Assembly: GCF_001570365.1 (NCBI RefSeq)
Contig: NZ_BBYK01000043.1
Coordinates: 40,677 to 104,676, forward strand
Reading direction: 5' to 3'
Length of the DNA: 64,000 bases
Source of the DNA: Microtetraspora fusca
GTDB lineage: Bacteria > Actinomycetota > Actinomycetes > Streptosporangiales > Streptosporangiaceae
Below the pieces are notes generated by a model. It made no database searches, had not been told where the DNA came from, and worked only from the letters and a program-made list of their open reading frames with translations. Numbering within the stretch: the first letter of the stretch is position 1; every line of letters starts with the position of its first letter. Shown here in pieces: positions 1 to 64,000 of the stretch. A program made the translations under genes and the position numbers.

Positions 1-24
1 GCCCGGGGCGGTGACGCCCCGGGC
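1..24. terminator. Rho-independent-type hairpin downstream of corA
   Basis: A perfect 10-bp inverted repeat (gcccggggcg / cgccccgggc) with a 4-base loop gtga. It lies about 50 bp beyond the stop codon of the leftward CorA gene. There is no clear T-tract, as is common in high-GC actinobacteria. It could also terminate a gene entering from the left of the window. Confidence 0.6.
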
Positions 25-71
25 CGCCGCTGTCTTCCCACGGTGTCCTGGCGTCAGGGGCAGGGCCGGAT

Positions 72-1211
72 TCAGAGCCAGTCGCGGCGCTTGAAGACCA
101 GATAGAGGGTGACGCAGACCATGGCCATCAGGGCCACCGCGAACGGGTAGCCGAACAGCCAGTGCAGCTCGGGCATGTGGTCGAAGTTCATGCCGTAGAT
201 CGTGCCGACCAGCGTGGGCGCGAACAGGATGGCCGCCCAGGCGGAGATCTTCTTCACCTCGTCGCCCTGCGCGATGCTGGCCGCGGTGAGCTTGGTCATC
301 TCCTCGTTCTGGGCCTGGCTGACCAGGGTCGAGTTGACGATGAGGATGTCCTGGAGCATCTGCCGGAAGCCCGCGACGCGTTCGGTGACCGTGATCGCGT
401 GGTCGGCCACGTCCCGCAGGTAGCGCTGCAGCTCCTCGTCCACGCCGTACTTGGGGGACGCCGCGATGAAGCCGTCGAGCATGGCGACCAGTGGCGTGGT
501 CGCCCGCTGGAACTCGATCACCTCGCGGGACAGCGCGTAGATGCGCCGCGGCGCCGCCGGGTCGCCGCCGAAGACCTGCACCTCGATCTCGTCGATGTCG
601 TTCTGCAGGCCCGCGACGACCGGCGCGTAGCCGTCCACGACCGCGTCGAGTATCGCGTACAGCACGGCCTGCGGGCCCTCCCTGAGCAGCTCGGGGTCGG
701 ACTCCATCCGGCCGCGGACCTTCGACAGGTCCGGCGCCTCGCTGTGCCGTACGGTGAGGACGAAATCGGGGCCGACGAAGACGTGCAGCTCGCCGAAGGC
801 GACCTTCTCCGCCTTGTCGATGTACTGCGCGGCGCGGAGCACGACGAAGAGCGTGTCGTCGTAGCGGTCCGCCTTCGGCCGCTGGTGGGCGACGATCGCG
901 TCCTCGACGGCCAGGGTGTGCAGGCCGAACTCCTCGGCGGCGGCGGTCAGCTCCCCCGCTCCCGGACGGTAGAGCCCTATCCACGCCATGGCCCCGGGCC
1001 GGGAGCGCAGGGAGGTGATCGCCTCGGCCAGGGACACCGGCGAGTCGACCCGCTTGCCGTCCACGTAGATCGCGTTGTCGACGACGCTGCCCCGCGCGGG
1101 CCACTCCACGGTCGGTGCCTCGGCGGACCGGGGATCCATCGACTCCTCGGGAGCGGCGTCCCGCTTCGCTCGAACCAGTCCCCGCAAACCGCGCATTCGA
1201 CGCTCAGCCAC
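72..1211 (-). CDS. corA: CorA family Mg2+/Co2+ transporter
   Basis: Predicted pentameric inner-membrane divalent cation channel of the CorA/MIT family, 379 aa. The family signature GMN is visible near the C-terminus (YGMNFDHMPE) just after the first membrane helix. A second hydrophobic helix (FAVALMAMVCVTLYLVF) and a basic tail follow. The N-terminal two thirds are the acidic, helical cytoplasmic domain expected for CorA. The start used is GTG at 1211. An in-frame ATG five codons later (MRGLRG) is an alternative, as neither has a strong ribosome binding site. It is monocistronic and followed by a hairpin. Mg2+ versus Co2+/Ni2+ specificity cannot be read from sequence. Confidence 0.9.
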   Translation of the reverse strand: MAERRMRGLRGLVRAKRDAAPEESMDPRSAEAPTVEWPARGSVVDNAIYVDGKRVDSPVSLAEAITSLRSRPGAMAWIGLYRPGAGELTAAAEEFGLHTLAVEDAIVAHQRPKADRYDDTLFVVLRAAQYIDKAEKVAFGELHVFVGPDFVLTVRHSEAPDLSKVRGRMESDPELLREGPQAVLYAILDAVVDGYAPVVAGLQNDIDEIEVQVFGGDPAAPRRIYALSREVIEFQRATTPLVAMLDGFIAASPKYGVDEELQRYLRDVADHAITVTERVAGFRQMLQDILIVNSTLVSQAQNEEMTKLTAASIAQGDEVKKISAWAAILFAPTLVGTIYGMNFDHMPELHWLFGYPFAVALMAMVCVTLYLVFKRRDWL

Positions 1212-1467
1212 ATATAGACCGTAGAACCTTTTCGCAGCACACCGACAATCCGCCTTATCCCGCTGGCCCCTCCTGGCACAGCCGTCGCCTGAGTGTCAGC
1301 AGGTCGCGGCGGTGTCCGCCCCGGGTTTGCCGGGCGCCTCCTCCCGCTCCCCGCGCGCCGGGCCGCCTCGCGGCTTCTCGGGCGGCGGCCGGTCGGTCAC
1401 GAGGCCGCAGCGGGTTTACATCGTGTGGATCTCCCCGGCCGTACGCTGTCTCCCGGAGGTGGCCCCC

Positions 1468-2199
1468 CTGAACGCACTCTGGAACCATCTGATCGCGACG
1501 CAGGACGCGCCGCCGATGTGGCTGATCGCCCTGGCCGGGCTCGCCGCGCTCGCCGTCGTCGCCTATCCCCCGTCGTGGCACGTGTCTCGCGGCCTGATCA
1601 CCATCGCCCACGAGGGCGGCCACGCGCTGGCGGCCGTGCTGACCCGGCGCAGGCTCCACGGCATCCGGCTGCACTCCGACACCTCCGGGGTCACGCTCAC
1701 CCGGGGGAACCCGCGCGGCCTCGGCATGATCATCACGGCGGGCTCCGGTTATGTGGCGCCGTCGCTGCTCGGGTTCGGCGCGGCCTGGCTCACCTCGACC
1801 GGCCACATCACGCTGCTGCTGTGGAGCGTGCTCGCGCTGCTCGCCTGCATGCTGCTGATGATCCGGAACGTCTTCGGCGCGATCTCGCTGCTCGTCACGG
1901 GCGGGGCCGTCTTCGCGATCTCGTCCTTCACCAAGCCGGAGGTCCAGGCGGTCGTCGCCTACGCCGCGGTCTGGTTCCTCCTGCTCGGCGGCGTACGGCC
2001 GATCGTCGAGCTGCAGAGCAAGCGGCGACGCGGCCGGGCGCCGGACTCCGACGCCGACCAGTTGGCGAGGCTCACCCACGTCCCTGGCACGTTCTGGGTC
2101 GTCGTCTTCCTGCTGGTCTCCGTGGCCGCGCTGGCCGCCGGTGCCTGGCTGCTCGTCGACCTCCCCGCCCTGCTCCCCTCCGTCTTCGCCCCCGCCTGA
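1468..2199 (+). CDS. M50-like integral membrane metallopeptidase
   Basis: A polytopic membrane protein carrying the HExxH zinc motif as HEGGHAL, placed inside the first transmembrane region as in M50 (site-2-protease-like) peptidases. Hydrophobic segments follow throughout and a basic loop (QSKRRRGR) lies near the C-terminus. The frame is open from 1312, but the best-placed Shine-Dalgarno (ggaggtgg, 1455-1462) sits 5 nt before a CTG at 1468, giving about 243 aa. GTG at 1459 overlaps that Shine-Dalgarno, so CTG is preferred. No PDZ domain is present and the substrate is unknown. It precedes the condensin-like operon by about 60 bp on the same strand but need not belong to it. Confidence 0.75.
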   Translation: MNALWNHLIATQDAPPMWLIALAGLAALAVVAYPPSWHVSRGLITIAHEGGHALAAVLTRRRLHGIRLHSDTSGVTLTRGNPRGLGMIITAGSGYVAPSLLGFGAAWLTSTGHITLLLWSVLALLACMLLMIRNVFGAISLLVTGGAVFAISSFTKPEVQAVVAYAAVWFLLLGGVRPIVELQSKRRRGRAPDSDADQLARLTHVPGTFWVVVFLLVSVAALAAGAWLLVDLPALLPSVFAPA

Positions 2200-2243
2200 A
2201 CTGGGTCGTTCCGGCGTCGAGGCGGGGAATGTCGCCGCCAAGC

Positions 2244-2251
2244 CGTACGGT
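2244..2251 (+). promoter_or_regulatory. Candidate -10 element for a leaderless mRNA
   Basis: TACGGT fits the actinobacterial -10 pattern TANNNT and lies about 8-9 nt before the GTG at 2259, which has no recognisable Shine-Dalgarno. This arrangement is typical of leaderless transcripts. No convincing -35 is seen, so the call is tentative. Confidence 0.3.
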
Positions 2252-2258
2252 ATTGCGC

Positions 2259-3545
2259 GTGCCTCAGCAGACCTCACGAGAGAGACGACCCGCGCCGCCG
2301 CGGCCCGCCCACCGGCGGGACACCGGTCGCGACCCCGGCCCGGAGGCGTTGCCCGAGACGCTGGACGCCGCGCTCACCGACGAGGCCGTGCTCGCGACGT
2401 ACCGGCGGATGTTCGCCGCGCTGGCGCGCGACAGCGGCGCGGTCGTGGACGACCCCGCCCTGGTCGACATCGCCGAGACGCTGTTCGACGCGTTCGCGGA
2501 GGCCGGGGAGGAGTGGCTCACCCACGAGCAGATGCGGCACGCCTGCCGGGCCCACCCCACGGATCGGTTCGAGAGCCGGCTGCGCGTGCTCAGGGGGCTC
2601 GGCGCGATCCGCGAGGTCTTCCCCAAGCCCAACCAGCTCCGTTACCGGGCGTCGTTCACCAGCGTGGTCGGGCTGATGTTCATCCGGCGCATGATGGACG
2701 ACGGCGGCCAGTCCGAGATGCACCGGCTGCTCGCGCTCGAGGACCTCAACGCCGCCGACCCGCGCACGACCATGGAGGAGGCCCGCCAGTCGGCGGGCAA
2801 CCTGGCCCGCGCCTTCCGGCTGTGGGCCCTGGAGCTCATCACCCTGACGAACGGCACGATCGAGGAGCTGCGCGAGCAGGCGCCCAAGCTCTGGGGCACC
2901 GAGGAGATCGCGCGGCGGGCGCAGAGCCTGCACGGGACGATCCTGCGCAGGTGGCCGGACCTCGACCGCACCTGCACCGAGCTGCGCGCCGCGATCTACG
3001 CGTACAGCGACGCCTCGCGCCGCGCGGCCGGTCGCCTCGCCGACTCCGCGGGGACGACCCGCAACCTGACGCTGCTGCCCGCCGAGACCTGGCGCACCTT
3101 CGCCCAGACCGCCTCGAAGGAACGGCTGGCCGCCGTGCTCGACGGTTTCGTGTTCGACTCGCCCGCCCCCTGGCACGATCCGGCCGCCATCGCCACGGCC
3201 GTGGACGAGGCGCCGCGCCCGGCGCCGGTCCGGCCCGCTCCCCCGCGCTCGCCGCTCCCGGACGCCGGGCCGGTCGAGTCCGCCGACGGCGGCGTGGCCG
3301 GGCTCGACCGGCTGGCCGCCGTGGCCGAGTCCACGCTCGGCGGCCGGGCCTCGGTTCCGCTGGACGAGGTGCTGACCGGCGACTGGGCCGCCATGCGGCG
3401 GGTGCTCGCCGATCTCGCGTCGGCGGACCTGCGCCCCGAGCTGCCCTACCGGCTGCGCTGGTCCGACGCCGTCGCCGCCGACCCCGGCGGGCAGCCGAGC
3501 TGGCGGTCCGACGGCACGCTGGAACGGGTGCCGACCGATGACTGA
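2259..3545 (+). CDS. Kleisin-like subunit of a MukF/MksF/JetA-type condensin complex
   Basis: A 428-aa protein of no named family that I recognise by sequence. It begins with a basic, Pro-rich tail, then a helical/winged-helix-like region (about residues 40-130, ending in an RVLRGLGAIREVF-type recognition helix and wing). A long helical section follows (about 160-310) containing EARQSAGNLARAF, then a Pro-rich linker and a C-terminal domain. This is the plan of MukF/MksF/JetA kleisins. The role is inferred mainly from gene order: it is first in an operon with a two-winged-helix protein and an SMC-like ATPase. The start is GTG 2259, possibly leaderless; upstream codons in frame lie in Arg/Pro-rich shadow sequence. 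It overlaps the next gene by 8 bp (ATGACTGA). An alternative is an unrelated DNA-binding partner of the ATPase. Confidence 0.6.
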   Translation: MPQQTSRERRPAPPRPAHRRDTGRDPGPEALPETLDAALTDEAVLATYRRMFAALARDSGAVVDDPALVDIAETLFDAFAEAGEEWLTHEQMRHACRAHPTDRFESRLRVLRGLGAIREVFPKPNQLRYRASFTSVVGLMFIRRMMDDGGQSEMHRLLALEDLNAADPRTTMEEARQSAGNLARAFRLWALELITLTNGTIEELREQAPKLWGTEEIARRAQSLHGTILRRWPDLDRTCTELRAAIYAYSDASRRAAGRLADSAGTTRNLTLLPAETWRTFAQTASKERLAAVLDGFVFDSPAPWHDPAAIATAVDEAPRPAPVRPAPPRSPLPDAGPVESADGGVAGLDRLAAVAESTLGGRASVPLDEVLTGDWAAMRRVLADLASADLRPELPYRLRWSDAVAADPGGQPSWRSDGTLERVPTDD

Positions 3546-5013
3546 GACCCCCACCACGGACACCGCCAAGAACACGGACGCCGCCGAGACCTCCACCGTG
3601 CGCCTTATCACCACGCCCGCCGATCCCGGCGAGGGCGCCGACCCGGCGCTCGCGGCCGCGCCGGCTCACGCGCGGGCCCGCGCGTACGGGCCGCTCGCGC
3701 TGGGGCTCACCGAGCCCGCCGCTCCCGGCTTCGTCCGGCTCTCCCTCGGCGACGCCGTGACCAGCGCACCGACGACCGCCGGGGACGCGGCCCCGGCCAC
3801 GGGCGGCCCGGCGACGTCGCCCGTGATCGCGCTGCCCGCCTGGCCGGACGGCGCCACCCCGTCGATCCTCGACGAGTACGGCACCGCGCCCGTGCCGGTG
3901 GAACGCTCCGGCGAGACCCGGCGGGTGCTCGCCGCGTGCCTGCGCGCGTGCTGGAGCGACCTGTCCGCGGAGCCGTGGCCGGGCGTGCCCGCCTCCGTCG
4001 CGGACGTGCTGGCCTGCTACCGCGCCCTCATCGGGCGCGGCGACGACATGACGCGCAGCCGGGCCGTCGGCGCGCTGCGCCGCCTGGCCGACACCGGGTG
4101 GATCATCAGGTCGGGCGACGTCGTACGGCTCGGCCCGCGGTGCGCGACTTGGCCGCCGGAGTCGCACTCCGTACTGCGCGAGCTGGTCCGCCGGCTGCCC
4201 GGGCCGCAGGCGGCGGCGGGCCCGGTGACGCTTCCCCTGGACGCGTCCGCCCCGCTCGACCAGCCCACTCCCTCCGAGACGCCCGCCGCTTCCTCCGATG
4301 CGGCGCACTCGGGCCACGGTGAACCGGCGGCCGCGCCGGCCGACGTGCGGCCGGGGGGCGCCGGGCGGGACGAGACCGCCTCGGATCTCGACAAGCTGCT
4401 CTCCGCCTACGACGAGCGCCGCCGGGCCGAGCTGGTGGCGGCGTTCATGGCGGTCGAGCACGCCGCCGAGCCGGTCCACGAGGCGCGGTTCGCCGCCCTG
4501 CGCGATCCCGCGCTGCGCCGTACGCTCGCGGAGATGCTGGCGCGGCGCGGCCGCACCCTGATCCAGCGGCGCGACACGTGGACCTCCGGATACGACGACG
4601 ACGTGGCCGCCCGTGTCGCCGGCGCGCCGGGCGCCGGCACCCGGCCCGGGCTGTCGGAGGGCGAGCGGGCGGTCCTCACCCTGGTGCTGGTCCACTCGGT
4701 GGCCATCCCCCGCGCCGACGGCCTGCTGTCGGAGGACACCTGGCTCTCGCCGTACCCGGTGGCGGTCGAGGAGCTGCGCCGGCGCACCCTGCTGCCGATC
4801 GGCGAGCTGGAGTCGGCGCTGCGGACGCTGCGCCAGGCCGGCCTGCTGACCCAGGTCAAGGCCGTCTCGGAGGAGGCGCCCGGCGGGTACGTCCCCGGCC
4901 CGCAGTTCCACCGGCTCACCGCGGCGGCCCGCCGTCGCCTCCAGGAGGAGCTGATCCTGGCCGCCGGACCGCAGACGCCGCTCGCCACCGCGATCAGGGC
5001 GCGGCGGGCGTGA
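3538..5013 (+). CDS. KITE-like (MukE/MksE/JetB-type) winged-helix subunit
   Basis: A 491-aa protein with a low-complexity Ala/Thr/Pro-rich N-terminus (about 1-115). A winged-helix-like domain follows (about 130-210: SRAVGALRRLADTGWI, then SGDVVRL). After a Pro/Ala linker there is a second helical and winged-helix section (about 280-480: VEELRRRTLLPIGELESALRTL, then RQAGLLTQ). Paired winged helices are typical of KITE subunits that bind kleisins in MukBEF, MksBEF and Wadjet complexes. Translation is coupled to the upstream gene by an 8-bp overlap, and the SMC-like gene starts 34 bp downstream. I know no characterised close homologue, so the assignment is by architecture and context. It is longer than typical MksE/JetB because of the disordered regions. 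Confidence 0.6.
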   Translation: MTETPTTDTAKNTDAAETSTVRLITTPADPGEGADPALAAAPAHARARAYGPLALGLTEPAAPGFVRLSLGDAVTSAPTTAGDAAPATGGPATSPVIALPAWPDGATPSILDEYGTAPVPVERSGETRRVLAACLRACWSDLSAEPWPGVPASVADVLACYRALIGRGDDMTRSRAVGALRRLADTGWIIRSGDVVRLGPRCATWPPESHSVLRELVRRLPGPQAAAGPVTLPLDASAPLDQPTPSETPAASSDAAHSGHGEPAAAPADVRPGGAGRDETASDLDKLLSAYDERRRAELVAAFMAVEHAAEPVHEARFAALRDPALRRTLAEMLARRGRTLIQRRDTWTSGYDDDVAARVAGAPGAGTRPGLSEGERAVLTLVLVHSVAIPRADGLLSEDTWLSPYPVAVEELRRRTLLPIGELESALRTLRQAGLLTQVKAVSEEAPGGYVPGPQFHRLTAAARRRLQEELILAAGPQTPLATAIRARRA

Positions 5014-5047
5014 CGGGGAAACACGAGCGAGGAAAGGAAGCAGCGGC

Positions 5048-7996
5048 TTGACGCAGACCGACAACGTCGTCGGAGACCGGGTGCTGGTCGCCGTGCAGGC
5101 GATCAACATCTCCCGGCTGTCGACGCATCCGGTGCCGACCGTGCCGGGGACGCTGATCGTGGTCGCGGGCGCGGGTCCCAAGGACTCCAACGGCGCGGGC
5201 AAGTCGTCGTTCATCGCGGCGATCACCGCGCTGCTCGGCGACGAGCAGTGGCGGTTCGCGTCCGGGGCGAAGGCCGTCTCCGAGCTGCTGTTCAACGCCG
5301 AGCTCGCCGCGCACGGCGACCAGCAGTGGGCCAGCGCCGACCATGGTTACATCATCGGCGTGTTCGACGTGCCGTCGACCGGGCTGCCGATGACGGTGTG
5401 GCTGCGGGTCAACCGCGAGGCGCCGTACCTGGAGATCAGGTGGACCGACGGGGTGCGCCTGGCGGCGGGCGCGTCGGAGGCCGAGCGGGTCACCCGGTCC
5501 GACGAGGTGTGGGCGCAGCTCCCGCGCGGCGCCGGGCGGCGCGACATCGTGGCCCGCGACCTCACCCGGGTCCTGTACGGCGACCGCGTCCGGTGCGTGT
5601 CGTTCCTGTCCACGTCGGTCCGGAGCAAGGTCGCCACGAACCTGCTGTCCCAGCCGCTGAACGAGATCTCCCCCGAGCGCATCTTCGAGGCGATCGCGGC
5701 GCTCACCGGTCTGGACGCCGAGCTGGACCAGGAGCGCGAGGCCAGGCGGGACGAGCACGCCAAGCGGGTCAGGGCGGCCGAGGCGGCCGACCGGCTGCGC
5801 GAGTTCGAGATCGAGTCCGAGAGGCTGATCGCCGCGTTCGACCGGCGCGACCGGGCGCGCGTCGAGCTGGCGAGCGCGCTGCGCTGCTGGCGCGGGCGGC
5901 TCGCCCGGCGGCTCGTGGACGCCGCCACGCGGGACGAGGCCCTGGAAGCCGAGCTGGCCACCTGCCAGGAGGCCGCCGAGTCGGCGTCCGAGGCGATCGC
6001 CGAGCTGCGTGAGGAGATCGCCGCGCTCAAGGACGACTCGCTCGACCGCGCCCTCGCCTCGGCCCGGCGCGAGCTGGCCGGGATCCAGGCGCGGGCGGCC
6101 AAGCTGGAGGCCGACCGGGCGGTGGCCCAGAGCACCGCCGACCGGCTCAGGGCGCAGATGCCCGCGCTTGAGGAGCTGCGACGCCAGGCCGACGGCCGGG
6201 ACGTCGCCGCCGCCGAACGGGAGATGTCCGAGGCGCGCGCCCGGGTGGACGCGGCGCTCAAGGCGCTCGGCGTGGCCGACCGCGAGGTCGAGACCGCCCA
6301 GGCGGCGCTCGACGACGCGGAGAACGGCCCCGCCGCCGCCCAGCTCGCCGCGCTGGCCGCGCGAGGCGTCGCCGCCGCCGGCCTCCTCGACGCGATCGAC
6401 GTGGCCGAGCAGGCGCGGGACGCGTCCGCCGCCGGTCTGGTCGCCGCCGGGTCCTGGCCGCACGAGCACGCGGTGATCGTGGACGGCGCCGACCTGGCCG
6501 CGGCGGCGGAGGCGCTGGCCGATCTGCCGGGTTCGGTGCTGGTCAGCTCCACGGGCGTGACGGTCGTCGGCGCGTTCGAGAGCGCGGTGACCGGACGGGA
6601 GGCCCGGGTCAAGGCCGCCGAGCAGCGGCTGAACCGGGCCCGCGACGCGCAGGACCGGGCCGCCGCGGCGGTGCGGCGGGCGGAGGCCGAGATGGCCGAG
6701 GCGGCCGGCCGCGCCGAGGGCGCCCGGGCCGCGGTGCGTCTCGACGAGATCCGCACCCGGCTGGAGTCCCAGCGCGAGCTGCTGGCCGCACTGCACACCG
6801 CGGCCGACGAGCTGACCCCGGCGCTCGACGCGTCCGAGGAGCGCGTGAGCGCGCTCGACTTCCGGGCGCGCACCCGGGACATGGAGATCGAGCGGCTGGA
6901 GGGCCGCCGGTCGAGCTTCGAGGCCGACCGCGACCGGGCCCGCGAGCAGGCCGCCCGTACGGCCACCGAGCGGCGGGCGCTCGACCTCGACGGGCTCGGC
7001 GAGGAGTGGGGCGGCGCGGTCGAGGAGGCGCGCGCGTGGCTCGCCGATGAGGAGTCGCTGACCGCCGACGAGTGGTGGCGCGGCGCCGAGCGGCACCTCG
7101 ACGCCGCCCTGCGCGGCGGCTTCGGCGACACTGCCGAGACCGGTGACGAGATGCCCGAGGAGCTCGCCTTCCTCGTCAACGAGCGGCGCGGCGGACGGGC
7201 TGCCGAGGAGCTGGCGACGTTCCCTGCGGTGTGCGCGGCGCTCGGCGCCTATCTGCGCGGCCAGGAGGAGTACGAACGGCACCGCCGCCAGCAGATCGAG
7301 ACCCAGCTCTCCTCGCGCCGCCGCGACCTGGAGACCGCGACCCGGGGCGCGGAGGACGCGGCGCAGTCCACGGCCGTGCACCGCGCGGCCCTCACCGAGG
7401 CGATCAGAGCCCGGCTGGCCCGGGTCGCCGAGGAGTTCGAGAAGCTCGACGTGGGCTACGGCGGGTACGGCGCGACGCTGGACTTCCCCGTGCCGGCCGC
7501 CCCCGCCGACCCCGAGCAGCGCTGGTCGTGGCGGGTCGTGCCCAAGTGGCGGCGCGGCGACGGCCAGGGGTTCGTGCCGTACAACCGGCGGGCCAACACG
7601 GCACTGATGGACGAGAAGGCGGTCAAGCTCGTCTGCGCCGCCGCGATCGCCTCATCCGGGGGCGGCCACCTGACGCTCGTGCTCGACGAGCTCGGCCGCA
7701 ACCTCGGCAAGGAGCACCGCCGGGAGGCCGTCGCGCTGTTCCGCCGGATCGGCGAGATGCACGGCATCACGGTCATCGGCGCCCTGCAGGACGACATGGA
7801 GCCCTACGCCATCGACGCCTGCGGGCAGTACGTGAAGCTGCGCCGCTCCTCCGACGCCATGCCGTACAACGAGCCGCCGGTCATCGTGGGGCACGACCGG
7901 CACGCCGAGCGGGTGCGCATGCTCGCGGAGTGGGTGGCCCGCCCGCGAGCCGTCCCGGCGCCGAGCCCCGACGACGCGGCCGCCGCCGCGCCGTGA
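5048..7996 (+). CDS. SMC-like coiled-coil ATPase (MukB/MksB/JetC-type)
   Basis: A 982-aa ATPase with SMC layout. The N-terminal Walker A is DSNGAGKSS (K52). Long Glu/Arg/Ala-rich coiled coils (about 200-420 and 520-770) flank a globular hinge-like segment (about 430-517, with HAVIVDGADLAAAAEAL). The C-terminal head has the Walker B LTLVLDELG (D880, E881). Where SMC proteins carry LSGGE before K, this head reads ALMDE-K (852-857), so the ABC signature seems lost. The start is TTG 5048, preceded by aggaaaggaag. It is the last gene of the three-gene operon. In MukBEF/MksBEF and Wadjet, such ATPases extrude DNA loops with kleisin and KITE partners. No JetD/MksG nuclease gene is adjacent: the next gene is a convergent permease. 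SbcC is encoded separately at 12.4-16.3 kb. Confidence 0.8.
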   Translation: MTQTDNVVGDRVLVAVQAINISRLSTHPVPTVPGTLIVVAGAGPKDSNGAGKSSFIAAITALLGDEQWRFASGAKAVSELLFNAELAAHGDQQWASADHGYIIGVFDVPSTGLPMTVWLRVNREAPYLEIRWTDGVRLAAGASEAERVTRSDEVWAQLPRGAGRRDIVARDLTRVLYGDRVRCVSFLSTSVRSKVATNLLSQPLNEISPERIFEAIAALTGLDAELDQEREARRDEHAKRVRAAEAADRLREFEIESERLIAAFDRRDRARVELASALRCWRGRLARRLVDAATRDEALEAELATCQEAAESASEAIAELREEIAALKDDSLDRALASARRELAGIQARAAKLEADRAVAQSTADRLRAQMPALEELRRQADGRDVAAAEREMSEARARVDAALKALGVADREVETAQAALDDAENGPAAAQLAALAARGVAAAGLLDAIDVAEQARDASAAGLVAAGSWPHEHAVIVDGADLAAAAEALADLPGSVLVSSTGVTVVGAFESAVTGREARVKAAEQRLNRARDAQDRAAAAVRRAEAEMAEAAGRAEGARAAVRLDEIRTRLESQRELLAALHTAADELTPALDASEERVSALDFRARTRDMEIERLEGRRSSFEADRDRAREQAARTATERRALDLDGLGEEWGGAVEEARAWLADEESLTADEWWRGAERHLDAALRGGFGDTAETGDEMPEELAFLVNERRGGRAAEELATFPAVCAALGAYLRGQEEYERHRRQQIETQLSSRRRDLETATRGAEDAAQSTAVHRAALTEAIRARLARVAEEFEKLDVGYGGYGATLDFPVPAAPADPEQRWSWRVVPKWRRGDGQGFVPYNRRANTALMDEKAVKLVCAAAIASSGGGHLTLVLDELGRNLGKEHRREAVALFRRIGEMHGITVIGALQDDMEPYAIDACGQYVKLRRSSDAMPYNEPPVIVGHDRHAERVRMLAEWVARPRAVPAPSPDDAAAAAP

Positions 7997-8014
7997 CCGC
8001 CGGGCGGGGCGGTC
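7995..8014 (+). terminator. Short GC hairpin between convergent genes
   Basis: gaccgcc and ggcggtc form a 7-bp stem with a 6-base loop immediately at the stop codon of the SMC-like gene, facing the convergent permease gene. It is a plausible but weak terminator because G/C-rich hairpins arise often by chance here. Confidence 0.35.
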
Positions 8015-8035
8015 GCGGCGGGCGGCGGCGCGAGG

Positions 8036-9469
8036 TCAGGACATCTCCGCGAAGTCGGTCTCGGTGGTGCCGATCGTGTGCGCCACCGAAGGCCGGGCCG
8101 CCCTGAGGTAGCCGTACCATCCGAGGGCCACGGCGAAGGTGACGAGGAACGCGCAGATCACGAAGTTCAGCGGCCAGTCCGGCCACGGCACGACGTTGAC
8201 GTAGAAGACGTACGCCATGCCGACCACCGAGACGACCACGCACGGCCAGATCAGCGGGACCTTCACGCCCTCGCGGCGCAGGAAGATCGGCGCGGCGAGC
8301 GCGACGACGGCGTAGGCCACCATGTAGCCGAAGGTGCCGTACGTGTCGACGAGCACGGTGATCTCCATGCCGTCCACGTTGAGGGCGAACAGCAGCGCGG
8401 TCAGCAGCACCGCGAGCGGCGCGATCGCGAGGATGGCGCGGTGCGGGGTCTGCTGGGTCCGGTGCGTACGGCCGAGCGAGGCGGGCAGCACGCCCTCCTT
8501 GCCCATCACGAAGGCGATGCGCCCGAGCACGTTGACCGGCGCGACCACCACGGCGAAGAACGAGGCCGTGATGCCGAGGCTGAGCACCGGACGGAACCAG
8601 CCGGGCATGCCGACGGCCACCGCCAGCTCGTCGAGGGGGTTGCCGCTCGCGCCGAGGTCGCCGAGCGCCCGGTAGCCGGACACCTGGACGTAGGACGAGA
8701 AGATGTAGAGCACGCCGACGCCGGCCGCGCTCCACATGATCGCCCGCGGGATCGCCTTGAACGGGTTGCGCGCCTCACGGCCGAGCGCGTCCGAGCTGGA
8801 GAAGCCGACGAAGCCGAGGATGGCCAGCACCATGCCGACCGCGATGCCGTGCGGCGTCGCGCCGCTGAGCGAGAACTGGTCGGCGTCGAAGACGGGGCCG
8901 TCTCCGGCGACCAGCACGATCACCAGCATGATCGTGATGATCGAGATGGAGATCACTTCGAGGATCAGCGAGATCCGCGCGGACATCCGGATGCCCCACA
9001 CGGTGAACAGGATGGCCAGCCCGCCGATCACCAGCGCGAGGAAGACGTTCCACGCCGTGTTCTGGATCGTCAGCCCGATGGAGGACAGGAAGGCGTTGAA
9101 GTGGTAGACGGCGCCGCCGAGGGAGCCGGAGGCGATGCCGAAGCAGCCGATGATCAGCGTGATGCCGGTCACGTACGCGCCGAGGGGGCCGAGGCCCTGG
9201 GCCGCGTAGTTGTAGAGGGAGCCGGCCGAGGCGCGGCGCTTGGCGAACTGGGAGATGCAGTAGCCCACCGCGAGGATCACGATCGTCGCGAGGGCGAACG
9301 ACAGCCACGAGGCGTTCCCGGAGGTGGCGAAGATCCCGGCCACGGAGAACGCGATGACGGCGCTGGGGGCGATGTTGGCGATGGCCTGGGCGACGACCTC
9401 GCCACCGGACATCGCCCCTCGCCGTAGGCCGTGCTCGGCCGACGAGGTGGGAACGCTGGTCTGGGTCAT
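8036..9469 (-). CDS. APC superfamily amino acid/amine permease
   Basis: A 477-aa integral membrane protein with about 12 hydrophobic segments. The N-terminal helix-1 region resembles the APC family (IANIAPSAVIAFSVAGIFATSG), and a FVGFSSSDALGREARNP segment matches the consensus GFE/D..ExxNP loop of the family. It probably imports an amino acid or amine by proton symport. The start ATG (MTQTSVP) at 9469 is preceded by a good ribosome site (ggacctcccc, minus strand). It lies 11 bp downstream of the alcohol dehydrogenase gene on the same strand, forming a two-gene operon divergent from a PucR-type regulator. This suggests uptake and oxidation of a common substrate. The substrate itself is not predictable. 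Confidence 0.85.
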   Translation of the reverse strand: MTQTSVPTSSAEHGLRRGAMSGGEVVAQAIANIAPSAVIAFSVAGIFATSGNASWLSFALATIVILAVGYCISQFAKRRASAGSLYNYAAQGLGPLGAYVTGITLIIGCFGIASGSLGGAVYHFNAFLSSIGLTIQNTAWNVFLALVIGGLAILFTVWGIRMSARISLILEVISISIITIMLVIVLVAGDGPVFDADQFSLSGATPHGIAVGMVLAILGFVGFSSSDALGREARNPFKAIPRAIMWSAAGVGVLYIFSSYVQVSGYRALGDLGASGNPLDELAVAVGMPGWFRPVLSLGITASFFAVVVAPVNVLGRIAFVMGKEGVLPASLGRTHRTQQTPHRAILAIAPLAVLLTALLFALNVDGMEITVLVDTYGTFGYMVAYAVVALAAPIFLRREGVKVPLIWPCVVVSVVGMAYVFYVNVVPWPDWPLNFVICAFLVTFAVALGWYGYLRAARPSVAHTIGTTETDFAEMS

Positions 9470-9480
9470 TGGGGAGGTCC

Positions 9481-10578
9481 TTAGGGGATCAGGAGGGTGC
9501 GCAGCGCCTCGCCGCTGGCCAGGGCGTCCAGGGCGGGTCCGGCCTCGTCGAGGGAGGTGCGGCGGCTGACGAGCTGGTCGAGCTGGAGGTGACCGTCCAT
9601 GTAGCGGTCGACCAGCGCGGGGATGTCGATGGCGGGGCGCACGCTGCCGTAGTTCGAGCCGAGGATCCGCTGGTCGGCCTCGGCGAGCACGAGGGGGTCG
9701 AACCGGGCGAGAGTGCCCTTGGGCGGGAGACCCACCGCGACGGCGGCGCCGCCCAGGCCGAGCATCCGCACGGCCGATTCGAGCGTGGCCTGGTGCCCGA
9801 CCGCGTCGAAGGCGTAGTCCACGCCGTCGGGCAGCAGGTCGCGCAGCGCCTCGGACACGTCGATCCCGGCGCCGGAGATCTGGTCGGTCGCGCCGAGCGT
9901 CGCGGCGAGCGCGGTCTTCTCCGCGCGGGTGTCGATGGCGATGATCCGCTCGGCTCCGGCGAGCTTGGCGCCCTGGACGACGGACAGCCCGACGCCGCCG
10001 CAGCCGATGACCGCGACCGTGCTGCCGGGCAGGACGGCGGCGGTGTTCGTCACCGCGCCCACGCCGGTGGCGACGGCGCAGCCGACCAGCGCCACGGTGT
10101 CGAGCGGCGCGTCCTCGCGGATCTTGATCGCGCCCGAGGCGGGGACCACGGCCTCCTCGGCGAAGGACGACACGCCGAGGTAGTGGTAGAGCGACTCGCC
10201 GCCGCGGCTGAGCCGGCTGGTGCCGTCCTGGAGGACGCCGCCGGGCGCGACGACGGTGGCGGCGACCTGGCAGCGGGCCTCGTGACCGCTGCGGCAGTAG
10301 CGACACTGGCCGCAGGGGGCGACCCAGGAGAGGACGACGTGGTCGCCCTCGGCGAGGCTGGTGACCCCCGGGCCGAGCGCGGTCACGACACCCGAGCCCT
10401 CGTGACCCATGACGAGCGGCAGCGGCACGTCCCACTCACCGCGGCGTACGTGCAGGTCCGAACCGCAGACCCCGGCCGCGGCGATCTTGACGCGGACCTC
10501 GCCGGGCCCGGGGGGAGCCAGCTCGACCTGCTCGATCGTCACGGGCTTGTCGGGTGATTCGAAAACCGCGGCGCGCAT
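9481..10578 (-). CDS. Zinc-dependent alcohol dehydrogenase (MDR family)
   Basis: A 365-aa medium-chain dehydrogenase. Catalytic zinc ligands are visible as C38 (GVCGSD) and H59-E60 (GHE). The structural zinc loop has four cysteines (C89, C92, C95, C103). The Rossmann motif is VIGCGGVGL, with an acidic residue after beta-2 (IAIDTR) that favours NAD over NADP. The start ATG at 10578 has gaaaggggcggt upstream. It is the first gene of the operon with the APC permease and divergent from pucR, so it probably oxidises an alcohol in catabolism of the imported compound. The FrmA/XylB-like branch of the family is likely, but the substrate is unknown. Confidence 0.88.
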   Translation of the reverse strand: MRAAVFESPDKPVTIEQVELAPPGPGEVRVKIAAAGVCGSDLHVRRGEWDVPLPLVMGHEGSGVVTALGPGVTSLAEGDHVVLSWVAPCGQCRYCRSGHEARCQVAATVVAPGGVLQDGTSRLSRGGESLYHYLGVSSFAEEAVVPASGAIKIREDAPLDTVALVGCAVATGVGAVTNTAAVLPGSTVAVIGCGGVGLSVVQGAKLAGAERIIAIDTRAEKTALAATLGATDQISGAGIDVSEALRDLLPDGVDYAFDAVGHQATLESAVRMLGLGGAAVAVGLPPKGTLARFDPLVLAEADQRILGSNYGSVRPAIDIPALVDRYMDGHLQLDQLVSRRTSLDEAGPALDALASGEALRTLLIP

Positions 10579-10873
10579 ACCGCCCCTTTCCCTCGTCCGG
10601 GGAACAGCGCTGCCGTCACCCGGTGTTAGTGGAACGGGGTACAGGGTAGGTTTGCCGGTTTTCTTCCCGCATGTAGCCAAATGTCCATTGAGCTGCGGCA
10701 GGGACTCCGATCCGATATTTCCCCCCGCGCCCGGCCCCGTGTCACGGTGACCCAACGTTGATCCGCGTACGGCCCGGCTCCTCCGTATGACGGCCCGGCT
10801 CCCGTGGCCCGCCGATCTCGGGGCTCGCGGACGGCCGGGAAGTGGAGCGCCAACAGAGAAGGAGTGCTGCGCC
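10579..10873. promoter_or_regulatory. Divergent control region, adh-permease operon and pucR-type gene
   Basis: A 295-bp divergent spacer, less GC-rich than its flanks (for example ggtttgccggttttcttccc at 10649-10668). It must hold the promoters for both transcripts and, if the PucR protein autoregulates, its operator. I could not pick a convincing -10/-35 pair or a single operator palindrome by eye. Confidence 0.4.
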
Positions 10874-12358
10874 GTGCTGGAAACAGTGGGCGATGTCGCG
10901 CAACGGTTCCGATTGCGCGTGCCGACCGGACCGACCGGCCTGGACCGCCCCATCCGGTGGACGCACATCTCGGAGCTGCCCGACCCCACGCCGTGGCTGC
11001 GCGGCGGTGAGCTGTTGCTCACTCTGGGCCTCCAGATCGACCGGCTGGCCCCGCGCGAGGCGTTCGCGGCCTACATCCGGCGGCTGGCCGAGGCGAGGGT
11101 CGCCGCCCTCGGCTTCGGCGTCGGCGTCCGGCACACCTCCGTCCCCGAGCCCCTGGTGGCCGCCGCGGCCGAGCACGGCCTCGCGGTGCTGGAGATCCCC
11201 TCGGGCATCCCGTTCCAGGACATCACCTACCAGCTCAACGGCGACCTGCTGCGCACCGGAGCCGCCGAGTCGCGGCTGATCGCCGAGGGGGTCTCCAGCA
11301 TGACCAAGGTGGCCCGCAGCGCCGGGCCGGAGGGGATCGTCGCCACCCTCTCCGCCCGGATCGACAGCTGGGCGGTGCTGATGGACCGGCGCGGGAGGAC
11401 GCACGCCGCGGTCGGCGCCGCCCGGGTCCACCTCGACGACGCCCGCGCCGCCGCGCTCGGCCAGCGTTCCCGCATCCGGCACCCCGGCCTCACCGTGTAC
11501 GGCGTCGGCGACCCGGTGCGCCCGCGCGCCCATCTCGTCGTGGCGCCGCGTCCGGACCGGATCAGCCTCACCCGCGAGCTGGCCCAGCACGCCGCCCTGC
11601 TGCTCGACCTGGCGCTCAACCCGCTGAGCGGCGGCGACACCTGGGGGCTGGCCCGGGCCGACGCCGTGGACGCCCTGATGTCCGGCGACCAGGGGCTCGT
11701 CCAGCGGGTCTCGGCCCGGTGGAACCTCCTCGCCGGGAACGTCGCCGTCGCGCTGCTGCGCTCCCGGTCCCGGGCCGTGCCGCTGGAGGAGAACGTGCTG
11801 GAGTGGTGCGCGGAGCTTGACCTCCCGCCGCTCGTCAGCTCCGAGTCGTCGCTGGTCACGGTCATCCTGCCGGAGGACGAGCTGGGCCGGTGGAGCGCCC
11901 GGGTGTGCGAGGCCGTCGAACGCGAGGGCGTCCCCGCCCGCTGCGGGGTGGGCACCACGCAGCCGCCGTCCGCGTCCCTGCTCAGCCGCCGTCAGGCGGA
12001 GCAGGCGCTGGAGGTGGCGGTCGCCGACGCCCGCCCGGTCGTCGAGTTCGCCGAGCTGCCGACCCAGCGGCTGATCCTCCAGCATCTCGACCCGGCCGCG
12101 CGCGCCGCGCTCACCTCACCCCTGCGGCCGCTCCTGGAGAACGACTCCACCCGGATCCTGCTCCGCTCGCTGCGGGTCTTCCTCAGCGAGAACAACAACT
12201 GGGAGGCGGCCTCCTCGCAGCTCGGCATCCACCGGCACACCCTCCGCCAGCGGATGGGACGGGTCGAGGAGCTGACCGGGCTCTCGGTGGGCGTCACCGA
12301 GGACCGGGTCATCGCCTGGCTGGCCCTCCAAGCACTCCAGGCCGACCCCATCCCCTGA
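10874..12358 (+). CDS. PucR family transcriptional regulator
   Basis: A 494-aa activator-type regulator. The N-terminal PucR domain (about 10-130: RWTHISELPDPTPWLRGGELLLT) is the conserved PucR opening. A central GGDEF-like region follows, and the C-terminal helix-turn-helix (HTH_30) is clear: NNWEAASSQLGIHRHTLRQR at about 435-460. The start chosen is GTG 10874, with agaaggag 10 nt upstream; the frame is open further upstream without a supported start. It is divergent from the alcohol dehydrogenase-permease operon, the usual placement for a PucR protein controlling neighbouring catabolic genes. Family members sense purine, amine or amino-acid pathway metabolites. Here the effector is unknown. 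Confidence 0.9.
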   Translation: MLETVGDVAQRFRLRVPTGPTGLDRPIRWTHISELPDPTPWLRGGELLLTLGLQIDRLAPREAFAAYIRRLAEARVAALGFGVGVRHTSVPEPLVAAAAEHGLAVLEIPSGIPFQDITYQLNGDLLRTGAAESRLIAEGVSSMTKVARSAGPEGIVATLSARIDSWAVLMDRRGRTHAAVGAARVHLDDARAAALGQRSRIRHPGLTVYGVGDPVRPRAHLVVAPRPDRISLTRELAQHAALLLDLALNPLSGGDTWGLARADAVDALMSGDQGLVQRVSARWNLLAGNVAVALLRSRSRAVPLEENVLEWCAELDLPPLVSSESSLVTVILPEDELGRWSARVCEAVEREGVPARCGVGTTQPPSASLLSRRQAEQALEVAVADARPVVEFAELPTQRLILQHLDPAARAALTSPLRPLLENDSTRILLRSLRVFLSENNNWEAASSQLGIHRHTLRQRMGRVEELTGLSVGVTEDRVIAWLALQALQADPIP

Positions 12359-12378
12359 CCACACCCCCGGGTCGTGGA

Positions 12379-15300
12379 TCAGGCCATGGAGAGTGTGGAG
12401 CCGCCGCGTCCCTTGCGTACCCGGATCTGGGCGGGGATGCGGGTCCGCAGCTCGGCAACGTGACTGACGATGCCGACCGCCCGGCCGCCCTCGCGCAGGC
12501 CGTCCAGGATGTCCAGGACGTCGTCGAGGGTGTCCTCGTCGAGCGTGCCGAACCCCTCGTCCACGAAAAGGGTGCCGATCTCGGGGCCGCCCGCCTCCGC
12601 CGTCACGACGTCGGCCAGGCCGAGGGCCAGCGCCAGCGACGTGATGAAGCTCTCACCGCCGGACAGGGTCACCGGGTCGCGGTCCACACCGGTCCAGCCG
12701 TCGAGCACCCGCAGCCCCAGGCCGCCGCCGGACCGGCCGCGGTCGCCCGCCGCCTGCCTCAGGTTGTGCTGGAGCAGGTACCGCCCGCCGGACATGCGGT
12801 CGAGCCGGTCGTTCGCGGCGGCCACCACCTGGCGGAGCCGCTCCCCCAGCACGTACGCCGACAGCCGGATGTGCAGGGGGTTGTCCGCCGACGTCCCGCC
12901 CGCGAGCTCGGCCAGCTTCCGGGCGCGCCGGTGCCGCTCGGCCGCCGGGCCGTACCGCCGGTGCGCGCCCTCCAGCTCGGCGGCGAGCCCGGTGAGCTGC
13001 GCCAGCCTGCTCCGGGCGTGATCACGGGCCGACGTCCGGTCGGTGGCCTCCTGCTCGGCCCGCCCGTGCTCCGCCTCCAGTGTCACGAGGTCCGGCTCGG
13101 GCGCGGCCGCCGCCGCGACCAGTTCCGGATCGGCGAGCAACGCCTCCACGGCGGCCTGCTCGTCCGCGAAGCGCCGGAGCCGCTCGGCCATCTCCTCGCG
13201 CTCGGCCGCGCCGCGCACCGCCGCCCGGGCGTCGTCGAGGGTGGCGAACCCGGCCTCGGACGCGGCCGACGACGCCTGCGCACGGGCCACCTCCCGCTCC
13301 CGCTCGGCCGTCGCGGACGCGCCGACCGCCTCGGCGGCGTCGTGGAGCAGCGCGGCCTCCGTCGCGAGCCGTTCCAGCCGGGCCTCCAGTGAGGGGTCGC
13401 CGCCGCGCGCCTCGTCGAGCAGGGCGGCCAGCCTCTCCCGCTGCTCGGCGAGCTGGTCGCGCCGGGTCCGGGTCTCCGCGGCCTCCAGATCGAGGGAGCG
13501 GGAACGCTCCCCGGCCTCGGCGAGTTCGGCGGCGAGCCGGCCGGTCTCCTCCTGGAGGGCGGGCTCGGCCGCCGCCGTGTCGCTCGCCTCGCGCAGCGTC
13601 CGCTCCGCCGCCGCGAGGACCGCCGCCACCGCCTCCTGACTGGGCTCGGCATCCCCGTGCGTCATGATCTCGGCGACCTCGGCCCGGGCCTTCTCGTACG
13701 CGACACGCGCCTCCACCGCCCCGGCGACGGCGCGGGCGGCGGCGGCGAGGGACAGCGCCTCCGCCGCGAACCGGTCACGCCTGGCCCGGACGCTGTCGTC
13801 CTCTCCCCTCGCCTCACCGAGGCGGGCCGCGAGGCGGTCCCGCTCGGCCAGCAGCTCCGCCTCGCCGGTACGGTGACCGGCCAGCGCGCGGCCCGCCTCG
13901 TCGACCCGGTCGCGCAGCGCCTCCGACTCCGCGGCGAGCCGCTCGACCTCGGCGGCGGCCTCCGGCTCGACGGCCGCCGCGTCCCGGGCCTCGGCCAGCT
14001 CGGCCTCCGCGGCGGCGAGCCGGGCCAGCGCGTCCTCGACGGACAGCTCCTCCGCCCGCCGGGCGGCCTCGTCAAGCTGGGAGGCCAGCACGGCGACCCG
14101 GCTCTCGGCGTCCTCCCGGCCCTGCCTGGCGGCCTCGAACGCGTCCTCCGCGGCCTGCTCGTCGTCCACGGTCGGCGCGGCGGCCGACGGCGCGGCCGGC
14201 GCGGGATGCTCGGCGGAGCCGCACACCGCGCAGGGCTCTCCGGGCACGAGCGACCGCGCCAGCTCGGCGGCCATGCCGTCGATGCGGGCGAGCCGCACAC
14301 CCTGGAGCAGGTCGCGCGCCTCCTGCGCCCGGTCCACCGCCGCCCGGCGCTCCCGCTCGGCCTCGTCCAGCTCGGCGGCCAGCGCGTCTCGTCGTACGGC
14401 GGCGGCGTGCAGGTCGCGGGCCGCCGCGGCGGCGGCCTCACGCACCGGGATCCGCGCGGCGGCGGCCCGCGCCACGGCCAGCCGCTCGTCCGCCTCGGCG
14501 AGCGCGGCCGGGAGCGAGGCGAGATCCGCGAGCGCGGCGGCCTCCCGTTCGGCGGCCTCCTCGATCTCCGCGCGCACCTCGGCCAGCCGGGCCACGACCC
14601 CGGCCAGCCGCTCCTCCTCGTCCGCCAGCAGCTCCAGCCTGGCCTGCTCGTCCCGCCGCTCGCGCTCCAGCCGGGCCAGCTCGTCGTGCCAGGCCCGCTC
14701 CGCCTCCAGCGGCACGGCTTCGTCCGGCGCCGCGTCCCCGTGCCACGCCTCGCCGGACGGCATGCCACCCGGCGTCAGCCGTACCGGCCGGAGGTCGGGG
14801 GCGTCGGGCAGCGCCTCGAGGGCAGCGGCCCGCGCCCGCCTGGCGTCGGCCAGCTCGGCGGCGAGCGTGTCCCGGCGGCGCACCGCGGCCAGATCACGCT
14901 CGGCCGCGTCCCGGGCGCCCCGCAGACCGGGGAGGCGCGCGACGGCCAGCCGTGCCGCCTCCAGCCGCTCCTCGGCCGAGGCCAGCTCCCCGGGCAGTAC
15001 GGCGAGGCGCTCACGAAGCCCGTCCCGCAGGACCGCCAGCTCGGCCAGCCGCCCGTCCGCCTGGGCGAGGTCGGCGCGAACCTGTGCCAGCCGGGCCTCC
15101 TCAGGGACGAGCTGCTCCAGGCGGGCCACCTCGTCGCGGCGCTCGCGCTCCCGCTCACGCAGCCCGGCCACGCCCGGCCACGCGTCCTCGGCGAGGGAGC
15201 CGGGCGTCGTGCCGAAGCCGGATTCCGTCATGGTGCCGGACGCGGGGTCGGAGAAGGTGAGGGCCAGCGCCCGGGCCACGGCGTCCGCCGCGAGCCGCCG

Positions 15301-16311
15301 CGCCTTGGCGGCGGTCTCCACCCGCTGGTCCGCCTGGCGGATGAGCGGCAGCACCCGCTCGGCCCGCGCCGCCTCGTCGAGCACGCTCTCCAGGTCGGAG
15401 CGCTCGTCCGCGGCCAGCGCCAGCTCCTCGCGCCGTACCAGGGCGGAGGCGTGGCGCCTGCGGCGGTCGGCCAGCGCCCGGCCCTCGTCCATCCGGCCGC
15501 GGGCGGAGGCCAGCACGGCGGCGGCGAGCGCCTGCTCCTCCCCGCTCCGCTCGACGACGCCGGCGGCGGCCGCCAGCAGGGCGCCGGACCAGCCGAGCGG
15601 GTCCTCCCCCGCGTCGGGAGCCTCGTCCGGCAGGACGGGACCGGCGGCGCCGCGCATCCGGTTCACGACGGAGTCGACCTCCTGGCGGAGCTCCTGCTGC
15701 TCCCGCCCGGTACGCGTGCGATGCTCGGCGAGCCACTTTTCGACCTCGGTGTAGACCTTGACCGAGAAGAGCCGTTCGAGGAGTTTGCGCCGGTCGTCGC
15801 CGTCCGCGCGCAGGAAGCGGGCGAAATCCCCCTGGGGGAGCATCGCGACCTGCCAGAACTGGTCGGCGTTCATCCCGAGGAGCTCGCCGACCAGGTGACC
15901 GGCCTCGTCGCTGCGGGTGCTGCGCGGCGTCCAGACGCCGGATGCCGCGTCCAGCTCCTCGACCAGGGCCTTGGCCTTCTCCTCCACCAGGCCGGAGCCG
16001 CGGAGCTTGGGCCGCATCCAGGCGGGCGACCGGGTGATCCGGAACCGCCGGTTCCTGATCGTCGCCTCCAGCGTCACCGCCGGGCCCCGCCCGGCCGGCG
16101 CGTGGTCGCAGCGCAGGCTGCGGGCGCTGTCACGTTGCCCGGGCACCCGGCCGTACAGCGCGTAGCAGACGGCGTCGAGCAGCGTGGTCTTGCCCGCGCC
16201 GGTCGGACCGTGGATGAGGAACAGCCCGGCCTCGCCGAGCGCGTCGAAGTCGACCTCCTCCTCGCCGGGGAAGGAGCCGAAGGCGGTCAACCTCAGCCGG
16301 TGCAGCCTCAC
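12379..16311 (-). CDS. sbcC: Exonuclease SbcC, ATPase subunit
   Basis: A 1310-aa Rad50-like ATPase that pairs with SbcD to process DNA ends and hairpins. The N-terminal Walker A is HGPTGAGKTTLLD (about 34-46). Very long Ala/Glu/Arg-rich coiled coils surround the zinc hook CAVC (in PGEPCAVCGSAEHP). The C-terminal head has the ABC signature LSGGES and Walker B TLFVDEGFGTLDE. These intact motifs contrast with the SMC-like protein at 5.0-8.0 kb. The start is GTG 16311, overlapping the sbcD stop by 4 bp (GTGA), so the pair is translationally coupled. It is convergent with the PucR-type gene, with only 20 bp between stop codons. Confidence 0.95.
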   Translation of the reverse strand: MRLHRLRLTAFGSFPGEEEVDFDALGEAGLFLIHGPTGAGKTTLLDAVCYALYGRVPGQRDSARSLRCDHAPAGRGPAVTLEATIRNRRFRITRSPAWMRPKLRGSGLVEEKAKALVEELDAASGVWTPRSTRSDEAGHLVGELLGMNADQFWQVAMLPQGDFARFLRADGDDRRKLLERLFSVKVYTEVEKWLAEHRTRTGREQQELRQEVDSVVNRMRGAAGPVLPDEAPDAGEDPLGWSGALLAAAAGVVERSGEEQALAAAVLASARGRMDEGRALADRRRRHASALVRREELALAADERSDLESVLDEAARAERVLPLIRQADQRVETAAKARRLAADAVARALALTFSDPASGTMTESGFGTTPGSLAEDAWPGVAGLRERERERRDEVARLEQLVPEEARLAQVRADLAQADGRLAELAVLRDGLRERLAVLPGELASAEERLEAARLAVARLPGLRGARDAAERDLAAVRRRDTLAAELADARRARAAALEALPDAPDLRPVRLTPGGMPSGEAWHGDAAPDEAVPLEAERAWHDELARLERERRDEQARLELLADEEERLAGVVARLAEVRAEIEEAAEREAAALADLASLPAALAEADERLAVARAAAARIPVREAAAAAARDLHAAAVRRDALAAELDEAERERRAAVDRAQEARDLLQGVRLARIDGMAAELARSLVPGEPCAVCGSAEHPAPAAPSAAAPTVDDEQAAEDAFEAARQGREDAESRVAVLASQLDEAARRAEELSVEDALARLAAAEAELAEARDAAAVEPEAAAEVERLAAESEALRDRVDEAGRALAGHRTGEAELLAERDRLAARLGEARGEDDSVRARRDRFAAEALSLAAAARAVAGAVEARVAYEKARAEVAEIMTHGDAEPSQEAVAAVLAAAERTLREASDTAAAEPALQEETGRLAAELAEAGERSRSLDLEAAETRTRRDQLAEQRERLAALLDEARGGDPSLEARLERLATEAALLHDAAEAVGASATAEREREVARAQASSAASEAGFATLDDARAAVRGAAEREEMAERLRRFADEQAAVEALLADPELVAAAAAPEPDLVTLEAEHGRAEQEATDRTSARDHARSRLAQLTGLAAELEGAHRRYGPAAERHRRARKLAELAGGTSADNPLHIRLSAYVLGERLRQVVAAANDRLDRMSGGRYLLQHNLRQAAGDRGRSGGGLGLRVLDGWTGVDRDPVTLSGGESFITSLALALGLADVVTAEAGGPEIGTLFVDEGFGTLDEDTLDDVLDILDGLREGGRAVGIVSHVAELRTRIPAQIRVRKGRGGSTLSMA

Positions 16312-17423
16312 GAGACCTCCCTGATCCGGCAGTCCTCCACGGCCCGCTCCAGCAGCCGTCTCTCCTCGTCGTCGGCGGGCTCGCCGCGCACGTCGCGGAC
16401 GAAGTCGAGCGCCACCTCGATCTCGGCGCGTCCGGCGATCTGACGCGGGGCGGCCGCCGCCCCGGCCGTGCCGTCCGGCTCGAAGGCCAGCGCGAGCGTG
16501 TGGGGGAAGCGCGCGCGCAGCCGCTCCATCGCCTCCTTGGGCCGCACCGGATCGGTCAGCGTGATCTGCAGCCAGTGGTCCACGCGGTCGGCGTACCGAT
16601 CTGCGGTGAGCAGGTCGTCGATGCGGCCGCGCAGGCGGGCGAGCCGCCGCGGCACCGGCGCCTGCACGAACTCGGCGCGCACCCCTCCCGGCTCCAGATC
16701 GACCAGCCAGCACCCCTTGACGTGATCGGCCTCGGAGAACGAGTACGCCAGCGGAGACCCGGAGTATCGGACGGTCTCGCTCATGGTCTGCCGCCCGTGC
16801 AGGTGGCCGAGCGCGACGTAGTCCACGCCGTCGAAGGCGCTGAGCGGGACGTGCGCGACGCCGCCCACGGTGATGTCGCGTTCGCTGTCGCTGGCCTGCC
16901 CGCCGGTGACGAAGGCGTGCGCCAGCACGACGGAGTGCCCGCCCCGCGTGGCCGCGTCGGCCCTGATCGCGGTCATCGCGTGGCCCATCGCCGCGCCGTG
17001 GCTGCGCTCCGGCAGCTCCCACGGCCCCCTGACCAGCTCAGGCTCAAGGTACGGAACGCCGTAGAACGCGGTGTCGCCTACCAGCACCGGCTCCCAGGCG
17101 CGGGCCGGGTCCGTACGCAGGTGCACCCGCTCCATCAGGTCGGCGCCGAACCCGAGGCGTACGGCCGAGTCGTGGTTGCCGCTGATCACCACGGTGTGCG
17201 CGCCCAGCGCGGCGAGCCGGCGCAGCGCGTCGTCGAAGAGCGCGACGGCGTCCACCGGCGGCAGGGCGCGGTCGTAGACGTCGCCCGAGATGACCACGAC
17301 GTCCACGTTCTCGGCGCGCACCGTCTCCACGAGGTGGTCGACGAACGCCCCTTGAGCTGCCAAAAGGCTCTCGCGATGGAAGGAGCGGCCCAAGTGCCAG
17401 TCGGAGGTGTGCAGGACCCGCAT
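16308..17423 (-). CDS. sbcD: Exonuclease SbcD, nuclease subunit
   Basis: A 371-aa Mre11-like metallophosphoesterase. The motifs are in order: HTSDWHLG (5-12), SGDVYD, SGNHDS, then the later His motifs LAHAFV and ALGHLHGRQ. These coordinate two Mn2+ ions for exo- and endonuclease activity. The C-terminal capping domain (about 280-371) is present and the length is normal. ATG at 17423 begins MRVLHTSDWHLGRSF without a clear Shine-Dalgarno. It is the first gene of sbcDC, coupled to sbcC by GTGA. Its role is housekeeping DNA repair, although such operons are sometimes confused with defence loci. Confidence 0.95.
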   Translation of the reverse strand: MRVLHTSDWHLGRSFHRESLLAAQGAFVDHLVETVRAENVDVVVISGDVYDRALPPVDAVALFDDALRRLAALGAHTVVISGNHDSAVRLGFGADLMERVHLRTDPARAWEPVLVGDTAFYGVPYLEPELVRGPWELPERSHGAAMGHAMTAIRADAATRGGHSVVLAHAFVTGGQASDSERDITVGGVAHVPLSAFDGVDYVALGHLHGRQTMSETVRYSGSPLAYSFSEADHVKGCWLVDLEPGGVRAEFVQAPVPRRLARLRGRIDDLLTADRYADRVDHWLQITLTDPVRPKEAMERLRARFPHTLALAFEPDGTAGAAAAPRQIAGRAEIEVALDFVRDVRGEPADDEERRLLERAVEDCRIREVS

Positions 17424-17529
17424 GTCGCACGAAGCTAACAGATTCCCAAAGGCACCGTTGGTTATCGTTGATTGTGTTGGGTCGTATTAAGTCCTTGCGG
17501 CTGGATCGGACCTGACCCGTGCAGTTCGG
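17424..17529. other. sbcDC upstream region, no gene seen
   Basis: This spacer is notably AT-richer than its surroundings (gttggttatcgttgattgtg, 17457-17476). It probably contains the sbcDC promoter on the minus strand. It abuts the transposon-ATPase fragment on the other side. Confidence 0.35.
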
Positions 17530-17715
17530 GTCTGCTCTCCTCCTCTGCTCACGGAGGACGAGGCGAACTTGATCCACACGGGCCGCCGCGGTTATCCCCG
17601 CGCGATCAACAGCCTGGCCGTTCGGGCCCTGCCGGCCACCTTCATCACCGGCAAGACCATTGTCGATGAGTCCGCGGCCCGGACCGCGGTCAGCGAGGTC
17701 ATCGCCGCGGAATGA
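17530..17715 (+). pseudogene. C-terminal fragment of an ExeA/TniB-like transposon ATPase
   Basis: The + frame ending at TGA 17713-17715 reads LTEDEANLIHTGRRGYPRAI, then NSLAVRALPATF and, near the end, DESAARTAVSEV. From memory this resembles the C-terminus of AAA ATPases that accompany actinobacterial DDE transposases (the pattern G-YPRAxNxLAxxA, then VDESAxRxAxxEV). No start codon, no Walker motifs and no transposase are present, so only the last roughly 60 codons survive. It marks the scar of a lost insertion element. The left boundary is approximate. Confidence 0.6.
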
Positions 17716-17839
17716 ACAAGGAAGACCAGTCTCACTCGGCAGCCGGCGACAGCACGCAGGGCGGTAGTCGGGGTGCCAGTGAGAAACGTGTCATGAGTAC
17801 CGAAACGAGTGGCTCGGCCCAGGTCCCGTGTTCGAGCGG

Positions 17840-19318
17840 TCAGACCAGGCCGGATGGAGGACTCGCGTGGGGGTTGGGGCGCGATTCGACCTGCATGGCA
17901 GGAGGCGTCGAGCGCAGCAGCCGCAGGACCGCCGCACAGGCGAGGTAGGTGATCAGCGCGACCGCCGGCATTCCGGAAACGGTCGGAGCGGTGCTCGGCC
18001 ACAGGCTGTTGGCGAGCAGGGCGAAGGCGACTCCTGCGAATCCCGCCATGGCCAGCCACAGCCGGAGAACCTGACAGGACGCCATGCGGGCCGGGCCGGC
18101 CGGCGACGCGAGCGAGAGCCGGCGGGGCCGTCGGGCGCCGCGCACCTCGATCGGACCGAAGATCGCGACGAGGAGCGTGAGGACGACGCTGAACATGACC
18201 AGCAACGGGATCCGCCAAGCCAGCCACGCGGCCGATCCGGCCTCCGGAGTCGGGAGCACACCCGCCACGTGCAGCGCGGCGGCGAGCAGGATCGCGGCGG
18301 AGATGTGCCAGAGGAAGATCGTCATGATCACGGAGTTGACGGCGACCACGGCCGTCCACCGTCGGGTGCGCCGCAACCATCGCTCGGCCCGGTCCCGCAG
18401 CAGCAGCGCCATCCCGAACTGCGCGGTGGCGACCGCCAGCAGAGCCAGGCTGGGTGGAGACATGTTGTGCAGCCGCTCGCCCGGCACATTGATCATGCTG
18501 ATCGGGTACGGGCCGGCGAGGGTGAGCAGGAGCAGTGCGCCGGTCCCGGCGAGCAGAAGCGGCACGGCGACGCGAGGGCGGGCCGGCAGCAGCCCGTCCC
18601 GCCAGGCGAAACCCATCTGGTGGACTGCCAGCCAGCCGAACAGGAAGTTGCCGTTACCCCAGAAGTCATTGCCGAGGAGGCGGGCCACATCGCCGGCGGC
18701 GACGAGTCCCACCAGCACCGGCGGGACGGCGAGTCCGTACCGGCGGTGGAGGGCGTACATCGGCGGGGTCAGCGCGACCATGATCAGGTAGACCACGAGG
18801 AACCACAACGGGATCGAGGCGAGCCAGACCACCGTGCGAACCCGGGCGGGGTCGGCGTCGAACAGGCGAGCTGCCAACGCGCCGCCTCCCAGCACCAGCA
18901 CCAGGGCCGTGGTCGGCGGGATCAGCCGGCCGCTCCGCCTGATCAGCCACTCCACGGCCTTCCCTCCACGGCGTCGCTCCGCCGCCAGGGAGACGGCGTT
19001 GGCGTACCCGCCGACGAAGAAGAACACGGGCATCACCTGGACCACCCAGGTGAGCGGCTGCGCCCACGGCAGGTCCGGCAGCGCCGACCGGCCGATCAGC
19101 TCGCCGTGCTCGTCATAGCCGACCACCGTCGCCAGCCAGTGCCCGAGGACCACCGCGACGATCGACACGGCTCGCAGCAGGTCGATGAACCGCTCCCGCG
19201 ACGGCGGCGTCTGCTCCGCGAGCCGCCGGATCTCTCGCAACGCGGTGCCCATGTCCTGCATCTTCCCCAGCGGACGTGGAGGTACCGGCGGACGAAAGGC
19301 GCGGTGAGGGTGGATCAT
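17840..19318 (-). CDS. Acyltransferase-3 family membrane protein
   Basis: A 492-aa polytopic membrane protein. It opens with RERFIDLLRAVSIVAVVLGH, the acyltransferase-3 hallmark with the catalytic-type His after the first helix (R-x-x-D-x-LR-A...GH). A second conserved stretch is VMPVFFFVGGYANAVSL. About ten to twelve hydrophobic segments follow and the C-terminal tail is polar. Such proteins O-acylate sugars or lipids at the membrane. The start ATG 19318 overlaps the sigma-factor stop as ATGA, implying translational coupling. Internal ATGs at 19261 and 19252 are alternatives. Being co-translated with an ECF41 sigma factor suggests membrane or envelope modification under its control. Confidence 0.82.
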   Translation of the reverse strand: MIHPHRAFRPPVPPRPLGKMQDMGTALREIRRLAEQTPPSRERFIDLLRAVSIVAVVLGHWLATVVGYDEHGELIGRSALPDLPWAQPLTWVVQVMPVFFFVGGYANAVSLAAERRRGGKAVEWLIRRSGRLIPPTTALVLVLGGGALAARLFDADPARVRTVVWLASIPLWFLVVYLIMVALTPPMYALHRRYGLAVPPVLVGLVAAGDVARLLGNDFWGNGNFLFGWLAVHQMGFAWRDGLLPARPRVAVPLLLAGTGALLLLTLAGPYPISMINVPGERLHNMSPPSLALLAVATAQFGMALLLRDRAERWLRRTRRWTAVVAVNSVIMTIFLWHISAAILLAAALHVAGVLPTPEAGSAAWLAWRIPLLVMFSVVLTLLVAIFGPIEVRGARRPRRLSLASPAGPARMASCQVLRLWLAMAGFAGVAFALLANSLWPSTAPTVSGMPAVALITYLACAAVLRLLRSTPPAMQVESRPNPHASPPSGLV

Positions 19319-20283
19319 TTCCCCGGCAGTCGCGCCACATCGGATACCGGTCCGAGATGGCGAAGCTTGTCGGGATTGACCACCGAGTGGATCGCCTGGA
19401 CCACGCCATCGGCGATGTCGAGTTCGACCACGCCGGCCACACGCCCCTCGGCGTCGTACATCACAGCGCCCGGCCGTCCGTTGACCCAGGCCGGCCGGAG
19501 GGAGACGCCGAGCATCCGGACCCGGCGGAGCCCGGCGACGAGCATCCGTGCCACGCGCGGCGCCTCGGTCGCCGGCTTCCCGATCGCCTGCGCGTTGCCG
19601 CCGCCGTCCCCGTGGAGCACCGCGTCGGGCGCGAGCATGCCGAGCAGGGCGTCCATGTCGCCGCCTGCGGCGGCCTCGAAGAACCTGCGGGTGAGCTCCT
19701 GGCCTCGCGCCCGCCGCGCCGGGGGCGGCGGGCTGTCGCGCACCTGCCCCCCAGCGGGGATGCGCTGCCTGGCGCGGGCGAAGATCTGCCGACAGTTCGC
19801 CTCGGTCTTGCCGGTGATCCTCGCGACATCCGGGTAGCCGTACCCGAACACCTCACGCAGCATGAACACCGCCCGCTCCACCGGCGAAAGGGACTCCAGC
19901 AGCACGAGGAACGCCATCGACAGCGAGTCGGCCAGTTCTGCGTGCTCGGCCGGCCCCGGCCCGTCGGCGGGCACGACGACCGGCTCGGGCAGCCAGTCGC
20001 CCACGTACGTCTCCCTCCGCACCCGCGCCGAACGCAGGTGGTCGATGCCCAGCCGCGTCACCGCCGTCGTCAGGTACGCCTTCAGATCGGCGATCGTGGT
20101 TCCCGCCTGGCGCGCCCGGGTCAGGCCGAGGAACGCGTCCTGCACGATGTCCTCGGCGTCACCCACGGATCCGGTCATTCCGTAGGCGATGGAGAACAGC
20201 AGCGGCCGGTACCCGGTCGCGCCCGTCGCATCCGCCGCCCCGGGCAGGGAATCCCTTCCGCCGACTCGCGTACCGCGGCTCAC
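19315..20283 (-). CDS. ECF41-type sigma factor (SigJ-like) with SnoaL-like C-terminal domain
   Basis: A 322-aa extracytoplasmic-function sigma factor. Sigma2 (about 25-90) includes DAEDIVQDAFLGL. Sigma4 (about 120-180) includes LSPVERAVFMLREVFGYGY. The group-41 hallmarks are all present: WLPEP in the linker (97-101), DGGG (226-229) and NPDKL near the C-terminus (303-307), in an NTF2/SnoaL-like extension that regulates the sigma factor in cis in place of an anti-sigma. The start is GTG 20283 with ggaagg upstream. A sequence matching the ECF41 promoter pattern lies about 95 bp upstream, suggesting autoregulation. The acyltransferase gene is coupled downstream. No separate anti-sigma gene is nearby, as expected. 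Confidence 0.92.
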   Translation of the reverse strand: MSRGTRVGGRDSLPGAADATGATGYRPLLFSIAYGMTGSVGDAEDIVQDAFLGLTRARQAGTTIADLKAYLTTAVTRLGIDHLRSARVRRETYVGDWLPEPVVVPADGPGPAEHAELADSLSMAFLVLLESLSPVERAVFMLREVFGYGYPDVARITGKTEANCRQIFARARQRIPAGGQVRDSPPPPARRARGQELTRRFFEAAAGGDMDALLGMLAPDAVLHGDGGGNAQAIGKPATEAPRVARMLVAGLRRVRMLGVSLRPAWVNGRPGAVMYDAEGRVAGVVELDIADGVVQAIHSVVNPDKLRHLGPVSDVARLPGK

Positions 20284-20379
20284 CTTCTCGCCTTCCCATT
20301 CGAGGACGTTCGGCAGGGTATCCGAGGCGCCCGGCCCGCCCGTGCCGCGGCCGCCGGCCGTACGCGCACTGCGCCGACC

Positions 20380-20406
20380 ACCGTGTCCATGGCTTCAGAT
20401 GTGACA
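20380..20406 (-). promoter_or_regulatory. Candidate ECF41 autoregulatory promoter
   Basis: On the minus strand TGTCACA (20406-20400) is followed after exactly 16 nt by CGGT (20383-20380). Described ECF41 promoters follow TGTCACA-N16-CGTC, so the -35 element is exact and the -10 differs at two positions. It lies about 97 bp upstream of the sigma-factor GTG and downstream of the SDR stop codon, so it would drive the sigma factor-acyltransferase pair. Confidence 0.55.
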
Positions 20407-20458
20407 CCTCAGGCCCTTGCCGGATCTCCGGTTCGACCGCGGATCGGTCGCGCGGCGG

Positions 20459-21202
20459 TCACCACCCGATGGGGCCGAGGCGATCGATGAAGGTCCCGGT
20501 CGGCCCGTCGGCGTCGATCATCGCGAGCCTCAGGATCGAGTCGGTGCCCTCGGTCACCGTCAACTGGCCGGTGTGATTGTTCATGTCGGTGGCGGCGAAT
20601 TTGCGGTTCGCGACTTCTCCAGGAGTGGCGACGTTGAACTTGATCTCCGGAAGCGCCTGGGCGTACCGAACGGTGATCATGTTCAGCGCCGCCTTCGACG
20701 AGCTGTAGGCGAGCTCGTGCATCTTCGCGACGGGCTGGCCCGGATCGGTCACGACGGCGAAGGAACCGCCTCCGCTGGAGACCATCACCACGCGTGGATG
20801 GTCCGCCGCCTGCAGCAGGGGAAGGAACGCGTGCGTGACCCTGACCGGTCCGTACACGTTGGTGTCGTAGACGGAATGAATCTCGTCAGCCGTCGCGTCC
20901 GCCGGCGCGACGATCTTTCCTGGCGCTCCGGCGTTGTTGATCAGCACATCCAGCCGGTCGGTGTGCCGGCGGACGAGCCGTACAGCGTCGGCCACCGACT
21001 CGTCCGAGGTCACGTCAAGCGGGACCATGACCACGTTCGCGCCCCCGTCGGTCAGCTTGTCGGCGGCCGCCTGTCCTCGACCTTCGTCGCGCGAGCCGAG
21101 GAAGATCGTCCACCCCAGTTCCCCGAGCCGCCGGGCCGCCTCAAAACCGAGTCCCTTGTTGCCTCCGGTGATCAGCACCGAGGTCTGTTCCGAGTTCGTC
21201 AT
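20459..21202 (-). CDS. Short-chain dehydrogenase/reductase
   Basis: A 247-aa classical SDR. The cofactor motif is TGGNKGLG (12-19), NNAG is present, and the catalytic Tyr-Lys pair appears as YSSSK with an upstream serine in VVMVSSGGGSF. The loop after beta-2 (LGSRDEGRG) suggests NADP preference. The start ATG 21202 reads MTNSEQTSVLITGG. It lies upstream of the ECF41 sigma gene on the same strand, and the candidate sigma promoter separates the two. It may be a member of the same stress-linked locus. The substrate is unknown. Confidence 0.88.
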   Translation of the reverse strand: MTNSEQTSVLITGGNKGLGFEAARRLGELGWTIFLGSRDEGRGQAAADKLTDGGANVVMVPLDVTSDESVADAVRLVRRHTDRLDVLINNAGAPGKIVAPADATADEIHSVYDTNVYGPVRVTHAFLPLLQAADHPRVVMVSSGGGSFAVVTDPGQPVAKMHELAYSSSKAALNMITVRYAQALPEIKFNVATPGEVANRKFAATDMNNHTGQLTVTEGTDSILRLAMIDADGPTGTFIDRLGPIGW

Positions 21203-21466
21203 GCCCTCTTAAGACGGGACGCTCCGCTCGGCTGTGACGCCATGTGACCCACCTCACAGCCAGAACCCCATGAGTCGGCGTGGTCTAGAGCAACGCCGGC
21301 ATCCGCTCCCCCTTGAGCCGGCCTGTGCGATCTACAGCCTCCTGTGACAAATGCGTCCCGTTCGCACCTCAGGTAAATCACGTGATGACTTAGCCTGGCG
21401 ATCAGTGGGCAAAGGTAAAAAGCAGGGCGCGGCTGCGTAAGGTTCCGTCATTCGGGGAGCGGTGTC

Positions 21467-22960
21467 ATGAACATCGGCCGAGGAACGCTGGCCGCGACCG
21501 CCACCGTGGTGGCGGTCGCGCTCGCCATGGTCGGGTACGTGCTCTCACCTCCGTCGTTCGACCCGGCGCCGCTGCGCGCGTCCGAGGAGTTCCACTCGCT
21601 TCCGGCCCAGCCGGTCGCCGAGTCCCAACCGATTCCGGCGGAGTACGCGTTCTCCACGGAAAAGGTCAGCGTGCAGGCGGAGGGAGAGGTGCTGACGGCC
21701 ACGATCCGGGCGCCCCTCTCCCCGGGGCGGCATCCCGCGATGGTGTTCGTCCAGGGCTCGGGGTCGGGCACCGGCAGCGAGTTCACCTCCCAGGCGAGGT
21801 GGCTGGCCGAGCGCGGCATCGTGACCGTCGCGTACGACAAGCGCACGGTGGGGTACTCGTTCCGCGACCGTGACTTCGGGCTGCTGGCCGACGACGCGCT
21901 GCGGATGATCGAGCTCCTGCGGGCCAGGCCGGACGTCGATCTGGCGCGCACCGGGCTGTGGGGCGTCAGCGAGGGCGGCTGGGTGGTGCCCATCGCGGCG
22001 GCCCGCAGCGCCGACGTGCGATACATGGTGCTGGTGTCCTCGCCGAACGTCTCGCCGCTCCGGCAGGTCGCCTGGGCGCTGAACGAGCAGCTCCTGCGAC
22101 TGCACGCGCCGACGGGCGCGCGTGACCTGCTGACCCGCGCGATGGGCGGCGTCGGCTTCGACTTCCTCCGCTACGACGGCGTCCCGGCGCTGTCGAAGGT
22201 GCGGCAGCCGGTCCTCGCGCTGTACGGAACCATGGACCCCTCGATCCCGTTCGTCGCGAGCACCCAGACCCTCACCTCGGCGCTCCGCGCGGCCGGCAAC
22301 GACGACTACACGATCCGGTTCCTCGCCGGGGCCGACCACGCGATGCGGATCAACGGCGGACGGTTCGTCTCCGACTACCTGCCGACACTCGCGAACTGGA
22401 TCAAGGGCCTTCCCGGCACCGCCGGGCAGAAGCCGCCGATCGCGGGCGCGACGCCGGTCCAGCGGTTCGAGGCCAGCGACGTCCCCGCGGCCCCCTGGTA
22501 CGGCGGCACGACCTTCCTGTGGCTCACGATCTGCCTGGCCGCCGTCGGCTACGTCACGGCCCCGGTCACCGAGATGGTCGTCCGGCTCCGCGGGCGCGAC
22601 CTGAGGCTGGCCACCAACGCGCACGCCTGGGCCGGGATCCGGCGCAGGATCAGGCGGATGGCCTGGACCGGGCTCGGCATGCTGGCCGCGGTCCTCGCGT
22701 TCATCACGCTGATCGTGCTGTTCTCGGTGAACCAGGCCGGGGCCTGGCCCGCGGTGCAGTCCGGGTGGCTGGTCGTGCGGCTGCTGATCGTGCTGATGCT
22801 CGCCCAGGAGGTCTCCACGGTCGCGGCCGTGATCGGCGCCCTGCGCGACGGGTGGGAGCCCACCCGCTGGCAGTCGTTCACGCTGGCGTGCGTGCTCGGC
22901 GGCACCGGGCTGCTGCTGCTCACCGCCGCCTACTTCGGGCTGTTCGCGTTCCCCTGGTGA
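21467..22960 (+). CDS. Exported alpha/beta hydrolase with C-terminal membrane domain
   Basis: A 497-aa protein. It has an N-terminal hydrophobic signal or anchor (about 8-27), then an alpha/beta-hydrolase domain (about 60-330) with oxyanion region FVQGSGSGTGSE, nucleophile elbow GVSEGG, acid in YGTMDPSIPF and His in AGADHAMRI. The C-terminal 130 residues hold three or four transmembrane helices (FLWLTICLAAVGYVTAP; LGMLAAVLAFITLIVLF; and two more). The hydrolase domain would face outside the cell and the substrate is unknown. The start is ATG 21467 after ggggagcggtgtc. The last 31 bp overlap the convergent hydrolase gene. A hydrolase joined to a multi-helix tail is a less common arrangement. 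Confidence 0.8.
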   Translation: MNIGRGTLAATATVVAVALAMVGYVLSPPSFDPAPLRASEEFHSLPAQPVAESQPIPAEYAFSTEKVSVQAEGEVLTATIRAPLSPGRHPAMVFVQGSGSGTGSEFTSQARWLAERGIVTVAYDKRTVGYSFRDRDFGLLADDALRMIELLRARPDVDLARTGLWGVSEGGWVVPIAAARSADVRYMVLVSSPNVSPLRQVAWALNEQLLRLHAPTGARDLLTRAMGGVGFDFLRYDGVPALSKVRQPVLALYGTMDPSIPFVASTQTLTSALRAAGNDDYTIRFLAGADHAMRINGGRFVSDYLPTLANWIKGLPGTAGQKPPIAGATPVQRFEASDVPAAPWYGGTTFLWLTICLAAVGYVTAPVTEMVVRLRGRDLRLATNAHAWAGIRRRIRRMAWTGLGMLAAVLAFITLIVLFSVNQAGAWPAVQSGWLVVRLLIVLMLAQEVSTVAAVIGALRDGWEPTRWQSFTLACVLGGTGLLLLTAAYFGLFAFPW

Positions 22961-23934
22961 CCGTTCTCCCGGACGACGCCTCCCGCGCGCTCGGGCGGGC
23001 ACGCGTAGGCGAGCCAGCGGTCGATCTCGGCCAACGCCCGCTCGCGCACCGGCGCGGGTGACAGCAGCAGGTCGTGCATCCCTCCCGGGATCCGCAGGCA
23101 CGTGACGTGCGGCCCGATCCTGGTGGACCATCGGGCGATGTGCTCGGGGTCGAGCACGACGTCGGCCGCGTGCGCGTCGGGGACGAAGTCCCGCACCCGC
23201 AGGCTGCGGTCGGAGCAGAGCACCAGCACCGGGACGTCGACGCGGAGCCCGGCCCGCAGCCGCCGGTGCGCCCGCCGGATCGCCGCCAGCCACACCGCGT
23301 GGACCGGAAAGCCGCCCAGCGGCTTCCACTCCAGGTCGTAGTCCCACTCGCCGCTGTGGTCGCGGTGCAGGCTCGCGCCGTACGCGGTGGCGGCGCCGAG
23401 GGGCAGCACGGTCGTCGCGGGGAGCCTGGCCAGGATGCCGCCGAGCGCGTCGGCGGCGCCCCTGAGCGGGGCGGGCACGTTGAGGTCGAAGAACGGGCTG
23501 TTGAGGACGAGGGCGTCCACGAGACCGCGGCCGCGCACCCGGTCGGCCCACACGGCGGCGATCAGGCCGCCGGTCGAGTGGGCGCTGATCACCACCTCGT
23601 CGTGGTCGGCCCGGATGATCCGAACGGCCTCGTCGATCTCGGGGAAGTGTTCCGTGACGCTGCCGACCAGGCCCCTGGTCTGGTGGGGCAACAGGGAGCG
23701 GCCGTACTTGCGCAGGTCGAGCGCGTAGAAGCCGACGCCCTGGGCGGCGAAGTGGTCAGCCACGTGCGTCTGGAAGAAATAGTCCGTGAAGCCGTGGATG
23801 TGCAGGACGGCCCGGCGGGCCCCGGGCACGCGGCGCCGTACGAGCGTGGCGACGACCTCGCCCTCGGCGTCGTGGCCCATGGGCAGAACGAGGGCCTCGT
23901 AGTCCGTGCCGAGGATGTCGGGGAGGGGGGTCAT
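22930..23934 (-). CDS. Alpha/beta hydrolase, serine aminopeptidase S33/lysophospholipase type
   Basis: A 334-aa predicted cytosolic hydrolase. The oxyanion His-Gly motif is LHIHGFTDYFFQ (about 44-55), the nucleophile elbow SAHSTGG, and the late His lies in IPGGMHDLLLS. This is the pattern of monoacylglycerol-lipase-like (Hydrolase_4) enzymes, with VLVLCSDRSL carrying the probable acid. It reads MTPLPDILGTDYEAL from ATG 23934. The 3' end overlaps the neighbouring hydrolase gene by 31 bp in convergent orientation, so the two are unlikely to be co-regulated. The substrate is unknown. Confidence 0.85.
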   Translation of the reverse strand: MTPLPDILGTDYEALVLPMGHDAEGEVVATLVRRRVPGARRAVLHIHGFTDYFFQTHVADHFAAQGVGFYALDLRKYGRSLLPHQTRGLVGSVTEHFPEIDEAVRIIRADHDEVVISAHSTGGLIAAVWADRVRGRGLVDALVLNSPFFDLNVPAPLRGAADALGGILARLPATTVLPLGAATAYGASLHRDHSGEWDYDLEWKPLGGFPVHAVWLAAIRRAHRRLRAGLRVDVPVLVLCSDRSLRVRDFVPDAHAADVVLDPEHIARWSTRIGPHVTCLRIPGGMHDLLLSPAPVRERALAEIDRWLAYACPPERAGGVVRENGHQGNANSPK

Positions 23935-24202
23935 CGCGACTCCACGGGTCGCGGTGGGACACCGGATCTCTCCGGCTGCAAACCTGGGTAACGCTCCCGG
24001 TCCGTGCGGGCGTGATCCGCATTGACCAGGTCAAATACCCGTATCGACTCGCCACGGCGCGCGGGGGCTCCCCCGCGACGACGCGCCGCCGGAGTCAGTG
24101 TGATCACGGCCGCATTCCCGGCCGCGCGGTTCTCGATCCCGTCGAAAGCCATGAGCCGAACTTTATTCAGTTCTGTGCGGATACGTCCCTTGGGGTGAGC
24201 AC

Positions 24203-25639
24203 GTGCCCTTCGCCCGTCCGATATTTGACCGCGTCCGTGAGCAGGAGCAGCCGAGAACGCCCGTCGGCGCGGCGGCGCTGATCGGCTGGACGGCGCTGTC
24301 CGTCGTACTGCCCGGGGCGGCGCATCTGCGCGCCGGATGGAAGCGCACCGGATACGCGCTGCTCGGCGCGTACGCGGTGGTCCTGGCCGTCGTGGGAGCG
24401 GTCGCGGTGAACGCGGACGCGCACCTGGCAGGCCGGGCCCTCAACTGGCTCGGCCTGATCACCTTCGTCACCGCGGCCGCCGGGGTCGCCTGGTTCGCCC
24501 TGGTGATCCACTCGTTCGTGGTGCTGCGGCCGCAGGGCCTCCCCAGGGCGGCGCAGATCGCCACCGGCGTGGTCGCGGGGACGCTGTCGGTCGCGGTCGC
24601 GCTTCCGTTCGCGATGGCCGCGCAGTTCGTTTCGGAGTCCGAGCGGACCATCGACAAGATTTTCGCCGCGCCCGCGGGGCCGCTGTTCCCCGTCGTGCCC
24701 GGCGGACGGCTCGCCGCCAGCGACCCCTGGGGCGGCCGTGACCGGATCAACGTGCTGCTCCTCGGCGGCGACTGGGGCAACGACCGCACCGGCATGCGCA
24801 CCGACAGCGTCAACGTGGCGAGCGTGGACGTCCACACCGGCAACACCGTGCTGCTCGGCCTGCCGAGGAACCTGGAGCACGTGCCGTTCCCGCCGGGCAG
24901 CCCCATGGCGCGCCGGTTCCCGACGGGGTTCACGCTGCCGGAGTCGCGCCCCGGCTGGCGCGATGACCTCCTGTTCGGCGTCTGGCAGTACGCCGAGGAC
25001 CACCCGGAGCTCTTCGGCGGGCGTCGGCACATGGGCGCCGAGACGCTGAAGCAGACCGTCGGCTACATCCTGGGCCTCCGGATCGACTGGTACACCCTGG
25101 TCAACATCTGGGGCTTCGCGAAGATCATCGACGCTCTCGGCGGCCTCGTCCTGACCGTGGACAGCGACATCGTGTACGGGAAGTACAACGAGGGCCTGAT
25201 CCCGGCGGGCACGCGCAGGCTGAGCGGCGCCGACGCGCTGTGGTTCGCGCGGTCGCGCACCAACACCGACGACTACACCCGGATGCGCCGCCAGCGGTGC
25301 GTCTACAGCGCCCTGCTCAACCAGGCCAACCCGGCGACCGTGCTCTCCCGGTTCACCCAGATCGCCGCGGCGACCCGGAAGATACTCCGCACCGACATCC
25401 CGCGATCGATGCTGGAGGAGCTCGTCCCGCTGGCCGTGAAGGCCAAGAACGCCCGCGTCACCAGCGTGCAGTTCATGCCGCCGCTGATCAGCACGAGCGC
25501 TCCCGACTGGGCGCAGATCCGGCTCCTCACCGCCAACGCGATCCAGAAGTCCTCCGCTCCCAAGCGACGGGGTGCCAAGCGCGCGCCGGTGACTCCGGGT
25601 GCGCCGAGCCCGATCGGCGAAGGGTGCACCGCCGTCTGA
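24203..25639 (+). CDS. LytR-CpsA-Psr (LCP) family glycopolymer transferase
   Basis: A 478-aa membrane-anchored LCP protein. LCP enzymes attach lipid-linked polymers such as teichoic acids, arabinogalactan or capsule to peptidoglycan outside the cell. Four hydrophobic N-terminal segments (about 25-150) precede the extracellular LCP domain (about 175-400). Motifs include INVLLLGGDWGNDRTGMRTD with the family RTD arginine and acid, GLPRNLEHVPFP, and the late arginine cluster ALWFARSRTNTDDYTRMRRQ. The start GTG 24203 lies after ttggggtgagcac. A cysteine-containing tail ends the protein. Four membrane helices instead of one is unusual but seen in some actinobacterial LCPs. The glycan locus at 51-63 kb could supply its donor, though the two are not adjacent. 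Confidence 0.9.
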   Translation: MPFARPIFDRVREQEQPRTPVGAAALIGWTALSVVLPGAAHLRAGWKRTGYALLGAYAVVLAVVGAVAVNADAHLAGRALNWLGLITFVTAAAGVAWFALVIHSFVVLRPQGLPRAAQIATGVVAGTLSVAVALPFAMAAQFVSESERTIDKIFAAPAGPLFPVVPGGRLAASDPWGGRDRINVLLLGGDWGNDRTGMRTDSVNVASVDVHTGNTVLLGLPRNLEHVPFPPGSPMARRFPTGFTLPESRPGWRDDLLFGVWQYAEDHPELFGGRRHMGAETLKQTVGYILGLRIDWYTLVNIWGFAKIIDALGGLVLTVDSDIVYGKYNEGLIPAGTRRLSGADALWFARSRTNTDDYTRMRRQRCVYSALLNQANPATVLSRFTQIAAATRKILRTDIPRSMLEELVPLAVKAKNARVTSVQFMPPLISTSAPDWAQIRLLTANAIQKSSAPKRRGAKRAPVTPGAPSPIGEGCTAV

Positions 25640-25888
25640 CCGCCCCGCTTCAGGCCCGTCTCGGGCTCGGTCTCCGGGCCCGATCTCCGGGCCCATGAGG
25701 GGATGTCATCATGGGGTGTCACCCGATGGGCCGGTTCACTTTCCCCTGGACGGTCTCCTGACACGGCATCCGCGGTGAGAGGCGGGGCCGGCACGCTGGT
25801 CTTGATCGAGTCCGAGCACAGGGTGGACGGGTTGCCCCGACCGAAGGCGGCGGCGGCCGATCCACTGGAGCCTTGAGGCTCGGCGCTG
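25640..25888. other. Intergenic, short repeats, no gene recognised
   Basis: The region after the LCP stop contains short repeated blocks (tctccgggccc occurs twice, 25672-25693) that could fold and end transcription. No conserved coding signal was recognised on either strand; the reading frames here are composition shadows. Confidence 0.35.
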
Positions 25889-26103
25889 TTCGACAAGGAC
25901 GCCACGTTCTGCGCCCAGCCTTCGTCGTTCGGTTCCACCGGGGCGACGCTCACCTCGTACGACCTCACCGGTGACGACATCCGGCACCACCAGGAAGCGG
26001 TCCACGTCGCGATCCCCGGCGCAGGTCTACGGCAGCGCCGCCCGCGGGACCTGGGCTTCGTGACGGCGAGCGATTCCTTCCGCAGCAGAACTGTGCGGGT
26101 GCA
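25889..26103 (+). pseudogene. Decayed AbfB (arabinofuranose-binding) domain
   Basis: The + strand translates to LFDKDATFCAQPSSFGSTG, then TLTSYDLTGDDIRHH. After a degenerate stretch comes TASDSFRSRTVRV. The pattern F-x-x-DATFC, then S-Y-(N/D)-x-P/T-...-x-x-RHH, then a terminal SFRxxT resembles one beta-trefoil repeat of the AbfB carbohydrate-binding domain of secreted actinobacterial glycosidases. There is no start, signal peptide or catalytic domain, and the sequence between conserved blocks looks frameshifted. It is read as the 3' relic of a deleted secreted enzyme gene. The left end is approximate. Confidence 0.5.
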
Positions 26104-26116
26104 GCAAGCGAACCCT

Positions 26117-27166
26117 TCAGACGCGGAAGGTGTCCTTGGCCATGCGGCGGACCTTCTCCTCGTCGATCGTGTGCCCGAGGCCCGGCTGGGTGAGCGGCAC
26201 CGCGACGACCCCGCCGGACGCGCCGACCGGCGGCGTGACGATCTGGGCGCTGCGCGGCGGCTCCGCGACGTCGCTCGGCAGCGTGCACCCGGGCAGGCTC
26301 GCCACCGCCACCGTGGCCGCCCGGGCCAGGCCGACCCCGAGCCCGCCCGCGCAGGTGACCTCCCATCCAGCGGCCACCGCCGTGTCGTGCGCGAGCCGTA
26401 CGGCGGACAGGGAGCCGAACCGCGCGGGGCGCAGCAGCAGCGCCCGGCCCGCCCGCGCGGCCACCGCCTCGTCCAGTTCCTCGACCGAACGCGCCTCGAC
26501 GACGACGGCCGCGGAGACGCGCTCCTGCAGGTCGGCGCTCGCCGCCAGATCGGAGAACGGCCGCTCGATCGCCACCAGCCCGTACGCGTCGAGCGCCTCG
26601 AGCTGGGAGATCTCGGTGTACGCGCGGTGCCCGTCGACGGCGATGGCCAGGCCGGGATAGGCGGCGCGGACCGCGCGCAGCGGCTCGACGTCCCATCCGG
26701 GGTGGACGTCCATCGTCACGTGGGCGTATCCGGCGCAGACGTGCCGGTTGACCCGGGCCACCATGCTTTCGAGCGAGCGCTCCGCGCCCAGCCGCACGGT
26801 CGCCATCAGGGAGGTACGGCTGCCGCCGAGGGCGTGGGACAGCGGGACGCCCTTCATCCGGGCCCACAGGTCCCAGCAGGCCATGTCGGCTGCCGAGCCT
26901 CCGGGAACGCGGCCCAGCTCCGAGGGGTGCTCCCAGTCGACGCCGATCAGGGCGGCGGGCAGGGACTCCTCCAGGGAGGCCCACAGCTTCTCGTGCCCGT
27001 CCTCCAGATCGTCGGGCCGCTCGCCGGGCAGCGCGGCCGGGGGCCGGACGACCTCTCCCCAGCCGACCATCCCGCCGTAGTCGGTGATCCTCACCAGGAT
27101 GCTCTCTGGCCGCCTGCCGTAGGGCAGGGTCAGCCTGAAGAGTTCGAGCTCCCGGACACGCGGCAA
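26117..27166 (-). CDS. Enolase-superfamily protein (MenC/racemase-like) with altered active site
   Basis: A 349-aa protein with the full mandelate-racemase/o-succinylbenzoate-synthase fold order: capping domain (1-100, GWGEV), then the barrel. The expected catalytic lysine pair (K-x-K) is replaced by T151-M-D153 in HVTMDVHPGWD. The first metal ligand is kept (D178, VDGH), as is the second (E201, IERP). The third is Glu224 in place of Asp. The far-side lysine is Arg246 (LLLRPARFG). The ends of the barrel strands remain recognisable (CAGGLGVGLAR). A standard proton-abstraction reaction is therefore doubtful. TTG 27166 is the start, with a strong ggaggggg site upstream. It is directly downstream of the MFS transporter on the same strand, with 16 bp between them. 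Confidence 0.75.
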   Translation of the reverse strand: MPRVRELELFRLTLPYGRRPESILVRITDYGGMVGWGEVVRPPAALPGERPDDLEDGHEKLWASLEESLPAALIGVDWEHPSELGRVPGGSAADMACWDLWARMKGVPLSHALGGSRTSLMATVRLGAERSLESMVARVNRHVCAGYAHVTMDVHPGWDVEPLRAVRAAYPGLAIAVDGHRAYTEISQLEALDAYGLVAIERPFSDLAASADLQERVSAAVVVEARSVEELDEAVAARAGRALLLRPARFGSLSAVRLAHDTAVAAGWEVTCAGGLGVGLARAATVAVASLPGCTLPSDVAEPPRSAQIVTPPVGASGGVVAVPLTQPGLGHTIDEEKVRRMAKDTFRV

Positions 27167-27182
27167 GTGACAACCCCCTCCG

Positions 27183-28613
27183 TTAGACCTCCATGGTGCC
27201 CGCTGCGCGGGGGTGCTCGAAACGTCCGGAGGAGACGGCCGCGACGCCGACCATGAGGGCGAGCAGGCCGAAGCACACCACGTAGCTGGCCACCGACCGA
27301 TGAGCGGCGGTGGAGATCGCCCCGGTCACCGCGACGGCGACGACGGAGTAGACCGACTCGCCGATGGCGAGCGAGGCGCTGTTGGCCCCCTTCTCGGCGG
27401 GCGACGACAGCTCCAGGATCAGCACGGACAGCGTCGGATACGTCAGGCCCATGCCGAGCCCGCCCACGCACCATCCGAGGAACCCGACGAGCACCGGCAC
27501 CGACGGGAACACCATCAGCGCAGTCAGCAGGATCGCCGTCGCGATCAGGGTGGTGCCCGTACGCAGGATCAACCGGCGGTCGCGCGGCTTGCGTCCCTGG
27601 ATCCACGAGCCGGTGGACCAGAAGAGCGCGCCGCCGGTGAGCGCGAGGCCGGCCTCCGTCGGGCTCAGGCCGCGACCGGTGGTGAGCAGGAGCGGCACGA
27701 ACACCTCGGCCGCGAAGAACGCGCCCGCCGCGAGGCCGCGGAGAGCGACCACGGCGGGGACGCCGCGCGCCACCCGCAACGTCCCCTTGGGCAGCAGCCG
27801 GGGCAGGGCGACCGCGAGGACGGCGACCCCGGTGATCAGGAGCGGCATCGCCCCGGAGCCGCTGCCGTACTGCATGAGCGCGGCTCCGGTGGCCACGACC
27901 ACACCCCAGACCAGCTTGATCGCGAACTTCCGCGTCCCCGTTCCGGCGGCCTCGGCATCCCCGACGGCCGCGGCCCCGGAGTCGTCGCCGAGGTCAGGGC
28001 CGACGGCGGCCGACGTGGTCCGCGTACGACGGTGATCCGCCAGCCCGCGCCACAGGAAGACCGCCGCGGGGGCGGCGAGCAGCGGCACCCCCAGGAAGAC
28101 CCAGCGCCAGCCCACGTGCTCCACGACCACGCCCGTGATGGCCGGGCCCACCAGTGACGGCACCACCCACGCCGCCGACAGCAGGGAGAACACCCTGGGA
28201 TGCATCTCGGCGGGATAGACCCGGTCGATCAGCACGTACAGCGCGACGGAGAACATGCCGCCGCCGAGCCCCTGCAGGAACCGTCCGGCGACGAAGACCT
28301 CCATGTTCTGGGCGGTCCCGGCGAGAAGCAGGCCGCCGCCGAAACCGACCAGGCCGGTCCACAGCGGCGCCAGCGGGCCGCGCGTGTCGCTCCACCTCCC
28401 GCCGACCAGAGTCGCCATCACGCTGGCGACCAGGCTCGCGTTGAAGGCCAGGCCGTACAGCGCCATGCCGTCGAGTCGTTCGGCGACGACGGGCATCGCG
28501 GTGGCGACCGCGAGGTACTCGAACGCGATCAGCATGATGATCGCCACCATGCCGATGCCGAGAGCCCTGTAACGCTGCGAGAAGACCGGCGGTGCCGTCA
28601 TTACCGAATTCAC
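27183..28613 (-). CDS. MFS transporter
   Basis: A 476-aa major facilitator with about 14 hydrophobic segments. The MFS loop 2-3 signature appears as GGRWSDTRGPLAPL, and motif C-like glycines (FLQGLGGGMFSVAL; AWVVPSLVGPAITGVVV) suggest a drug/H+ antiporter-type exporter. A charged, low-complexity cytoplasmic loop separates the two halves (about 195-235). The chosen start is GTG 28613 (VNSVMTAPP); ATG 28601 four codons later is equally possible. Upstream codons are unsupported. It is probably co-transcribed with the enolase-superfamily gene. The substrate is not predictable. Confidence 0.85.
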   Translation of the reverse strand: MNSVMTAPPVFSQRYRALGIGMVAIIMLIAFEYLAVATAMPVVAERLDGMALYGLAFNASLVASVMATLVGGRWSDTRGPLAPLWTGLVGFGGGLLLAGTAQNMEVFVAGRFLQGLGGGMFSVALYVLIDRVYPAEMHPRVFSLLSAAWVVPSLVGPAITGVVVEHVGWRWVFLGVPLLAAPAAVFLWRGLADHRRTRTTSAAVGPDLGDDSGAAAVGDAEAAGTGTRKFAIKLVWGVVVATGAALMQYGSGSGAMPLLITGVAVLAVALPRLLPKGTLRVARGVPAVVALRGLAAGAFFAAEVFVPLLLTTGRGLSPTEAGLALTGGALFWSTGSWIQGRKPRDRRLILRTGTTLIATAILLTALMVFPSVPVLVGFLGWCVGGLGMGLTYPTLSVLILELSSPAEKGANSASLAIGESVYSVVAVAVTGAISTAAHRSVASYVVCFGLLALMVGVAAVSSGRFEHPRAAGTMEV

Positions 28614-28663
28614 GTCACGGACGTTACAGACGGCCGTATCGTGTCCGAAATCGGCCATTGGAC

Positions 28664-29830
28664 CTAGGCCATATTGCGTTCGACGGAGATGTTGCGCTCG
28701 ACCCACTGCCCGATGTCCCGGCGCTCGATGGCGGCGGCCATCATGCCGGGGAACGCGTCCGGCGTGCAGGCGAACGCGGGCACCCCGAGCGCCGCGAGCG
28801 CCGCCGCGTTCTCGCGGTCGTAGGACGGCGCGCCCTCGTCCGACAGGGCCAGCAGCACGATCACCTGGACGCCGGCCGCCGTCATCGCGGCGACCCGGCG
28901 CAGCATCTCCTCGCGGACGCCACCCTCATAGAGGTCGCTGATCAAAATGAAGATCGAGTCCGTCGGCCTGGTGATCAGGCCCTGGCCGTAGGCGATCGCC
29001 CGGTTGATGTCGGTGCCACCGCCGAGCTGGGTGCCGAACAGCAGCTCGACCGGGTCGTGCAGCCGGTCGGTCAGGTCCACCACGGCGGTGTCGAACACGA
29101 CGAGGCTGGTCCGCAGCGACCTCATCGACGCGAGGACCGCGCCGAAGACGCTGGAGTAGACGACCGACGCGGCCATCGACCCGCTCTGGTCGATGCACAG
29201 GACCACCTCGCGCTGGACGGCCTGCTGCCTGCGGGCGTACCCGACCAGCCGGGACGGCACGACCGTGTTCCGCTCGGGCAGGTAGTTCTTCAGGTTCGCC
29301 CGGATCGTGCGGTCCCAGTCGATGTCGGCCACCCGCCGCGGCCGGTGCGTACGCGCCGACCGGTCGAGCGCTCCGGTGACGGCCGCCCTGGTCCGCTGCG
29401 CGAGCTTGGCCTCCAGCTCCGCCACGACCTTGCGCACCACCGCGCGGGCCGACTCGCGCGCCTTCTCCGGCATGACCCGGCTCAGCGAGAGCAGGGTGCC
29501 GACCAGGTGGACGTCGGGCTCGACCGCCTCCAGCATCTCGGGCTCCAGCAGGAGGCGGCTGAGGTCGAGCCGTTCGATGGCGTCCTTCTGCATCACCTGC
29601 ACGACCGTCGAAGGGAAGTAGGCGCGGATGTCGCCCAGCCAGCGCGCCACCCGGGGCGCGGACGCCCCGAGCCCCGCACCGCGCTCGCGCCCGGTCGTTC
29701 CCGTTCCGGCGTCGTACAGCGCGGCCAGCGCCGCGTCCATACCCGCGTCGGCGCCGCCGAGCGCGCAGCCCGTGCCGTCCGCGTCACCGCCGAGGACCAG
29801 CCGCCAGCGGCGCAACCGCTCCTCCATCAC
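28664..29830 (-). CDS. VWA domain protein (YehP-like), last gene of the AAA/VWA operon
   Basis: A 388-aa protein with an N-terminal helical part and a von Willebrand A domain (about 200-388). The metal-binding MIDAS motif D214-x-S216-x-S218 is intact (CIDQSGSMA), with a matching Thr in GGGTDINRA and an Asp in LISDLYEGG. VWA proteins act as substrate or adaptor partners of MoxR-type AAA+ ATPases. E. coli YehP is, to my knowledge, the family counterpart in the yehLMPQ locus. The start is GTG 29830, overlapping the DUF5682 stop by 4 bp (GTGA). It is the final gene of a five-gene operon. The cellular function is undetermined. Confidence 0.85.
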   Translation of the reverse strand: MMEERLRRWRLVLGGDADGTGCALGGADAGMDAALAALYDAGTGTTGRERGAGLGASAPRVARWLGDIRAYFPSTVVQVMQKDAIERLDLSRLLLEPEMLEAVEPDVHLVGTLLSLSRVMPEKARESARAVVRKVVAELEAKLAQRTRAAVTGALDRSARTHRPRRVADIDWDRTIRANLKNYLPERNTVVPSRLVGYARRQQAVQREVVLCIDQSGSMAASVVYSSVFGAVLASMRSLRTSLVVFDTAVVDLTDRLHDPVELLFGTQLGGGTDINRAIAYGQGLITRPTDSIFILISDLYEGGVREEMLRRVAAMTAAGVQVIVLLALSDEGAPSYDRENAAALAALGVPAFACTPDAFPGMMAAAIERRDIGQWVERNISVERNMA

Positions 29831-32406
29831 GCCCTCCCCAGGATTTCCAGCACGGTACGGACGGCCGGCGCCGCCCGCTCGTCATCGTGATCCGCCCCGG
29901 CGCCCGCTCCCCCGCCGTCGCGTACGACGGACGGGCCGGACCTGACCCGCTCGCCGATCGCACGGCGCTCGGGCGCGTCGAAGGCGCCGAACGTGCGCCG
30001 CAGCAGCGGGAGCACATCCACGAACGCCTCCGGGGACAGCCCGGTCAGCCAGCCGTCCACCGCCGCGAGCAACCGGGGGTCGTGGACGAGCAGCAGGCCG
30101 CCACCCGACAGGAAGCCCTCCACCCAGGCGGCGGCCCGCGCGGGCGGGTGGCCGAGGGACATCGCCCTGGACATCCGTACCTGGACGTCGTCCGCCATCC
30201 GCGCGTCGAACAGGATGCGTACCAGGCGGCCCTCGATCACGCCGGGCAGGTCGCTCCGGTCCGCCACGCCGCGCAGGGTCGCGAGCCAGCGGTCGCGCGG
30301 CGCCTGACCGGCCTCCGGGCGGCCCTTCTCTCCCGGTTCGGCGCCCCGGTCATCCTCTCCCGGCCCGCCGAGGCCGCCCTCCGGCCGGGCGCGATCGCCG
30401 CCATGTGCCTCGCCGTCCTGGTCGCCAGCCACCTCGGCTTGGCCGTCCGGCCGGCTGTGACCGCTGCCACCCGCTCCGGCATCCTGGTCACGCACAGTTT
30501 CGGCACCGTTGTCCGACTCGCCGTGGTCGCCATCACCCGTTCCGGCGTTCGGCTCGTCGTGGTCGGTTTGTCGCGGTGTGTCGTCCAGCAGGGCCACGGC
30601 GGCGTGGACGGCGTCGATCTGGGCGACGAGCTGCCGGGCCGGTTCGTCGTCCAACCCGGTGACCGCGGACGGCAGCCCGGCGCAGACGCGCGTCAGCAGC
30701 GAGTCCACGATCGCGGCCAGCCCGGTGGAGGGCGTGCCGCGCACGTCGCCGTACCGCTGGGCCCGGATTAGCGCGGGAAGCGCCGCCATCAGGTGCCCGA
30801 CGTCGCTGTCCAGCGCCGCCCGGTCCCCGATCGCCCGCAGCACGTACGGCAGCGCCTCCGGCAGGTCGGCGAGCAGGCACCGTTCGACCAGGGCGGTCAG
30901 GTCGGCGAGCGGCGCCTCCGGGTAGGCGGCCAGCTCGCGCACCCGGGCGGTGGCCGCCGCCTCGACGGTGATCCCCCAGACCGCCGCCTCGATCAGGGCG
31001 ACGTCGAACTCGGGCCGCCATTCCAGCGTCCACGACTCCTTGAACGTGCCCTTCCCCCTGCTGTCGCGCGGTTCGCCCCACGGGACTCCGATCAGCCGCA
31101 GCCGGTGCAGCAGCCGACTGCGATCGAGGTCGAGCGCCTTGCGGAGGTCGAGGTCGTGGTCCCGGCCGAGCGCCTCCGGCTTGAGCCGTACACGCCGCTG
31201 CTCCTCCCGCAGGTGCCGCTGCAACGGCACCATCGGGGTCGAGTCGGGCACCCGGCCGAGCCGCTCTCCGAGCACCATGCGGCGCCGCACCAGCTCCGCG
31301 GGCAACTCGTCCCCCTCGCACAGGACCGCCCTGACCGCCTCGCTCACCTCGTTCAGACCGGCGAGCGGCCGGTCCCGCAGCGTGGCCAGGCTCTGCGCGA
31401 GCCGTACGGCCTCGATGACGTGCGCGGACGAGACGGGCAGGTCCTCCTCGCGGAGCACCTCGGCCGCCCGCGCCAGCCACCGCTCGACCGGCCGGTCCGG
31501 CGCGGTGAACAGGTGGTGGTACCACCCCGGGGAGGTGACGCCCGCGCCGTAACCGCTCCAGGCGGCGAGCCGGCCGTGCGTCCAGGGCACCCAGGTCGTC
31601 TCGACCCGGGCCTTGGGCATGCCTCTGAGCAGCCGGTCGTCGTCCGACGCCCGCGAGGGCGCCGCCAGCGCGGGGACGTGCCAGGCCCCGCACACGACCG
31701 CGATCTCGCGGAAGCCGTCCTTGACCGCCTGCCGGAGCGACCTGCGCATGTACGCCTCGCGGCGGGCCTCGTGCGGATCGGGCGTGTACCCCTCGCGCAC
31801 AGCGGCCATGGCCTCCGCGATCGCCTCGAAGACCGTCTCGGGCCCGGCCGCGCCGCCCGTCCCGGTCTCGCCCCGCCGCCCACCCGGATGCCCGGTACGC
31901 GGCCCGCTCGGGCGCTCGCCGCCGTTCCCCATCGGGTGGTCCGCCGGATGGTCGATCGGATGGTCGAGCCGGTGCTCGACGGCGTCCTCCCACCACCGCT
32001 CCGGATCGTCGTAGCCCGCCGCCTCGGCCAGCGCCCCGATCGGATCGACCCGGACGGCCCGCTCCTCCTCGGGGGCCCCTCCCTCACCGGCGGCGAGGGA
32101 GTGCGCCGCGGGCAGGTCGCAGAACCGCACCTCCACGCCGGCCTCGACGGCGTAGCGGATCGCCTGCCACTCCGGCGAGAACACGGCGAACGGCCAGAAC
32201 GCCGCCTTCGCCCGATCGCCCGGCACGTACGCGAGCAGCGCGACGGGCGGCTCCATGCCGGGGTCGGCGGCGAGCGGCACCAGCGCGTCCGCCTCCGGCG
32301 GTCCCTCGATGAGCACGACGTCCGGCTTCAACCGCTCCAGGGCGGAGCGCACGGCGCGGGCGGAGCCCGGACCGTGGTGCCGGACGCCCAGAATCGTGGT
32401 CGTCAC
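29827..32406 (-). CDS. DUF5682 family protein (YehM-like)
   Basis: An 859-aa protein opening with GVRHHGPGSARAV, then PDVVLIEGPPEADAL, and later VVCGAWHVPAL. The paired GxxH-type motifs and acidic LIEGPPE resemble the TraB/ChaN/erythromycin-esterase-like fold, which suggests a metal-dependent hydrolase or binding domain in the N-terminal half (inference). The C-terminal half is helical. Between about residues 600 and 700 lies a Gly/Asp/Glu/His-rich linker, and a DHP repeat stretch occurs near 155-170. Both are likely disordered. GTG 32406 starts 12 bp after the MoxR stop and the 3' end overlaps the VWA gene. The function is unknown. E. coli YehM is the likely relative. Confidence 0.8.
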   Translation of the reverse strand: MTTTILGVRHHGPGSARAVRSALERLKPDVVLIEGPPEADALVPLAADPGMEPPVALLAYVPGDRAKAAFWPFAVFSPEWQAIRYAVEAGVEVRFCDLPAAHSLAAGEGGAPEEERAVRVDPIGALAEAAGYDDPERWWEDAVEHRLDHPIDHPADHPMGNGGERPSGPRTGHPGGRRGETGTGGAAGPETVFEAIAEAMAAVREGYTPDPHEARREAYMRRSLRQAVKDGFREIAVVCGAWHVPALAAPSRASDDDRLLRGMPKARVETTWVPWTHGRLAAWSGYGAGVTSPGWYHHLFTAPDRPVERWLARAAEVLREEDLPVSSAHVIEAVRLAQSLATLRDRPLAGLNEVSEAVRAVLCEGDELPAELVRRRMVLGERLGRVPDSTPMVPLQRHLREEQRRVRLKPEALGRDHDLDLRKALDLDRSRLLHRLRLIGVPWGEPRDSRGKGTFKESWTLEWRPEFDVALIEAAVWGITVEAAATARVRELAAYPEAPLADLTALVERCLLADLPEALPYVLRAIGDRAALDSDVGHLMAALPALIRAQRYGDVRGTPSTGLAAIVDSLLTRVCAGLPSAVTGLDDEPARQLVAQIDAVHAAVALLDDTPRQTDHDEPNAGTGDGDHGESDNGAETVRDQDAGAGGSGHSRPDGQAEVAGDQDGEAHGGDRARPEGGLGGPGEDDRGAEPGEKGRPEAGQAPRDRWLATLRGVADRSDLPGVIEGRLVRILFDARMADDVQVRMSRAMSLGHPPARAAAWVEGFLSGGGLLLVHDPRLLAAVDGWLTGLSPEAFVDVLPLLRRTFGAFDAPERRAIGERVRSGPSVVRDGGGAGAGADHDDERAAPAVRTVLEILGRA
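30300..30590 (-). repeat. Low-complexity linker coding region in the DUF5682 gene
   Basis: About 95 codons of Gly, Asp, Glu, Ala, Arg and His with loose repeated units such as GDQDGEA and GDGDHGES. Composition differs from the rest of the gene. The region probably tethers the N-terminal and C-terminal domains and is prone to expansion and contraction. Confidence 0.6.
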
Positions 32407-32418
32407 CCCATCACCCGC

Positions 32419-33495
32419 TCAGACCACATCGCGGCAGGCCCGGTAGAAGTCACGCCAGTCCTCGCGCTCGCGGACGACGGCCTCCAGGTATTCCCGCCAG
32501 ACCACCCGGTCGGACACCGGGTCCTGGACGACCGCGCCGACGATCCCGGCCGCCACGTCGGAGGGGCGCAGCACCCCGTCGCCGAAGTGCGCGGCGAGGG
32601 CGAGGCCGCTGGTCACGACCGAGATCGCCTCGGCCGTGCTGAGCGTGCCGCTCGGCGACTTGACCTTGGTGCGGCCGTCGATGGTCACGCCCGAACGCAG
32701 CTCGCGGAACACCGTGACGACCCGGCGGATCTCCTCCAGTCCGGCCGGGGTCTCGGGCAGCTCCAGAGAGCGGCCGAGCTGCGCGACGCGGCGGGAGACG
32801 ATGTCCACCTCCTCCTCGGCGCTCGCGGGCACCGGCAGCACGACGGTGTTGAACCGCCTGCGCAGGGCGCTGGACAGCTCGTTCACCCCGCGGTCCCGGT
32901 CGTTGGCGGTCGCGATCACGTTGAACCCCTTGGCCGCCTGCACCTCCTCGTTCAGCTCGGGGATCGGAAGCGTCTTCTCCGAGAGGACGGTGATCAGCGC
33001 GTCCTGGACGTCGGACGGCATGCGGGTCAGCTCCTCCACCCGGGCCAGCCGCCCCTCGGCCATCGCCCGCATGACGGGGCTCGGGGTCAGCGCCTCCCGG
33101 GACGGGCCCTCGGCCAGCAGCCGGGCGTAGTTCCACCCGTAGCGGACGGCCTCCTCCGCGGTGCCCGCCGTGCCCTGCACGAGCAGGGTCGAGTCGCCGC
33201 AGACGGCGGCGGCCAGATGCTCGGAGAGCCAGGTCTTGGCCGTCCCCGGCACGCCGAGCAGCAGCAGCGCCCGGTCCGTGGCCAGGGTGGCGACCGCGAC
33301 CTCGACGATCCTTCTCGGGCCGATGTACTTGGGCGTGATGACGCCTCCCGGGTGGTCGGGGTCACCGAGCAGGTAGGTCGTCACCGCCCAGGGCGAGAGC
33401 CGCCAGCCGGGCGGCCGCGGCCGATCGTCGTGCTTGGCCAGGATCGCCAGCTCGTCGGCGTACTGGTCTTCCGCGTGCGGGCGCAGAACCGTCAC
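32419..33495 (-). CDS. MoxR-type AAA+ ATPase (YehL-like)
   Basis: A 358-aa AAA+ ATPase. Walker A is GVPGTAKT (81-88). The Walker B position reads LARVEELTRMP: the usual Asp is Val153 while the two Glu remain. From memory E. coli YehL has a similar substitution (ARFEEL), so this appears to be a subfamily trait. The sensor region is NVIATANDRDRGVNELSSAL, with an arginine-finger-type RRRF next to it. It presumably remodels a target together with the VWA protein. GTG 33495 overlaps the stop of the DUF5691 gene (GTGA), and DUF5682 follows 12 bp downstream. A predicted soluble cytoplasmic protein. Confidence 0.9.
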   Translation of the reverse strand: MTVLRPHAEDQYADELAILAKHDDRPRPPGWRLSPWAVTTYLLGDPDHPGGVITPKYIGPRRIVEVAVATLATDRALLLLGVPGTAKTWLSEHLAAAVCGDSTLLVQGTAGTAEEAVRYGWNYARLLAEGPSREALTPSPVMRAMAEGRLARVEELTRMPSDVQDALITVLSEKTLPIPELNEEVQAAKGFNVIATANDRDRGVNELSSALRRRFNTVVLPVPASAEEEVDIVSRRVAQLGRSLELPETPAGLEEIRRVVTVFRELRSGVTIDGRTKVKSPSGTLSTAEAISVVTSGLALAAHFGDGVLRPSDVAAGIVGAVVQDPVSDRVVWREYLEAVVREREDWRDFYRACRDVV

Positions 33496-35198
33496 TTGTC
33501 CTCCTCGCCTAGCGGCCCGCCGGTCTCGCCGGCGGTGCCGTGTCCGTCGTCTGTCCGTCTCTTCTCAGGGGCGTCGCCCAGCAGCTCTCGCGCCATCTCG
33601 TGGCGGAACCGGAGCGTCGCGGTCACCTCGTGGACCTCGGGGAGGTCCGACAGCCGCGCCACCTGGCCGTGGGCCGACGCGTCGAACCGCTCGCCGGCCA
33701 GCCGCGCCAGCTCGCCCGCGTTCCACGGCTGGGCCGTCGCCACACCGGCGATCTTGTCCAGTACGGCCCTGGCCAAGGGCATGCCCCACGGCCGGGGGAT
33801 GCCGCCGAGCATCATGATCATCTGGCCGTCCACCGGATGCCGCCGGACGTACTCCGCCGCGATCCGGGACTGCTCCGCCGGAGGCAGGATCGCGAGCAGG
33901 TCGGTCAGCGGCTCGACCTCGACCAGCGCCCGCGCCCATACGGCGTCGCGCTGGAGGATGGCCGCGCGGGTCCAGCCCATGCGGACCTCCCTGGCCCAGT
34001 CGCCCACCTCCATGGCCGTGATCTCGGCCGGAGAGAGCCCGAAGTGCTCCGGCCAGAAGGTGAGCGGCGTGTGCGCGACGACCTGCTGCAGCCACCAGCC
34101 CCGCTGCCCGCTCCCGGCGGGTGGCCGGGCCCGCACGCCGTCGCGCTCCATCCGGCTGTCGCACGCCTTGGGCGGCCGGGCTTGAAGCCGATCGCCGTCG
34201 CGGACGAGCAGGCGTCCCGCGCGCTCGGTCATCCGCGTCCCGAGCCGCGACTCCGGCAGGCGGGTGAGCAGGTCGGCGGCGGCCTGCCGCACCTCGCGGC
34301 GGCGGTCGTCGAGCGCCGCCTCGAGGAACGGCTCGTCGGCCATCGTCAGCCCGTCGGCGAGGATGCGGGTGAAGACCGCCCGGTCTTCGGGCGTCTCCTT
34401 GTCCCACCCCACCGCCAGTAGCTCCCTCGCCGCCTCGGGATCGCGGGCGCGGAGCGCGGCCAGGTGGGCCCTGCGGTCCCCGCTGGTGCCGAACTCCCAC
34501 ATCTCGGCGGCCCCGGCCCCGCCGGTCGGCTCGTCCCGCAGGTAGGACCAGGCGGAGTTGAGCCCGGCGAGCCACCGGCCACGTGTTCCGGTCAGCACCC
34601 CCAGGTGGACCCGGATCGACTGGTCCCTGGCTCCCAGGTCGAGCAGCTTCGGGATGAGCCGCGCCGGGACGCGCGCGCCCCTCTCCGCGGCGATCTCCAG
34701 CCACTCCGGCAGCAGGCGCCCCTGCTCTCCGGCGAGGATCCGCTCCAGCCGGACGGCCGCGGCACGGCCGACCAGTGGCCGGATCTCCTGCGGGGCGGGA
34801 GGCAGCGGCCGGCCCCTCTGCGGCCGCTGCCCCGCCCGTGCCCGGATCACCTGTACGGCCGCCTGCTCCAGCAGCTCGACCGGAGGCGCGACCGGCGTGT
34901 CCGCCCCGCCCGGCGGCCGGCCGCCCGGCACCGGTCGCCGGTCCGTGCCGACCAGCGCGGCCGACACGAGGTCCTCCCATGACGTCGTCCACGTCAGGTC
35001 GGGCATCGTGTGCCCGGGGACACCGCTCCCCTGGTCCTTCCGCGCCCGAACCCCGCCGGCCCGAGCCGATCGTTCTGGAACGTCCGACATGGATGGACCA
35101 TCGTGCCTCCGGTCCCCCGGACCGGAGTCGGGAACGGCGTCCGCCGGGTTCCGCGTCGCCTCGGCGACGGAGCCGTCGCCGTCACGGGTCGCGATCAC
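33492..35198 (-). CDS. DUF5691 family protein, helical-repeat type
   Basis: A 568-aa protein with an Asp/Arg/Pro-rich, probably disordered N-terminus (1-65). The conserved region opens DLTWTTSWEDLVSAALVGTDRR (from about residue 65). The remainder is rich in alpha-helical, HEAT-like segments (DRRREVRQAAADLLTRLPES; HLAALRARDPEAARELL). This suggests a scaffold. GTG 35198 is preferred because it overlaps the SWIM gene stop by GTGA, like the other junctions in this operon; ATG 35006 (MPDLTW) is an alternative that would remove the disordered tail. It lies between SWIM and MoxR genes. I know of no function for the family; a role in the Yeh-like AAA/VWA complex is inferred from the coupling. Confidence 0.8.
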   Translation of the reverse strand: MIATRDGDGSVAEATRNPADAVPDSGPGDRRHDGPSMSDVPERSARAGGVRARKDQGSGVPGHTMPDLTWTTSWEDLVSAALVGTDRRPVPGGRPPGGADTPVAPPVELLEQAAVQVIRARAGQRPQRGRPLPPAPQEIRPLVGRAAAVRLERILAGEQGRLLPEWLEIAAERGARVPARLIPKLLDLGARDQSIRVHLGVLTGTRGRWLAGLNSAWSYLRDEPTGGAGAAEMWEFGTSGDRRAHLAALRARDPEAARELLAVGWDKETPEDRAVFTRILADGLTMADEPFLEAALDDRRREVRQAAADLLTRLPESRLGTRMTERAGRLLVRDGDRLQARPPKACDSRMERDGVRARPPAGSGQRGWWLQQVVAHTPLTFWPEHFGLSPAEITAMEVGDWAREVRMGWTRAAILQRDAVWARALVEVEPLTDLLAILPPAEQSRIAAEYVRRHPVDGQMIMMLGGIPRPWGMPLARAVLDKIAGVATAQPWNAGELARLAGERFDASAHGQVARLSDLPEVHEVTATLRFRHEMARELLGDAPEKRRTDDGHGTAGETGGPLGEEDK

Positions 35199-36577
35199 AG
35201 CACCACCACCTGGCCTTCCTCGTCCCACGTCTTCAGCGGCCACAGCCCCCGCGGCGTCCATTCGCAGGCGACCGTGACCGGATGGCCGCCCGACACCGCG
35301 AGCAGCCGCCACGGCGTGCCGACCGCCGGGTCGAGCCGCATCCCGCTCACCTCGGAACCGTCCTCGTCATCGGAGCCGGAGTCCTGGAGTCCGGGATCGG
35401 CGAGAAGCCAGCCGCCGTCGTTCGCCGGCACCACTCCCGAAAGGACGACGGGCCACGAGTCGGTCCAGGGGTCCTCGGCCAGCACACCCGCCAGCAGGCC
35501 GGGCGTCTCGGCGGCGCTCAGGCCGGGCGGCGGTCCGGCATGGAGCCCGCCGTGCCGCCGGGCCACCAGCGCCCGCAGCGGCGCGGCGCCCGGATAGAAC
35601 GCCAGCTCCGCGTCGACCGTCGTCCCGTTGACCAGTGACGCGTCGAGCGCCTGCCCCACCGGGGCGAACGACAGCACGAGCGCGGCCCGCCCGGTCTCCC
35701 TGCCCCGCAGCCAGACGCGGCGGGCGACCAGCCGGTCCTGCTCCTCGTCCCGGCTGCCGATCACGTCCCACCGGTCCCGTACGGCGGGCGACGCGAGCAC
35801 GTCCTCGCGCGCCACCGGGAACCCGACCCTGGATCGGACCGTCTCGCCGAGCGCGTGTGGCAGCCCGGCCGTGCGGCGGTGCGCCACGGCGAGCAGGTGG
35901 ACCAGCGCGTACTCCCCGAGGAGGCGGCCGGGCCAGTCCTCGTCGCGCAGCACGCCGGACAGCCGGGTGAACGTGCCCGCCATCCCGGGGACCTGCGCGT
36001 CGACCATGCGTTTGGCGAGGGCGTCCCACTCGGCCGGGCCGGTGCGCCGGGCGTCGGCGATGCCCTGCGCGATCTGGTCGGCCAGCCACCGCTCCAGCTC
36101 GGACAGGCCCGCCGTGACCCGCTGCTCCCGCTGCGCCGAGCGCCGGTCCGGCGCGGCCCCGGTCTGCGGCTCGACGCCCTCCGGGGTGGCCGCCCGCGCC
36201 GCCTTCTCCTGCGCCGCGGCGAGCCGCGACGACTGCTTCTCGGCGCGGTCCCTGCGCTGGTCCATCCACTCGGCGGCCCAGTCGGCGGGCTCGTCCGCGG
36301 CCGGCACCCCGTCGGCCGACCAGAGCAGGAGCAGTCCCAGCGCGTGCTTGCAGGGGAACTTGCGGCTCGGGCAACTGCACCGGTACGCGGGCTCGGAGAG
36401 GTCCACGCACGCGCGGTACGGCTTGGACCCGCTGCCCTTGCACTCGCCCCACAGCACCTCGGGGGTCACCCCGTGGGCGGACCACTTCGCGGGCGAGCTC
36501 ACGCCCGTGGCGCCCTTCTGCGACGCCGCGTCCGGTGCCAGGGCAAGCACCTGATCGCGGCTCCACCGTTCGATCAC
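35195..36577 (-). CDS. SWIM zinc-finger protein (YehQ-like), first gene of the AAA/VWA operon
   Basis: A 460-aa protein with a SWIM finger C67-x-C69...C76-x-H78 (YRCSCPSRKFPCKHALG) near the N-terminus. SWIM fingers bind DNA or protein. Upstream is the conserved opening RWSRDQVLALAPDAASQKG. The middle is Arg/Glu/Ala-rich helical, and the C-terminal half is a beta-rich region ending in a D/E-rich acidic patch and a WTPRGLWPLKTW strand. GTG 36577 is chosen because the family opening begins there. E. coli YehQ is the SWIM member of the comparable operon. A divergent LAL regulator starts 162 bp away, and the shared spacer holds both promoters. Confidence 0.85.
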   Translation of the reverse strand: MIERWSRDQVLALAPDAASQKGATGVSSPAKWSAHGVTPEVLWGECKGSGSKPYRACVDLSEPAYRCSCPSRKFPCKHALGLLLLWSADGVPAADEPADWAAEWMDQRRDRAEKQSSRLAAAQEKAARAATPEGVEPQTGAAPDRRSAQREQRVTAGLSELERWLADQIAQGIADARRTGPAEWDALAKRMVDAQVPGMAGTFTRLSGVLRDEDWPGRLLGEYALVHLLAVAHRRTAGLPHALGETVRSRVGFPVAREDVLASPAVRDRWDVIGSRDEEQDRLVARRVWLRGRETGRAALVLSFAPVGQALDASLVNGTTVDAELAFYPGAAPLRALVARRHGGLHAGPPPGLSAAETPGLLAGVLAEDPWTDSWPVVLSGVVPANDGGWLLADPGLQDSGSDDEDGSEVSGMRLDPAVGTPWRLLAVSGGHPVTVACEWTPRGLWPLKTWDEEGQVVVL

Positions 36578-36739
36578 GCGCCGCACAGTAGCCAGCGCCC
36601 CCGACAAAACCGGGTCCCCGCGTCCCGCTCGCCTATCGTCCCAGGTCAGCGCGGCGACCAGGACTGATGGGACCTCACGGTCGCATACCCAGAGTTCCGA
36701 CATAACGGAGGCTTCCGCCCAGCGTGTCATACTCGCGCC

Positions 36740-39658
36740 GTGACTCCGAGAACCGTACGAACCGCGCTCATGGGCCGTTCCGGCGAGCTCGGCCGGCTGC
36801 TGAGCGTGCTGGACGCGGCCGAGGGCGGGCTGGCCGGGGTCGCGCTGGTGGGCGGCGACGCGGGGATCGGCAAGACGCGCCTCGTCAACGAGGTCAGGGA
36901 CCTCGCCGAGGAACGCGGGTTCACCGTGCTCGCCGGGCAGTGCGCGGAGCTCGGCGACGCCCTGCCGTACCTGCCGCTCGTGGACGCGCTGCGCGGGCTG
37001 GCCGAGCCGGACGCGTCCGGCGGCGACGCGCTCGCCGCCTGGCCCGCGCTGCGGCGGCTGCTTCCCGGCGCCGCCCCGGACGCCGCGGGCGCGGCGACGG
37101 GCGCGCTCGCCCAGCAGCAGCTCTTCGGCTCCGTGCTCGGTCTCCTGGCGTGCCTCGCGGAGCGCCGCCCGGTCCTGCTGGTGTTCGAGGACCTGCACTG
37201 GGCCGACCGCTCGACCCGCGACCTGCTGGTCTTCCTCACCCGGATGCTGCAGCGGGAGCGGGTCGCCCTGATCGGCACCTACCGGACCGACGACCTGCAC
37301 CGCAGGCACCCGCTGCGCCCGGTCCTCGCCGAGTTGCAGCGCCTGCCGCTGGTCGGCACGATCGAGCTGCCCCCGCTCGGGGACGACGATCTGGCCCGCC
37401 ATCTCGCCGACGTGGACGGGGCCTCCCGTCAGCCCGTCAGTGTGACGGACGACGTGATCGGCCAGGTCGTGGAGCGGGCCGGTGGCAACCCCTTCTTCGC
37501 CGAGGAGCTGCTCACCGCCGCCGCCACCTGTGGCGGCGTTCCCGGCAGCCTGTCCGACCTGCTGCTCTCCCGGGTCGAGGCGCTGTCCGACCAGGCGCGC
37601 CATGTCCTGCGGGTCGCGGCGGTGGCGGGCCACAGCGTCGACCACGACATGCTCGCGGACGCCGCCGGGCTCGGTGAGGTCGCGCTCGACGACGCGCTGC
37701 GCGAGATCGTCTCGCGCGGGCTGCTGACCGCGGGCAGGTACGGCTACGCGTTCCGGCACGCGCTGCTCCAGGAGACCGTGTACGACGACCTGCTCCCCGG
37801 CGAGCGGACCCGGCTGCACGGCGCCTTCGCCCGGCTGCTCGCCGCGCGCGGCGCCCCGGCCGCCGAGCTGGCCCACCACTACCAGGCGGGACACGACCTG
37901 CCCGGCGCGCTGCGCGCCTCGGTCGAGGCGGGCCGGATCGCCGCGGGCGTCGGCGCGCCCGCCGAGGCGCACCGGCACCTGGACCGGGCGCTGGAGATCT
38001 GGGAGCACGTGCCCGACGCCGAGCGGCTGACCGGCACGAGCGCCGTCCGTGTCGCCCTCTCCAGCGCCGCGGCGGCCGCGGACGCCGGGGAGTACCGCCG
38101 GGCGGTCGCCCAGATCCGGCGGCTGCTCCCGGCGCTCGGCGACCCGCTGCTGATCTCCGAGGCCAACGAGCGGCTCGCCTACTATCTGAGCGACTCCGAT
38201 CTCGGCTCCGGCATGGTGGAGGCGGCCCGCGCGGCCGTGGACGCGCTGCCGGCGGACGAGCCGACCCCCTTGCTCGCCCGCGCGCTCGCGACGCACGCCC
38301 GGACCATGTTCACCACCTCCGCCACCGCCGTACGCGACCTGGCGACGCGGGCGCTCGACGTGGCTCGGGCGGTGGGGGCGCGCGACGCCGAGGTCAGCGC
38401 GCTGATCTCGCTGGCGATCGTGGAGGAGGCGACGGGCACGATCGAGCGGGTGGTGGAACTGCTCGACCTGGCCGCCGCGACGGGGTCGGACGACCTGTCG
38501 GTCCACCTGCGCGCCACCTTCCACACGGCCCGGGTGCGCTACGAGCACGGCGAGCTCGAGGCCGCCGCGCGCCTGGCGGGCGCCGGCAACGAGCTGGCCG
38601 CCCGCAGCGGCCTCACCTGGAGCACGTACGGCACGGACCTGCGCTTCCTCAGCTTCCTCATCCGGTACGCGGCCGGCGACTGGGACGAGGCCGAGCGGAT
38701 CGCGGCCGGGTTCGGCGTGCGCGTCGGCACGCTCGCCGCGGCGCACCTGTCCTCGTTCGCGCTCTTCATCGAGGTCGGGCGGGGCAGCGACGCGGCCGAC
38801 GAGCGGCTGTCGTGGCTGCGGCCGTTCTGGCGGCCGGACGAGCGCGGCGGCGCGGCCGACTCCCTGGTGACCTACATGGCGGGCGGGCTCGCCGCCGAGC
38901 AGGCGCTCTGGCGCGGCGATCCGGAGACGGCGCTGCGCCACGTGACGGCGGTGACGGACGCGCTCGACCCCTTCGACCCGGGACTGATCCGGATCTGCGC
39001 GACCGGCCTGTGGGCGCTGGCGGAGGGCGCGGCGCCGGACGACGCGCACGAGCGCGCCGACGACCTGATCGAGCGGGCGCGGTGGGCCGCCGCGAACGGC
39101 CCGTACGGCCCGCGCGAGGAGCTGGGTCCCGAGGGCGTCGCCTGGCTGCGGCGCGCCGAGGCCGAGTGGCACCGCGTCCGGGGGACGGCGGAGCCGCGCG
39201 TGTGGCGGGAGGCCGCGGAGGCCTTCGGGTTCGGGTTCGTCTACGAGGAGGCGCGGTGCCGGTGGCGGCTCGCCGAGTCGCTGCTGGACGCGGGCGAGCG
39301 CGAGGCCGCACGGGCCGAGTGGTCCCACGCCGTGGAGACGGCCGAGCGGCTCGCCGCCGCCCCGCTGCGTGAGGCGCTGGAGACGCTGGGCCGGCGGGCC
39401 GGGTTCACCGAGCCGTCACGGCCGGCCGCCGCCGACGCCGACGCAGAAGGCGGCCTCGAGGCGTTGACGGCCCGCGAGCGCGAGGTGCTCGAACACGTGG
39501 CGGCCGGCCTGTCCAACCGCGAGATCGGCTCTCTGCTGTACATCTCGCAGAAGACCGTGAGCGTGCACGTGTCCAACATCCTGGCCAAGCTCGGCGTGGC
39601 GAGCCGCACCCAGGCGGCGGCCGTCGCGCACGGGCGCCGGGCTGCCGCCGGAGGGTGA
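36740..39658 (+). CDS. LuxR-family LAL regulator with N-terminal ATPase
   Basis: A 972-aa large ATP-binding LuxR-type regulator. The N-terminal NTPase has Walker [10 protein letters not shown] (38-46), Walker [14 protein letters not shown] and the arginine-rich GTYRTDD sensor. A long TPR-like helical middle follows (about 340-880). The C-terminal LuxR helix-turn-helix is canonical: [20 protein letters not shown], then the recognition-helix region [16 protein letters not shown]. Such proteins activate polyketide, sugar or stress operons on binding an effector. GTG 36740 has a CATACT hexamer 6 nt before it, consistent with a leaderless transcript. It is divergent from the SWIM/AAA/VWA operon and upstream of an aldehyde dehydrogenase, either of which could be its target. 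Confidence 0.92.
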
Positions 39659-39741
39659 TGCGCCACACCGCCGATCGGCGCTTCACCCCGTCGCGCCCGC
39701 TTGTAACAATGCGACGGTAGCCCCGAAAGAGGAGGTCAACG

Positions 39742-41247
39742 GTGACCCGCCAGATCGCTTCCGTCATCGGTGGAAAGAACGAGCCCACCGGCTCTCCCTA
39801 CACGTCCACGAACCCGGCCCGGCCGTCCGAGGTCGTGGCCGCCGTCCCGCTCGCCGACGCGGCGACGTTCGCCCGCGCCTGCCGCAGCGCGGCCGACGCG
39901 CAGAAGGAATGGTCCCGGGTGCCCGCCCCGGTGCGCGGCCGGGTGATCGCCTCCGTCGGCCGGCTGGTCGAGGCGAACACCGAGGCGCTGGCCCACCTCG
40001 TGACCGAGGAGATCGGCAAACCGTACGCCGAGGCGCTGGGCGAGGTCCGCGAGATCGTGGACACCTGCGACTTCTTCCTGGGCGAGGGGCGCCGCTTGTA
40101 CGGGCAGACCGTGCCGTCGGAGATGCCGGACAAGAACCTGTTCACCTTCCGGGTCCCGGTGGGCGTCGCCGCGGTGATCACCGCGGGGAACTTCCCGGTG
40201 GCCGTCCCCTCGTGGTACCTGGTGCCCGCGCTGCTGTGCGGTAACGCCGTGGTGTGGAAGCCCGCCGAGTACGCGGCGGCGTCCGCGCACGCGCTGTACC
40301 GGCTGTTCGCGGCCGCCGGCCTGCCGGACGGCGTGCTGAACGTCGTCTTCGCCGACGGTGCCGCCACGTATGAGGGGCTGGACCTGGCGCTGTCCGAGGG
40401 CACCGTGCAGAAGGTGGGCTTCACCGGGTCCAGCGCGGTCGGCCGGAGCGTCGGCGAGCTGTGCGGACGTCACCTGCAGTCGCCCTGCCTGGAGCTCGGC
40501 GGCAAGAACCCGATGGTCGTCATGCCGGACGCCGACCTCGACCTCGCGGTCGAGGGGGCGCTGTTCTCCGGCTTCGGCACGGCCGGCCAGCGCTGCACCT
40601 CGCTCGGCACGGTCATCGTCCATCGCGACGTCCACGACGCGTTCGTGCGGGCGTACGTCCAGGCGGTGCAGGCGGCGAAGATCGGCGACCCGAACGGCGA
40701 CGTGCTCTACGGGCCGCTGCTCGACCGCAAGTTCGCCGAGCGGTACGAGGAGTACCTGACCTGGATCGAGCCGCACCACAGGGTGCTGCCCGGGCCGACG
40801 GGGCGGATGGAGGGCGAGGGCCTCTTCTACCACCCGGTGATCGTGGACGGCGTGCGCCCGGACGACCGGCTCTTCCTTGAGGAGACGTTCGGCCCGATCG
40901 TCGGCGTGGCCACGTTCGAAACGCTCGACGAGGCGATCGAGCTGGCCAACCGGCCGGGCTACGGGCTGTCGTCGTCGATCTACACCACCGACCCGAAGGC
41001 CGCGTTCCGGTTCCGCGAGGGCGTCTCGGCGGGCATGGTCAGCGTCAACAACTCGACGTCGGGCGCCGAGGCGCACCTGCCGTTCGGTGGGAACGGCAAG
41101 TCCGGCAACGGCAGCCGGCAGAGCGGCGTGTGGGTGCTCGATCAGTTCACCCGCTGGCAGGCGATGAACTGGGACTACTCCGGCCGCCTGCAGAAGGCGC
41201 AGATGGACGTCGCCGACATCACCCCCGACCTGGCCTTCCGCCTCTGA
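39742..41247 (+). CDS. Aldehyde dehydrogenase family protein
   Basis: A 501-aa NAD(P)-dependent aldehyde dehydrogenase with all catalytic elements: the general base E251 in LELGGKN, nucleophile C285 in GTAGQRCTS, oxyanion Asn in [10 protein letters not shown], and ETFGPI toward the C-terminus. The C-terminal [14 protein letters not shown] loop resembles semialdehyde and aminoadipate-semialdehyde dehydrogenases of the ALDH family, but the subfamily is not certain. GTG 39742 is preceded by gaggaggtcaacg. It starts about 80 bp after the LAL regulator in the same direction and ends at a strong hairpin. It oxidises an aldehyde to an acid in the cytoplasm; the substrate is unknown. Confidence 0.9.
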
Positions 41248-41255
41248 TCCCGGCG

Positions 41256-41289
41256 CGGCCCCGGACTCCTTCCGCGGAGTCCGGGGCCG
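41256..41289. terminator. Strong bidirectional hairpin terminator
   Basis: A perfect 14-bp stem (cggccccggactcc / ggagtccggggccg) with a 6-base loop, placed between the convergent stop codons of the aldehyde dehydrogenase and FtsH-like genes. It is well suited to end both transcripts. Confidence 0.85.
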
Positions 41290-41310
41290 TCCCGGCATGC
41301 GGCCGGGACG

Positions 41311-44300
41311 TCAGGGCGTGGCGTCGGGACCGTGGCGGCCGTCGTATCCGAGCACCCGCATCGCGATCTCCGGGTCCATGGCGGCCGCGAGCAACTGGGC
41401 GCGTTCGGCCGCCCGGTCCCTCGCCTCCTCCGCCCGCCTGCGGGCGGCCTGCTGGGCGCGCACCACCGCGACGGCGGCCACGATCAGGCCGACGACGCCG
41501 AGGAGTACGAGGAACAGGATCAGCGCGGTCCCCGACGGGACGCCTTCGGCTCTGTCCTCCGTCGCCACGGCGGCGCCGCCCTGCAGGAAGAAGGCCACGC
41601 CGAGCAGCGTGAGCACGACGAGCGCGATGACGCCGCCGATGAGCGCCCACAGCAGGCCGTGTGCCCCGCCGCGTCCCTGCCCGGCCGGATGGGCGGCGGG
41701 ACTGGAGCCGTTCCAGTACGGAAAGTCCGGAATATCCCCGTAGCCGGCGCCATGACCGTTCACCGGCGTCGAAACCGGCACCGCGGCCGGCATCGCGGGA
41801 GGCACCACGGCCGGCACGCCGGGCGATGTCTCCTGAGGTTCGTACGACTGCTCGCCCCACGGAGGCGCGAAGGTCGGCGCGCCCGGCATCCCCGACATAT
41901 CAGGATCCGACGGTCCCGGCGAGTACGGCCGGGCGGCCGCGAGGACGGCCGAGGGCTGCAGCTCCGGCATCAGATCCGGCGAGGGCAGGTCCACCTGGAC
42001 GGCGCTGTGACTGCGGTGGGCCTCCGCCGCGGCCGCATGGTACGCCTCGATCTCCTCGTAGAACTCGTCCGAGCCGTAGACGGTGCCGTCCACGAGCGGC
42101 CCGCGGGTCCGCTCGATCACCGCGACCACGTCGTCGCCGTTCAGCGTCTTGTGGTGCTCCAGGGCGTGCGCGACGCTGAGCACCTCGCGCCGGTTCTCGC
42201 GCAGCAGCGCGGCGGTCTTCTCCAGGAGCTGGTTGAGGTTGAACTCGATCCGCTCCGGGAGCATGTCGGGTGTGAGCTCCTTCCCCTGCGACCGCGGCGT
42301 GCCGGTGAAGCCGATCCCGCCGCCCTGGCCCGGGGCCTTCTGCGCCCGTCCCTCCCTGATGCCGAGGTCCTGCAGGGCGGGCAGCGACGCGACGCCGACG
42401 CCCATGCCCCAGTGCGCCTCCATCAGCCCGGTCAGCAGCGTCGCCGACTGGAGGTCGCTGGAGACGCCCGAGGAGTTGTCCTCGCCGAAGAACATCCGCT
42501 CGCCCGCGAGCGAGGCGAGAGAGACCATGATGTCCGCCTCGTACTCGGACTTCCAGCGGGTGAACTGGTCCTCCGGCTTGATGCTGGACACCATGCCCAG
42601 ATAGTCGGCGCCCTTCTCGATCGTGGCGAGGTCGATCTCCAGGTGGTGCCGCGTGCGGTACGCGACGACGGCGTGGCACGCCTCGTGCACGGCCACCGCG
42701 TGCCGTTCCCGCTCGATGTACTCCACGTCCTCCGGGGGGCCGAGCTGCTTGAGCCGCTTGGCCCGCATCACGTCGGACCAGGTGATCATGTCCCTGCCGT
42801 CCCTGATCGCGGTGATCAGCGACTCGTTGACCAGGTCCTTGATCGTCGCGCCGGTGGCGTACGGAGTGATCGTGGCCAGCTTGTCGATCTGCTCGTCGGT
42901 CAGCTCGTGCCGCACCTTGCCGAAGTAGCCCTGGTAGGTGCGGATCCGGCCGTCCTTGGAGGGGTAGCCGACCTTGTAGATGCGGTCGATGCGGCCGGGG
43001 CGCAGCAGCGCCTCGTCCAGCGCCTCCGGCAGGTTGGTCGCCATCATGATCAGGATCCGGTACTTCGGCGGCGGCTTGGGGCGCATCCCGAGCAGCCGCC
43101 GCACGTACCGGTTGACGAAACCGCGCGGCTTCTTCAGGCCGGAGATCTCGGTGAGCAGCGCCTGCAGCGTGCCCATGCCGCCACCGCCGCCCATGCCCGC
43201 GCCGTACACGAGGCGGCTGACGAAGGCGCCGGTCCTGGACCTGGGGGCGTCCGCCGCGGCCCGCTCCCGGCCGCCGCCGAGCGCGCCGCGGCCGAGCAGC
43301 CACCGGGTCTCCTGGTCCAGGTAGGCGAAGCCGTTGCATCCCGCGTTCTCGAAGGGCGCGGGAGCGGTCCGGCCCCACCCCCCGCCGGGGCCGCCCTGCG
43401 CGAGCGCGCCGCGGTTGCCGAGGGAGTCGGCCTCGTCGAAGAAGACGATGACGCCGCCGTAGCGGAGCGCCAGCTTGCGCAGCTTGCGGAACAGCGACTT
43501 CACCTTCAGCACGCCGACGCCGAAGAACATGTTGATGAACGCGCCGGGGTCCACGAAGACGTACGGCTTGCCGGTCGAGCCGGCGACCGCCTCGGCCATG
43601 AGGGTCTTGCCGGTGCCCGGAGGGCCCCACAGCAGGATGCCGCTCGGCACGTACCCGCCCCGGGCCTCGATCTCGTCGGGTCGTTCGAGGAAGACGATGT
43701 TCTCCTTGACCCGCTCGACCACGTGGTCCTGGCCCCACACGTCGGAGAACCGCGTCTTGATGTCGTCGGGGAAGTAGACGTCCACGCCGCCGCGCGACAG
43801 GAACCAGAAGATCGCGGCGAACTGGCCGACGGCGAGCAGCATGTAGAGGACAACCTGCAGGACCGTCGGGAGGTACCCGATCGCCTGCGCCGGAGCCTGG
43901 ATCAGCGCCTCGAGGGGCGAGACGTCCCCCAGCCTGCCCAGCACGACGGCGACGACCCCGATCCAGATCGCCCACTTCACCGCGCGGGCCAGCCGGTAGC
44001 GGGTCCAGTCGCCGAACCGGCGGCGGGTCCACCGGTTCCACCCGCCGAAGACCTTCTCCGTCCAGAACCGGTGGTACGCCGCGGAGCGCTCGCTGATCAG
44101 GAAGTGAAGTTGCCTGACCGCCTCCAGCCCGGCCAGCCACAGGATCCAGGCGGACTCGCGGGCGGTGACGGCGATCGCCTCCGGGACCGTGATGATCTCG
44201 CGGAAGGCGCCGACGGTGTTCAGGACGAGGACGCCGAACAGGACCGCCAGCAGCAGCAGGAACTTCACCCGGTCCCACAGCGGGAGCCGCTTCCTGGTGA

Positions 44301-44367
44301 GCGGGTCGCGGTCGACGGGGCCCGAGCCGGGTTCGCGCAGCCCCTCGGGCCGATGTGCCGTGTTCAT
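41311..44367 (-). CDS. FtsH-like AAA+ membrane metalloprotease with C-terminal membrane extension
   Basis: A 1018-aa divergent FtsH (usual length about 600-800). N-terminal hydrophobic segments lie at about 36-55, 132-146 and 169-190. The AAA module has Walker A GPPGTGKT (248-255), Walker B VFFDEAD (308-314), a Gly-rich insertion of roughly 85 residues (318-405) before the next AAA strand, and arginine fingers in RPGRIDRI. The M41 zinc motif is intact: HEACH (561-565) with a third ligand in GVSSDLQSAT. A long Pro-rich linker then leads to two extra transmembrane helices and a basic Arg/Ala tail. ATG 44367 has aaggag 8 nt upstream, lying inside the end of the lipoprotein gene region. It is co-oriented with the lipoprotein gene. 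Confidence 0.85.
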   Translation of the reverse strand: MNTAHRPEGLREPGSGPVDRDPLTRKRLPLWDRVKFLLLLAVLFGVLVLNTVGAFREIITVPEAIAVTARESAWILWLAGLEAVRQLHFLISERSAAYHRFWTEKVFGGWNRWTRRRFGDWTRYRLARAVKWAIWIGVVAVVLGRLGDVSPLEALIQAPAQAIGYLPTVLQVVLYMLLAVGQFAAIFWFLSRGGVDVYFPDDIKTRFSDVWGQDHVVERVKENIVFLERPDEIEARGGYVPSGILLWGPPGTGKTLMAEAVAGSTGKPYVFVDPGAFINMFFGVGVLKVKSLFRKLRKLALRYGGVIVFFDEADSLGNRGALAQGGPGGGWGRTAPAPFENAGCNGFAYLDQETRWLLGRGALGGGRERAAADAPRSRTGAFVSRLVYGAGMGGGGGMGTLQALLTEISGLKKPRGFVNRYVRRLLGMRPKPPPKYRILIMMATNLPEALDEALLRPGRIDRIYKVGYPSKDGRIRTYQGYFGKVRHELTDEQIDKLATITPYATGATIKDLVNESLITAIRDGRDMITWSDVMRAKRLKQLGPPEDVEYIERERHAVAVHEACHAVVAYRTRHHLEIDLATIEKGADYLGMVSSIKPEDQFTRWKSEYEADIMVSLASLAGERMFFGEDNSSGVSSDLQSATLLTGLMEAHWGMGVGVASLPALQDLGIREGRAQKAPGQGGGIGFTGTPRSQGKELTPDMLPERIEFNLNQLLEKTAALLRENRREVLSVAHALEHHKTLNGDDVVAVIERTRGPLVDGTVYGSDEFYEEIEAYHAAAAEAHRSHSAVQVDLPSPDLMPELQPSAVLAAARPYSPGPSDPDMSGMPGAPTFAPPWGEQSYEPQETSPGVPAVVPPAMPAAVPVSTPVNGHGAGYGDIPDFPYWNGSSPAAHPAGQGRGGAHGLLWALIGGVIALVVLTLLGVAFFLQGGAAVATEDRAEGVPSGTALILFLVLLGVVGLIVAAVAVVRAQQAARRRAEEARDRAAERAQLLAAAMDPEIAMRVLGYDGRHGPDATP

Positions 44368-44380
44368 CTGAGGGGCTCCT

Positions 44381-45085
44381 TCATGAGGTGACGCGCCCGA
44401 CCTTGAAGGACCGTGCGACCAGGTCGATCTCCTTGGCCCGCTGCTTGTAGCAGGCGGCCGTGCAGCGGATCAGCAGCGTGGACACGTGGCTTCCGTCGGC
44501 GGACAGGTAGGCCGTCTCGTCGAACGTCTGGACCGGCCCGCCGAGCAACCGGTAGTTGAAGACCGTCCGTATCCCGCGTATGCCGTCCCGCATCGGCAGC
44601 ACCTGGTCGCTGAGTACCTCGAAGCCCTTGAACGGCGAGGCCGCCGACGATTCGAACTGCTGCCGCGCCTCCTCGCTCACCGCGACGGGGAGCCCGGAGG
44701 AGTTGCGCAACGTGTTGAGCGACGCCTCGTCGCGCTGGGCCGGGGTGAGCGTCTGGACCTTCGCCATCACGAACGGCCGGTCCTCGGCGACGGAGCCGGG
44801 AATCAGGAGATGGTCGGCGGAGGGCGTGGCGTGGGCGTCGAACCCGACCGTCCAGGTGAGCTTCTTCTGCAACCGCACGGTCTCCGACTGCGGGTCGCCG
44901 AACAACTTGCCGTCGAGCGAGCCCTGGTCGACCTTGCGCCACGCCGAGGGCACCTTGAAGTACGTCGCCCCGGTGTCGTCGCGCACGTACGTGTACGCGG
45001 TGCCCGCGCATCCCGACAGCCCCGCGACCACTGCGGAGGCTGTCGTCAACGCCACCATTCCACACCAAACCCGCCGATTTTCCAC
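44381..45085 (-). CDS. Lipoprotein upstream of the FtsH-like protease
   Basis: A 234-aa predicted exported lipoprotein. The signal peptide (VENRRVWCGM, then a hydrophobic core) ends in the lipobox LSGC at about residue 27, giving a lipid-modified cysteine. The mature protein is a mixed alpha/beta domain of a type seen in actinobacterial surface lipoproteins (opening AYTYVRDDTGATYFKVPSAW), with two late cysteines (CTAAC). GTG 45085 is favoured by ggagg ten bases upstream and by the signal peptide; the open frame upstream has no signal. Only 13 bp separate it from the FtsH-like gene, so co-expression is likely. It may be a periplasmic-side partner or substrate of the protease. I do not recognise a named family. 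Confidence 0.75.
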   Translation of the reverse strand: MENRRVWCGMVALTTASAVVAGLSGCAGTAYTYVRDDTGATYFKVPSAWRKVDQGSLDGKLFGDPQSETVRLQKKLTWTVGFDAHATPSADHLLIPGSVAEDRPFVMAKVQTLTPAQRDEASLNTLRNSSGLPVAVSEEARQQFESSAASPFKGFEVLSDQVLPMRDGIRGIRTVFNYRLLGGPVQTFDETAYLSADGSHVSTLLIRCTAACYKQRAKEIDLVARSFKVGRVTS

Positions 45086-45434
45086 CAGGGCCCAACCTCC
45101 ACTTGCGGGTGTACGAGGTACCAGCGCCCGCTTTCGGTAGTAGTGCCCGGTTTCGCTGTTATCCATCTCGTGATGACCGGCGATCATCCGCGAAAAAGTG
45201 CCCGAATATTTCCCATATCGCGGCTTCACCTGTTATCGAATGCCATGCCGGGAAAACGATGACTTGATCACGTAACTCCCGATGACTGATCGCGTGAGAT
45301 AGTGCTGTCCATCGGGGAGCCCGGCGAAAATCCACCTATCGCCAGCGCGCGAAGTGACCAAGGATAGAGGGGTCGGGGGTGCCGCCCGCCGGACTCGCCC
45401 GCAGACGCACTGCCGACGGACTTGGAGCACTTCG
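45086..45434. promoter_or_regulatory. Divergent spacer between lipoprotein and CMD-like gene
   Basis: About 350 bp without a supported gene. It is AT-richer than the flanking genes (45200-45330), as expected for divergent promoters. Candidate -10 hexamers occur, but none could be assigned with confidence. Confidence 0.35.
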
Positions 45435-45824
45435 ATGAGCGACAGCGTGGACGACCTTGACCGTTGGGCTCGCGGACTGGAGATCATGAAGCGCGTGAAC
45501 GGGTGGGACCATCCCGGCGAGGCGCCCGGCGAGGCGCCCGGCGAGTTCTTCGGCATCACGGTGGAGCATCTGTTCGCCGAGATCTGGGCACGCGACGTGC
45601 TGTCGGTCAGGGACCGGCGGCTGCTGCTGCTCGGGTTGCTCGTCGGCGAAGGCCTCGACGACGCCCTGCGCGTCCAGCTCGACACCGCGTTGCGCACCGG
45701 GGAGCTGACCCCCACCGAGCTGCGCGAGGTCGTCGTCTTCCTGACCCACTACGCCGGCTGGCCGCGCGGCACCCGCCTCAACGCGCAGGTCGAGGAGCTG
45801 ATCGAGCGGTCCACCAGCGGCTGA
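45435..45824 (+). CDS. Carboxymuconolactone decarboxylase (CMD)-like protein
   Basis: A 129-aa single-domain CMD/AhpD-superfamily protein. The conserved core is visible from about residue 45: WARDVLSVRDRRLLLLGLL, then RTGELTPTELREVVVFLTHY, then AGWPRG. There is no C-x-x-C pair, so a peroxidase (AhpD) role is unlikely and a decarboxylase-like or unknown role fits better. ATG 45435 follows ggag by 9 nt; the ORF upstream is unsupported. Residues 26-36 come from a 12-bp tandem repeat. It is monocistronic and the natural substrate is unknown. CMD-family genes are frequent ECF41 targets, but no TGTCACA element was seen upstream here. Confidence 0.8.
   Translation: MSDSVDDLDRWARGLEIMKRVNGWDHPGEAPGEAPGEFFGITVEHLFAEIWARDVLSVRDRRLLLLGLLVGEGLDDALRVQLDTALRTGELTPTELREVVVFLTHYAGWPRGTRLNAQVEELIERSTSG
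45513..45545 (+). repeat. 12-bp tandem repeat inside the CMD-like gene
   Basis: The unit cccggcgaggcg occurs 2.75 times in a row and encodes Pro-Gly-Glu-Ala repeats. It keeps the reading frame and could vary in copy number by slippage. Confidence 0.8.
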
Positions 45825-46088
45825 TCCCCTTTCCGCCCGATCCGCCCGCCGGACGTCGGCGGGTCCGCCCGGCATGCCGTACCGGTTCACGGCCGCATTT
45901 CCTTTCAGAAACCGGATGATGTGACGATCTCCGCCTTTATCCGGTCGATGCAGCAAATTACCCGCCGCGGAAACCGCCACTGCCGCCGGGCGACACCCCT
46001 CGCCTCCTTGACTGAAAAGCACCGGGGCGATCGAATGCGGGACAGGCGCACGACGATGCGCGATCACCGATCCCAGGAGGTCACCTCG
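45825..46088. other. Spacer upstream of methyltransferase-deacetylase pair
   Basis: No supported gene. The base composition drops in GC from about 45890 onwards, at the left edge of the lower-GC cassette. A strong Shine-Dalgarno (aggagg) lies at its right end. Confidence 0.35.
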
Positions 46089-46862
46089 ATGGATATCAGC
46101 TACCACGAAACCCAGGATCGCCTGACAAATCGCATACGCGCACACAAGATGTTCGGAAACTTCGACATCACCGACTGGATCGACGATTTCGTCGGCCGCC
46201 GTCCCCGGACGAACATCCTCGACCTCGGATGCGGCGACGGGAACCACATCGACCTCTACCTGCGACATGTCGGCGAAACGGGCACGGTCACCGGTGCCGA
46301 CCGGGACGCGGCGCTGATCGATCGCGCCAGGAGCCGCTATTCCGACGCGAAGAACCTGACCCTGCGCGTCGGCTCGATGGACGAGAAACTCCCCTTCGAG
46401 GACGGCGCGTTCGATCTCTGCATGGTGACGTTCGCCATCTACAACGCGAAAGACGCCGAGTACACACTTCGCGAACTGCACCGAGTTCTCGGCAAAAACG
46501 GCGAGCTCGTCATGATAGGCCCCACCGCCAACAATGTGGCGGAGCTCTACGAATTCAACGAGAAGGTGACCGGGAGAAAAGCGGACGAGAAGACACTGCG
46601 CCGGTCGGAAAGGATCGTCAAGGAGTTCCTGCCGCTCGCTCTGGGCATGTTCGGCTCCGTCCAGGGGGAGGTGATCAACTCCGTGCTCACCTTCCCGAAC
46701 AGCGAGGAGTTCCTCCGCTACTTCTGCTCGACGCTGCTGTACGAGGAGATCGCCGAGCGCGAGGGCCTCTCACTCGACGATCTGAAGGCGTACTGCCCGC
46801 CGAGCGGGGCGATGCCGGTGTCCAAGGAGATGGTCGCGGTGGTGGCCACGAAGTCGTCCTGA
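46089..46862 (+). CDS. Class I SAM-dependent methyltransferase
   Basis: A 257-aa methyltransferase. SAM-binding motif I is NILDLGCGDGNH (about 42-53), followed by an acidic end of beta-2 (GADRDAALI) and post-motif strands LPFEDGAFDLCMVTF and VLGKNGELVMIGP, as in UbiE/Methyltransf_11-type enzymes. ATG 46089 has a perfect aggagg site 7 nt upstream. It is followed after 36 bp by a PIG-L deacetylase gene, so the two probably form an operon. Lysine, asparagine and A/T-ending codons are far more frequent than in surrounding genes, suggesting acquisition by transfer. The substrate is unknown; a small molecule or sugar fits the partner. Confidence 0.85.
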   Translation: MDISYHETQDRLTNRIRAHKMFGNFDITDWIDDFVGRRPRTNILDLGCGDGNHIDLYLRHVGETGTVTGADRDAALIDRARSRYSDAKNLTLRVGSMDEKLPFEDGAFDLCMVTFAIYNAKDAEYTLRELHRVLGKNGELVMIGPTANNVAELYEFNEKVTGRKADEKTLRRSERIVKEFLPLALGMFGSVQGEVINSVLTFPNSEEFLRYFCSTLLYEEIAEREGLSLDDLKAYCPPSGAMPVSKEMVAVVATKSS

Positions 46863-46898
46863 GCGGCGCCGCATCCCGTACAGATCCAAGGAGACACC

Positions 46899-47609
46899 GT
46901 GATCAACTGGTCAGAACAGCGACTTCTGGTGGTCGCCCCGCATCCGGACGACGAGCTGCTGGGCTGCGGTGGCCTCATCAACATGGTGAAGCGCTCCGGA
47001 GGGCAGGTATACGTCCTCTTCGTCACCGTCGGCGACACGCGGGACTACTCGCAGACAGGACACTCCACCGCCTCTGAGCGCGAGCGCGAGATCGAGGAGG
47101 TCGTCAAGCACTTCGGCTTGGACGGCCACCACATCGCGCTTTCGGGCAGCGAGTACCACCTGCGACTCGATCATCTGCCACGGCAGCGGCTGATCGACCT
47201 GATCGAGCGCGACTGCCCGCTCTCACTCGCCGAGATCCACCCCTCCGCGGTCCTGCTGCCGGAGATCACCAGCTACAACCAGGACCACAAGGCCGTCGCG
47301 CACGCGGGGATCACCGCGCTGCGGCCGAGCCCGCGGAACGAGCGCCACCAACCGCACATGATCCTCATGTACGAGGAGGTGGCCGACGGCTGGAGCGGCG
47401 AGAGCATCTCCCCGCGGAACTTCTACGTCGGCATCGAGCCGACCGACCTCGACCAGAAGATGGAGGGCCTTCGCCTCTACGCGAGCCAGTGGCGGACGCA
47501 CCCCCACACGCGTTCGGAGGAGGCGCTCCGCGGCCTCGCCGCCGTTCGCGGCGTCCAGTGCGGAGAGCCGCTGGCCGAAGCCTTCAACTGCCTCCGGTTC
47601 ACCGCCTGA
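46899..47609 (+). CDS. PIG-L (LmbE-like) zinc deacetylase
   Basis: A 236-aa member of the PIG-L family, which removes acetyl groups from N-acetylglucosaminyl-type substrates (as in mycothiol, bacillithiol or antibiotic biosynthesis). The zinc and catalytic motif is VVAPHPDDELLGCGG (near residues 11-25). The later NQDHKAVAHAG supplies the remaining His ligand. GTG 46899 has aaggagacacc upstream. It forms a pair with the methyltransferase and ends at a hairpin terminator. Lower GC than the region suggests transfer as a unit. It is distinct from mycothiol MshB unless shown otherwise; the substrate is probably a glycosylated metabolite. Confidence 0.88.
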   Translation: MINWSEQRLLVVAPHPDDELLGCGGLINMVKRSGGQVYVLFVTVGDTRDYSQTGHSTASEREREIEEVVKHFGLDGHHIALSGSEYHLRLDHLPRQRLIDLIERDCPLSLAEIHPSAVLLPEITSYNQDHKAVAHAGITALRPSPRNERHQPHMILMYEEVADGWSGESISPRNFYVGIEPTDLDQKMEGLRLYASQWRTHPHTRSEEALRGLAAVRGVQCGEPLAEAFNCLRFTA

Positions 47610-47622
47610 GGCGAAACGATCA

Positions 47623-47674
47623 CGGCCCCGGCCGGCCCGCGCTCTCGACAGGAGTCGCGGTCCGGCCGGGGCCG
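47623..47674 (+). terminator. Hairpin terminator after PIG-L gene
   Basis: cggccccggccgg (47623-47635) pairs perfectly with ccggccggggccg (47662-47674) across a 26-base loop, starting 13 bp after the stop codon. It would end the methyltransferase-deacetylase transcript before the SDR gene. Confidence 0.7.
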
Positions 47675-47706
47675 CGGCCTTGTGACTTTGGGACTAGTCT
47701 GCCGTC

Positions 47707-48459
47707 ATGCCCACCGCTCTCATCACCGGCGCGACCGCCGGCATCGGCGCGGCCTTCGCCCGCCGCCTCGCCGCAGACGGCTTCACCCTCGTGCTGGTCG
47801 CCCGCGACCAGGCCCGGCTGACCGCGTCCGCCGCGGAGCTGCGCAAGCGGTATGGCGTCGCCGTCGAGGTGCTGCCCGCCGACCTCTCCCTCGACGAGGG
47901 CGTACGCCGGGTCGAGGAGCGGCTGGAGCGCGGCGTCGACCTGCTGGTCAACAACGCCGGCTTCGGGCACCCGGGCGCGTTCCTCGAGGTCCCGGTCGCC
48001 GACGAGGTGACCATGCTGCGGGTCCACTGCGAGGCCGTGCTGCGCCTCACCCTGGCCGCGCTGCCGGGGATGCGCTCGCGCGGCCGGGGCTACGTGATCA
48101 ACGTGGCGTCGGTGGCCGCGTTCTTCACCCGAGGCACCTACAGCGCATCCAAGGCGTGGGTGGTCAACTTCAGCGAGTCGGCCGCCGCCGAGATCCCCGA
48201 GCCGAACGTGCGCGTCATGGCCCTGTGCCCCGGATTCGTCCGCACCGAGTTCCACCAGCGGGCCTCGATGGACACCTCCGGCATCCCGGGTTTCCTGTGG
48301 CTGTCGGCCGACCGCGTGGTGGACGAGGCGATGCGCGACCTCGCCCGCGGCCGGCGGGTCAGCGTCCCCTCGGCGCTCTACAAGGCGATCGTGTCGGTGG
48401 GCAAGCTCGTCCCGCGGAACCTGGTCGGGCAGGTGTCGGGCCGCCTCGGGCGCCGCTGA
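47707..48459 (+). CDS. Short-chain dehydrogenase/reductase
   Basis: A 250-aa classical SDR related to the DltE/YqjQ-like branch. The cofactor motif is TGATAGIG (8-15), with LLVNNAGFG, catalytic Ser in VINVASVAAFF and YSASK. The C-terminal region with hydrophobic and basic residues (YKAIVSVGKLVPRNLVGQ) is typical of short-chain reductases acting on lipidic substrates. An Arg follows beta-2 (VARDQARL), suggesting NADP. ATG 47707 begins MPTALITGATAGIG. It stands alone, ends 21 bp from the convergent membrane protein gene, and has an unknown substrate. Confidence 0.88.
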   Translation: MPTALITGATAGIGAAFARRLAADGFTLVLVARDQARLTASAAELRKRYGVAVEVLPADLSLDEGVRRVEERLERGVDLLVNNAGFGHPGAFLEVPVADEVTMLRVHCEAVLRLTLAALPGMRSRGRGYVINVASVAAFFTRGTYSASKAWVVNFSESAAAEIPEPNVRVMALCPGFVRTEFHQRASMDTSGIPGFLWLSADRVVDEAMRDLARGRRVSVPSALYKAIVSVGKLVPRNLVGQVSGRLGRR

Positions 48460-48480
48460 CCCTGCCGCTGCCCCTGCCGG

Positions 48481-51030
48481 TCACCCGGGCAGCCGCGCGG
48501 GTATCCGGTAGACGGCGTAGTCGCCGGAGCGGAACCGCAGGTTCGCCGCGTCCCCGATCGGCGGCGACCGGCGCTCCTCGACGACCAGCCAGCGCACCCC
48601 GAAGCGGTCGCGCAGGTACTGGAAGGCCGCCGGCGACGGGCGGCGGAAGGCCGCGTCGTTGAGCCGGAGCCGCTCGGCGTCCCAGAACGGCAGCCGCGGC
48701 ACCGACTCGCCCGGCCCCCACAGGTCCATGTTCGTCGGCGTGTACGCCCAGCCCTCCACCAGCGCGCGCCGTTCCGACAGCGCGGTCACCCAGAAGTGCC
48801 GGCTGTCGCACGGGTCCTCCCGCCCCCAGACGCAGTGCGCGTTGGTGGCGACGAGGTCGTCCGGCCGGGAGTGGGCGCGCAGCCACCGCCCGGCGGCGAG
48901 CGCGCCGCGCGGCACCTTCTCCCGGTCCGGGTTGACCACCCGCCGCGCGGCCGGGTCGGTCCCACCGGCGTCGCCGAGTGCGAGGACGCGCGCCTGCCAC
49001 GCTCCGGGCATGCCCATGGCCGCGACCACGGACAGCGCCAGCGACCAGGCGCGGACCCCGCGGCGGCGCAGCACCAGCGCGGCACCCGCCACGAGCGCGG
49101 CGACGGCGAGCGCTACGGCGAACGGCAGGTACAGCGCGGCCTCGGGCCGCCCCGGGCCGAGCGGCACCGTGACGCCGCACAGCACCCGGATCAGATACGC
49201 GGCCAGCAGCCCGGCGGCGACCGCGCCCGCGATCGCGAGGCGCGACGGCCGCTCTCTCCTCATCACCGTGAGGAACCCGTACGCCGACAGGATCGCCAGG
49301 TACGGATAGACCGACTGGAGGAAGTACCCCTCGTCCAGGTAGCTGCTGCCGAGCAGCAGCACCGCGCCGACGCCCGCCGCGCACATGCCGGCCATGAGGG
49401 CGACGGACGGCCGCGCGAGCAGCCGGGGCCGGCCCAGCAGTCCGGCGGCGCCGCACCAGGTGACGGCCCAGCACAGCAGGTAGACGGCGGTCATCCCGGC
49501 GAGCGAGGCGGCGCCGGGCTCCACCGCGTGGCCCAGCCCGGCCACCATCACCCACGTCGTACGCGCGATCGACAGCGGCGCGACCATCATCCCCTGCCGC
49601 GTGCCGCCGTACAGGACGAACTGGGCGAACGCCATGAACGCGGCGGTCATGGCGAGCGCGCCGAGCGCGGCCCACGGCGGGCGGCGGTCCCGGACGGCTC
49701 GCACCGCGGCCACCACGACCAGCCCGCCCAGCAGCAGCGGCAGGGGGGTGGCCTTGGCCCCCATGACGGCGGCGAGCAGGACCGCCAGCAGCACCCAAGC
49801 GCCCCGACCGCCGCGCCCCTCCAGCAGTTCCGCGAGCACAAGGACGACGGCCGCCGACAGCAGCGCCCCGAACATCTGCGACGGGCTTCCCCACCCGCTC
49901 GGCTGGAGGCCGTCCCACAGCAGCAGCCCGTTCGTGTTGCCGTACAGGCTCGGCATGGAAACGAGGAGCGTCCCGGCGACGGCCAGCGCCGCGGCGACCC
50001 GCGAGCCGGTGACACGGTGGCCGATCGTCCCGGTGAGCACGGCGAACCCGGCCAGCATCGGCAGCACGGCCAGGCGATACAGCAACACCATCGGCTCGAC
50101 GCCGGTGACCCAGCTCGCCGACGCGAGGTGGGCGTACACGAACCAGTGGGAGAGCAGCGGCTCCCCGGCGACCATGGGCACCTGCGGCGGCATGTGGTGC
50201 CGCAGCTCACCGATCAGGGCCAGGTGGAACGGCATGTCGAAGAGGGACGTCCCGGCCTGGGGCCAGGTCAGCCCGTTGGCGGCGAAGAAGCTCACCGCGC
50301 TCCACACGGTCAGGTACGCCATCAGGAGCGCGAGGAAGCACGACCACCAGCGCGGGGCGGCGGCTCCTCCGGACGGCGGTCGCCTCCAGTGGCGACGCAG
50401 CCGAGGGACGGCCAGGAAGGCGAGGTAGACCGCGGCCGGCCAGGTGAGGACGAGCAGCGGCTCTCCGACGGCGCGGGCCGCGATGTAGGCGGGCACCTCG
50501 ATCGCGTATCCGAGCGCGACGCCGAGGGCGAGCTCCTCCCCCGGCGTGCGGACCGCCCGGGAGCCGTCCGCATCGAGGCGGTCCGGGGCGCGGCCGTCCG
50601 AGCCGAGGCGGTCCGGGCCGCGGCCCTCAACCGGTGCGTCCAAGCGTGAGCCGTCCGGACCGGGTCTGTCCGCGCCGGCTCTCCGCAGGGCACGGCCTCC
50701 TCGTCGGCCGGCGTCGCCTCCCACGGCGACCTGCTGGGCGCGCGGTACCGCCCCCAGCAGCGCCCGGAGCAACAGGACGCCGGGGAGGGCGAGGCCCAGC
50801 GACAAATAGAGCCCGAAGGCGACGAGGTCACGGGACGACACACCGTTGAGCCGTAACACAGCGGCGGTGAAGACGAGGGCGAGCGCCCCGGGCGCCCACC
50901 GGGCCAGGCGGGATCTGCGATGCCGTCCGGCGCGCCTTCCCCCGCCTGTGGACGGGCCCGCCGCGATGGTCCTGACCATGCGGAGAGTCTGGCGGCGGGC
51001 CCGCCGCCGCGCCGCCGTCTTTGCCAGCAC
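48481..51030 (-). CDS. Large polytopic membrane protein, glycosyltransferase-like; paralogue of the gene at the window end
   Basis: An approximately 849-aa protein with at least a dozen hydrophobic segments. A low-complexity loop of repeated Pro-Asp-Arg-Leu units (coding 50540-50700) lies near the N-terminus, and a soluble C-terminal domain (about 170 aa) contains LSERRALVEGWAYTPTN. The topology resembles GT-C or DUF2079/PMT-like membrane glycosyltransferases, but no catalytic motif could be identified. GTG 51030 has aggcgggt upstream; ATG 50979 is the alternative start and lacks a ribosome site. The C-terminal domain is clearly homologous to the partial protein at 63622-64000. The nucleotide-sugar dehydrogenase gene ends 128 bp upstream. 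Confidence 0.7.
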   Translation of the reverse strand: MLAKTAARRRARRQTLRMVRTIAAGPSTGGGRRAGRHRRSRLARWAPGALALVFTAAVLRLNGVSSRDLVAFGLYLSLGLALPGVLLLRALLGAVPRAQQVAVGGDAGRRGGRALRRAGADRPGPDGSRLDAPVEGRGPDRLGSDGRAPDRLDADGSRAVRTPGEELALGVALGYAIEVPAYIAARAVGEPLLVLTWPAAVYLAFLAVPRLRRHWRRPPSGGAAAPRWWSCFLALLMAYLTVWSAVSFFAANGLTWPQAGTSLFDMPFHLALIGELRHHMPPQVPMVAGEPLLSHWFVYAHLASASWVTGVEPMVLLYRLAVLPMLAGFAVLTGTIGHRVTGSRVAAALAVAGTLLVSMPSLYGNTNGLLLWDGLQPSGWGSPSQMFGALLSAAVVLVLAELLEGRGGRGAWVLLAVLLAAVMGAKATPLPLLLGGLVVVAAVRAVRDRRPPWAALGALAMTAAFMAFAQFVLYGGTRQGMMVAPLSIARTTWVMVAGLGHAVEPGAASLAGMTAVYLLCWAVTWCGAAGLLGRPRLLARPSVALMAGMCAAGVGAVLLLGSSYLDEGYFLQSVYPYLAILSAYGFLTVMRRERPSRLAIAGAVAAGLLAAYLIRVLCGVTVPLGPGRPEAALYLPFAVALAVAALVAGAALVLRRRGVRAWSLALSVVAAMGMPGAWQARVLALGDAGGTDPAARRVVNPDREKVPRGALAAGRWLRAHSRPDDLVATNAHCVWGREDPCDSRHFWVTALSERRALVEGWAYTPTNMDLWGPGESVPRLPFWDAERLRLNDAAFRRPSPAAFQYLRDRFGVRWLVVEERRSPPIGDAANLRFRSGDYAVYRIPARLPG

Positions 51031-51157
51031 TTCACCCGCCTGCCGGGGAGCGCCACCCACCGCACGCTGAACGCCGTCATCGCGTCCCGGTCCGCCGCCG
51101 GACCGGAACGCGATCAGATCTGCCCTGCTTGCGGCGCGCGCCGAAGAACGGCGCGGA

Positions 51158-52417
51158 TCAGAGCAGCTCGACGTTGAAGCCCCGGCAGCGGTTCCGGGTG
51201 TCGAAGACGAACCCGGCGGCCCGCTGGACCAGGTCGTAGTCGAAGCAGTCGTGGTCGGTGAGGACCACGACCGCGTCCGCCCGCGCCAGCTCGTGGTACG
51301 ACGCCTCGGCGATCTCGATCCCCGCCGGCAGCAGGCCGAGATCGACGTACGGGTCGGCGGCCCGCACCTCCGCACCGAGCTTGGACAGCTCGCGGGCCAC
51401 CTCGATCGCCGGGGACTCACGGCAGTCGCCCGTATTCTTCTTGTACGCGAGGCCGAGCAGGAGCAGCCGGCTGCCCTTGACCGGCTTGAACCGCTGGTTG
51501 AGCGCGAGCGTCAGCCGGTGGACGACGTGCTCGGGCATGTGGTCGTTGACGTCGTTGGCCAGCTCGACGAACCGGAAGCTGTGCCCCAGGCTGCGCTTGA
51601 CCTTCCACGACAGGTATGACGGATCGATCGGGAGGCAGTGCCCCCCGACGCCCGGGCCCGGGGTGAAGCGCATGTAGCCGAACGGCTTCGTCGAGGCCGC
51701 CTCGATGGCCTCCCAGACGTCGATCCCGAGCTGCTGCGCGAAGATCGACAGCTCGTTCACCAGCGCGATGTTGACGTGCCGGAACGTGTTCTCCAGCAGC
51801 TTGCACAGCTCGGCCACCTGGAGCGACGACACCGGAACGACCTGCTCGACGACGGCGCCGTAGAAGTCGGCGGTCCGGGCGAGCGAGGCGGCGTCGAGAC
51901 CGGACACGACCTTCGGCGTGTTCTCCAGCCGCCAGCGCGGGTTGCCCGGGTCGATGCGCTCGGGGCTGTAGCCGAGGAAGAAGTCCTCCGGGGCGCGCAG
52001 CCCGGACCCCTCCTCCAGGATCGGGCGCAGGTACTCCTCCGTCGTCCCGGGATAGGTGGTGGACTCCAGGATCACGGTGGCGCCGCGCCGCAGGTGCGGG
52101 GCGATCGCCTGCCCGGCGGAGGCGATGTGGCGGAGGTCGGGCGCGCCCTCGCTAAGGGGCGTCGGCACCGTGATGACGCAGACGTCGAACCCCTCGGCCT
52201 CCGCGTAGTCCACCGCCGCGCGGTACCTGCCGGAGTCGTGCGCGGCGGCCAGCACGTCGTCGCCGATGTCCTCGACGTAGCTCTCGGCGGCGTTGAGGCG
52301 CTTCACCCGCCATTCGTCGAGGTCGATCCCCACGACGTCGAACCCGGCCTCGACCGCCCGCATCGCGAGCGGCAGGCCGACGTATCCCTGGCCGATAACG
52401 ACCAGCTTCTCTCCCAC
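51158..52417 (-). CDS. Nucleotide sugar dehydrogenase (UDP-ManNAc/GlcNAc dehydrogenase type)
   Basis: A 419-aa enzyme oxidising a UDP-sugar C6 alcohol to an acid in two NAD-dependent steps. The N-terminal Rossmann motif is VIGQGYVGLPLA (7-18). The catalytic cysteine is C261 in GVGGHCLPIDP. YSPERIDPGN and the C-terminal LLGLAYKKNTGDCRESPA complete the WecC/WbpA/TviB-like pattern rather than the UGD (UDP-glucose) one. ATG 52417 has a purine-rich site (gtgggag). A perfect hairpin lies 30-58 nt upstream. It starts the glycan region; its product would be an N-acetylhexosaminuronate donor for a surface polysaccharide. Confidence 0.88.
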   Translation of the reverse strand: MGEKLVVIGQGYVGLPLAMRAVEAGFDVVGIDLDEWRVKRLNAAESYVEDIGDDVLAAAHDSGRYRAAVDYAEAEGFDVCVITVPTPLSEGAPDLRHIASAGQAIAPHLRRGATVILESTTYPGTTEEYLRPILEEGSGLRAPEDFFLGYSPERIDPGNPRWRLENTPKVVSGLDAASLARTADFYGAVVEQVVPVSSLQVAELCKLLENTFRHVNIALVNELSIFAQQLGIDVWEAIEAASTKPFGYMRFTPGPGVGGHCLPIDPSYLSWKVKRSLGHSFRFVELANDVNDHMPEHVVHRLTLALNQRFKPVKGSRLLLLGLAYKKNTGDCRESPAIEVARELSKLGAEVRAADPYVDLGLLPAGIEIAEASYHELARADAVVVLTDHDCFDYDLVQRAAGFVFDTRNRCRGFNVELL

Positions 52418-53095
52418 TTCCCAGAACCCCCGTCATTTCCGGATCAGATGTCCCGACTCTAGAAGTCGGGACATCCCGAACCGCCGAAGGCGGATTCGGC
52501 GTGTCGCCTTCCAAGCCCGGCGTCGGGGCGGCCCGTCGTCGTAATGTCGCCCCGCTTACAGTCGCGGTCGACTTTCGAACGAAAGGGCTGCTTGGCGAAA
52601 GAGGAAAATACTCTTCGCGTTCACCGTCCCGGCTCTTCTCATCGGTCAGCATCCGATCGCCGCCGCAGTTCGCCGATACCTGCCCCGGTGCCGAGATGCC
52701 ACGACTTTTCCCCGGCGACATCGTTCGTTTCCACGGCCCCGCGGTGGTGCAGCTTTCCGCCGGCACACGGGCCTCCGAGGGCCTCGCCGGCCACAGCCGA
52801 GGCGTCTTCCGATCACGGGTAAATTCCCGGCAACTCACCTGACGCTCTTCGGCAAAAAACCATGGGGCGCGCGGGACCGTTGATCGGCTTCGCCGTAAAT
52901 TCGAACGGTTACCTGGTCGCTGCACCCGCAGGTTCCCGTCGCCCCCTTCAGGCGAGGCAGCCGATGTGTCCCCACAGGTGGCGCCCGTCACGGCCGATGT
53001 CGCCGGTCGGCGCCCCGCCGCAGCGAGGGGGTCACAGGATCGCCGTGCTCTCGCCGGACACAGATCACGCCGAACAATACGAAAGCGCGAAACGA
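52418..53095. other. 678-bp spacer with control signals, no gene recognised
   Basis: This holds a perfect hairpin near the left end and otherwise no convincing coding region on either strand. Codon bias in the short open frames is weak and no family was recognised. The right 100 bp are AT-rich, leading into the WbqC-like gene. It probably contains divergent promoters. Confidence 0.4.
52447..52475. promoter_or_regulatory. Perfect 12-bp inverted repeat upstream of the sugar dehydrogenase
   Basis: gatgtcccgact and agtcgggacatc with a 5-base loop (ctaga), centred about 45 bp before the ATG at 52417. It could be a regulator operator, a 5'-UTR hairpin or an attenuator. Its length and perfection are beyond chance for this composition, which would favour G/C-only stems. 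Confidence 0.6.
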
Positions 53096-53839
53096 ATGAA
53101 GCGAGTTGCGATAGTGCAATCGAATTATATCCCCTGGAAGGGATATATCGATCTCATCGCCCATGTCGACGAGTTCATCCTGCTCGACGACGTACAATAC
53201 ACCAACAGAGATTGGCGTAATCGCAACCGCATAAAGACGGCCACGGGACCCATATGGCTCTCGATTCCCATCAGGCACGGAAGCCGGAGCCAGCTGATCA
53301 ACGAGGCGACCGCCACCGACCAGTCCTGGTGTGTCAAGCACTGGCGAGCACTCACGCACGCCTACCGGAGGGCCCCCTACTTCGACGAGTACGCCACGAT
53401 CATGGAAAAAATGTACCGCGAATGCCCAGGAGACAGGCTGTCCGACATCAACAGACACTTCCTCGAAGGGCTCTGTTCGATCCTCGGCGTTCAGGCCAAC
53501 CTGCGTCAATCCACCGACTACGACGCAATGGGATCCAAGACCGAGCGTCTCATCGACCTGTGCCGGAAGTCGGGAGCGACCGGATACGTTACCGGCCCGG
53601 CCGCCCGAGCCTACCTCGACGAAACCCTCTTCAAAAATGCGGGAATCGAGGTTCAATGGTTCGATTACTCGGGCTATCCCGAGTATCCGCAACTCCACCC
53701 GCCCTTCGACCATCACGTGAGCGTCGTCGATCTCATCTTCAGCACGGGGCCGGACGCCAGGAGATATCTGAAGTCCGCCGCCGCAGGGCCCGGTGAGGCG
53801 TCGTCACTCCAGCCTGCGCTACCGCACGCGCCCGCCTGA
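53096..53839 (+). CDS. WbqC-like family protein
   Basis: A 247-aa protein of the WbqC family, found in O-antigen and other glycan clusters and of unproven reaction. The conserved opening is VAIVQSNYIPWKGYIDLIAH (residues 4-23), followed by DEFILLDDVQYTNRDWRNRN and KTATGPIWLSIP. ATG 53096 is set by the family N-terminus; the longer open frame upstream is low-quality sequence. Codon use is clearly atypical (ATA, TTC, AAT and A-ending codons in the first third), suggesting transfer. It is oriented opposite to the dehydrogenase and GT2 neighbours and appears monocistronic. A role in modified-sugar biosynthesis is inferred from the company it keeps. Confidence 0.8.
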   Translation: MKRVAIVQSNYIPWKGYIDLIAHVDEFILLDDVQYTNRDWRNRNRIKTATGPIWLSIPIRHGSRSQLINEATATDQSWCVKHWRALTHAYRRAPYFDEYATIMEKMYRECPGDRLSDINRHFLEGLCSILGVQANLRQSTDYDAMGSKTERLIDLCRKSGATGYVTGPAARAYLDETLFKNAGIEVQWFDYSGYPEYPQLHPPFDHHVSVVDLIFSTGPDARRYLKSAAAGPGEASSLQPALPHAPA

Positions 53840-54205
53840 CCCAGATCTTTCATGATCTTGATGCAGCGGCTGTAGATCGAGAGCAGCACTCCGGTGGTAG
53901 TTCTCGATCACGTCTCGTGAACGGCCTGCCGCCGGCCATGGCTGATCCGGGCGCGGGCGTGGTGGGGTCTCGCCCGGACCAGCGCAGCACCTTGGCGACG
54001 TCGCCATCGATATCGAGCGCAGGCCTGCCATCGGCGGTGGAGCGAGGGTCACGGCGGCCTCGATTGCACGACCTCTGCCGCGGCACCTGACGATCTACAG
54101 CTGCCCTGTCTTGATCGCTGGTCGAAATCGAGTCTTGCCGGAGTCGCGGCCGCGCGGCCCCTTGCTCTCTTCACCCAACCGACACCGCGCGCGGGTTGCG
54201 ACCGA
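53840..54205. other. Spacer between WbqC-like and GT2 genes, no gene recognised
   Basis: About 366 bp. On the minus strand a short fragment (VLLSIYSRCI at about 53895-53866) faintly recalls the C-terminus of tyrosine recombinases, but it is too short to call. No other coding signal or terminator was seen. Confidence 0.3.
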
Positions 54206-55201
54206 TCACCGATCGCCCGATCCGCCTCCCGCGTGCGCCCCGACGCCGACAGCGGAGGCCGCGACAGCGACCGAACCGGCCTGCTCGGCACGCTCCCGCA
54301 CAAGGTAGGTCGGCCGTCCCGTCCCGCTGCTGTGGATGCGGCCGATGTACTCCCCCAAAACCCCGACGGCGATGAGCTGGGCGGCGGAAAAGAGCGCCAC
54401 CATCGAGGCGATGGTGGTGAATCCCGCGACCGTGGTCTCTCCAGTGGCGAAACGCCATAGAACGGACGCGCCCAGCAGGAGCCCGAAGATCCCGACGAGG
54501 AATCCCAGATAGCTCGCCACTCTGAGCGGTGCGGTGCTGTAGCCGAGCAACAGGCTGACCGCGTGCCGGATCAGCAAGCTCGGGGTGTAGTTGGACCGCC
54601 CGTGACGACGCCGGTCCATGTGCACGTGGACGAAGCCGGTCTGAGTCGTCGTCCACGACAAGGCCACGTCCACGGAGAAGTGCGGCCCGGACAGTTCCTC
54701 GAACCCCTCACGCAAGCGGGTCCGGAAAGCGCGGAACGCGCTGATCACGCGGGCGCTGCGCACACCCAGCATTCCGGAGATGCAGGTCTTCAGCGCCCGC
54801 GAGCCGAGGTTGCGGATCGCCCCGTGCTCCTCCTCGTGCGCGACGCCGTACACCAGGTCGAGGCGGTCCCCTTCGAGCGCGGCCAGCATCAGCGGAATCT
54901 GCTCCGGTGGGTGTTGCAGGTCGTCGTCCATGGTGACGATCACGTCGAAGCGCGCCTCCCTGATGCCGGCGATCAGCGCGTTGTGCTGCCCGTAATTGCG
55001 GGACAGATGGATCGCACGGACGGCGACGATCTCCCGGGCCAGGCCGGAGGCCACGTCCCACGTGTCATCGGGGCTTCCATCGACGACAAGGATGACCTCG
55101 TACGGCACCGAAAGATCCCGCAGAACCGGAACGAGCCTCGCCAGCAGCGACGGCAGGGTTCCCGCCGAGCGGTAACACGGGATGACCACCGACACGGACA
55201 T
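54206..55201 (-). CDS. Polyprenyl-phosphate glycosyltransferase, GT2 (copy 1)
   Basis: A 331-aa inverting GT2 enzyme of the GtrB/DPM/ArnC type, which transfers a sugar from a nucleotide donor to polyprenyl phosphate on the cytoplasmic face. The N-terminus is VSVVIPCYRSAGTLP. The nucleotide-binding acid cluster is VTMDDDLQHPPEQIP (near 88-102). Two C-terminal helices (SYLGFLVGIFGLLLGASVLW; TTIASMVALFSAAQLIAVGVL) anchor it. ATG 55201 begins MSVSVVIPC. It is very similar in sequence to the enzyme at 58984-59985, encoded on the opposite strand, so the two are a duplicated pair. It is preceded by the formyltransferase gene on the same strand. Confidence 0.88.
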   Translation of the reverse strand: MSVSVVIPCYRSAGTLPSLLARLVPVLRDLSVPYEVILVVDGSPDDTWDVASGLAREIVAVRAIHLSRNYGQHNALIAGIREARFDVIVTMDDDLQHPPEQIPLMLAALEGDRLDLVYGVAHEEEHGAIRNLGSRALKTCISGMLGVRSARVISAFRAFRTRLREGFEELSGPHFSVDVALSWTTTQTGFVHVHMDRRRHGRSNYTPSLLIRHAVSLLLGYSTAPLRVASYLGFLVGIFGLLLGASVLWRFATGETTVAGFTTIASMVALFSAAQLIAVGVLGEYIGRIHSSGTGRPTYLVRERAEQAGSVAVAASAVGVGAHAGGGSGDR

Positions 55202-55312
55202 TAAATCCCCCGGTTGTTTCGCATTGGCCGACTACGATCCACTCACATGCGAAGGCGCGGATGCCTCAACCCCGCTTGACTTCGAAGAGCCCCCACCGCA
55301 CGCGTCCGGCAG

Positions 55313-56077
55313 TCACTCCGGGATCAGCTCCACAAAGAGGCGGATCACGGTGCCGTCGAGCGTGCGGAGCCGCACGCAGTTGTCCCGGTTGAAGCACCGG
55401 CCCCGGACGATGTCCACCATTCGTCCGACCGACATGATCTGGTCCGGGTCGAGGTACGCCAGTTCCTCGAACTCGCTGGTCGTGTGTGCGGTGGCCTTGT
55501 CGTGATCCTGCTCTTTCGGAGTGAGCGCGTTCGCGCACAGCAGCGGCCACGAGCGCCGGACCAGTTCGATGGCGGCATCCTCTACCTTTCGATAGAGCGA
55601 ACCGCCTGTGTCGTGCGGGTGGACGGGAACCTCCTCCTGCGCGAGCACCGGCCCCGTGTCGACTCCTTCGTCGACCAAGTGCAAGGTCGCACCGGCCGGT
55701 GTGCCGTCGATGATCGACCAGATCGCCGTCCGCCGCCCCCGGTTGTACGGGAGCAAAGACGGATGGAGGTTGACGATCCCGCGCGGAAACGCGTTGATGA
55801 GCTCTGACGTGAATATGTGCCCGAAATACAGGGACATGCCCAACTCCGCTCCGAGCCCCGCGATGCGGCGCACGGTCTCCCCGTTCTTGAGCATGTCCCC
55901 GGTGAGGATCAGGCCCGCCCGCTCCAGGTCGGGGAAGAGACTCCTGATCTCGTCTGCCCGACGCTGCTGCCCGGGACCGTTGAGGACGACCGCGGCGACC
56001 TCCGCGTCAGGCCTGCCATGCAGCCAAGTCGCGATCTCAAGACCGGTCCGGTCATTACAGAACAGGACAATCCGCAT
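55313..56077 (-). CDS. Formyltransferase family enzyme (amino-sugar N-formyltransferase likely)
   Basis: A 254-aa formyltransferase domain protein. The N10-formyltetrahydrofolate-type catalytic triad is complete: N103 and H105 in VNLHPSLLPYNRG, and D140 in DEGVDTG. The N-terminal Rossmann part begins MRIVLFCNDRTGLEIA, and a C-terminal extension of about 60 residues follows. In a dTDP-sugar cluster this family formylates an amino sugar (as in VioF or QdtF); Met-tRNA formyltransferase is excluded because it is too short. The start ATG 56077 has cccagggagc upstream. It lies downstream of rmlB on the same strand, 168 bp away. It could N-formylate the 3-amino sugar made by the DegT aminotransferase. 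Confidence 0.82.
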   Translation of the reverse strand: MRIVLFCNDRTGLEIATWLHGRPDAEVAAVVLNGPGQQRRADEIRSLFPDLERAGLILTGDMLKNGETVRRIAGLGAELGMSLYFGHIFTSELINAFPRGIVNLHPSLLPYNRGRRTAIWSIIDGTPAGATLHLVDEGVDTGPVLAQEEVPVHPHDTGGSLYRKVEDAAIELVRRSWPLLCANALTPKEQDHDKATAHTTSEFEELAYLDPDQIMSVGRMVDIVRGRCFNRDNCVRLRTLDGTVIRLFVELIPE

Positions 56078-56245
56078 TCTTTGCTCCCTGGGAATCGGGT
56101 TCGTAATTGCGTGGACGCTGAGCGCTCCGCGTCGTCAGCCCACGACGCCCGGCGGCCCGCCGTGGCAGTGCCCCAGGCCGTGAATTCCGTGAACGGTCCT
56201 CCGTGTGGTCGTCCGCATGGCGGACGACCACAATCGCCCTGATGA

Positions 56246-57223
56246 TCAGGAGGTCGTCGCCCTGAGCCCGCGCCACCAGTCCTCGTGGTCGCGGTACCAC
56301 CGCACGACCTCGTCGAGTCCCTTGTCGAAGTCGACCAGCGGCGCGTATCCGATCGAGCGGATCTTGGAGGAGTCGACGGAGTAGCGTAGGTCGTGCCCGA
56401 GCCGGTCCGGGACCCGCTCGACCATCTCCCAGCCGACGCCGAAGGCGTCGAGCAGCCGTTCCGTCAACTCCAGGTTCGTCAGCTCGACGCCGCCGCCGAT
56501 GTTGTAGATCTCGCCGGCGGAGCCCTTGTCGAGCACGAGCTGGATGCCCCGGCAGTGGTCGTCGATATGCAGCCACTCACGCACGTTGCGGCCATGGCCG
56601 TACAGCGGGACAGGTCTGCCGTCGATCAGATTGGTGATGAACAGCGGAACGACCTTCTCGGGGTACTGATAGGGGCCGTAGTTGTTCGAACACCTGGTGA
56701 CACGTACGTCCAGCCCATAGGTGCGGTGGTAGGCCCGGCAGAGCAGGTCGGCGCCCGCCTTCGCGGCGGAGTAGGGCGAGTTGGGCAGCAACGGCTCACA
56801 CTCGGTCCACGAGCCCTCGTCGATCGACCCGTACACCTCGTCGGTCGAGACCTGCACGACTGTGCGTACATCGTGGTCGAGCGCGGCCTGCAGCAGACGC
56901 TGCGTGCCCTGCACGTTCGTGACCACGAAGTCCGCCGCACCGCTGATGGAGCGGTCCACATGCGTCTCCGCGGCGAAGTTGACGACGATGTCGTGGCCGG
57001 GCATGAGCTCGTCGAGAAGGGCGGCGTCGGTGATGTCCCCCCGGACGAAGGTGAGACGGCCGGTCGCCTCGACCGGCGCCAGGTTCGCCAGGTTGCCCGC
57101 GTACGTGAGCTTGTCGAGGACCGTGACACGGGCGTCCTCGTAGCCGGCGTACGCGCCGGAGAGCATCGACCGCACGTAGTGGGAGCCGATGAACCCGGCG
57201 CCCCCCGAGACCAGGATCCTCAT
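56246..57223 (-). CDS. rmlB: dTDP-glucose 4,6-dehydratase
   Basis: A 325-aa extended SDR converting dTDP-glucose to dTDP-4-keto-6-deoxyglucose. The NAD motif is GGAGFIGSHY (7-16), with catalytic VSTDEVYG (Thr-Asp-Glu) and YSAAK. The RCSNNYGPYQYPEKVVPLF segment is typical of RmlB. Length is normal. ATG 57223 overlaps the stop of rmlA as ATGA, so the two are translationally coupled. No RmlC or RmlD gene is present, which argues against rhamnose synthesis here and for the alternative 3-amino-sugar branch. Confidence 0.93.
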   Translation of the reverse strand: MRILVSGGAGFIGSHYVRSMLSGAYAGYEDARVTVLDKLTYAGNLANLAPVEATGRLTFVRGDITDAALLDELMPGHDIVVNFAAETHVDRSISGAADFVVTNVQGTQRLLQAALDHDVRTVVQVSTDEVYGSIDEGSWTECEPLLPNSPYSAAKAGADLLCRAYHRTYGLDVRVTRCSNNYGPYQYPEKVVPLFITNLIDGRPVPLYGHGRNVREWLHIDDHCRGIQLVLDKGSAGEIYNIGGGVELTNLELTERLLDAFGVGWEMVERVPDRLGHDLRYSVDSSKIRSIGYAPLVDFDKGLDEVVRWYRDHEDWWRGLRATTS

Positions 57224-58287
57224 GCCCGCACCTGCACCTTGCTGTGGTCGCCCACCATGAGCTGACAGGCGTTCGGCACTCCGGCCGCCTTAGTGACCTC
57301 GACATTACGGCCGATGAGAGAGCGGCTGAGCCCGCCGACGCCTCTGATGGCCGACTCGCCCAGGACGATGCTGTACTCCACCTCGGCCTCCTCCACCGTG
57401 CAGCCGTCCCCGATGGACGTGTAGGGACCGACGTACGACCGGTCGATCTTGGTGTTGGCGCCGATGACCGCGGGCCCGCGTATCACGGAGTTCTCCACGA
57501 CGGCGCCGGGGCCGATGACGACCCGCCCGGTGATCTCGGAGAGCCCGTCCACCGTGCCCCTGCAGTCGTGCTCGATCGCCTCCAGCACGATCCGGTTGCA
57601 CTCCAGCATGTCCTCCAGCCGCCCGGTGTCCTTCCAGTAGCCGGTGACGAGGTGCGACTGGACCCGGTGGCCCGCGTCGATGAGCCACTTGATGGCGTCG
57701 GTGATCTCCAGCTCCCCGCGGGCGGACGGCCTGATCGCGCGTACGGCCTCGTGGATGGCGGGTGAGAACGTGTAGACCCCGACGATCGCGAGATCGCTTC
57801 GCGGGTCCTCCGGCTTCTCTTCGAGCGCGACGATCTCTCCATCCGGCCCGAGCTCCGCGACGCCGTAGAACTGCGGCTCCGCGACCCGGGTGAGCAGGAT
57901 GCGGGCGTCGCAGTCGGCCGCGTGGAAGGCGTCGACCAGGCCGGTGATGCCGTCGATCAGGAAGTTGTCCCCGAGGTACATCACGAAGGGGTCGTCGCCG
58001 AGGAACTCCCTGGCGATCAGGACACAGTGCGCGAGGCCGAGCGGTGCCTCCTGCTCGATGTAGGTGACGTCGAGCCCGAAAGCCGAACCGTCGCCGACGG
58101 CCTCGCGGATCTCGTGGGCCGTGTCACCGACGATGATGCCGACGCTGGTGATCCCCGCCTCTCGGATCGCCTCGAGCCCGTAAAAGAGCACCGGTTTGTT
58201 CGCGACCGGAACCAGTTGTTTCGCCGACGTGTGGGTCAGCGGGCGCAATCTGGTCCCCTTGCCGCCCGCCAGAACGAGTGCCTTCAC
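57220..58287 (-). CDS. rmlA: Glucose-1-phosphate thymidylyltransferase (long form)
   Basis: A 355-aa nucleotidyltransferase making dTDP-glucose. The N-terminal signature is GGKGTRLRPLTHTSAKQLVP (9-28), with LGDNFLIDG as the metal/uridine site. A C-terminal left-handed beta-helix-like region (about 250-355: IGPGAVVENSVIRG) matches the longer StrD/RmlA3-type enzymes of antibiotic and glycan clusters. GTG 58287 is preferred because the family begins VKALVLAGG; the open upstream frame is unsupported. It is the first gene of the rmlA-rmlB pair. GtrA is encoded upstream on the same strand, about 150 bp away. Confidence 0.93.
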   Translation of the reverse strand: MKALVLAGGKGTRLRPLTHTSAKQLVPVANKPVLFYGLEAIREAGITSVGIIVGDTAHEIREAVGDGSAFGLDVTYIEQEAPLGLAHCVLIAREFLGDDPFVMYLGDNFLIDGITGLVDAFHAADCDARILLTRVAEPQFYGVAELGPDGEIVALEEKPEDPRSDLAIVGVYTFSPAIHEAVRAIRPSARGELEITDAIKWLIDAGHRVQSHLVTGYWKDTGRLEDMLECNRIVLEAIEHDCRGTVDGLSEITGRVVIGPGAVVENSVIRGPAVIGANTKIDRSYVGPYTSIGDGCTVEEAEVEYSIVLGESAIRGVGGLSRSLIGRNVEVTKAAGVPNACQLMVGDHSKVQVRA

Positions 58288-58438
58288 CGCTCTTCGAGTC
58301 CTTCCATGCTTTGGATCCCTCTTTGAAGAACGCATGGCCGCAGCGACCATCTGACCGGTCGAAATTACCGGGGACTCGAATCGAGAACGTCGCACCGCAG
58401 GCCGCATTTGCCGAACGGTGTTGCACATGTTGCCAGGG

Positions 58439-58906
58439 CTAGACGTTGCGGACGCCGTCCCCCTCCCGGAAGGTCCAGGCCCGGTGTATCGCGTAACTGA
58501 GCGGCGGGCTCAGCAGGATTATCAGGCCCTGCGCCACCATGATGGGAATCCCGGCGAACTCCACCAGAATGGGCAGACCGATGACCGACATGCCGAGGAA
58601 GCTCAACCCGACGGCGTAGAAGCGCAGGTAACCGGGCAACCACCCCACGCCGGAGGTCTTGAAGACCACCAGCCTGTACGCCGGATAGACGAGCATCGTG
58701 GTGACGAAGTGACTGACCACGACGAGGAAAAGATAGGGCACCGAATTCTTGGCGACCAGCAATCCTAGGCCAAGAAGAACGTAATACACCCCGGCCGTCA
58801 TGGCACCGGCCAGCAGATATGTGATGCGCTGGCCAAGGACAGCCGGGATCGCGATCCGCCGCGCATCAGGGTTTTCCCGGGCACTCCGGCTTTTGAGTTC
58901 GAGCAT
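58439..58906 (-). CDS. GtrA family membrane protein (copy 1)
   Basis: A 155-aa protein with four hydrophobic helices (LAGAMTAGVYYVLLGLGLLV; YLFLVVVSHFVTTMLVY; FYAVGLSFLGMSVIGLPIL; AQGLIILLSPPLSYAI) and the RxWTFR motif (HRAWTFREG) of the GtrA family. GtrA proteins are proposed to flip polyprenyl-linked sugars made by GtrB-type GT2 enzymes. ATG 58906 reads MLELKSRSA. It is divergent from the GT2 gene at 58984, with 77 bp between starts. GT2 plus GtrA form a natural functional pair. Confidence 0.88.
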   Translation of the reverse strand: MLELKSRSARENPDARRIAIPAVLGQRITYLLAGAMTAGVYYVLLGLGLLVAKNSVPYLFLVVVSHFVTTMLVYPAYRLVVFKTSGVGWLPGYLRFYAVGLSFLGMSVIGLPILVEFAGIPIMVAQGLIILLSPPLSYAIHRAWTFREGDGVRNV

Positions 58907-58983
58907 ATTAGGGTCACTCCGGATCTGCCGTGGACGCCGATCAGAGGGAGTGTAATCGGCGGCGAGAAAGAATCGGAGGATCC

Positions 58984-59985
58984 ATGTCGGTGTCGGTGGT
59001 AATTCCGTGTTACGGATCAGCGCGGACCCTTCCGCGGCTGCTCGCCAGGCTCATGCCCGTGCTGCGCGGCGTCTCCCCCTGTCACGAGGTGATCCTCGTC
59101 GTCGACGGGAGCCCGGACGACACGTGGGCCGTCGCCTCCGATCTGGCCCGCCGGGTCGAGGGCGTGCGTGCCCTCCACCTCTCCCGCAACTACGGTCAGC
59201 ACAACGCCTTGGTGGCGGGAATCAGGGAAGCCGGCTGCGACATCGTCGTCACGATGGACGACGACCTCCAGCACCCGCCGGAGCAGATCCCCCTCCTGCT
59301 GGCCGCGCTGGAGGGCGAGCGTCTCGACCTGGTCTACGGCGTCCCGTACGAGGAGGAGCACGGTTTCCTCCGCAGTCTCGCGTCCCGCTCGGTGAAGGCG
59401 GGGATGGCGGCCGCGCTCGGCATCCGCGCCGCGCGGTCGATCAGCGCGTTCCGCGCGTTCCGCACCCGGCTGCGCGACGGCTTCGACGGCCTGACCGGGC
59501 CGCACGCCATCATCGACGTGGCGCTCTCGTGGGCCACGACCCGCGTCGGCTCCGTCCCGGTGCACATGAGCGAGCGCAGCCACGGCCGGTCCAACTACAC
59601 CCCCCGCCTCCTCGTACGGCACGCCGTGACCATGCTGATCGGCTACAGCACGGCTCCCCTGAGAGCGGCCAGCTACCTGGGATTCCTCGCGGGGATCGTC
59701 GGCCTGCTGCTCGGCGCGACCGTGCTGTGGAGGTTCGTCGCGGGTGACACCACAGTGGCGGGGTTCACCACGATCGCCTCGATGGTCGCGCTCTTCTCGG
59801 CGGCGCAGCTCATATCGATCGGGGTGCTCGGCGAGTACGTCGGCCGGATCCACGGCGAGGGGATGGGCCGCCCGACCTATGTCGTACGCGAGCGGGCCGA
59901 GACGGCGGACGACCGCACCGCCGGGCGGCTGTCAGATGACCTCGACGCTCCCATAGGAGTCGGCTACGGATCGGGTGGTCGGTGA
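58984..59985 (+). CDS. Polyprenyl-phosphate glycosyltransferase, GT2 (copy 2)
   Basis: A 333-aa enzyme very similar to the GT2 at 54206-55201 along its whole length: the same opening VSVVIPCYGSARTLP, the same VTMDDDLQHPPEQIP acid cluster, and the same two C-terminal helices. ATG 58984 has cggaggatcc immediately upstream; the upstream open frame is unsupported. It is encoded on the opposite strand to copy 1, and its convergent neighbour is a second GtrA gene whose stop is 22 bp away. It loads polyprenyl phosphate with a sugar; the differing donor specificity of the two copies cannot be told. Confidence 0.9.
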   Translation: MSVSVVIPCYGSARTLPRLLARLMPVLRGVSPCHEVILVVDGSPDDTWAVASDLARRVEGVRALHLSRNYGQHNALVAGIREAGCDIVVTMDDDLQHPPEQIPLLLAALEGERLDLVYGVPYEEEHGFLRSLASRSVKAGMAAALGIRAARSISAFRAFRTRLRDGFDGLTGPHAIIDVALSWATTRVGSVPVHMSERSHGRSNYTPRLLVRHAVTMLIGYSTAPLRAASYLGFLAGIVGLLLGATVLWRFVAGDTTVAGFTTIASMVALFSAAQLISIGVLGEYVGRIHGEGMGRPTYVVRERAETADDRTAGRLSDDLDAPIGVGYGSGGR

Positions 59986-60007
59986 GAAAGCCGCGGCGCG
60001 GTCGTAC

Positions 60008-60415
60008 CTAAACGGGAAGGCGGTCGGGCGCCGGCGCGGACTCGGCCCGGCGGGCAGGGCTCCGGAGGACGCGCCGGCTCAGCACGAACGTGAGCGGGAC
60101 GGTGACGCACATCGTCAGCGGCATCGCCACCCTGCTGTCGACCCCCCAGCGGACCAGCAGCGTCAGGAGAGCCAGACCGGTGAGGTACTGGACCAGGTAG
60201 ACACCCGGGAACCGGACCGCGGACCCGATCGACGCCCTGGTGCGGAACACGAAGGCCGTGTTGAGGACGTACGAGAGGGCGATGCCGGACAGGAAGACCA
60301 GCGAATAGGCGACCGACGGCGGCATCCACCACGACAGGACAACGAACAGTCCGTACGTCGCGCCGCTGTTGACGCCCCCTGCCACGAGAAACCGGGCGAA
60401 CGACGAACCCCTCAC
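60008..60415 (-). CDS. GtrA family membrane protein (copy 2)
   Basis: A 135-aa, four-helix GtrA protein ([67 protein letters not shown]) with the conserved NTAFVFR motif and basic C-terminal tail. GTG 60415 overlaps the stop of the fused acyltransferase-ketoisomerase gene as GTGA, so it is translationally coupled to the sugar pathway and ends that operon. It probably flips the lipid-linked sugar made downstream of the GT2 enzymes. Sequence identity with copy 1 is low. Confidence 0.87.
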
Positions 60416-61359
60416 GCGCGCGCCGGCTCCCTGGACACGATCCGCTGGAACTCGTCGTACGAGCGGATGTAGTCGTCCGGGTCGTAGTAGTCGGAGGCGA
60501 ACACGAGGAGCACGGCGTCGGGCGAGTACCGGTACTGCGTGCCCCAGATCATGGCCGGCATGTAGACGCCGCGGCTGGGGCGGTCCAGGGTCACCTCGCG
60601 GCGGTTGCGGCCGTCGTCCAGCAGGACGCCGCAGGAGCCGCGCACGCAGATGAGGAACTGCTCGCAGCGCCGGTGGGCGTGCTCGCCCCGTACCTCCCTG
60701 CTCGGCACGTTGAAAACCAGGAAGTACCGCTTGGGGACGAAGGGCAGCTCGCGTTCGAACTCTCCGACGGAGAGCTCTCCGCGCAGGTCCTTCGTGACGC
60801 GCAGCTCGTGCAGGCTGGCGGCCCCGACGCCGAGCCCGGCCTTCCCGGCCCTGGCGTCGGCGTCCAGGAGGGGGGCGCTGGGATGCTCCCCGCCCGCCAC
60901 GTAGCCCTTGATGCGCGCCGGGTTGCCGACCACGATCGCGTTGGGCGGCACCGAACGCGTCACGACCGCGCCCGCCCCCACCATCGCGCCGGTGCCGATC
61001 TCCACACCCGGCAGGATCGTGCTGTTCGCGCCGACGGAGGCGCCCGCGCGGACCACCGTTCGGGCGAAGCGCTCCGGGTAGGCCTTGCTGCGTGGGAAGC
61101 GGTCGTTCGTGAACGTCGCGTTGGGACCGATGAAGACGTCGTCCTCGATCGTGACCCCGTCCCAGATCTGGACGCCGCATTTGACGGTCACACGATCGCC
61201 CAGTACCACGTCGTTCTCGACGAAGACGCCGTCGCAGATGTTGCACTCGGCCCCGATGCGCGCCCCCGGCAGCACGTGCGCGAACGCCCACACGCGACTG
61301 CCCGCTCCGACGTACGCGCTCTCACAGAGGGCCTGCGGGTGGACGAAGATCTCTTTCAT
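60412..61359 (-). CDS. Fused sugar O/N-acyltransferase and dTDP-sugar 3,4-ketoisomerase (WxcM/FdtA-like)
   Basis: A 315-aa bifunctional protein. The N-terminal half (1-170) is a left-handed beta-helix acetyltransferase with hexapeptide repeats ([20 protein letters not shown]) of the WbbJ/QdtC/FdtC type. The C-terminal half (about 180-315) is a cupin-fold ketoisomerase of the FdtA/QdtA/WxcM type ([38 protein letters not shown]). The second activity converts dTDP-4-keto-6-deoxyglucose to a 3-keto isomer, the first acylates the resulting 3-amino sugar. ATG 61359 overlaps the upstream GT2 stop (ATGA) and the 3' end overlaps gtrA. With RmlA, RmlB and the DegT aminotransferase it completes a dTDP-3-acylamino-3,6-dideoxyhexose route. 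Confidence 0.88.
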
Positions 61360-62342
61360 GCGCGCCTGCCGCTGGAGAGAAGGTGGGACCTGGATTCCGG
61401 AGCGCCGTCGAAGGTGCGGACGGTGCGCACCAGGGCCAGGGGCCGCTTCTTGGTGTTCTCGTAGCTCCGCCACGCGTACGAACCGATGAAGCCGAGCCCC
61501 AGAGTGTTCAGCGCTCCGAAGAAGGTGATGACGAGGATCGTCGTCGTGTATCCCGCCAGCGGGATCTGGCCGATCAGCCGCATGACGATGACCAGGATGG
61601 CGAGACAGCCGGCGACGACGAACCCGAGTGCTCCCAGGATCGTGAGGATGCGGATCGGCAGGTCCGTGAACGCGAACACGCTGTCCAGCAGATAGTTGAT
61701 CTTCTTGCCGACCGTCCAGGCGCTCCTGCCGTACGCCCGCGCGCGCCGCCGGTACGGCACCTCGCACCGCCGGAAGCCGAGCCAGTAGACGAGGCCGACG
61801 AGGGAGCTGTTCGCCTCCTCCAGCCGCAGGAGCTCGTCCCTGATCCGCCGGTTGCACCCGAAGACGTCGACGCCGCCGGACGGGATGTCGCGAACGACGA
61901 AGCGCCGGTAGAAGCGCCAGAAAAGGTTGGCCGACAGCCGCGACATCCCCGGATCGTCCCGGCCCTCGCGCACCCCGACCGTGATGTCGGCGTCGCCGAA
62001 CACGAGCCGGTCGAGAAACCTGAGCAGCAGGTCGGGCGGCTCCTGGAGGTCCGCGGCGATCACGCCGAAGTAGTCGCCCTGGGCGGCGCGAAGACCGGTG
62101 CGGATGGCCGCGAACGAGCCGAAGTTGCGCGCGTGCAGGAGCAGTTGCGACCGGAACGGCGCGCGCGGCAGTGCCTCCGCGAGCAGCTCGTAGCTGTCGT
62201 CGGGGCTCGCGTCGACGACGAAGACGTACTCCATCGCCATGCCGTAGCGTTCCGCGACGATCGCGCTGACGGCGCTGAACTCCGCGATCAGCTGCGGCAC
62301 GAACTCCGCGTTCCGGTAGACGGGGACGATCACGGAGAACAC
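61356..62342 (-). CDS. Polyprenyl-phosphate glycosyltransferase, GT2 (third, divergent)
   Basis: A 328-aa GT2 enzyme of the same general architecture as the two paralogues but clearly diverged. It opens [18 protein letters not shown], its nucleotide-binding region is [17 protein letters not shown] (one acid replaced by Ala, AADLQ against DDDLQ), and two C-terminal helices close it ([35 protein letters not shown]). The start is GTG 62342, four bases after the DegT stop. It is coupled to the next gene by ATGA. It sits inside the sugar operon, so it is the best candidate to use the 3-acylamino sugar as its donor. Confidence 0.85.
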
Positions 62343-62346
62343 GGCG

Positions 62347-63450
62347 TCACCAGGCGTTGACGTGGGAGATCACTCGGGTGACCTCCTCATCCGACAGTTC
62401 GGGATAGCACGGCAGGGTCACGATCGAGGCCGACAGCTCGTCGGTCACCGGGAGTGCGGCGACCGGGCCTCCGGCCCCGGTCAGCACGGGCTGGCGATGG
62501 TCCGGGACCGGATAGTGCACGTCCGTCATGACGGCCGCCTCGGCGAGATGGGCGCGGAGCGCCTCTCTGTCCTCGGTCACGACGACGTACAGGTGGGCGA
62601 CGTACTCCTCTCCGTGGACCGCGGGGCAGCGGACTCGCGGATCGTGGATCTCCCGCGTGTACCGCGCCGCGATGTCGCGGCGACGCCGGTTCCAGCCGTC
62701 GAGAAGCGGCAGCTTGGCCCGCAGAACCGCGGCCTGCACCTCGTCGAGGCGGCTGTTGCGCCCGCCGCTGACCCCGACGCGATACCGCGACTCCCACCCG
62801 TACTGCCGCAGGCGCCTGACCTGCCCGGCGACGTCCGCGCTGCCGGTCACCACGGCGCCGCCGTCGCCGACCGCGCCCAGGTTCTTCGTGGGATAGAAGC
62901 TGAAGCCCGCCGCGGCTCCGAACGAGCCGGCGTGCCGGCCGCCACGGCGCGCGCCGTGGGCCTGCGCACAGTCCTCGAACACGGGGACACCGGCCCGGGC
63001 CGTGAGATCCAGGATCGCCTCCATGTCGTGCAGTAGCCCGAAGAGATGGGTGACCACGACCGCGTCGAGGGCGGCCTCCGAGAGGATCTGCTTGAGGTGG
63101 CCGAGGTCCATCAGCTTCGCGTCACGGTCCACGTCGACGAAGACCGGTTCCGCGCCGAGCGCCATCAGGGCCGTCGTCGTGTAGCAGCCGGCGTTCGCGA
63201 CCGTGGCCACCCGGCTTCCCCGGCCCACGCCGAGGGCGCGCAGCCCGAGCTCGATGGCGTCCGTTCCGCTGGCGACGCCGACGCAGTGGCCCACGCCGCA
63301 GTAATCGGAGAACTCCCGCTCGAAGGCCTCGACCTCCTGGCCCAGGACATACCAGCCGCTGTTCAGGACGCGCTCGACCGAAGTGCGCACGGCCGTTTCC
63401 GTCGAGATCGCATGCCTGCGGAGGTCGTTGACCGCGATCCGATCAGCCAC
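62347..63450 (-). CDS. DegT/DnrJ/EryC1/StrS aminotransferase (FdtB/QdtB-like)
   Basis: A 367-aa PLP-dependent sugar aminotransferase. The PLP lysine is K189 in SFYPTKNLGAVGDGG; the conserved VGVASGTDAIELGLRAL and FEDCAQAHGA are also present. In the FdtB/QdtB role it would aminate C3 of the dTDP-3-keto-6-deoxyhexose formed by the ketoisomerase two genes downstream. The start is GTG 63450 with aaagggaga upstream; seven codons of open frame precede it. It heads a tight operon: aminotransferase, GT2, fused acyltransferase/ketoisomerase, GtrA. An alternative 4-amino specificity cannot be ruled out. Confidence 0.9.
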   Translation of the reverse strand: MADRIAVNDLRRHAISTETAVRTSVERVLNSGWYVLGQEVEAFEREFSDYCGVGHCVGVASGTDAIELGLRALGVGRGSRVATVANAGCYTTTALMALGAEPVFVDVDRDAKLMDLGHLKQILSEAALDAVVVTHLFGLLHDMEAILDLTARAGVPVFEDCAQAHGARRGGRHAGSFGAAAGFSFYPTKNLGAVGDGGAVVTGSADVAGQVRRLRQYGWESRYRVGVSGGRNSRLDEVQAAVLRAKLPLLDGWNRRRRDIAARYTREIHDPRVRCPAVHGEEYVAHLYVVVTEDREALRAHLAEAAVMTDVHYPVPDHRQPVLTGAGGPVAALPVTDELSASIVTLPCYPELSDEEVTRVISHVNAW

Positions 63451-63621
63451 GTACGCTCTCCCTTTCTTCACGGTCGGCCCGCGCCGGGTGAACGCCGGTC
63501 AACACGCTGCTCTCCCGCGCTCGATGGGCGGCCCGCCCGACCTCGCCGAGCTTCTCCGATGCCGCAGTGAAGCACGGCATGCGAAGTGGCAGCGGGTGCG
63601 CCGTCACCTCTTATCGAGTCA

Positions 63622-64000
63622 TTACGAAACCCTTGCGCCGCGATCGGCCCGTCGGCTCTCATCGGGGCCGGTCTCCTCGTCCCTCCCGTGTTCAGGAGCC
63701 GTCCGCAGCTCGTAAACGGTGTAGTCGCCGGAATGGAACCTGGGAGTGGCGAATTCACCGATCCGAGATCCCGGCCCCGTCAGCCGCTCATCGGCGAAGA
63801 GCCAGCGCACTCCATAGCGTTCGGCCAGGAGCCGCATCGACGCCGCGGAAGGTGCGGAAAAGGCCGCGTCGTTCGCCTCCAGTCGCGAGCCGTCCCAGAA
63901 CGGGAAGTACTCCACCAATTGTCCTGGCCGCCATCGGTCCTGATTGGTCGACGTGAACGCCCACCCCTCGACCAGCATGCGCCGTTCGGACAGTCCGGAC
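63622..64000 (-). CDS. C-terminal part of a large membrane protein, cut by the window end
   Basis: An open frame entering from beyond position 64000 and ending at TAA 63622. The visible 125 codons (SGLSERRMLVEGWAFTSTN, then FPFWDGSRLEANDAAFSAPS, then YGVRWLFADERLTGPGSRIG) match the C-terminal soluble domain of the membrane protein at 48481-51030 almost residue for residue in the conserved blocks. So the glycan region is bracketed by two paralogues in the same orientation. The rest of the gene, presumably multi-pass membrane, lies outside this window. The function is unknown, perhaps lipid-linked sugar transfer. Confidence 0.85.
   Translation of the reverse strand, partial: SGLSERRMLVEGWAFTSTNQDRWRPGQLVEYFPFWDGSRLEANDAAFSAPSAASMRLLAERYGVRWLFADERLTGPGSRIGEFATPRFHSGDYTVYELRTAPEHGRDEETGPDESRRADRGARVS

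What the first reader, a model, noticed from the sequence alone, without database searches (positions are those of the whole stretch)
2259..7996. Three-gene condensin-like operon with MukFEB/JetABC order but no JetD/MksG nuclease
Seen: a kleisin-like gene, a two-winged-helix gene and a 982-aa SMC-like ATPase overlap or lie within 34 bp of each other. Established: MukBEF and MksBEF handle chromosomes; Wadjet (JetABCD) and MksBEFG restrict plasmids and need a TOPRIM-type nuclease (JetD/MksG). Inference: the nuclease is absent here, the next gene being a convergent permease and the upstream gene a membrane peptidase. So this is either a chromosome-organising Mks complex, a defence system whose nuclease is encoded elsewhere, or a new variant. 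Extended Ala/Pro linkers in the accessory subunits and the unusual ATPase head make it unlike the textbook types.
Basis: partly seen in the sequence, partly recalled or inferred. Interest (0 to 1): 0.82.

Follow-up and report, generated by a model that had tools for sequence, protein, structure and literature searches.

The report
Nuclease-less Wadjet-like SMC operon
Three neighbouring genes of a soil actinobacterium appear to encode a ring-shaped DNA-handling machine related to the plasmid-cutting Wadjet defence but without its cutting enzyme; it is kept in nearly all genomes examined of one related genus, which suggests that it serves the cell's own chromosome.

Summary
Window 2259-7996 carries a kleisin-like gene, a winged-helix gene and a 982-aa SMC-like ATPase, overlapping by 8 bp or 34 bp apart, with no nuclease gene beside them. 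None has a Pfam or NCBIfam match above cut-off, or a meaningful PADLOC or PDB sequence match. Comparison adds four points. (1) The middle gene is two genes in many relatives, so the complex has two KITE-like modules. (2) A JetD-like TOPRIM gene adjoins divergent relatives (6 intact loci, 2 remnants) but was seen at 0 of 80 named close relatives within held flanks; the finding's own refuting condition is thus partly met, and it points to Wadjet kinship. (3) The nuclease-free form is chromosomal where seen, under purifying selection, and present in 53 of 54 genomes of genus g4. (4) All 115 aligned SMC rows share a stretched P-loop and lack the SGG signature. The host also has ScpB and a separate complete type II Wadjet. 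Best reading: a nuclease-free, Mks-like SMC complex acting mainly on the chromosome (0.55). Function is untested; nuclease loss versus gain is unrooted. New variant of a known kind.

The parts
2259..3545 (+). kleisin-like subunit (428 aa from GTG 2259; 398 aa if the start is TTG 2349)
   Evidence: In the AlphaFold model the C-terminal domain (residues about 347-427; block means 60-91 from residue 351) matches kleisin C-terminal domains best; the rest of the model is poor (mean pLDDT 49.2).
3538..5013 (+). fused double winged-helix (KITE-like) subunit, 491 aa
   Evidence: Two separate genes in many relatives; model pLDDT 77.7, pTM 0.67; Foldseek ranks 1-6 are ScpB.
3538..4203 (+). N-terminal module K1 (residues 1-222), one predicted winged helix at about residues 124-204
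   Evidence: Homologous to a separate gene of about 180 aa in Actinomadura, family f19 and others; boundary approximate.
4204..4362 (+). fusion linker, low-confidence stretch (residues 223-275)
   Evidence: pLDDT under 50 at residues 229-262; boundaries approximate.
4363..5010 (+). C-terminal module K2 (residues 276-491), two predicted winged helices
   Evidence: Homologous to a separate gene of about 215 aa in relatives; residues 370-467 align with ScpB 2z99 at Z 8.8 over 73 residues, tied with many other winged helices.
5048..7996 (+). SMC-like ATPase, 982 aa, TTG start
5168..5209 (+). extended P-loop GAGPKDSNGAGKSS (residues 41-54)
   Evidence: G41, G43, P44, D46, S47, N48, G51 and K52 identical in 115 of 115 rows.
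7595..7636 (+). site of the ABC signature: NTALMDEKAVKLVC in place of the SGG[EQ] type
   Evidence: No SGG at this place in 115 of 115 rows; SGGE or SGGQ present in the four canonical JetC1 and JetC2 proteins compared.
7676..7708 (+). Walker B and D-loop LVLDELGRNLG (residues 877-887)
   Evidence: D880 and E881 identical in 115 of 115 rows.

Best explanation
The operon makes an SMC-kleisin-KITE complex of the Wadjet/Mks kind without a nuclease. Two SMC arms, closed at the ATPase heads by the kleisin and its two winged-helix KITE modules (here fused into one chain), bind DNA and translocate or extrude loops using ATP, acting mainly on the cell's own chromosome, as MksBEF does in P. aeruginosa. 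It belongs to a divergent actinobacterial lineage in which some members carry a JetD-like TOPRIM nuclease gene, so it most likely derives from a Wadjet-like defence system that shed its nuclease and settled in the chromosome. Shown here: gene content, two KITE-like modules, conserved ATPase residues, the nuclease's presence beside relatives and absence here, near-universal presence in one genus, purifying selection. Inferred: complex formation, loop extrusion, chromosomal role, direction of evolution.
For: Order kleisin-K1-K2-SMC in 107 of 107 loci in which all four were found, of 115 examined (some places fetched twice). Kleisin C-domain: the five best structural rows are kleisin C-domains of cohesin and SMC-ScpAB entries (Z 5.5-6.3). 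KITE: Foldseek ranks 1-6 are ScpB (prob 0.99-1.00), with chains of JetABC and Smc5/6 entries at ranks 23 and 24. Walker A and B residues identical in 115 of 115 rows. JetD_C or DUF2399 gene beside L013, L015, L016, L017, L020 and L177, with the TOPRIM acidic residues. Nuclease at 0 of 80 named close relatives within the held flanks, some of them short. Present in 53 of 54 genomes of g4, 41 of 41 good ones, and in all 14 sampled genomes of two f19 genera. SMC and kleisin distances correlate, r 0.96 over 68 loci; SMC and sbcC, r 0.73 over 37 loci. sbcC is in the held flank of 35 of 61 named loci. No match in phage records or viral contigs; the one 'plasmid' record is 11.85 Mb, probably a mislabelled chromosome. 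Among nuclease-bearing loci, L017 adjoins DISARM genes and L020 has two cyclase genes nearby. The review PMC10586767 (passages seen) says P. [quoted passage not shown]
Against: No direct evidence of function. In genus g38 only 48 of 65 genomes have a match, one of them a fragment, and in f19 8 of 22 have none, so it is dispensable in places. The SGG signature is missing, so normal ATP-driven head engagement is unproven. Neither profile searches nor hhalign against canonical JetA, JetB or JetC gave a convincing match (best: SMC against JetC2, probability 69.5% over a coil or hinge stretch), so Wadjet kinship rests on the nuclease neighbours and the architecture. The tree is unrooted: loss and gain of the nuclease are not told apart. 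L014, on the nuclease-bearing side, lacks the nuclease too. Stable inheritance is also possible for a defence system, and only some neighbours of nuclease-bearing loci were scanned (not those of L013, L015, L177).
Confidence: 0.55

Rival explanations
1. It is still an immune system: it senses small circular or viral DNA by total extrusion and either silences it without cutting (as Smc5/6 does with viral DNA) or calls a nuclease encoded elsewhere, for example the JetD of the cell's type II Wadjet or another TOPRIM enzyme.
For: Relatives carry a JetD-like gene. The genome has a JetD2 gene. In C. [quoted passage not shown]
Against: 21 of 54 genomes with the nuclease-free form have neither JetD_C nor DUF2399 detected anywhere; that search recovered the six intact linked nucleases and remnant L182, but missed remnant L178. 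The host's JetD2 sits in its own complete operon. The g4 distribution, 53 of 54, is unlike the patchy spread reported for MksG (PMC10123090, passages).
Confidence: 0.27
2. The nuclease-free form is ancestral: a condensin-like complex in which the nuclease was recruited later in the defence-island branches and in L020. Function as in the best explanation, history reversed.
For: The tree has no outgroup; nuclease presence needs only two changes. L020's nuclease could be a separate gain: it lies downstream of SMC, whereas L015-L017 have theirs upstream of the kleisin.
Against: Five of six deep-branching rows carry the nuclease. The nucleases of L020, L177 and remnant L182 are nearest to each other among those compared, as expected if they travelled with the operon.
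Confidence: 0.15
3. A decaying leftover of a defence system without present function.
For: Two related loci, L178 and L182, are broken; in genus g38, 17 of 65 genomes have no match and one more holds a fragment.
Against: dN/dS 0.10-0.44 for the three genes; P-loop and Walker B invariant in 115 of 115 rows; near-universal in g4.
Confidence: 0.03

Closest known systems
Wadjet / JetABCD (types I-III) and MksBEFG
   Same: Gene order kleisin, KITE, SMC; relatives carry a TOPRIM nuclease with JetD_C or DUF2399.
   Different: No nuclease in the window clade; two KITE-like modules instead of one KITE gene; no PADLOC Jet model matches the three proteins beyond 8.5 bits and no Pfam one does; SGG signature absent.
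MksBEF of Pseudomonas aeruginosa
   Same: SMC-kleisin-KITE complex without nuclease; [quoted passage not shown]
   Different: No detectable sequence kinship: Pfam MksE does not match. MksE is a single KITE (recalled).
SMC-ScpAB
   Same: Fold level: kleisin C-domain and ScpB-like winged helices.
   Different: The genome has its own ScpB on another contig; no sequence match.
Smc5/6 (Nse1/Nse3/Nse4)
   Same: Two different KITE subunits per kleisin (recalled); MAGE-NSE1 and Smc5/6 chains appear among Foldseek rows (ranks 21 and 24).
   Different: Eukaryotic; no sequence kinship seen; a resemblance of plan only.
Hinge-less SMC variants of marine Actinobacteria (PMC12153180)
   Same: Divergent actinobacterial SMC-like proteins.
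   Different: Those are annotated as SMC (COG1196) lacking a hinge (passages seen); not compared by sequence here.

Membership tests
Wadjet (JetABCD) | kleisin, KITE and SMC genes in one operon | tested here: met
   fold support (modest).
Wadjet (JetABCD) | JetD TOPRIM nuclease in the operon | tested here: not met
   None found in the window and no JetD_C in the genome. Met in relatives L013, L015-L017, L020, L177.
Wadjet (JetABCD) | match to known JetA, JetB or JetC models | tested here: not met
   PADLOC best: JetC2 8.5 bits over a coiled coil; nothing for JetA or JetB; no Pfam match.
Wadjet (JetABCD) | restricts plasmids | not testable with these tools
   Needs an experiment.
MksBEF condensin | SMC-kleisin-KITE without nuclease | tested here: met
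MksBEF condensin | sequence kinship with MksB, MksE or MksF | tested here: not met
   No match to Pfam MksE, DUF4194 or DUF3375 at E up to 1; those models do match the canonical system in L180. MksB and MksF by name were not searched with models of their own.
MksBEF condensin | acts on chromosome organisation | not testable with these tools
   Inferred from distribution and context only.
SMC-type ATPase | P-loop and Walker B split by a long coiled coil | tested here: met
   Walker A at 41-54 and Walker B at 877-887, catalytic residues invariant in 115 of 115 rows; sub-cut-off coiled-coil matches between.
SMC-type ATPase | ABC signature SGG[EQ] | tested here: not met
   Replaced in 115 of 115 rows; hence called SMC-like.
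SMC-type ATPase | dimerising hinge domain | tested here: inconclusive
   hhalign to JetC2 over residues 384-588 of the profile, probability 69.5%, may be coil or hinge; not modelled.
Kleisin | C-terminal winged helix of kleisin type | tested here: met
   Five best VIA rows are kleisin C-domains; margin over other winged helices under 1 Z, so modest.
Kleisin | N-terminal helical domain that binds the SMC neck | tested here: inconclusive
   Model confidence too low there.
KITE | tandem winged helices | tested here: met
   K2 has two predicted winged helices and ScpB is the best Foldseek match of the whole model. K1 has one clear winged helix, so K1 as a KITE is inferred.

The most novel reading that the evidence does not exclude
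A separate lineage of bacterial SMC complexes, with two distinct KITE subunits and an ATPase head lacking the ABC signature, in which a plasmid-cutting Wadjet-like defence was turned, by loss of its TOPRIM nuclease, into a core chromosome-organising condensin of whole genera of actinobacteria; some of its nuclease-bearing sisters still sit beside defence genes, giving a living series for the proposed origin of Muk/Mks condensins from immunity.
Probability: 0.35. Interest if true: 0.8.

Novelty: new variant of a known kind. Interest (0 to 1): 0.62.

Why it matters
Whether MukBEF and MksBEF condensins descend from Wadjet-like immunity is offered as speculation in a 2023 review (PMC10586767, passages seen). 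Here nuclease-bearing and nuclease-free forms of one lineage exist, in two genomes even together (G079 and G121), so loss of the nuclease and change of role can be tested directly. The double KITE and the missing signature motif also offer a new test bed for what an SMC motor needs. PADLOC (2023) and Pfam do not recognise the three proteins, so both forms are likely overlooked.

Tried and rejected
Nuclease in trans: JetD_C, DUF2399 and a home-made nuclease profile on the own genome gave only the JetD2 of a separate complete Wadjet (L176); itself warns that its empty answer lacks a positive control. Lamassu: LmuB gives 16.6 bits over a coiled-coil stretch only; rejected. SMC-ScpAB duplicate: no ScpB sequence match; the genome's ScpB is on another contig.

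Mobile element: no match in 50,697 phage records and none in viral contigs with the profile's two patterns; one 'plasmid' record of 11.85 Mb is probably a mislabelled chromosome.

Sequence search of the SMC profile against the PDB gave coiled coils and ABC transporters, with one MukB stretch at E 0.019 that lies in coiled coil; the kleisin profile gave nothing at E up to 1, the KITE protein one hit at E 0.3. hhalign of kleisin and KITE profiles against canonical JetA/JetB gave nothing, but the canonical sets held only 2-3 sequences. The JetD1 set was read in wrong frames, so its rows there mean nothing; L177 SMC was in a wrong frame there and dropped, and read in the right frame. A first L017 kleisin row was in the wrong frame and was dropped.

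Structure: the kleisin model is poor (pLDDT 49; alignment of close relatives only). VIA lists for both models are filled by general winged helices; MukF and Wadjet-II JetA rows were low (Z 4.1), which proves nothing either way.

The A2 searches of the class (29 of 394) and phylum (3 of 296) scored only two candidates per genome, so these are lower bounds. Family f17 gave only the G263 remnant (1 of 35).

Not in print: the listings of searches (top rows only) and passages of three papers showed no description of this lineage; the library holds open PMC papers only.

Full report
What is there. Window 2259-7996 (+) holds three closely packed genes: a kleisin-like gene (ends 3545; start 2259 or, by comparison with some relatives, 2349), a 491-aa winged-helix gene (3538-5013) and a 982-aa SMC-like gene (5048-7996). 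The window lies in a 9.0-Mb genome of 108 contigs. Its nearest named relatives are Microtetraspora species (96% SMC identity to M. malaysiensis). Pfam gives nothing for the kleisin, MarR_2 below cut-off for the winged-helix protein and three P-loop families below cut-off for the SMC. PADLOC and NCBIfam give for the SMC only weak matches, mainly to coiled coil and far below NCBIfam's cut-offs. In the PDB, by sequence, the kleisin profile matches nothing at E up to 1, and the other two have only chance-level rows.

Two KITE-like modules. In relatives the 491-aa protein is often two adjacent genes of about 180 and 215 aa. Of 108 loci in which both halves were found, 56 are fused and 52 separate (some places were fetched twice). 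The order kleisin-K1-K2-SMC holds in 107 of 107 loci with all four, of 115 examined. On the SMC tree the fused form marks the Streptosporangiaceae clade except Bailinhaonella, and separately L015-L017, so the state changed at least twice. The AlphaFold model (pLDDT 77.7, pTM 0.67) shows one clear winged helix in the first half and two in the second. Foldseek ranks 1-6 are all ScpB, the KITE of SMC-ScpAB (prob 0.99-1.00, but E 0.0025-0.019, none under 0.001, and low TM-scores); a 195-residue chain of the E. coli JetABC entry (JetB by its length) and a chain of the Smc5/6 core follow at ranks 23 and 24. VIA gives ScpB Z 8.8 over 73 residues, tied with many winged-helix regulators. The kleisin model is poor (pLDDT 49.2), but its C-terminal domain is good enough that the five best VIA rows are all kleisin C-domains from cohesin and SMC-ScpA entries (Z 5.5-6.3), with other winged helices at 5.4 and below; Foldseek alone had no match under E 0.16. 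These are supporting, not decisive, results.

The ATPase. In 115 aligned homologues (some places twice) the P-loop reads GxGPxDSN[GE][AS]GK[ST], which looks longer than the canonical one by a GPxD insert. K52, D880 and E881 are identical in all. The ABC signature is missing: TALMDEK or TAQEKLF-type stretches stand where the canonical JetC1 and JetC2 compared have SGGQ or SGGE.

Nuclease in relatives. Divergent homologues (25-29% identity to the window SMC for L013 and L015-L017; 42% for L020) have an adjacent gene matching Pfam JetD_C or DUF2399 above cut-off (L013, L015, L016, L020; L017; L177) and PADLOC JetD1 at 22-48 bits (L013, L015, L016, L020, L177). In L020 and L177 it follows the SMC gene on the same strand; in L015-L017 it precedes the kleisin; in L013 it is convergent. 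The TOPRIM acidic residues are present. L182 (the same place as L159) and L178 are broken loci in which the end of this nuclease gene lies beside a piece of the SMC gene. By contrast 0 of 80 named close relatives and 0 of 14 f19 loci have one in the held flanks; 61 of the 80 have at least 7 kb downstream of SMC, the others less. L014, L018, L019 and L021 have none either (L021 has almost no downstream flank).

Nuclease in trans. Over 61 genomes the two Pfam families recovered the six intact linked nucleases and remnant L182, and missed remnant L178. The window's genome has no JetD_C and a single DUF2399 gene, the JetD2 of a complete operon on another contig whose four proteins match PADLOC JetA2, JetB2, JetC2 and JetD2, that is type II. 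Counted, 54 of the 61 genomes carry the nuclease-free clade-A form (left out: G034, G051, G093, G115, G263, G640, G650), and 21 of these 54 have neither family detected. In the other 33 none of the hits lies beside the clade-A SMC gene by contig and position (assembly gaps apart). A JetD in trans therefore does not look like a general requirement; other TOPRIM or unrelated nucleases were not tested.

Inheritance. In f19 it is in 14 of 22 genomes: all 14 sampled genomes of two genera and none of 8 in four others. In the family as a whole it is in 62 of 150 genomes, 26 of 68 genera (divergent forms included). SMC and kleisin distances correlate (r 0.96, 68 loci), and SMC distances with sbcC, a nearby gene, at r 0.73 (37 loci). 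sbcC lies in the held flank of 35 of 61 named loci. It was not found in phage records or viral contigs. dN/dS is 0.10-0.44. Context: among nuclease-bearing loci, L017 adjoins DrmA and DrmB and L020 has two cyclase genes nearby, while L016's one scanned neighbour gave nothing, nor did one of nuclease-free L014; neighbours of L013, L015 and L177 were not scanned. Remnant L182 lies beside a JetD2 gene and a long SMC-like gene. The nine neighbours scanned for nuclease-free loci gave a permease matching a PADLOC 'AA transporter' model (63 bits) and weak hits of SbcD, no defence system.

Tree. With 53 rows, L013, L014, L015-L017 and L177 form one side of a long branch (five of six with nuclease), and 47 rows the other (only L020 with nuclease). 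The label needs two changes; the root is unknown and the long branches are flagged as unsafe. Loss is favoured, because L020's nuclease is nearest to those of L177 and the L182 remnant among those compared, but gain is not excluded.

How it most likely works. By analogy with JetABC and MksBEF (PMC10586767, passages seen), the SMC dimer with kleisin and KITEs would load on DNA and extrude loops with ATP. Without JetD there is no cut, so activity on the chromosome is harmless and may be useful. Stable inheritance beside a separate Wadjet and a ScpB-containing condensin fits a second condensin. Against this, C. glutamicum MksB does not affect chromosome organisation (PMC10123090, passages seen), so relatives cannot be presumed to act on the chromosome. 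Every functional step is inferred.

Verdict. The finding is real and richer than first described: a divergent, nuclease-free member of a Wadjet-related lineage with a double KITE. As a kind it is a variant of SMC-kleisin-KITE complexes, not something categorically new. The listings of eight paper searches showed no description of it in the open library; most subscription papers and preprints were not covered.

Noticed in passing
L176:9450-17474 (G000:C39): The window's genome carries a complete type II Wadjet (DUF2397, DUF2398, JetC2, DUF3323-DUF2399) on another contig.
   Followed up: yes
window 12379-17423: sbcC and sbcD lie about 4.4 kb downstream of the operon; sbcC is also in the held flank of 35 of 61 named relatives.
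   Followed up: partly
L182:7815-9158 (same place as L159): Open frame that runs from a piece of the SMC tail into the end of the JetD-like gene, apparently after an internal deletion, beside a JetD2 gene.
   Followed up: partly
L178 (G640:C82): Broken kleisin, KITE, SMC and nuclease pieces within 5.4 kb.
   Followed up: no
L179 (G099:C26): A weak JetD_C match (31 bits) in a locus where the four subunit profiles find nothing, near a long coiled-coil ORF: perhaps another Wadjet-like system.
   Followed up: no
L032, L024 and other loci: The SMC-like head carries a long, variable low-complexity insert near residue 110 in Nonomuraea and some others.
   Followed up: no
L186 / NZ_LT559118.1: A PLSDB 'plasmid' of 11.85 Mb of Nonomuraea gerenzanensis is probably the chromosome, mislabelled.
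   Followed up: no
L014 (G115:C11): A deep-branching locus without the nuclease gene, so absence is not confined to the window clade.
   Followed up: no
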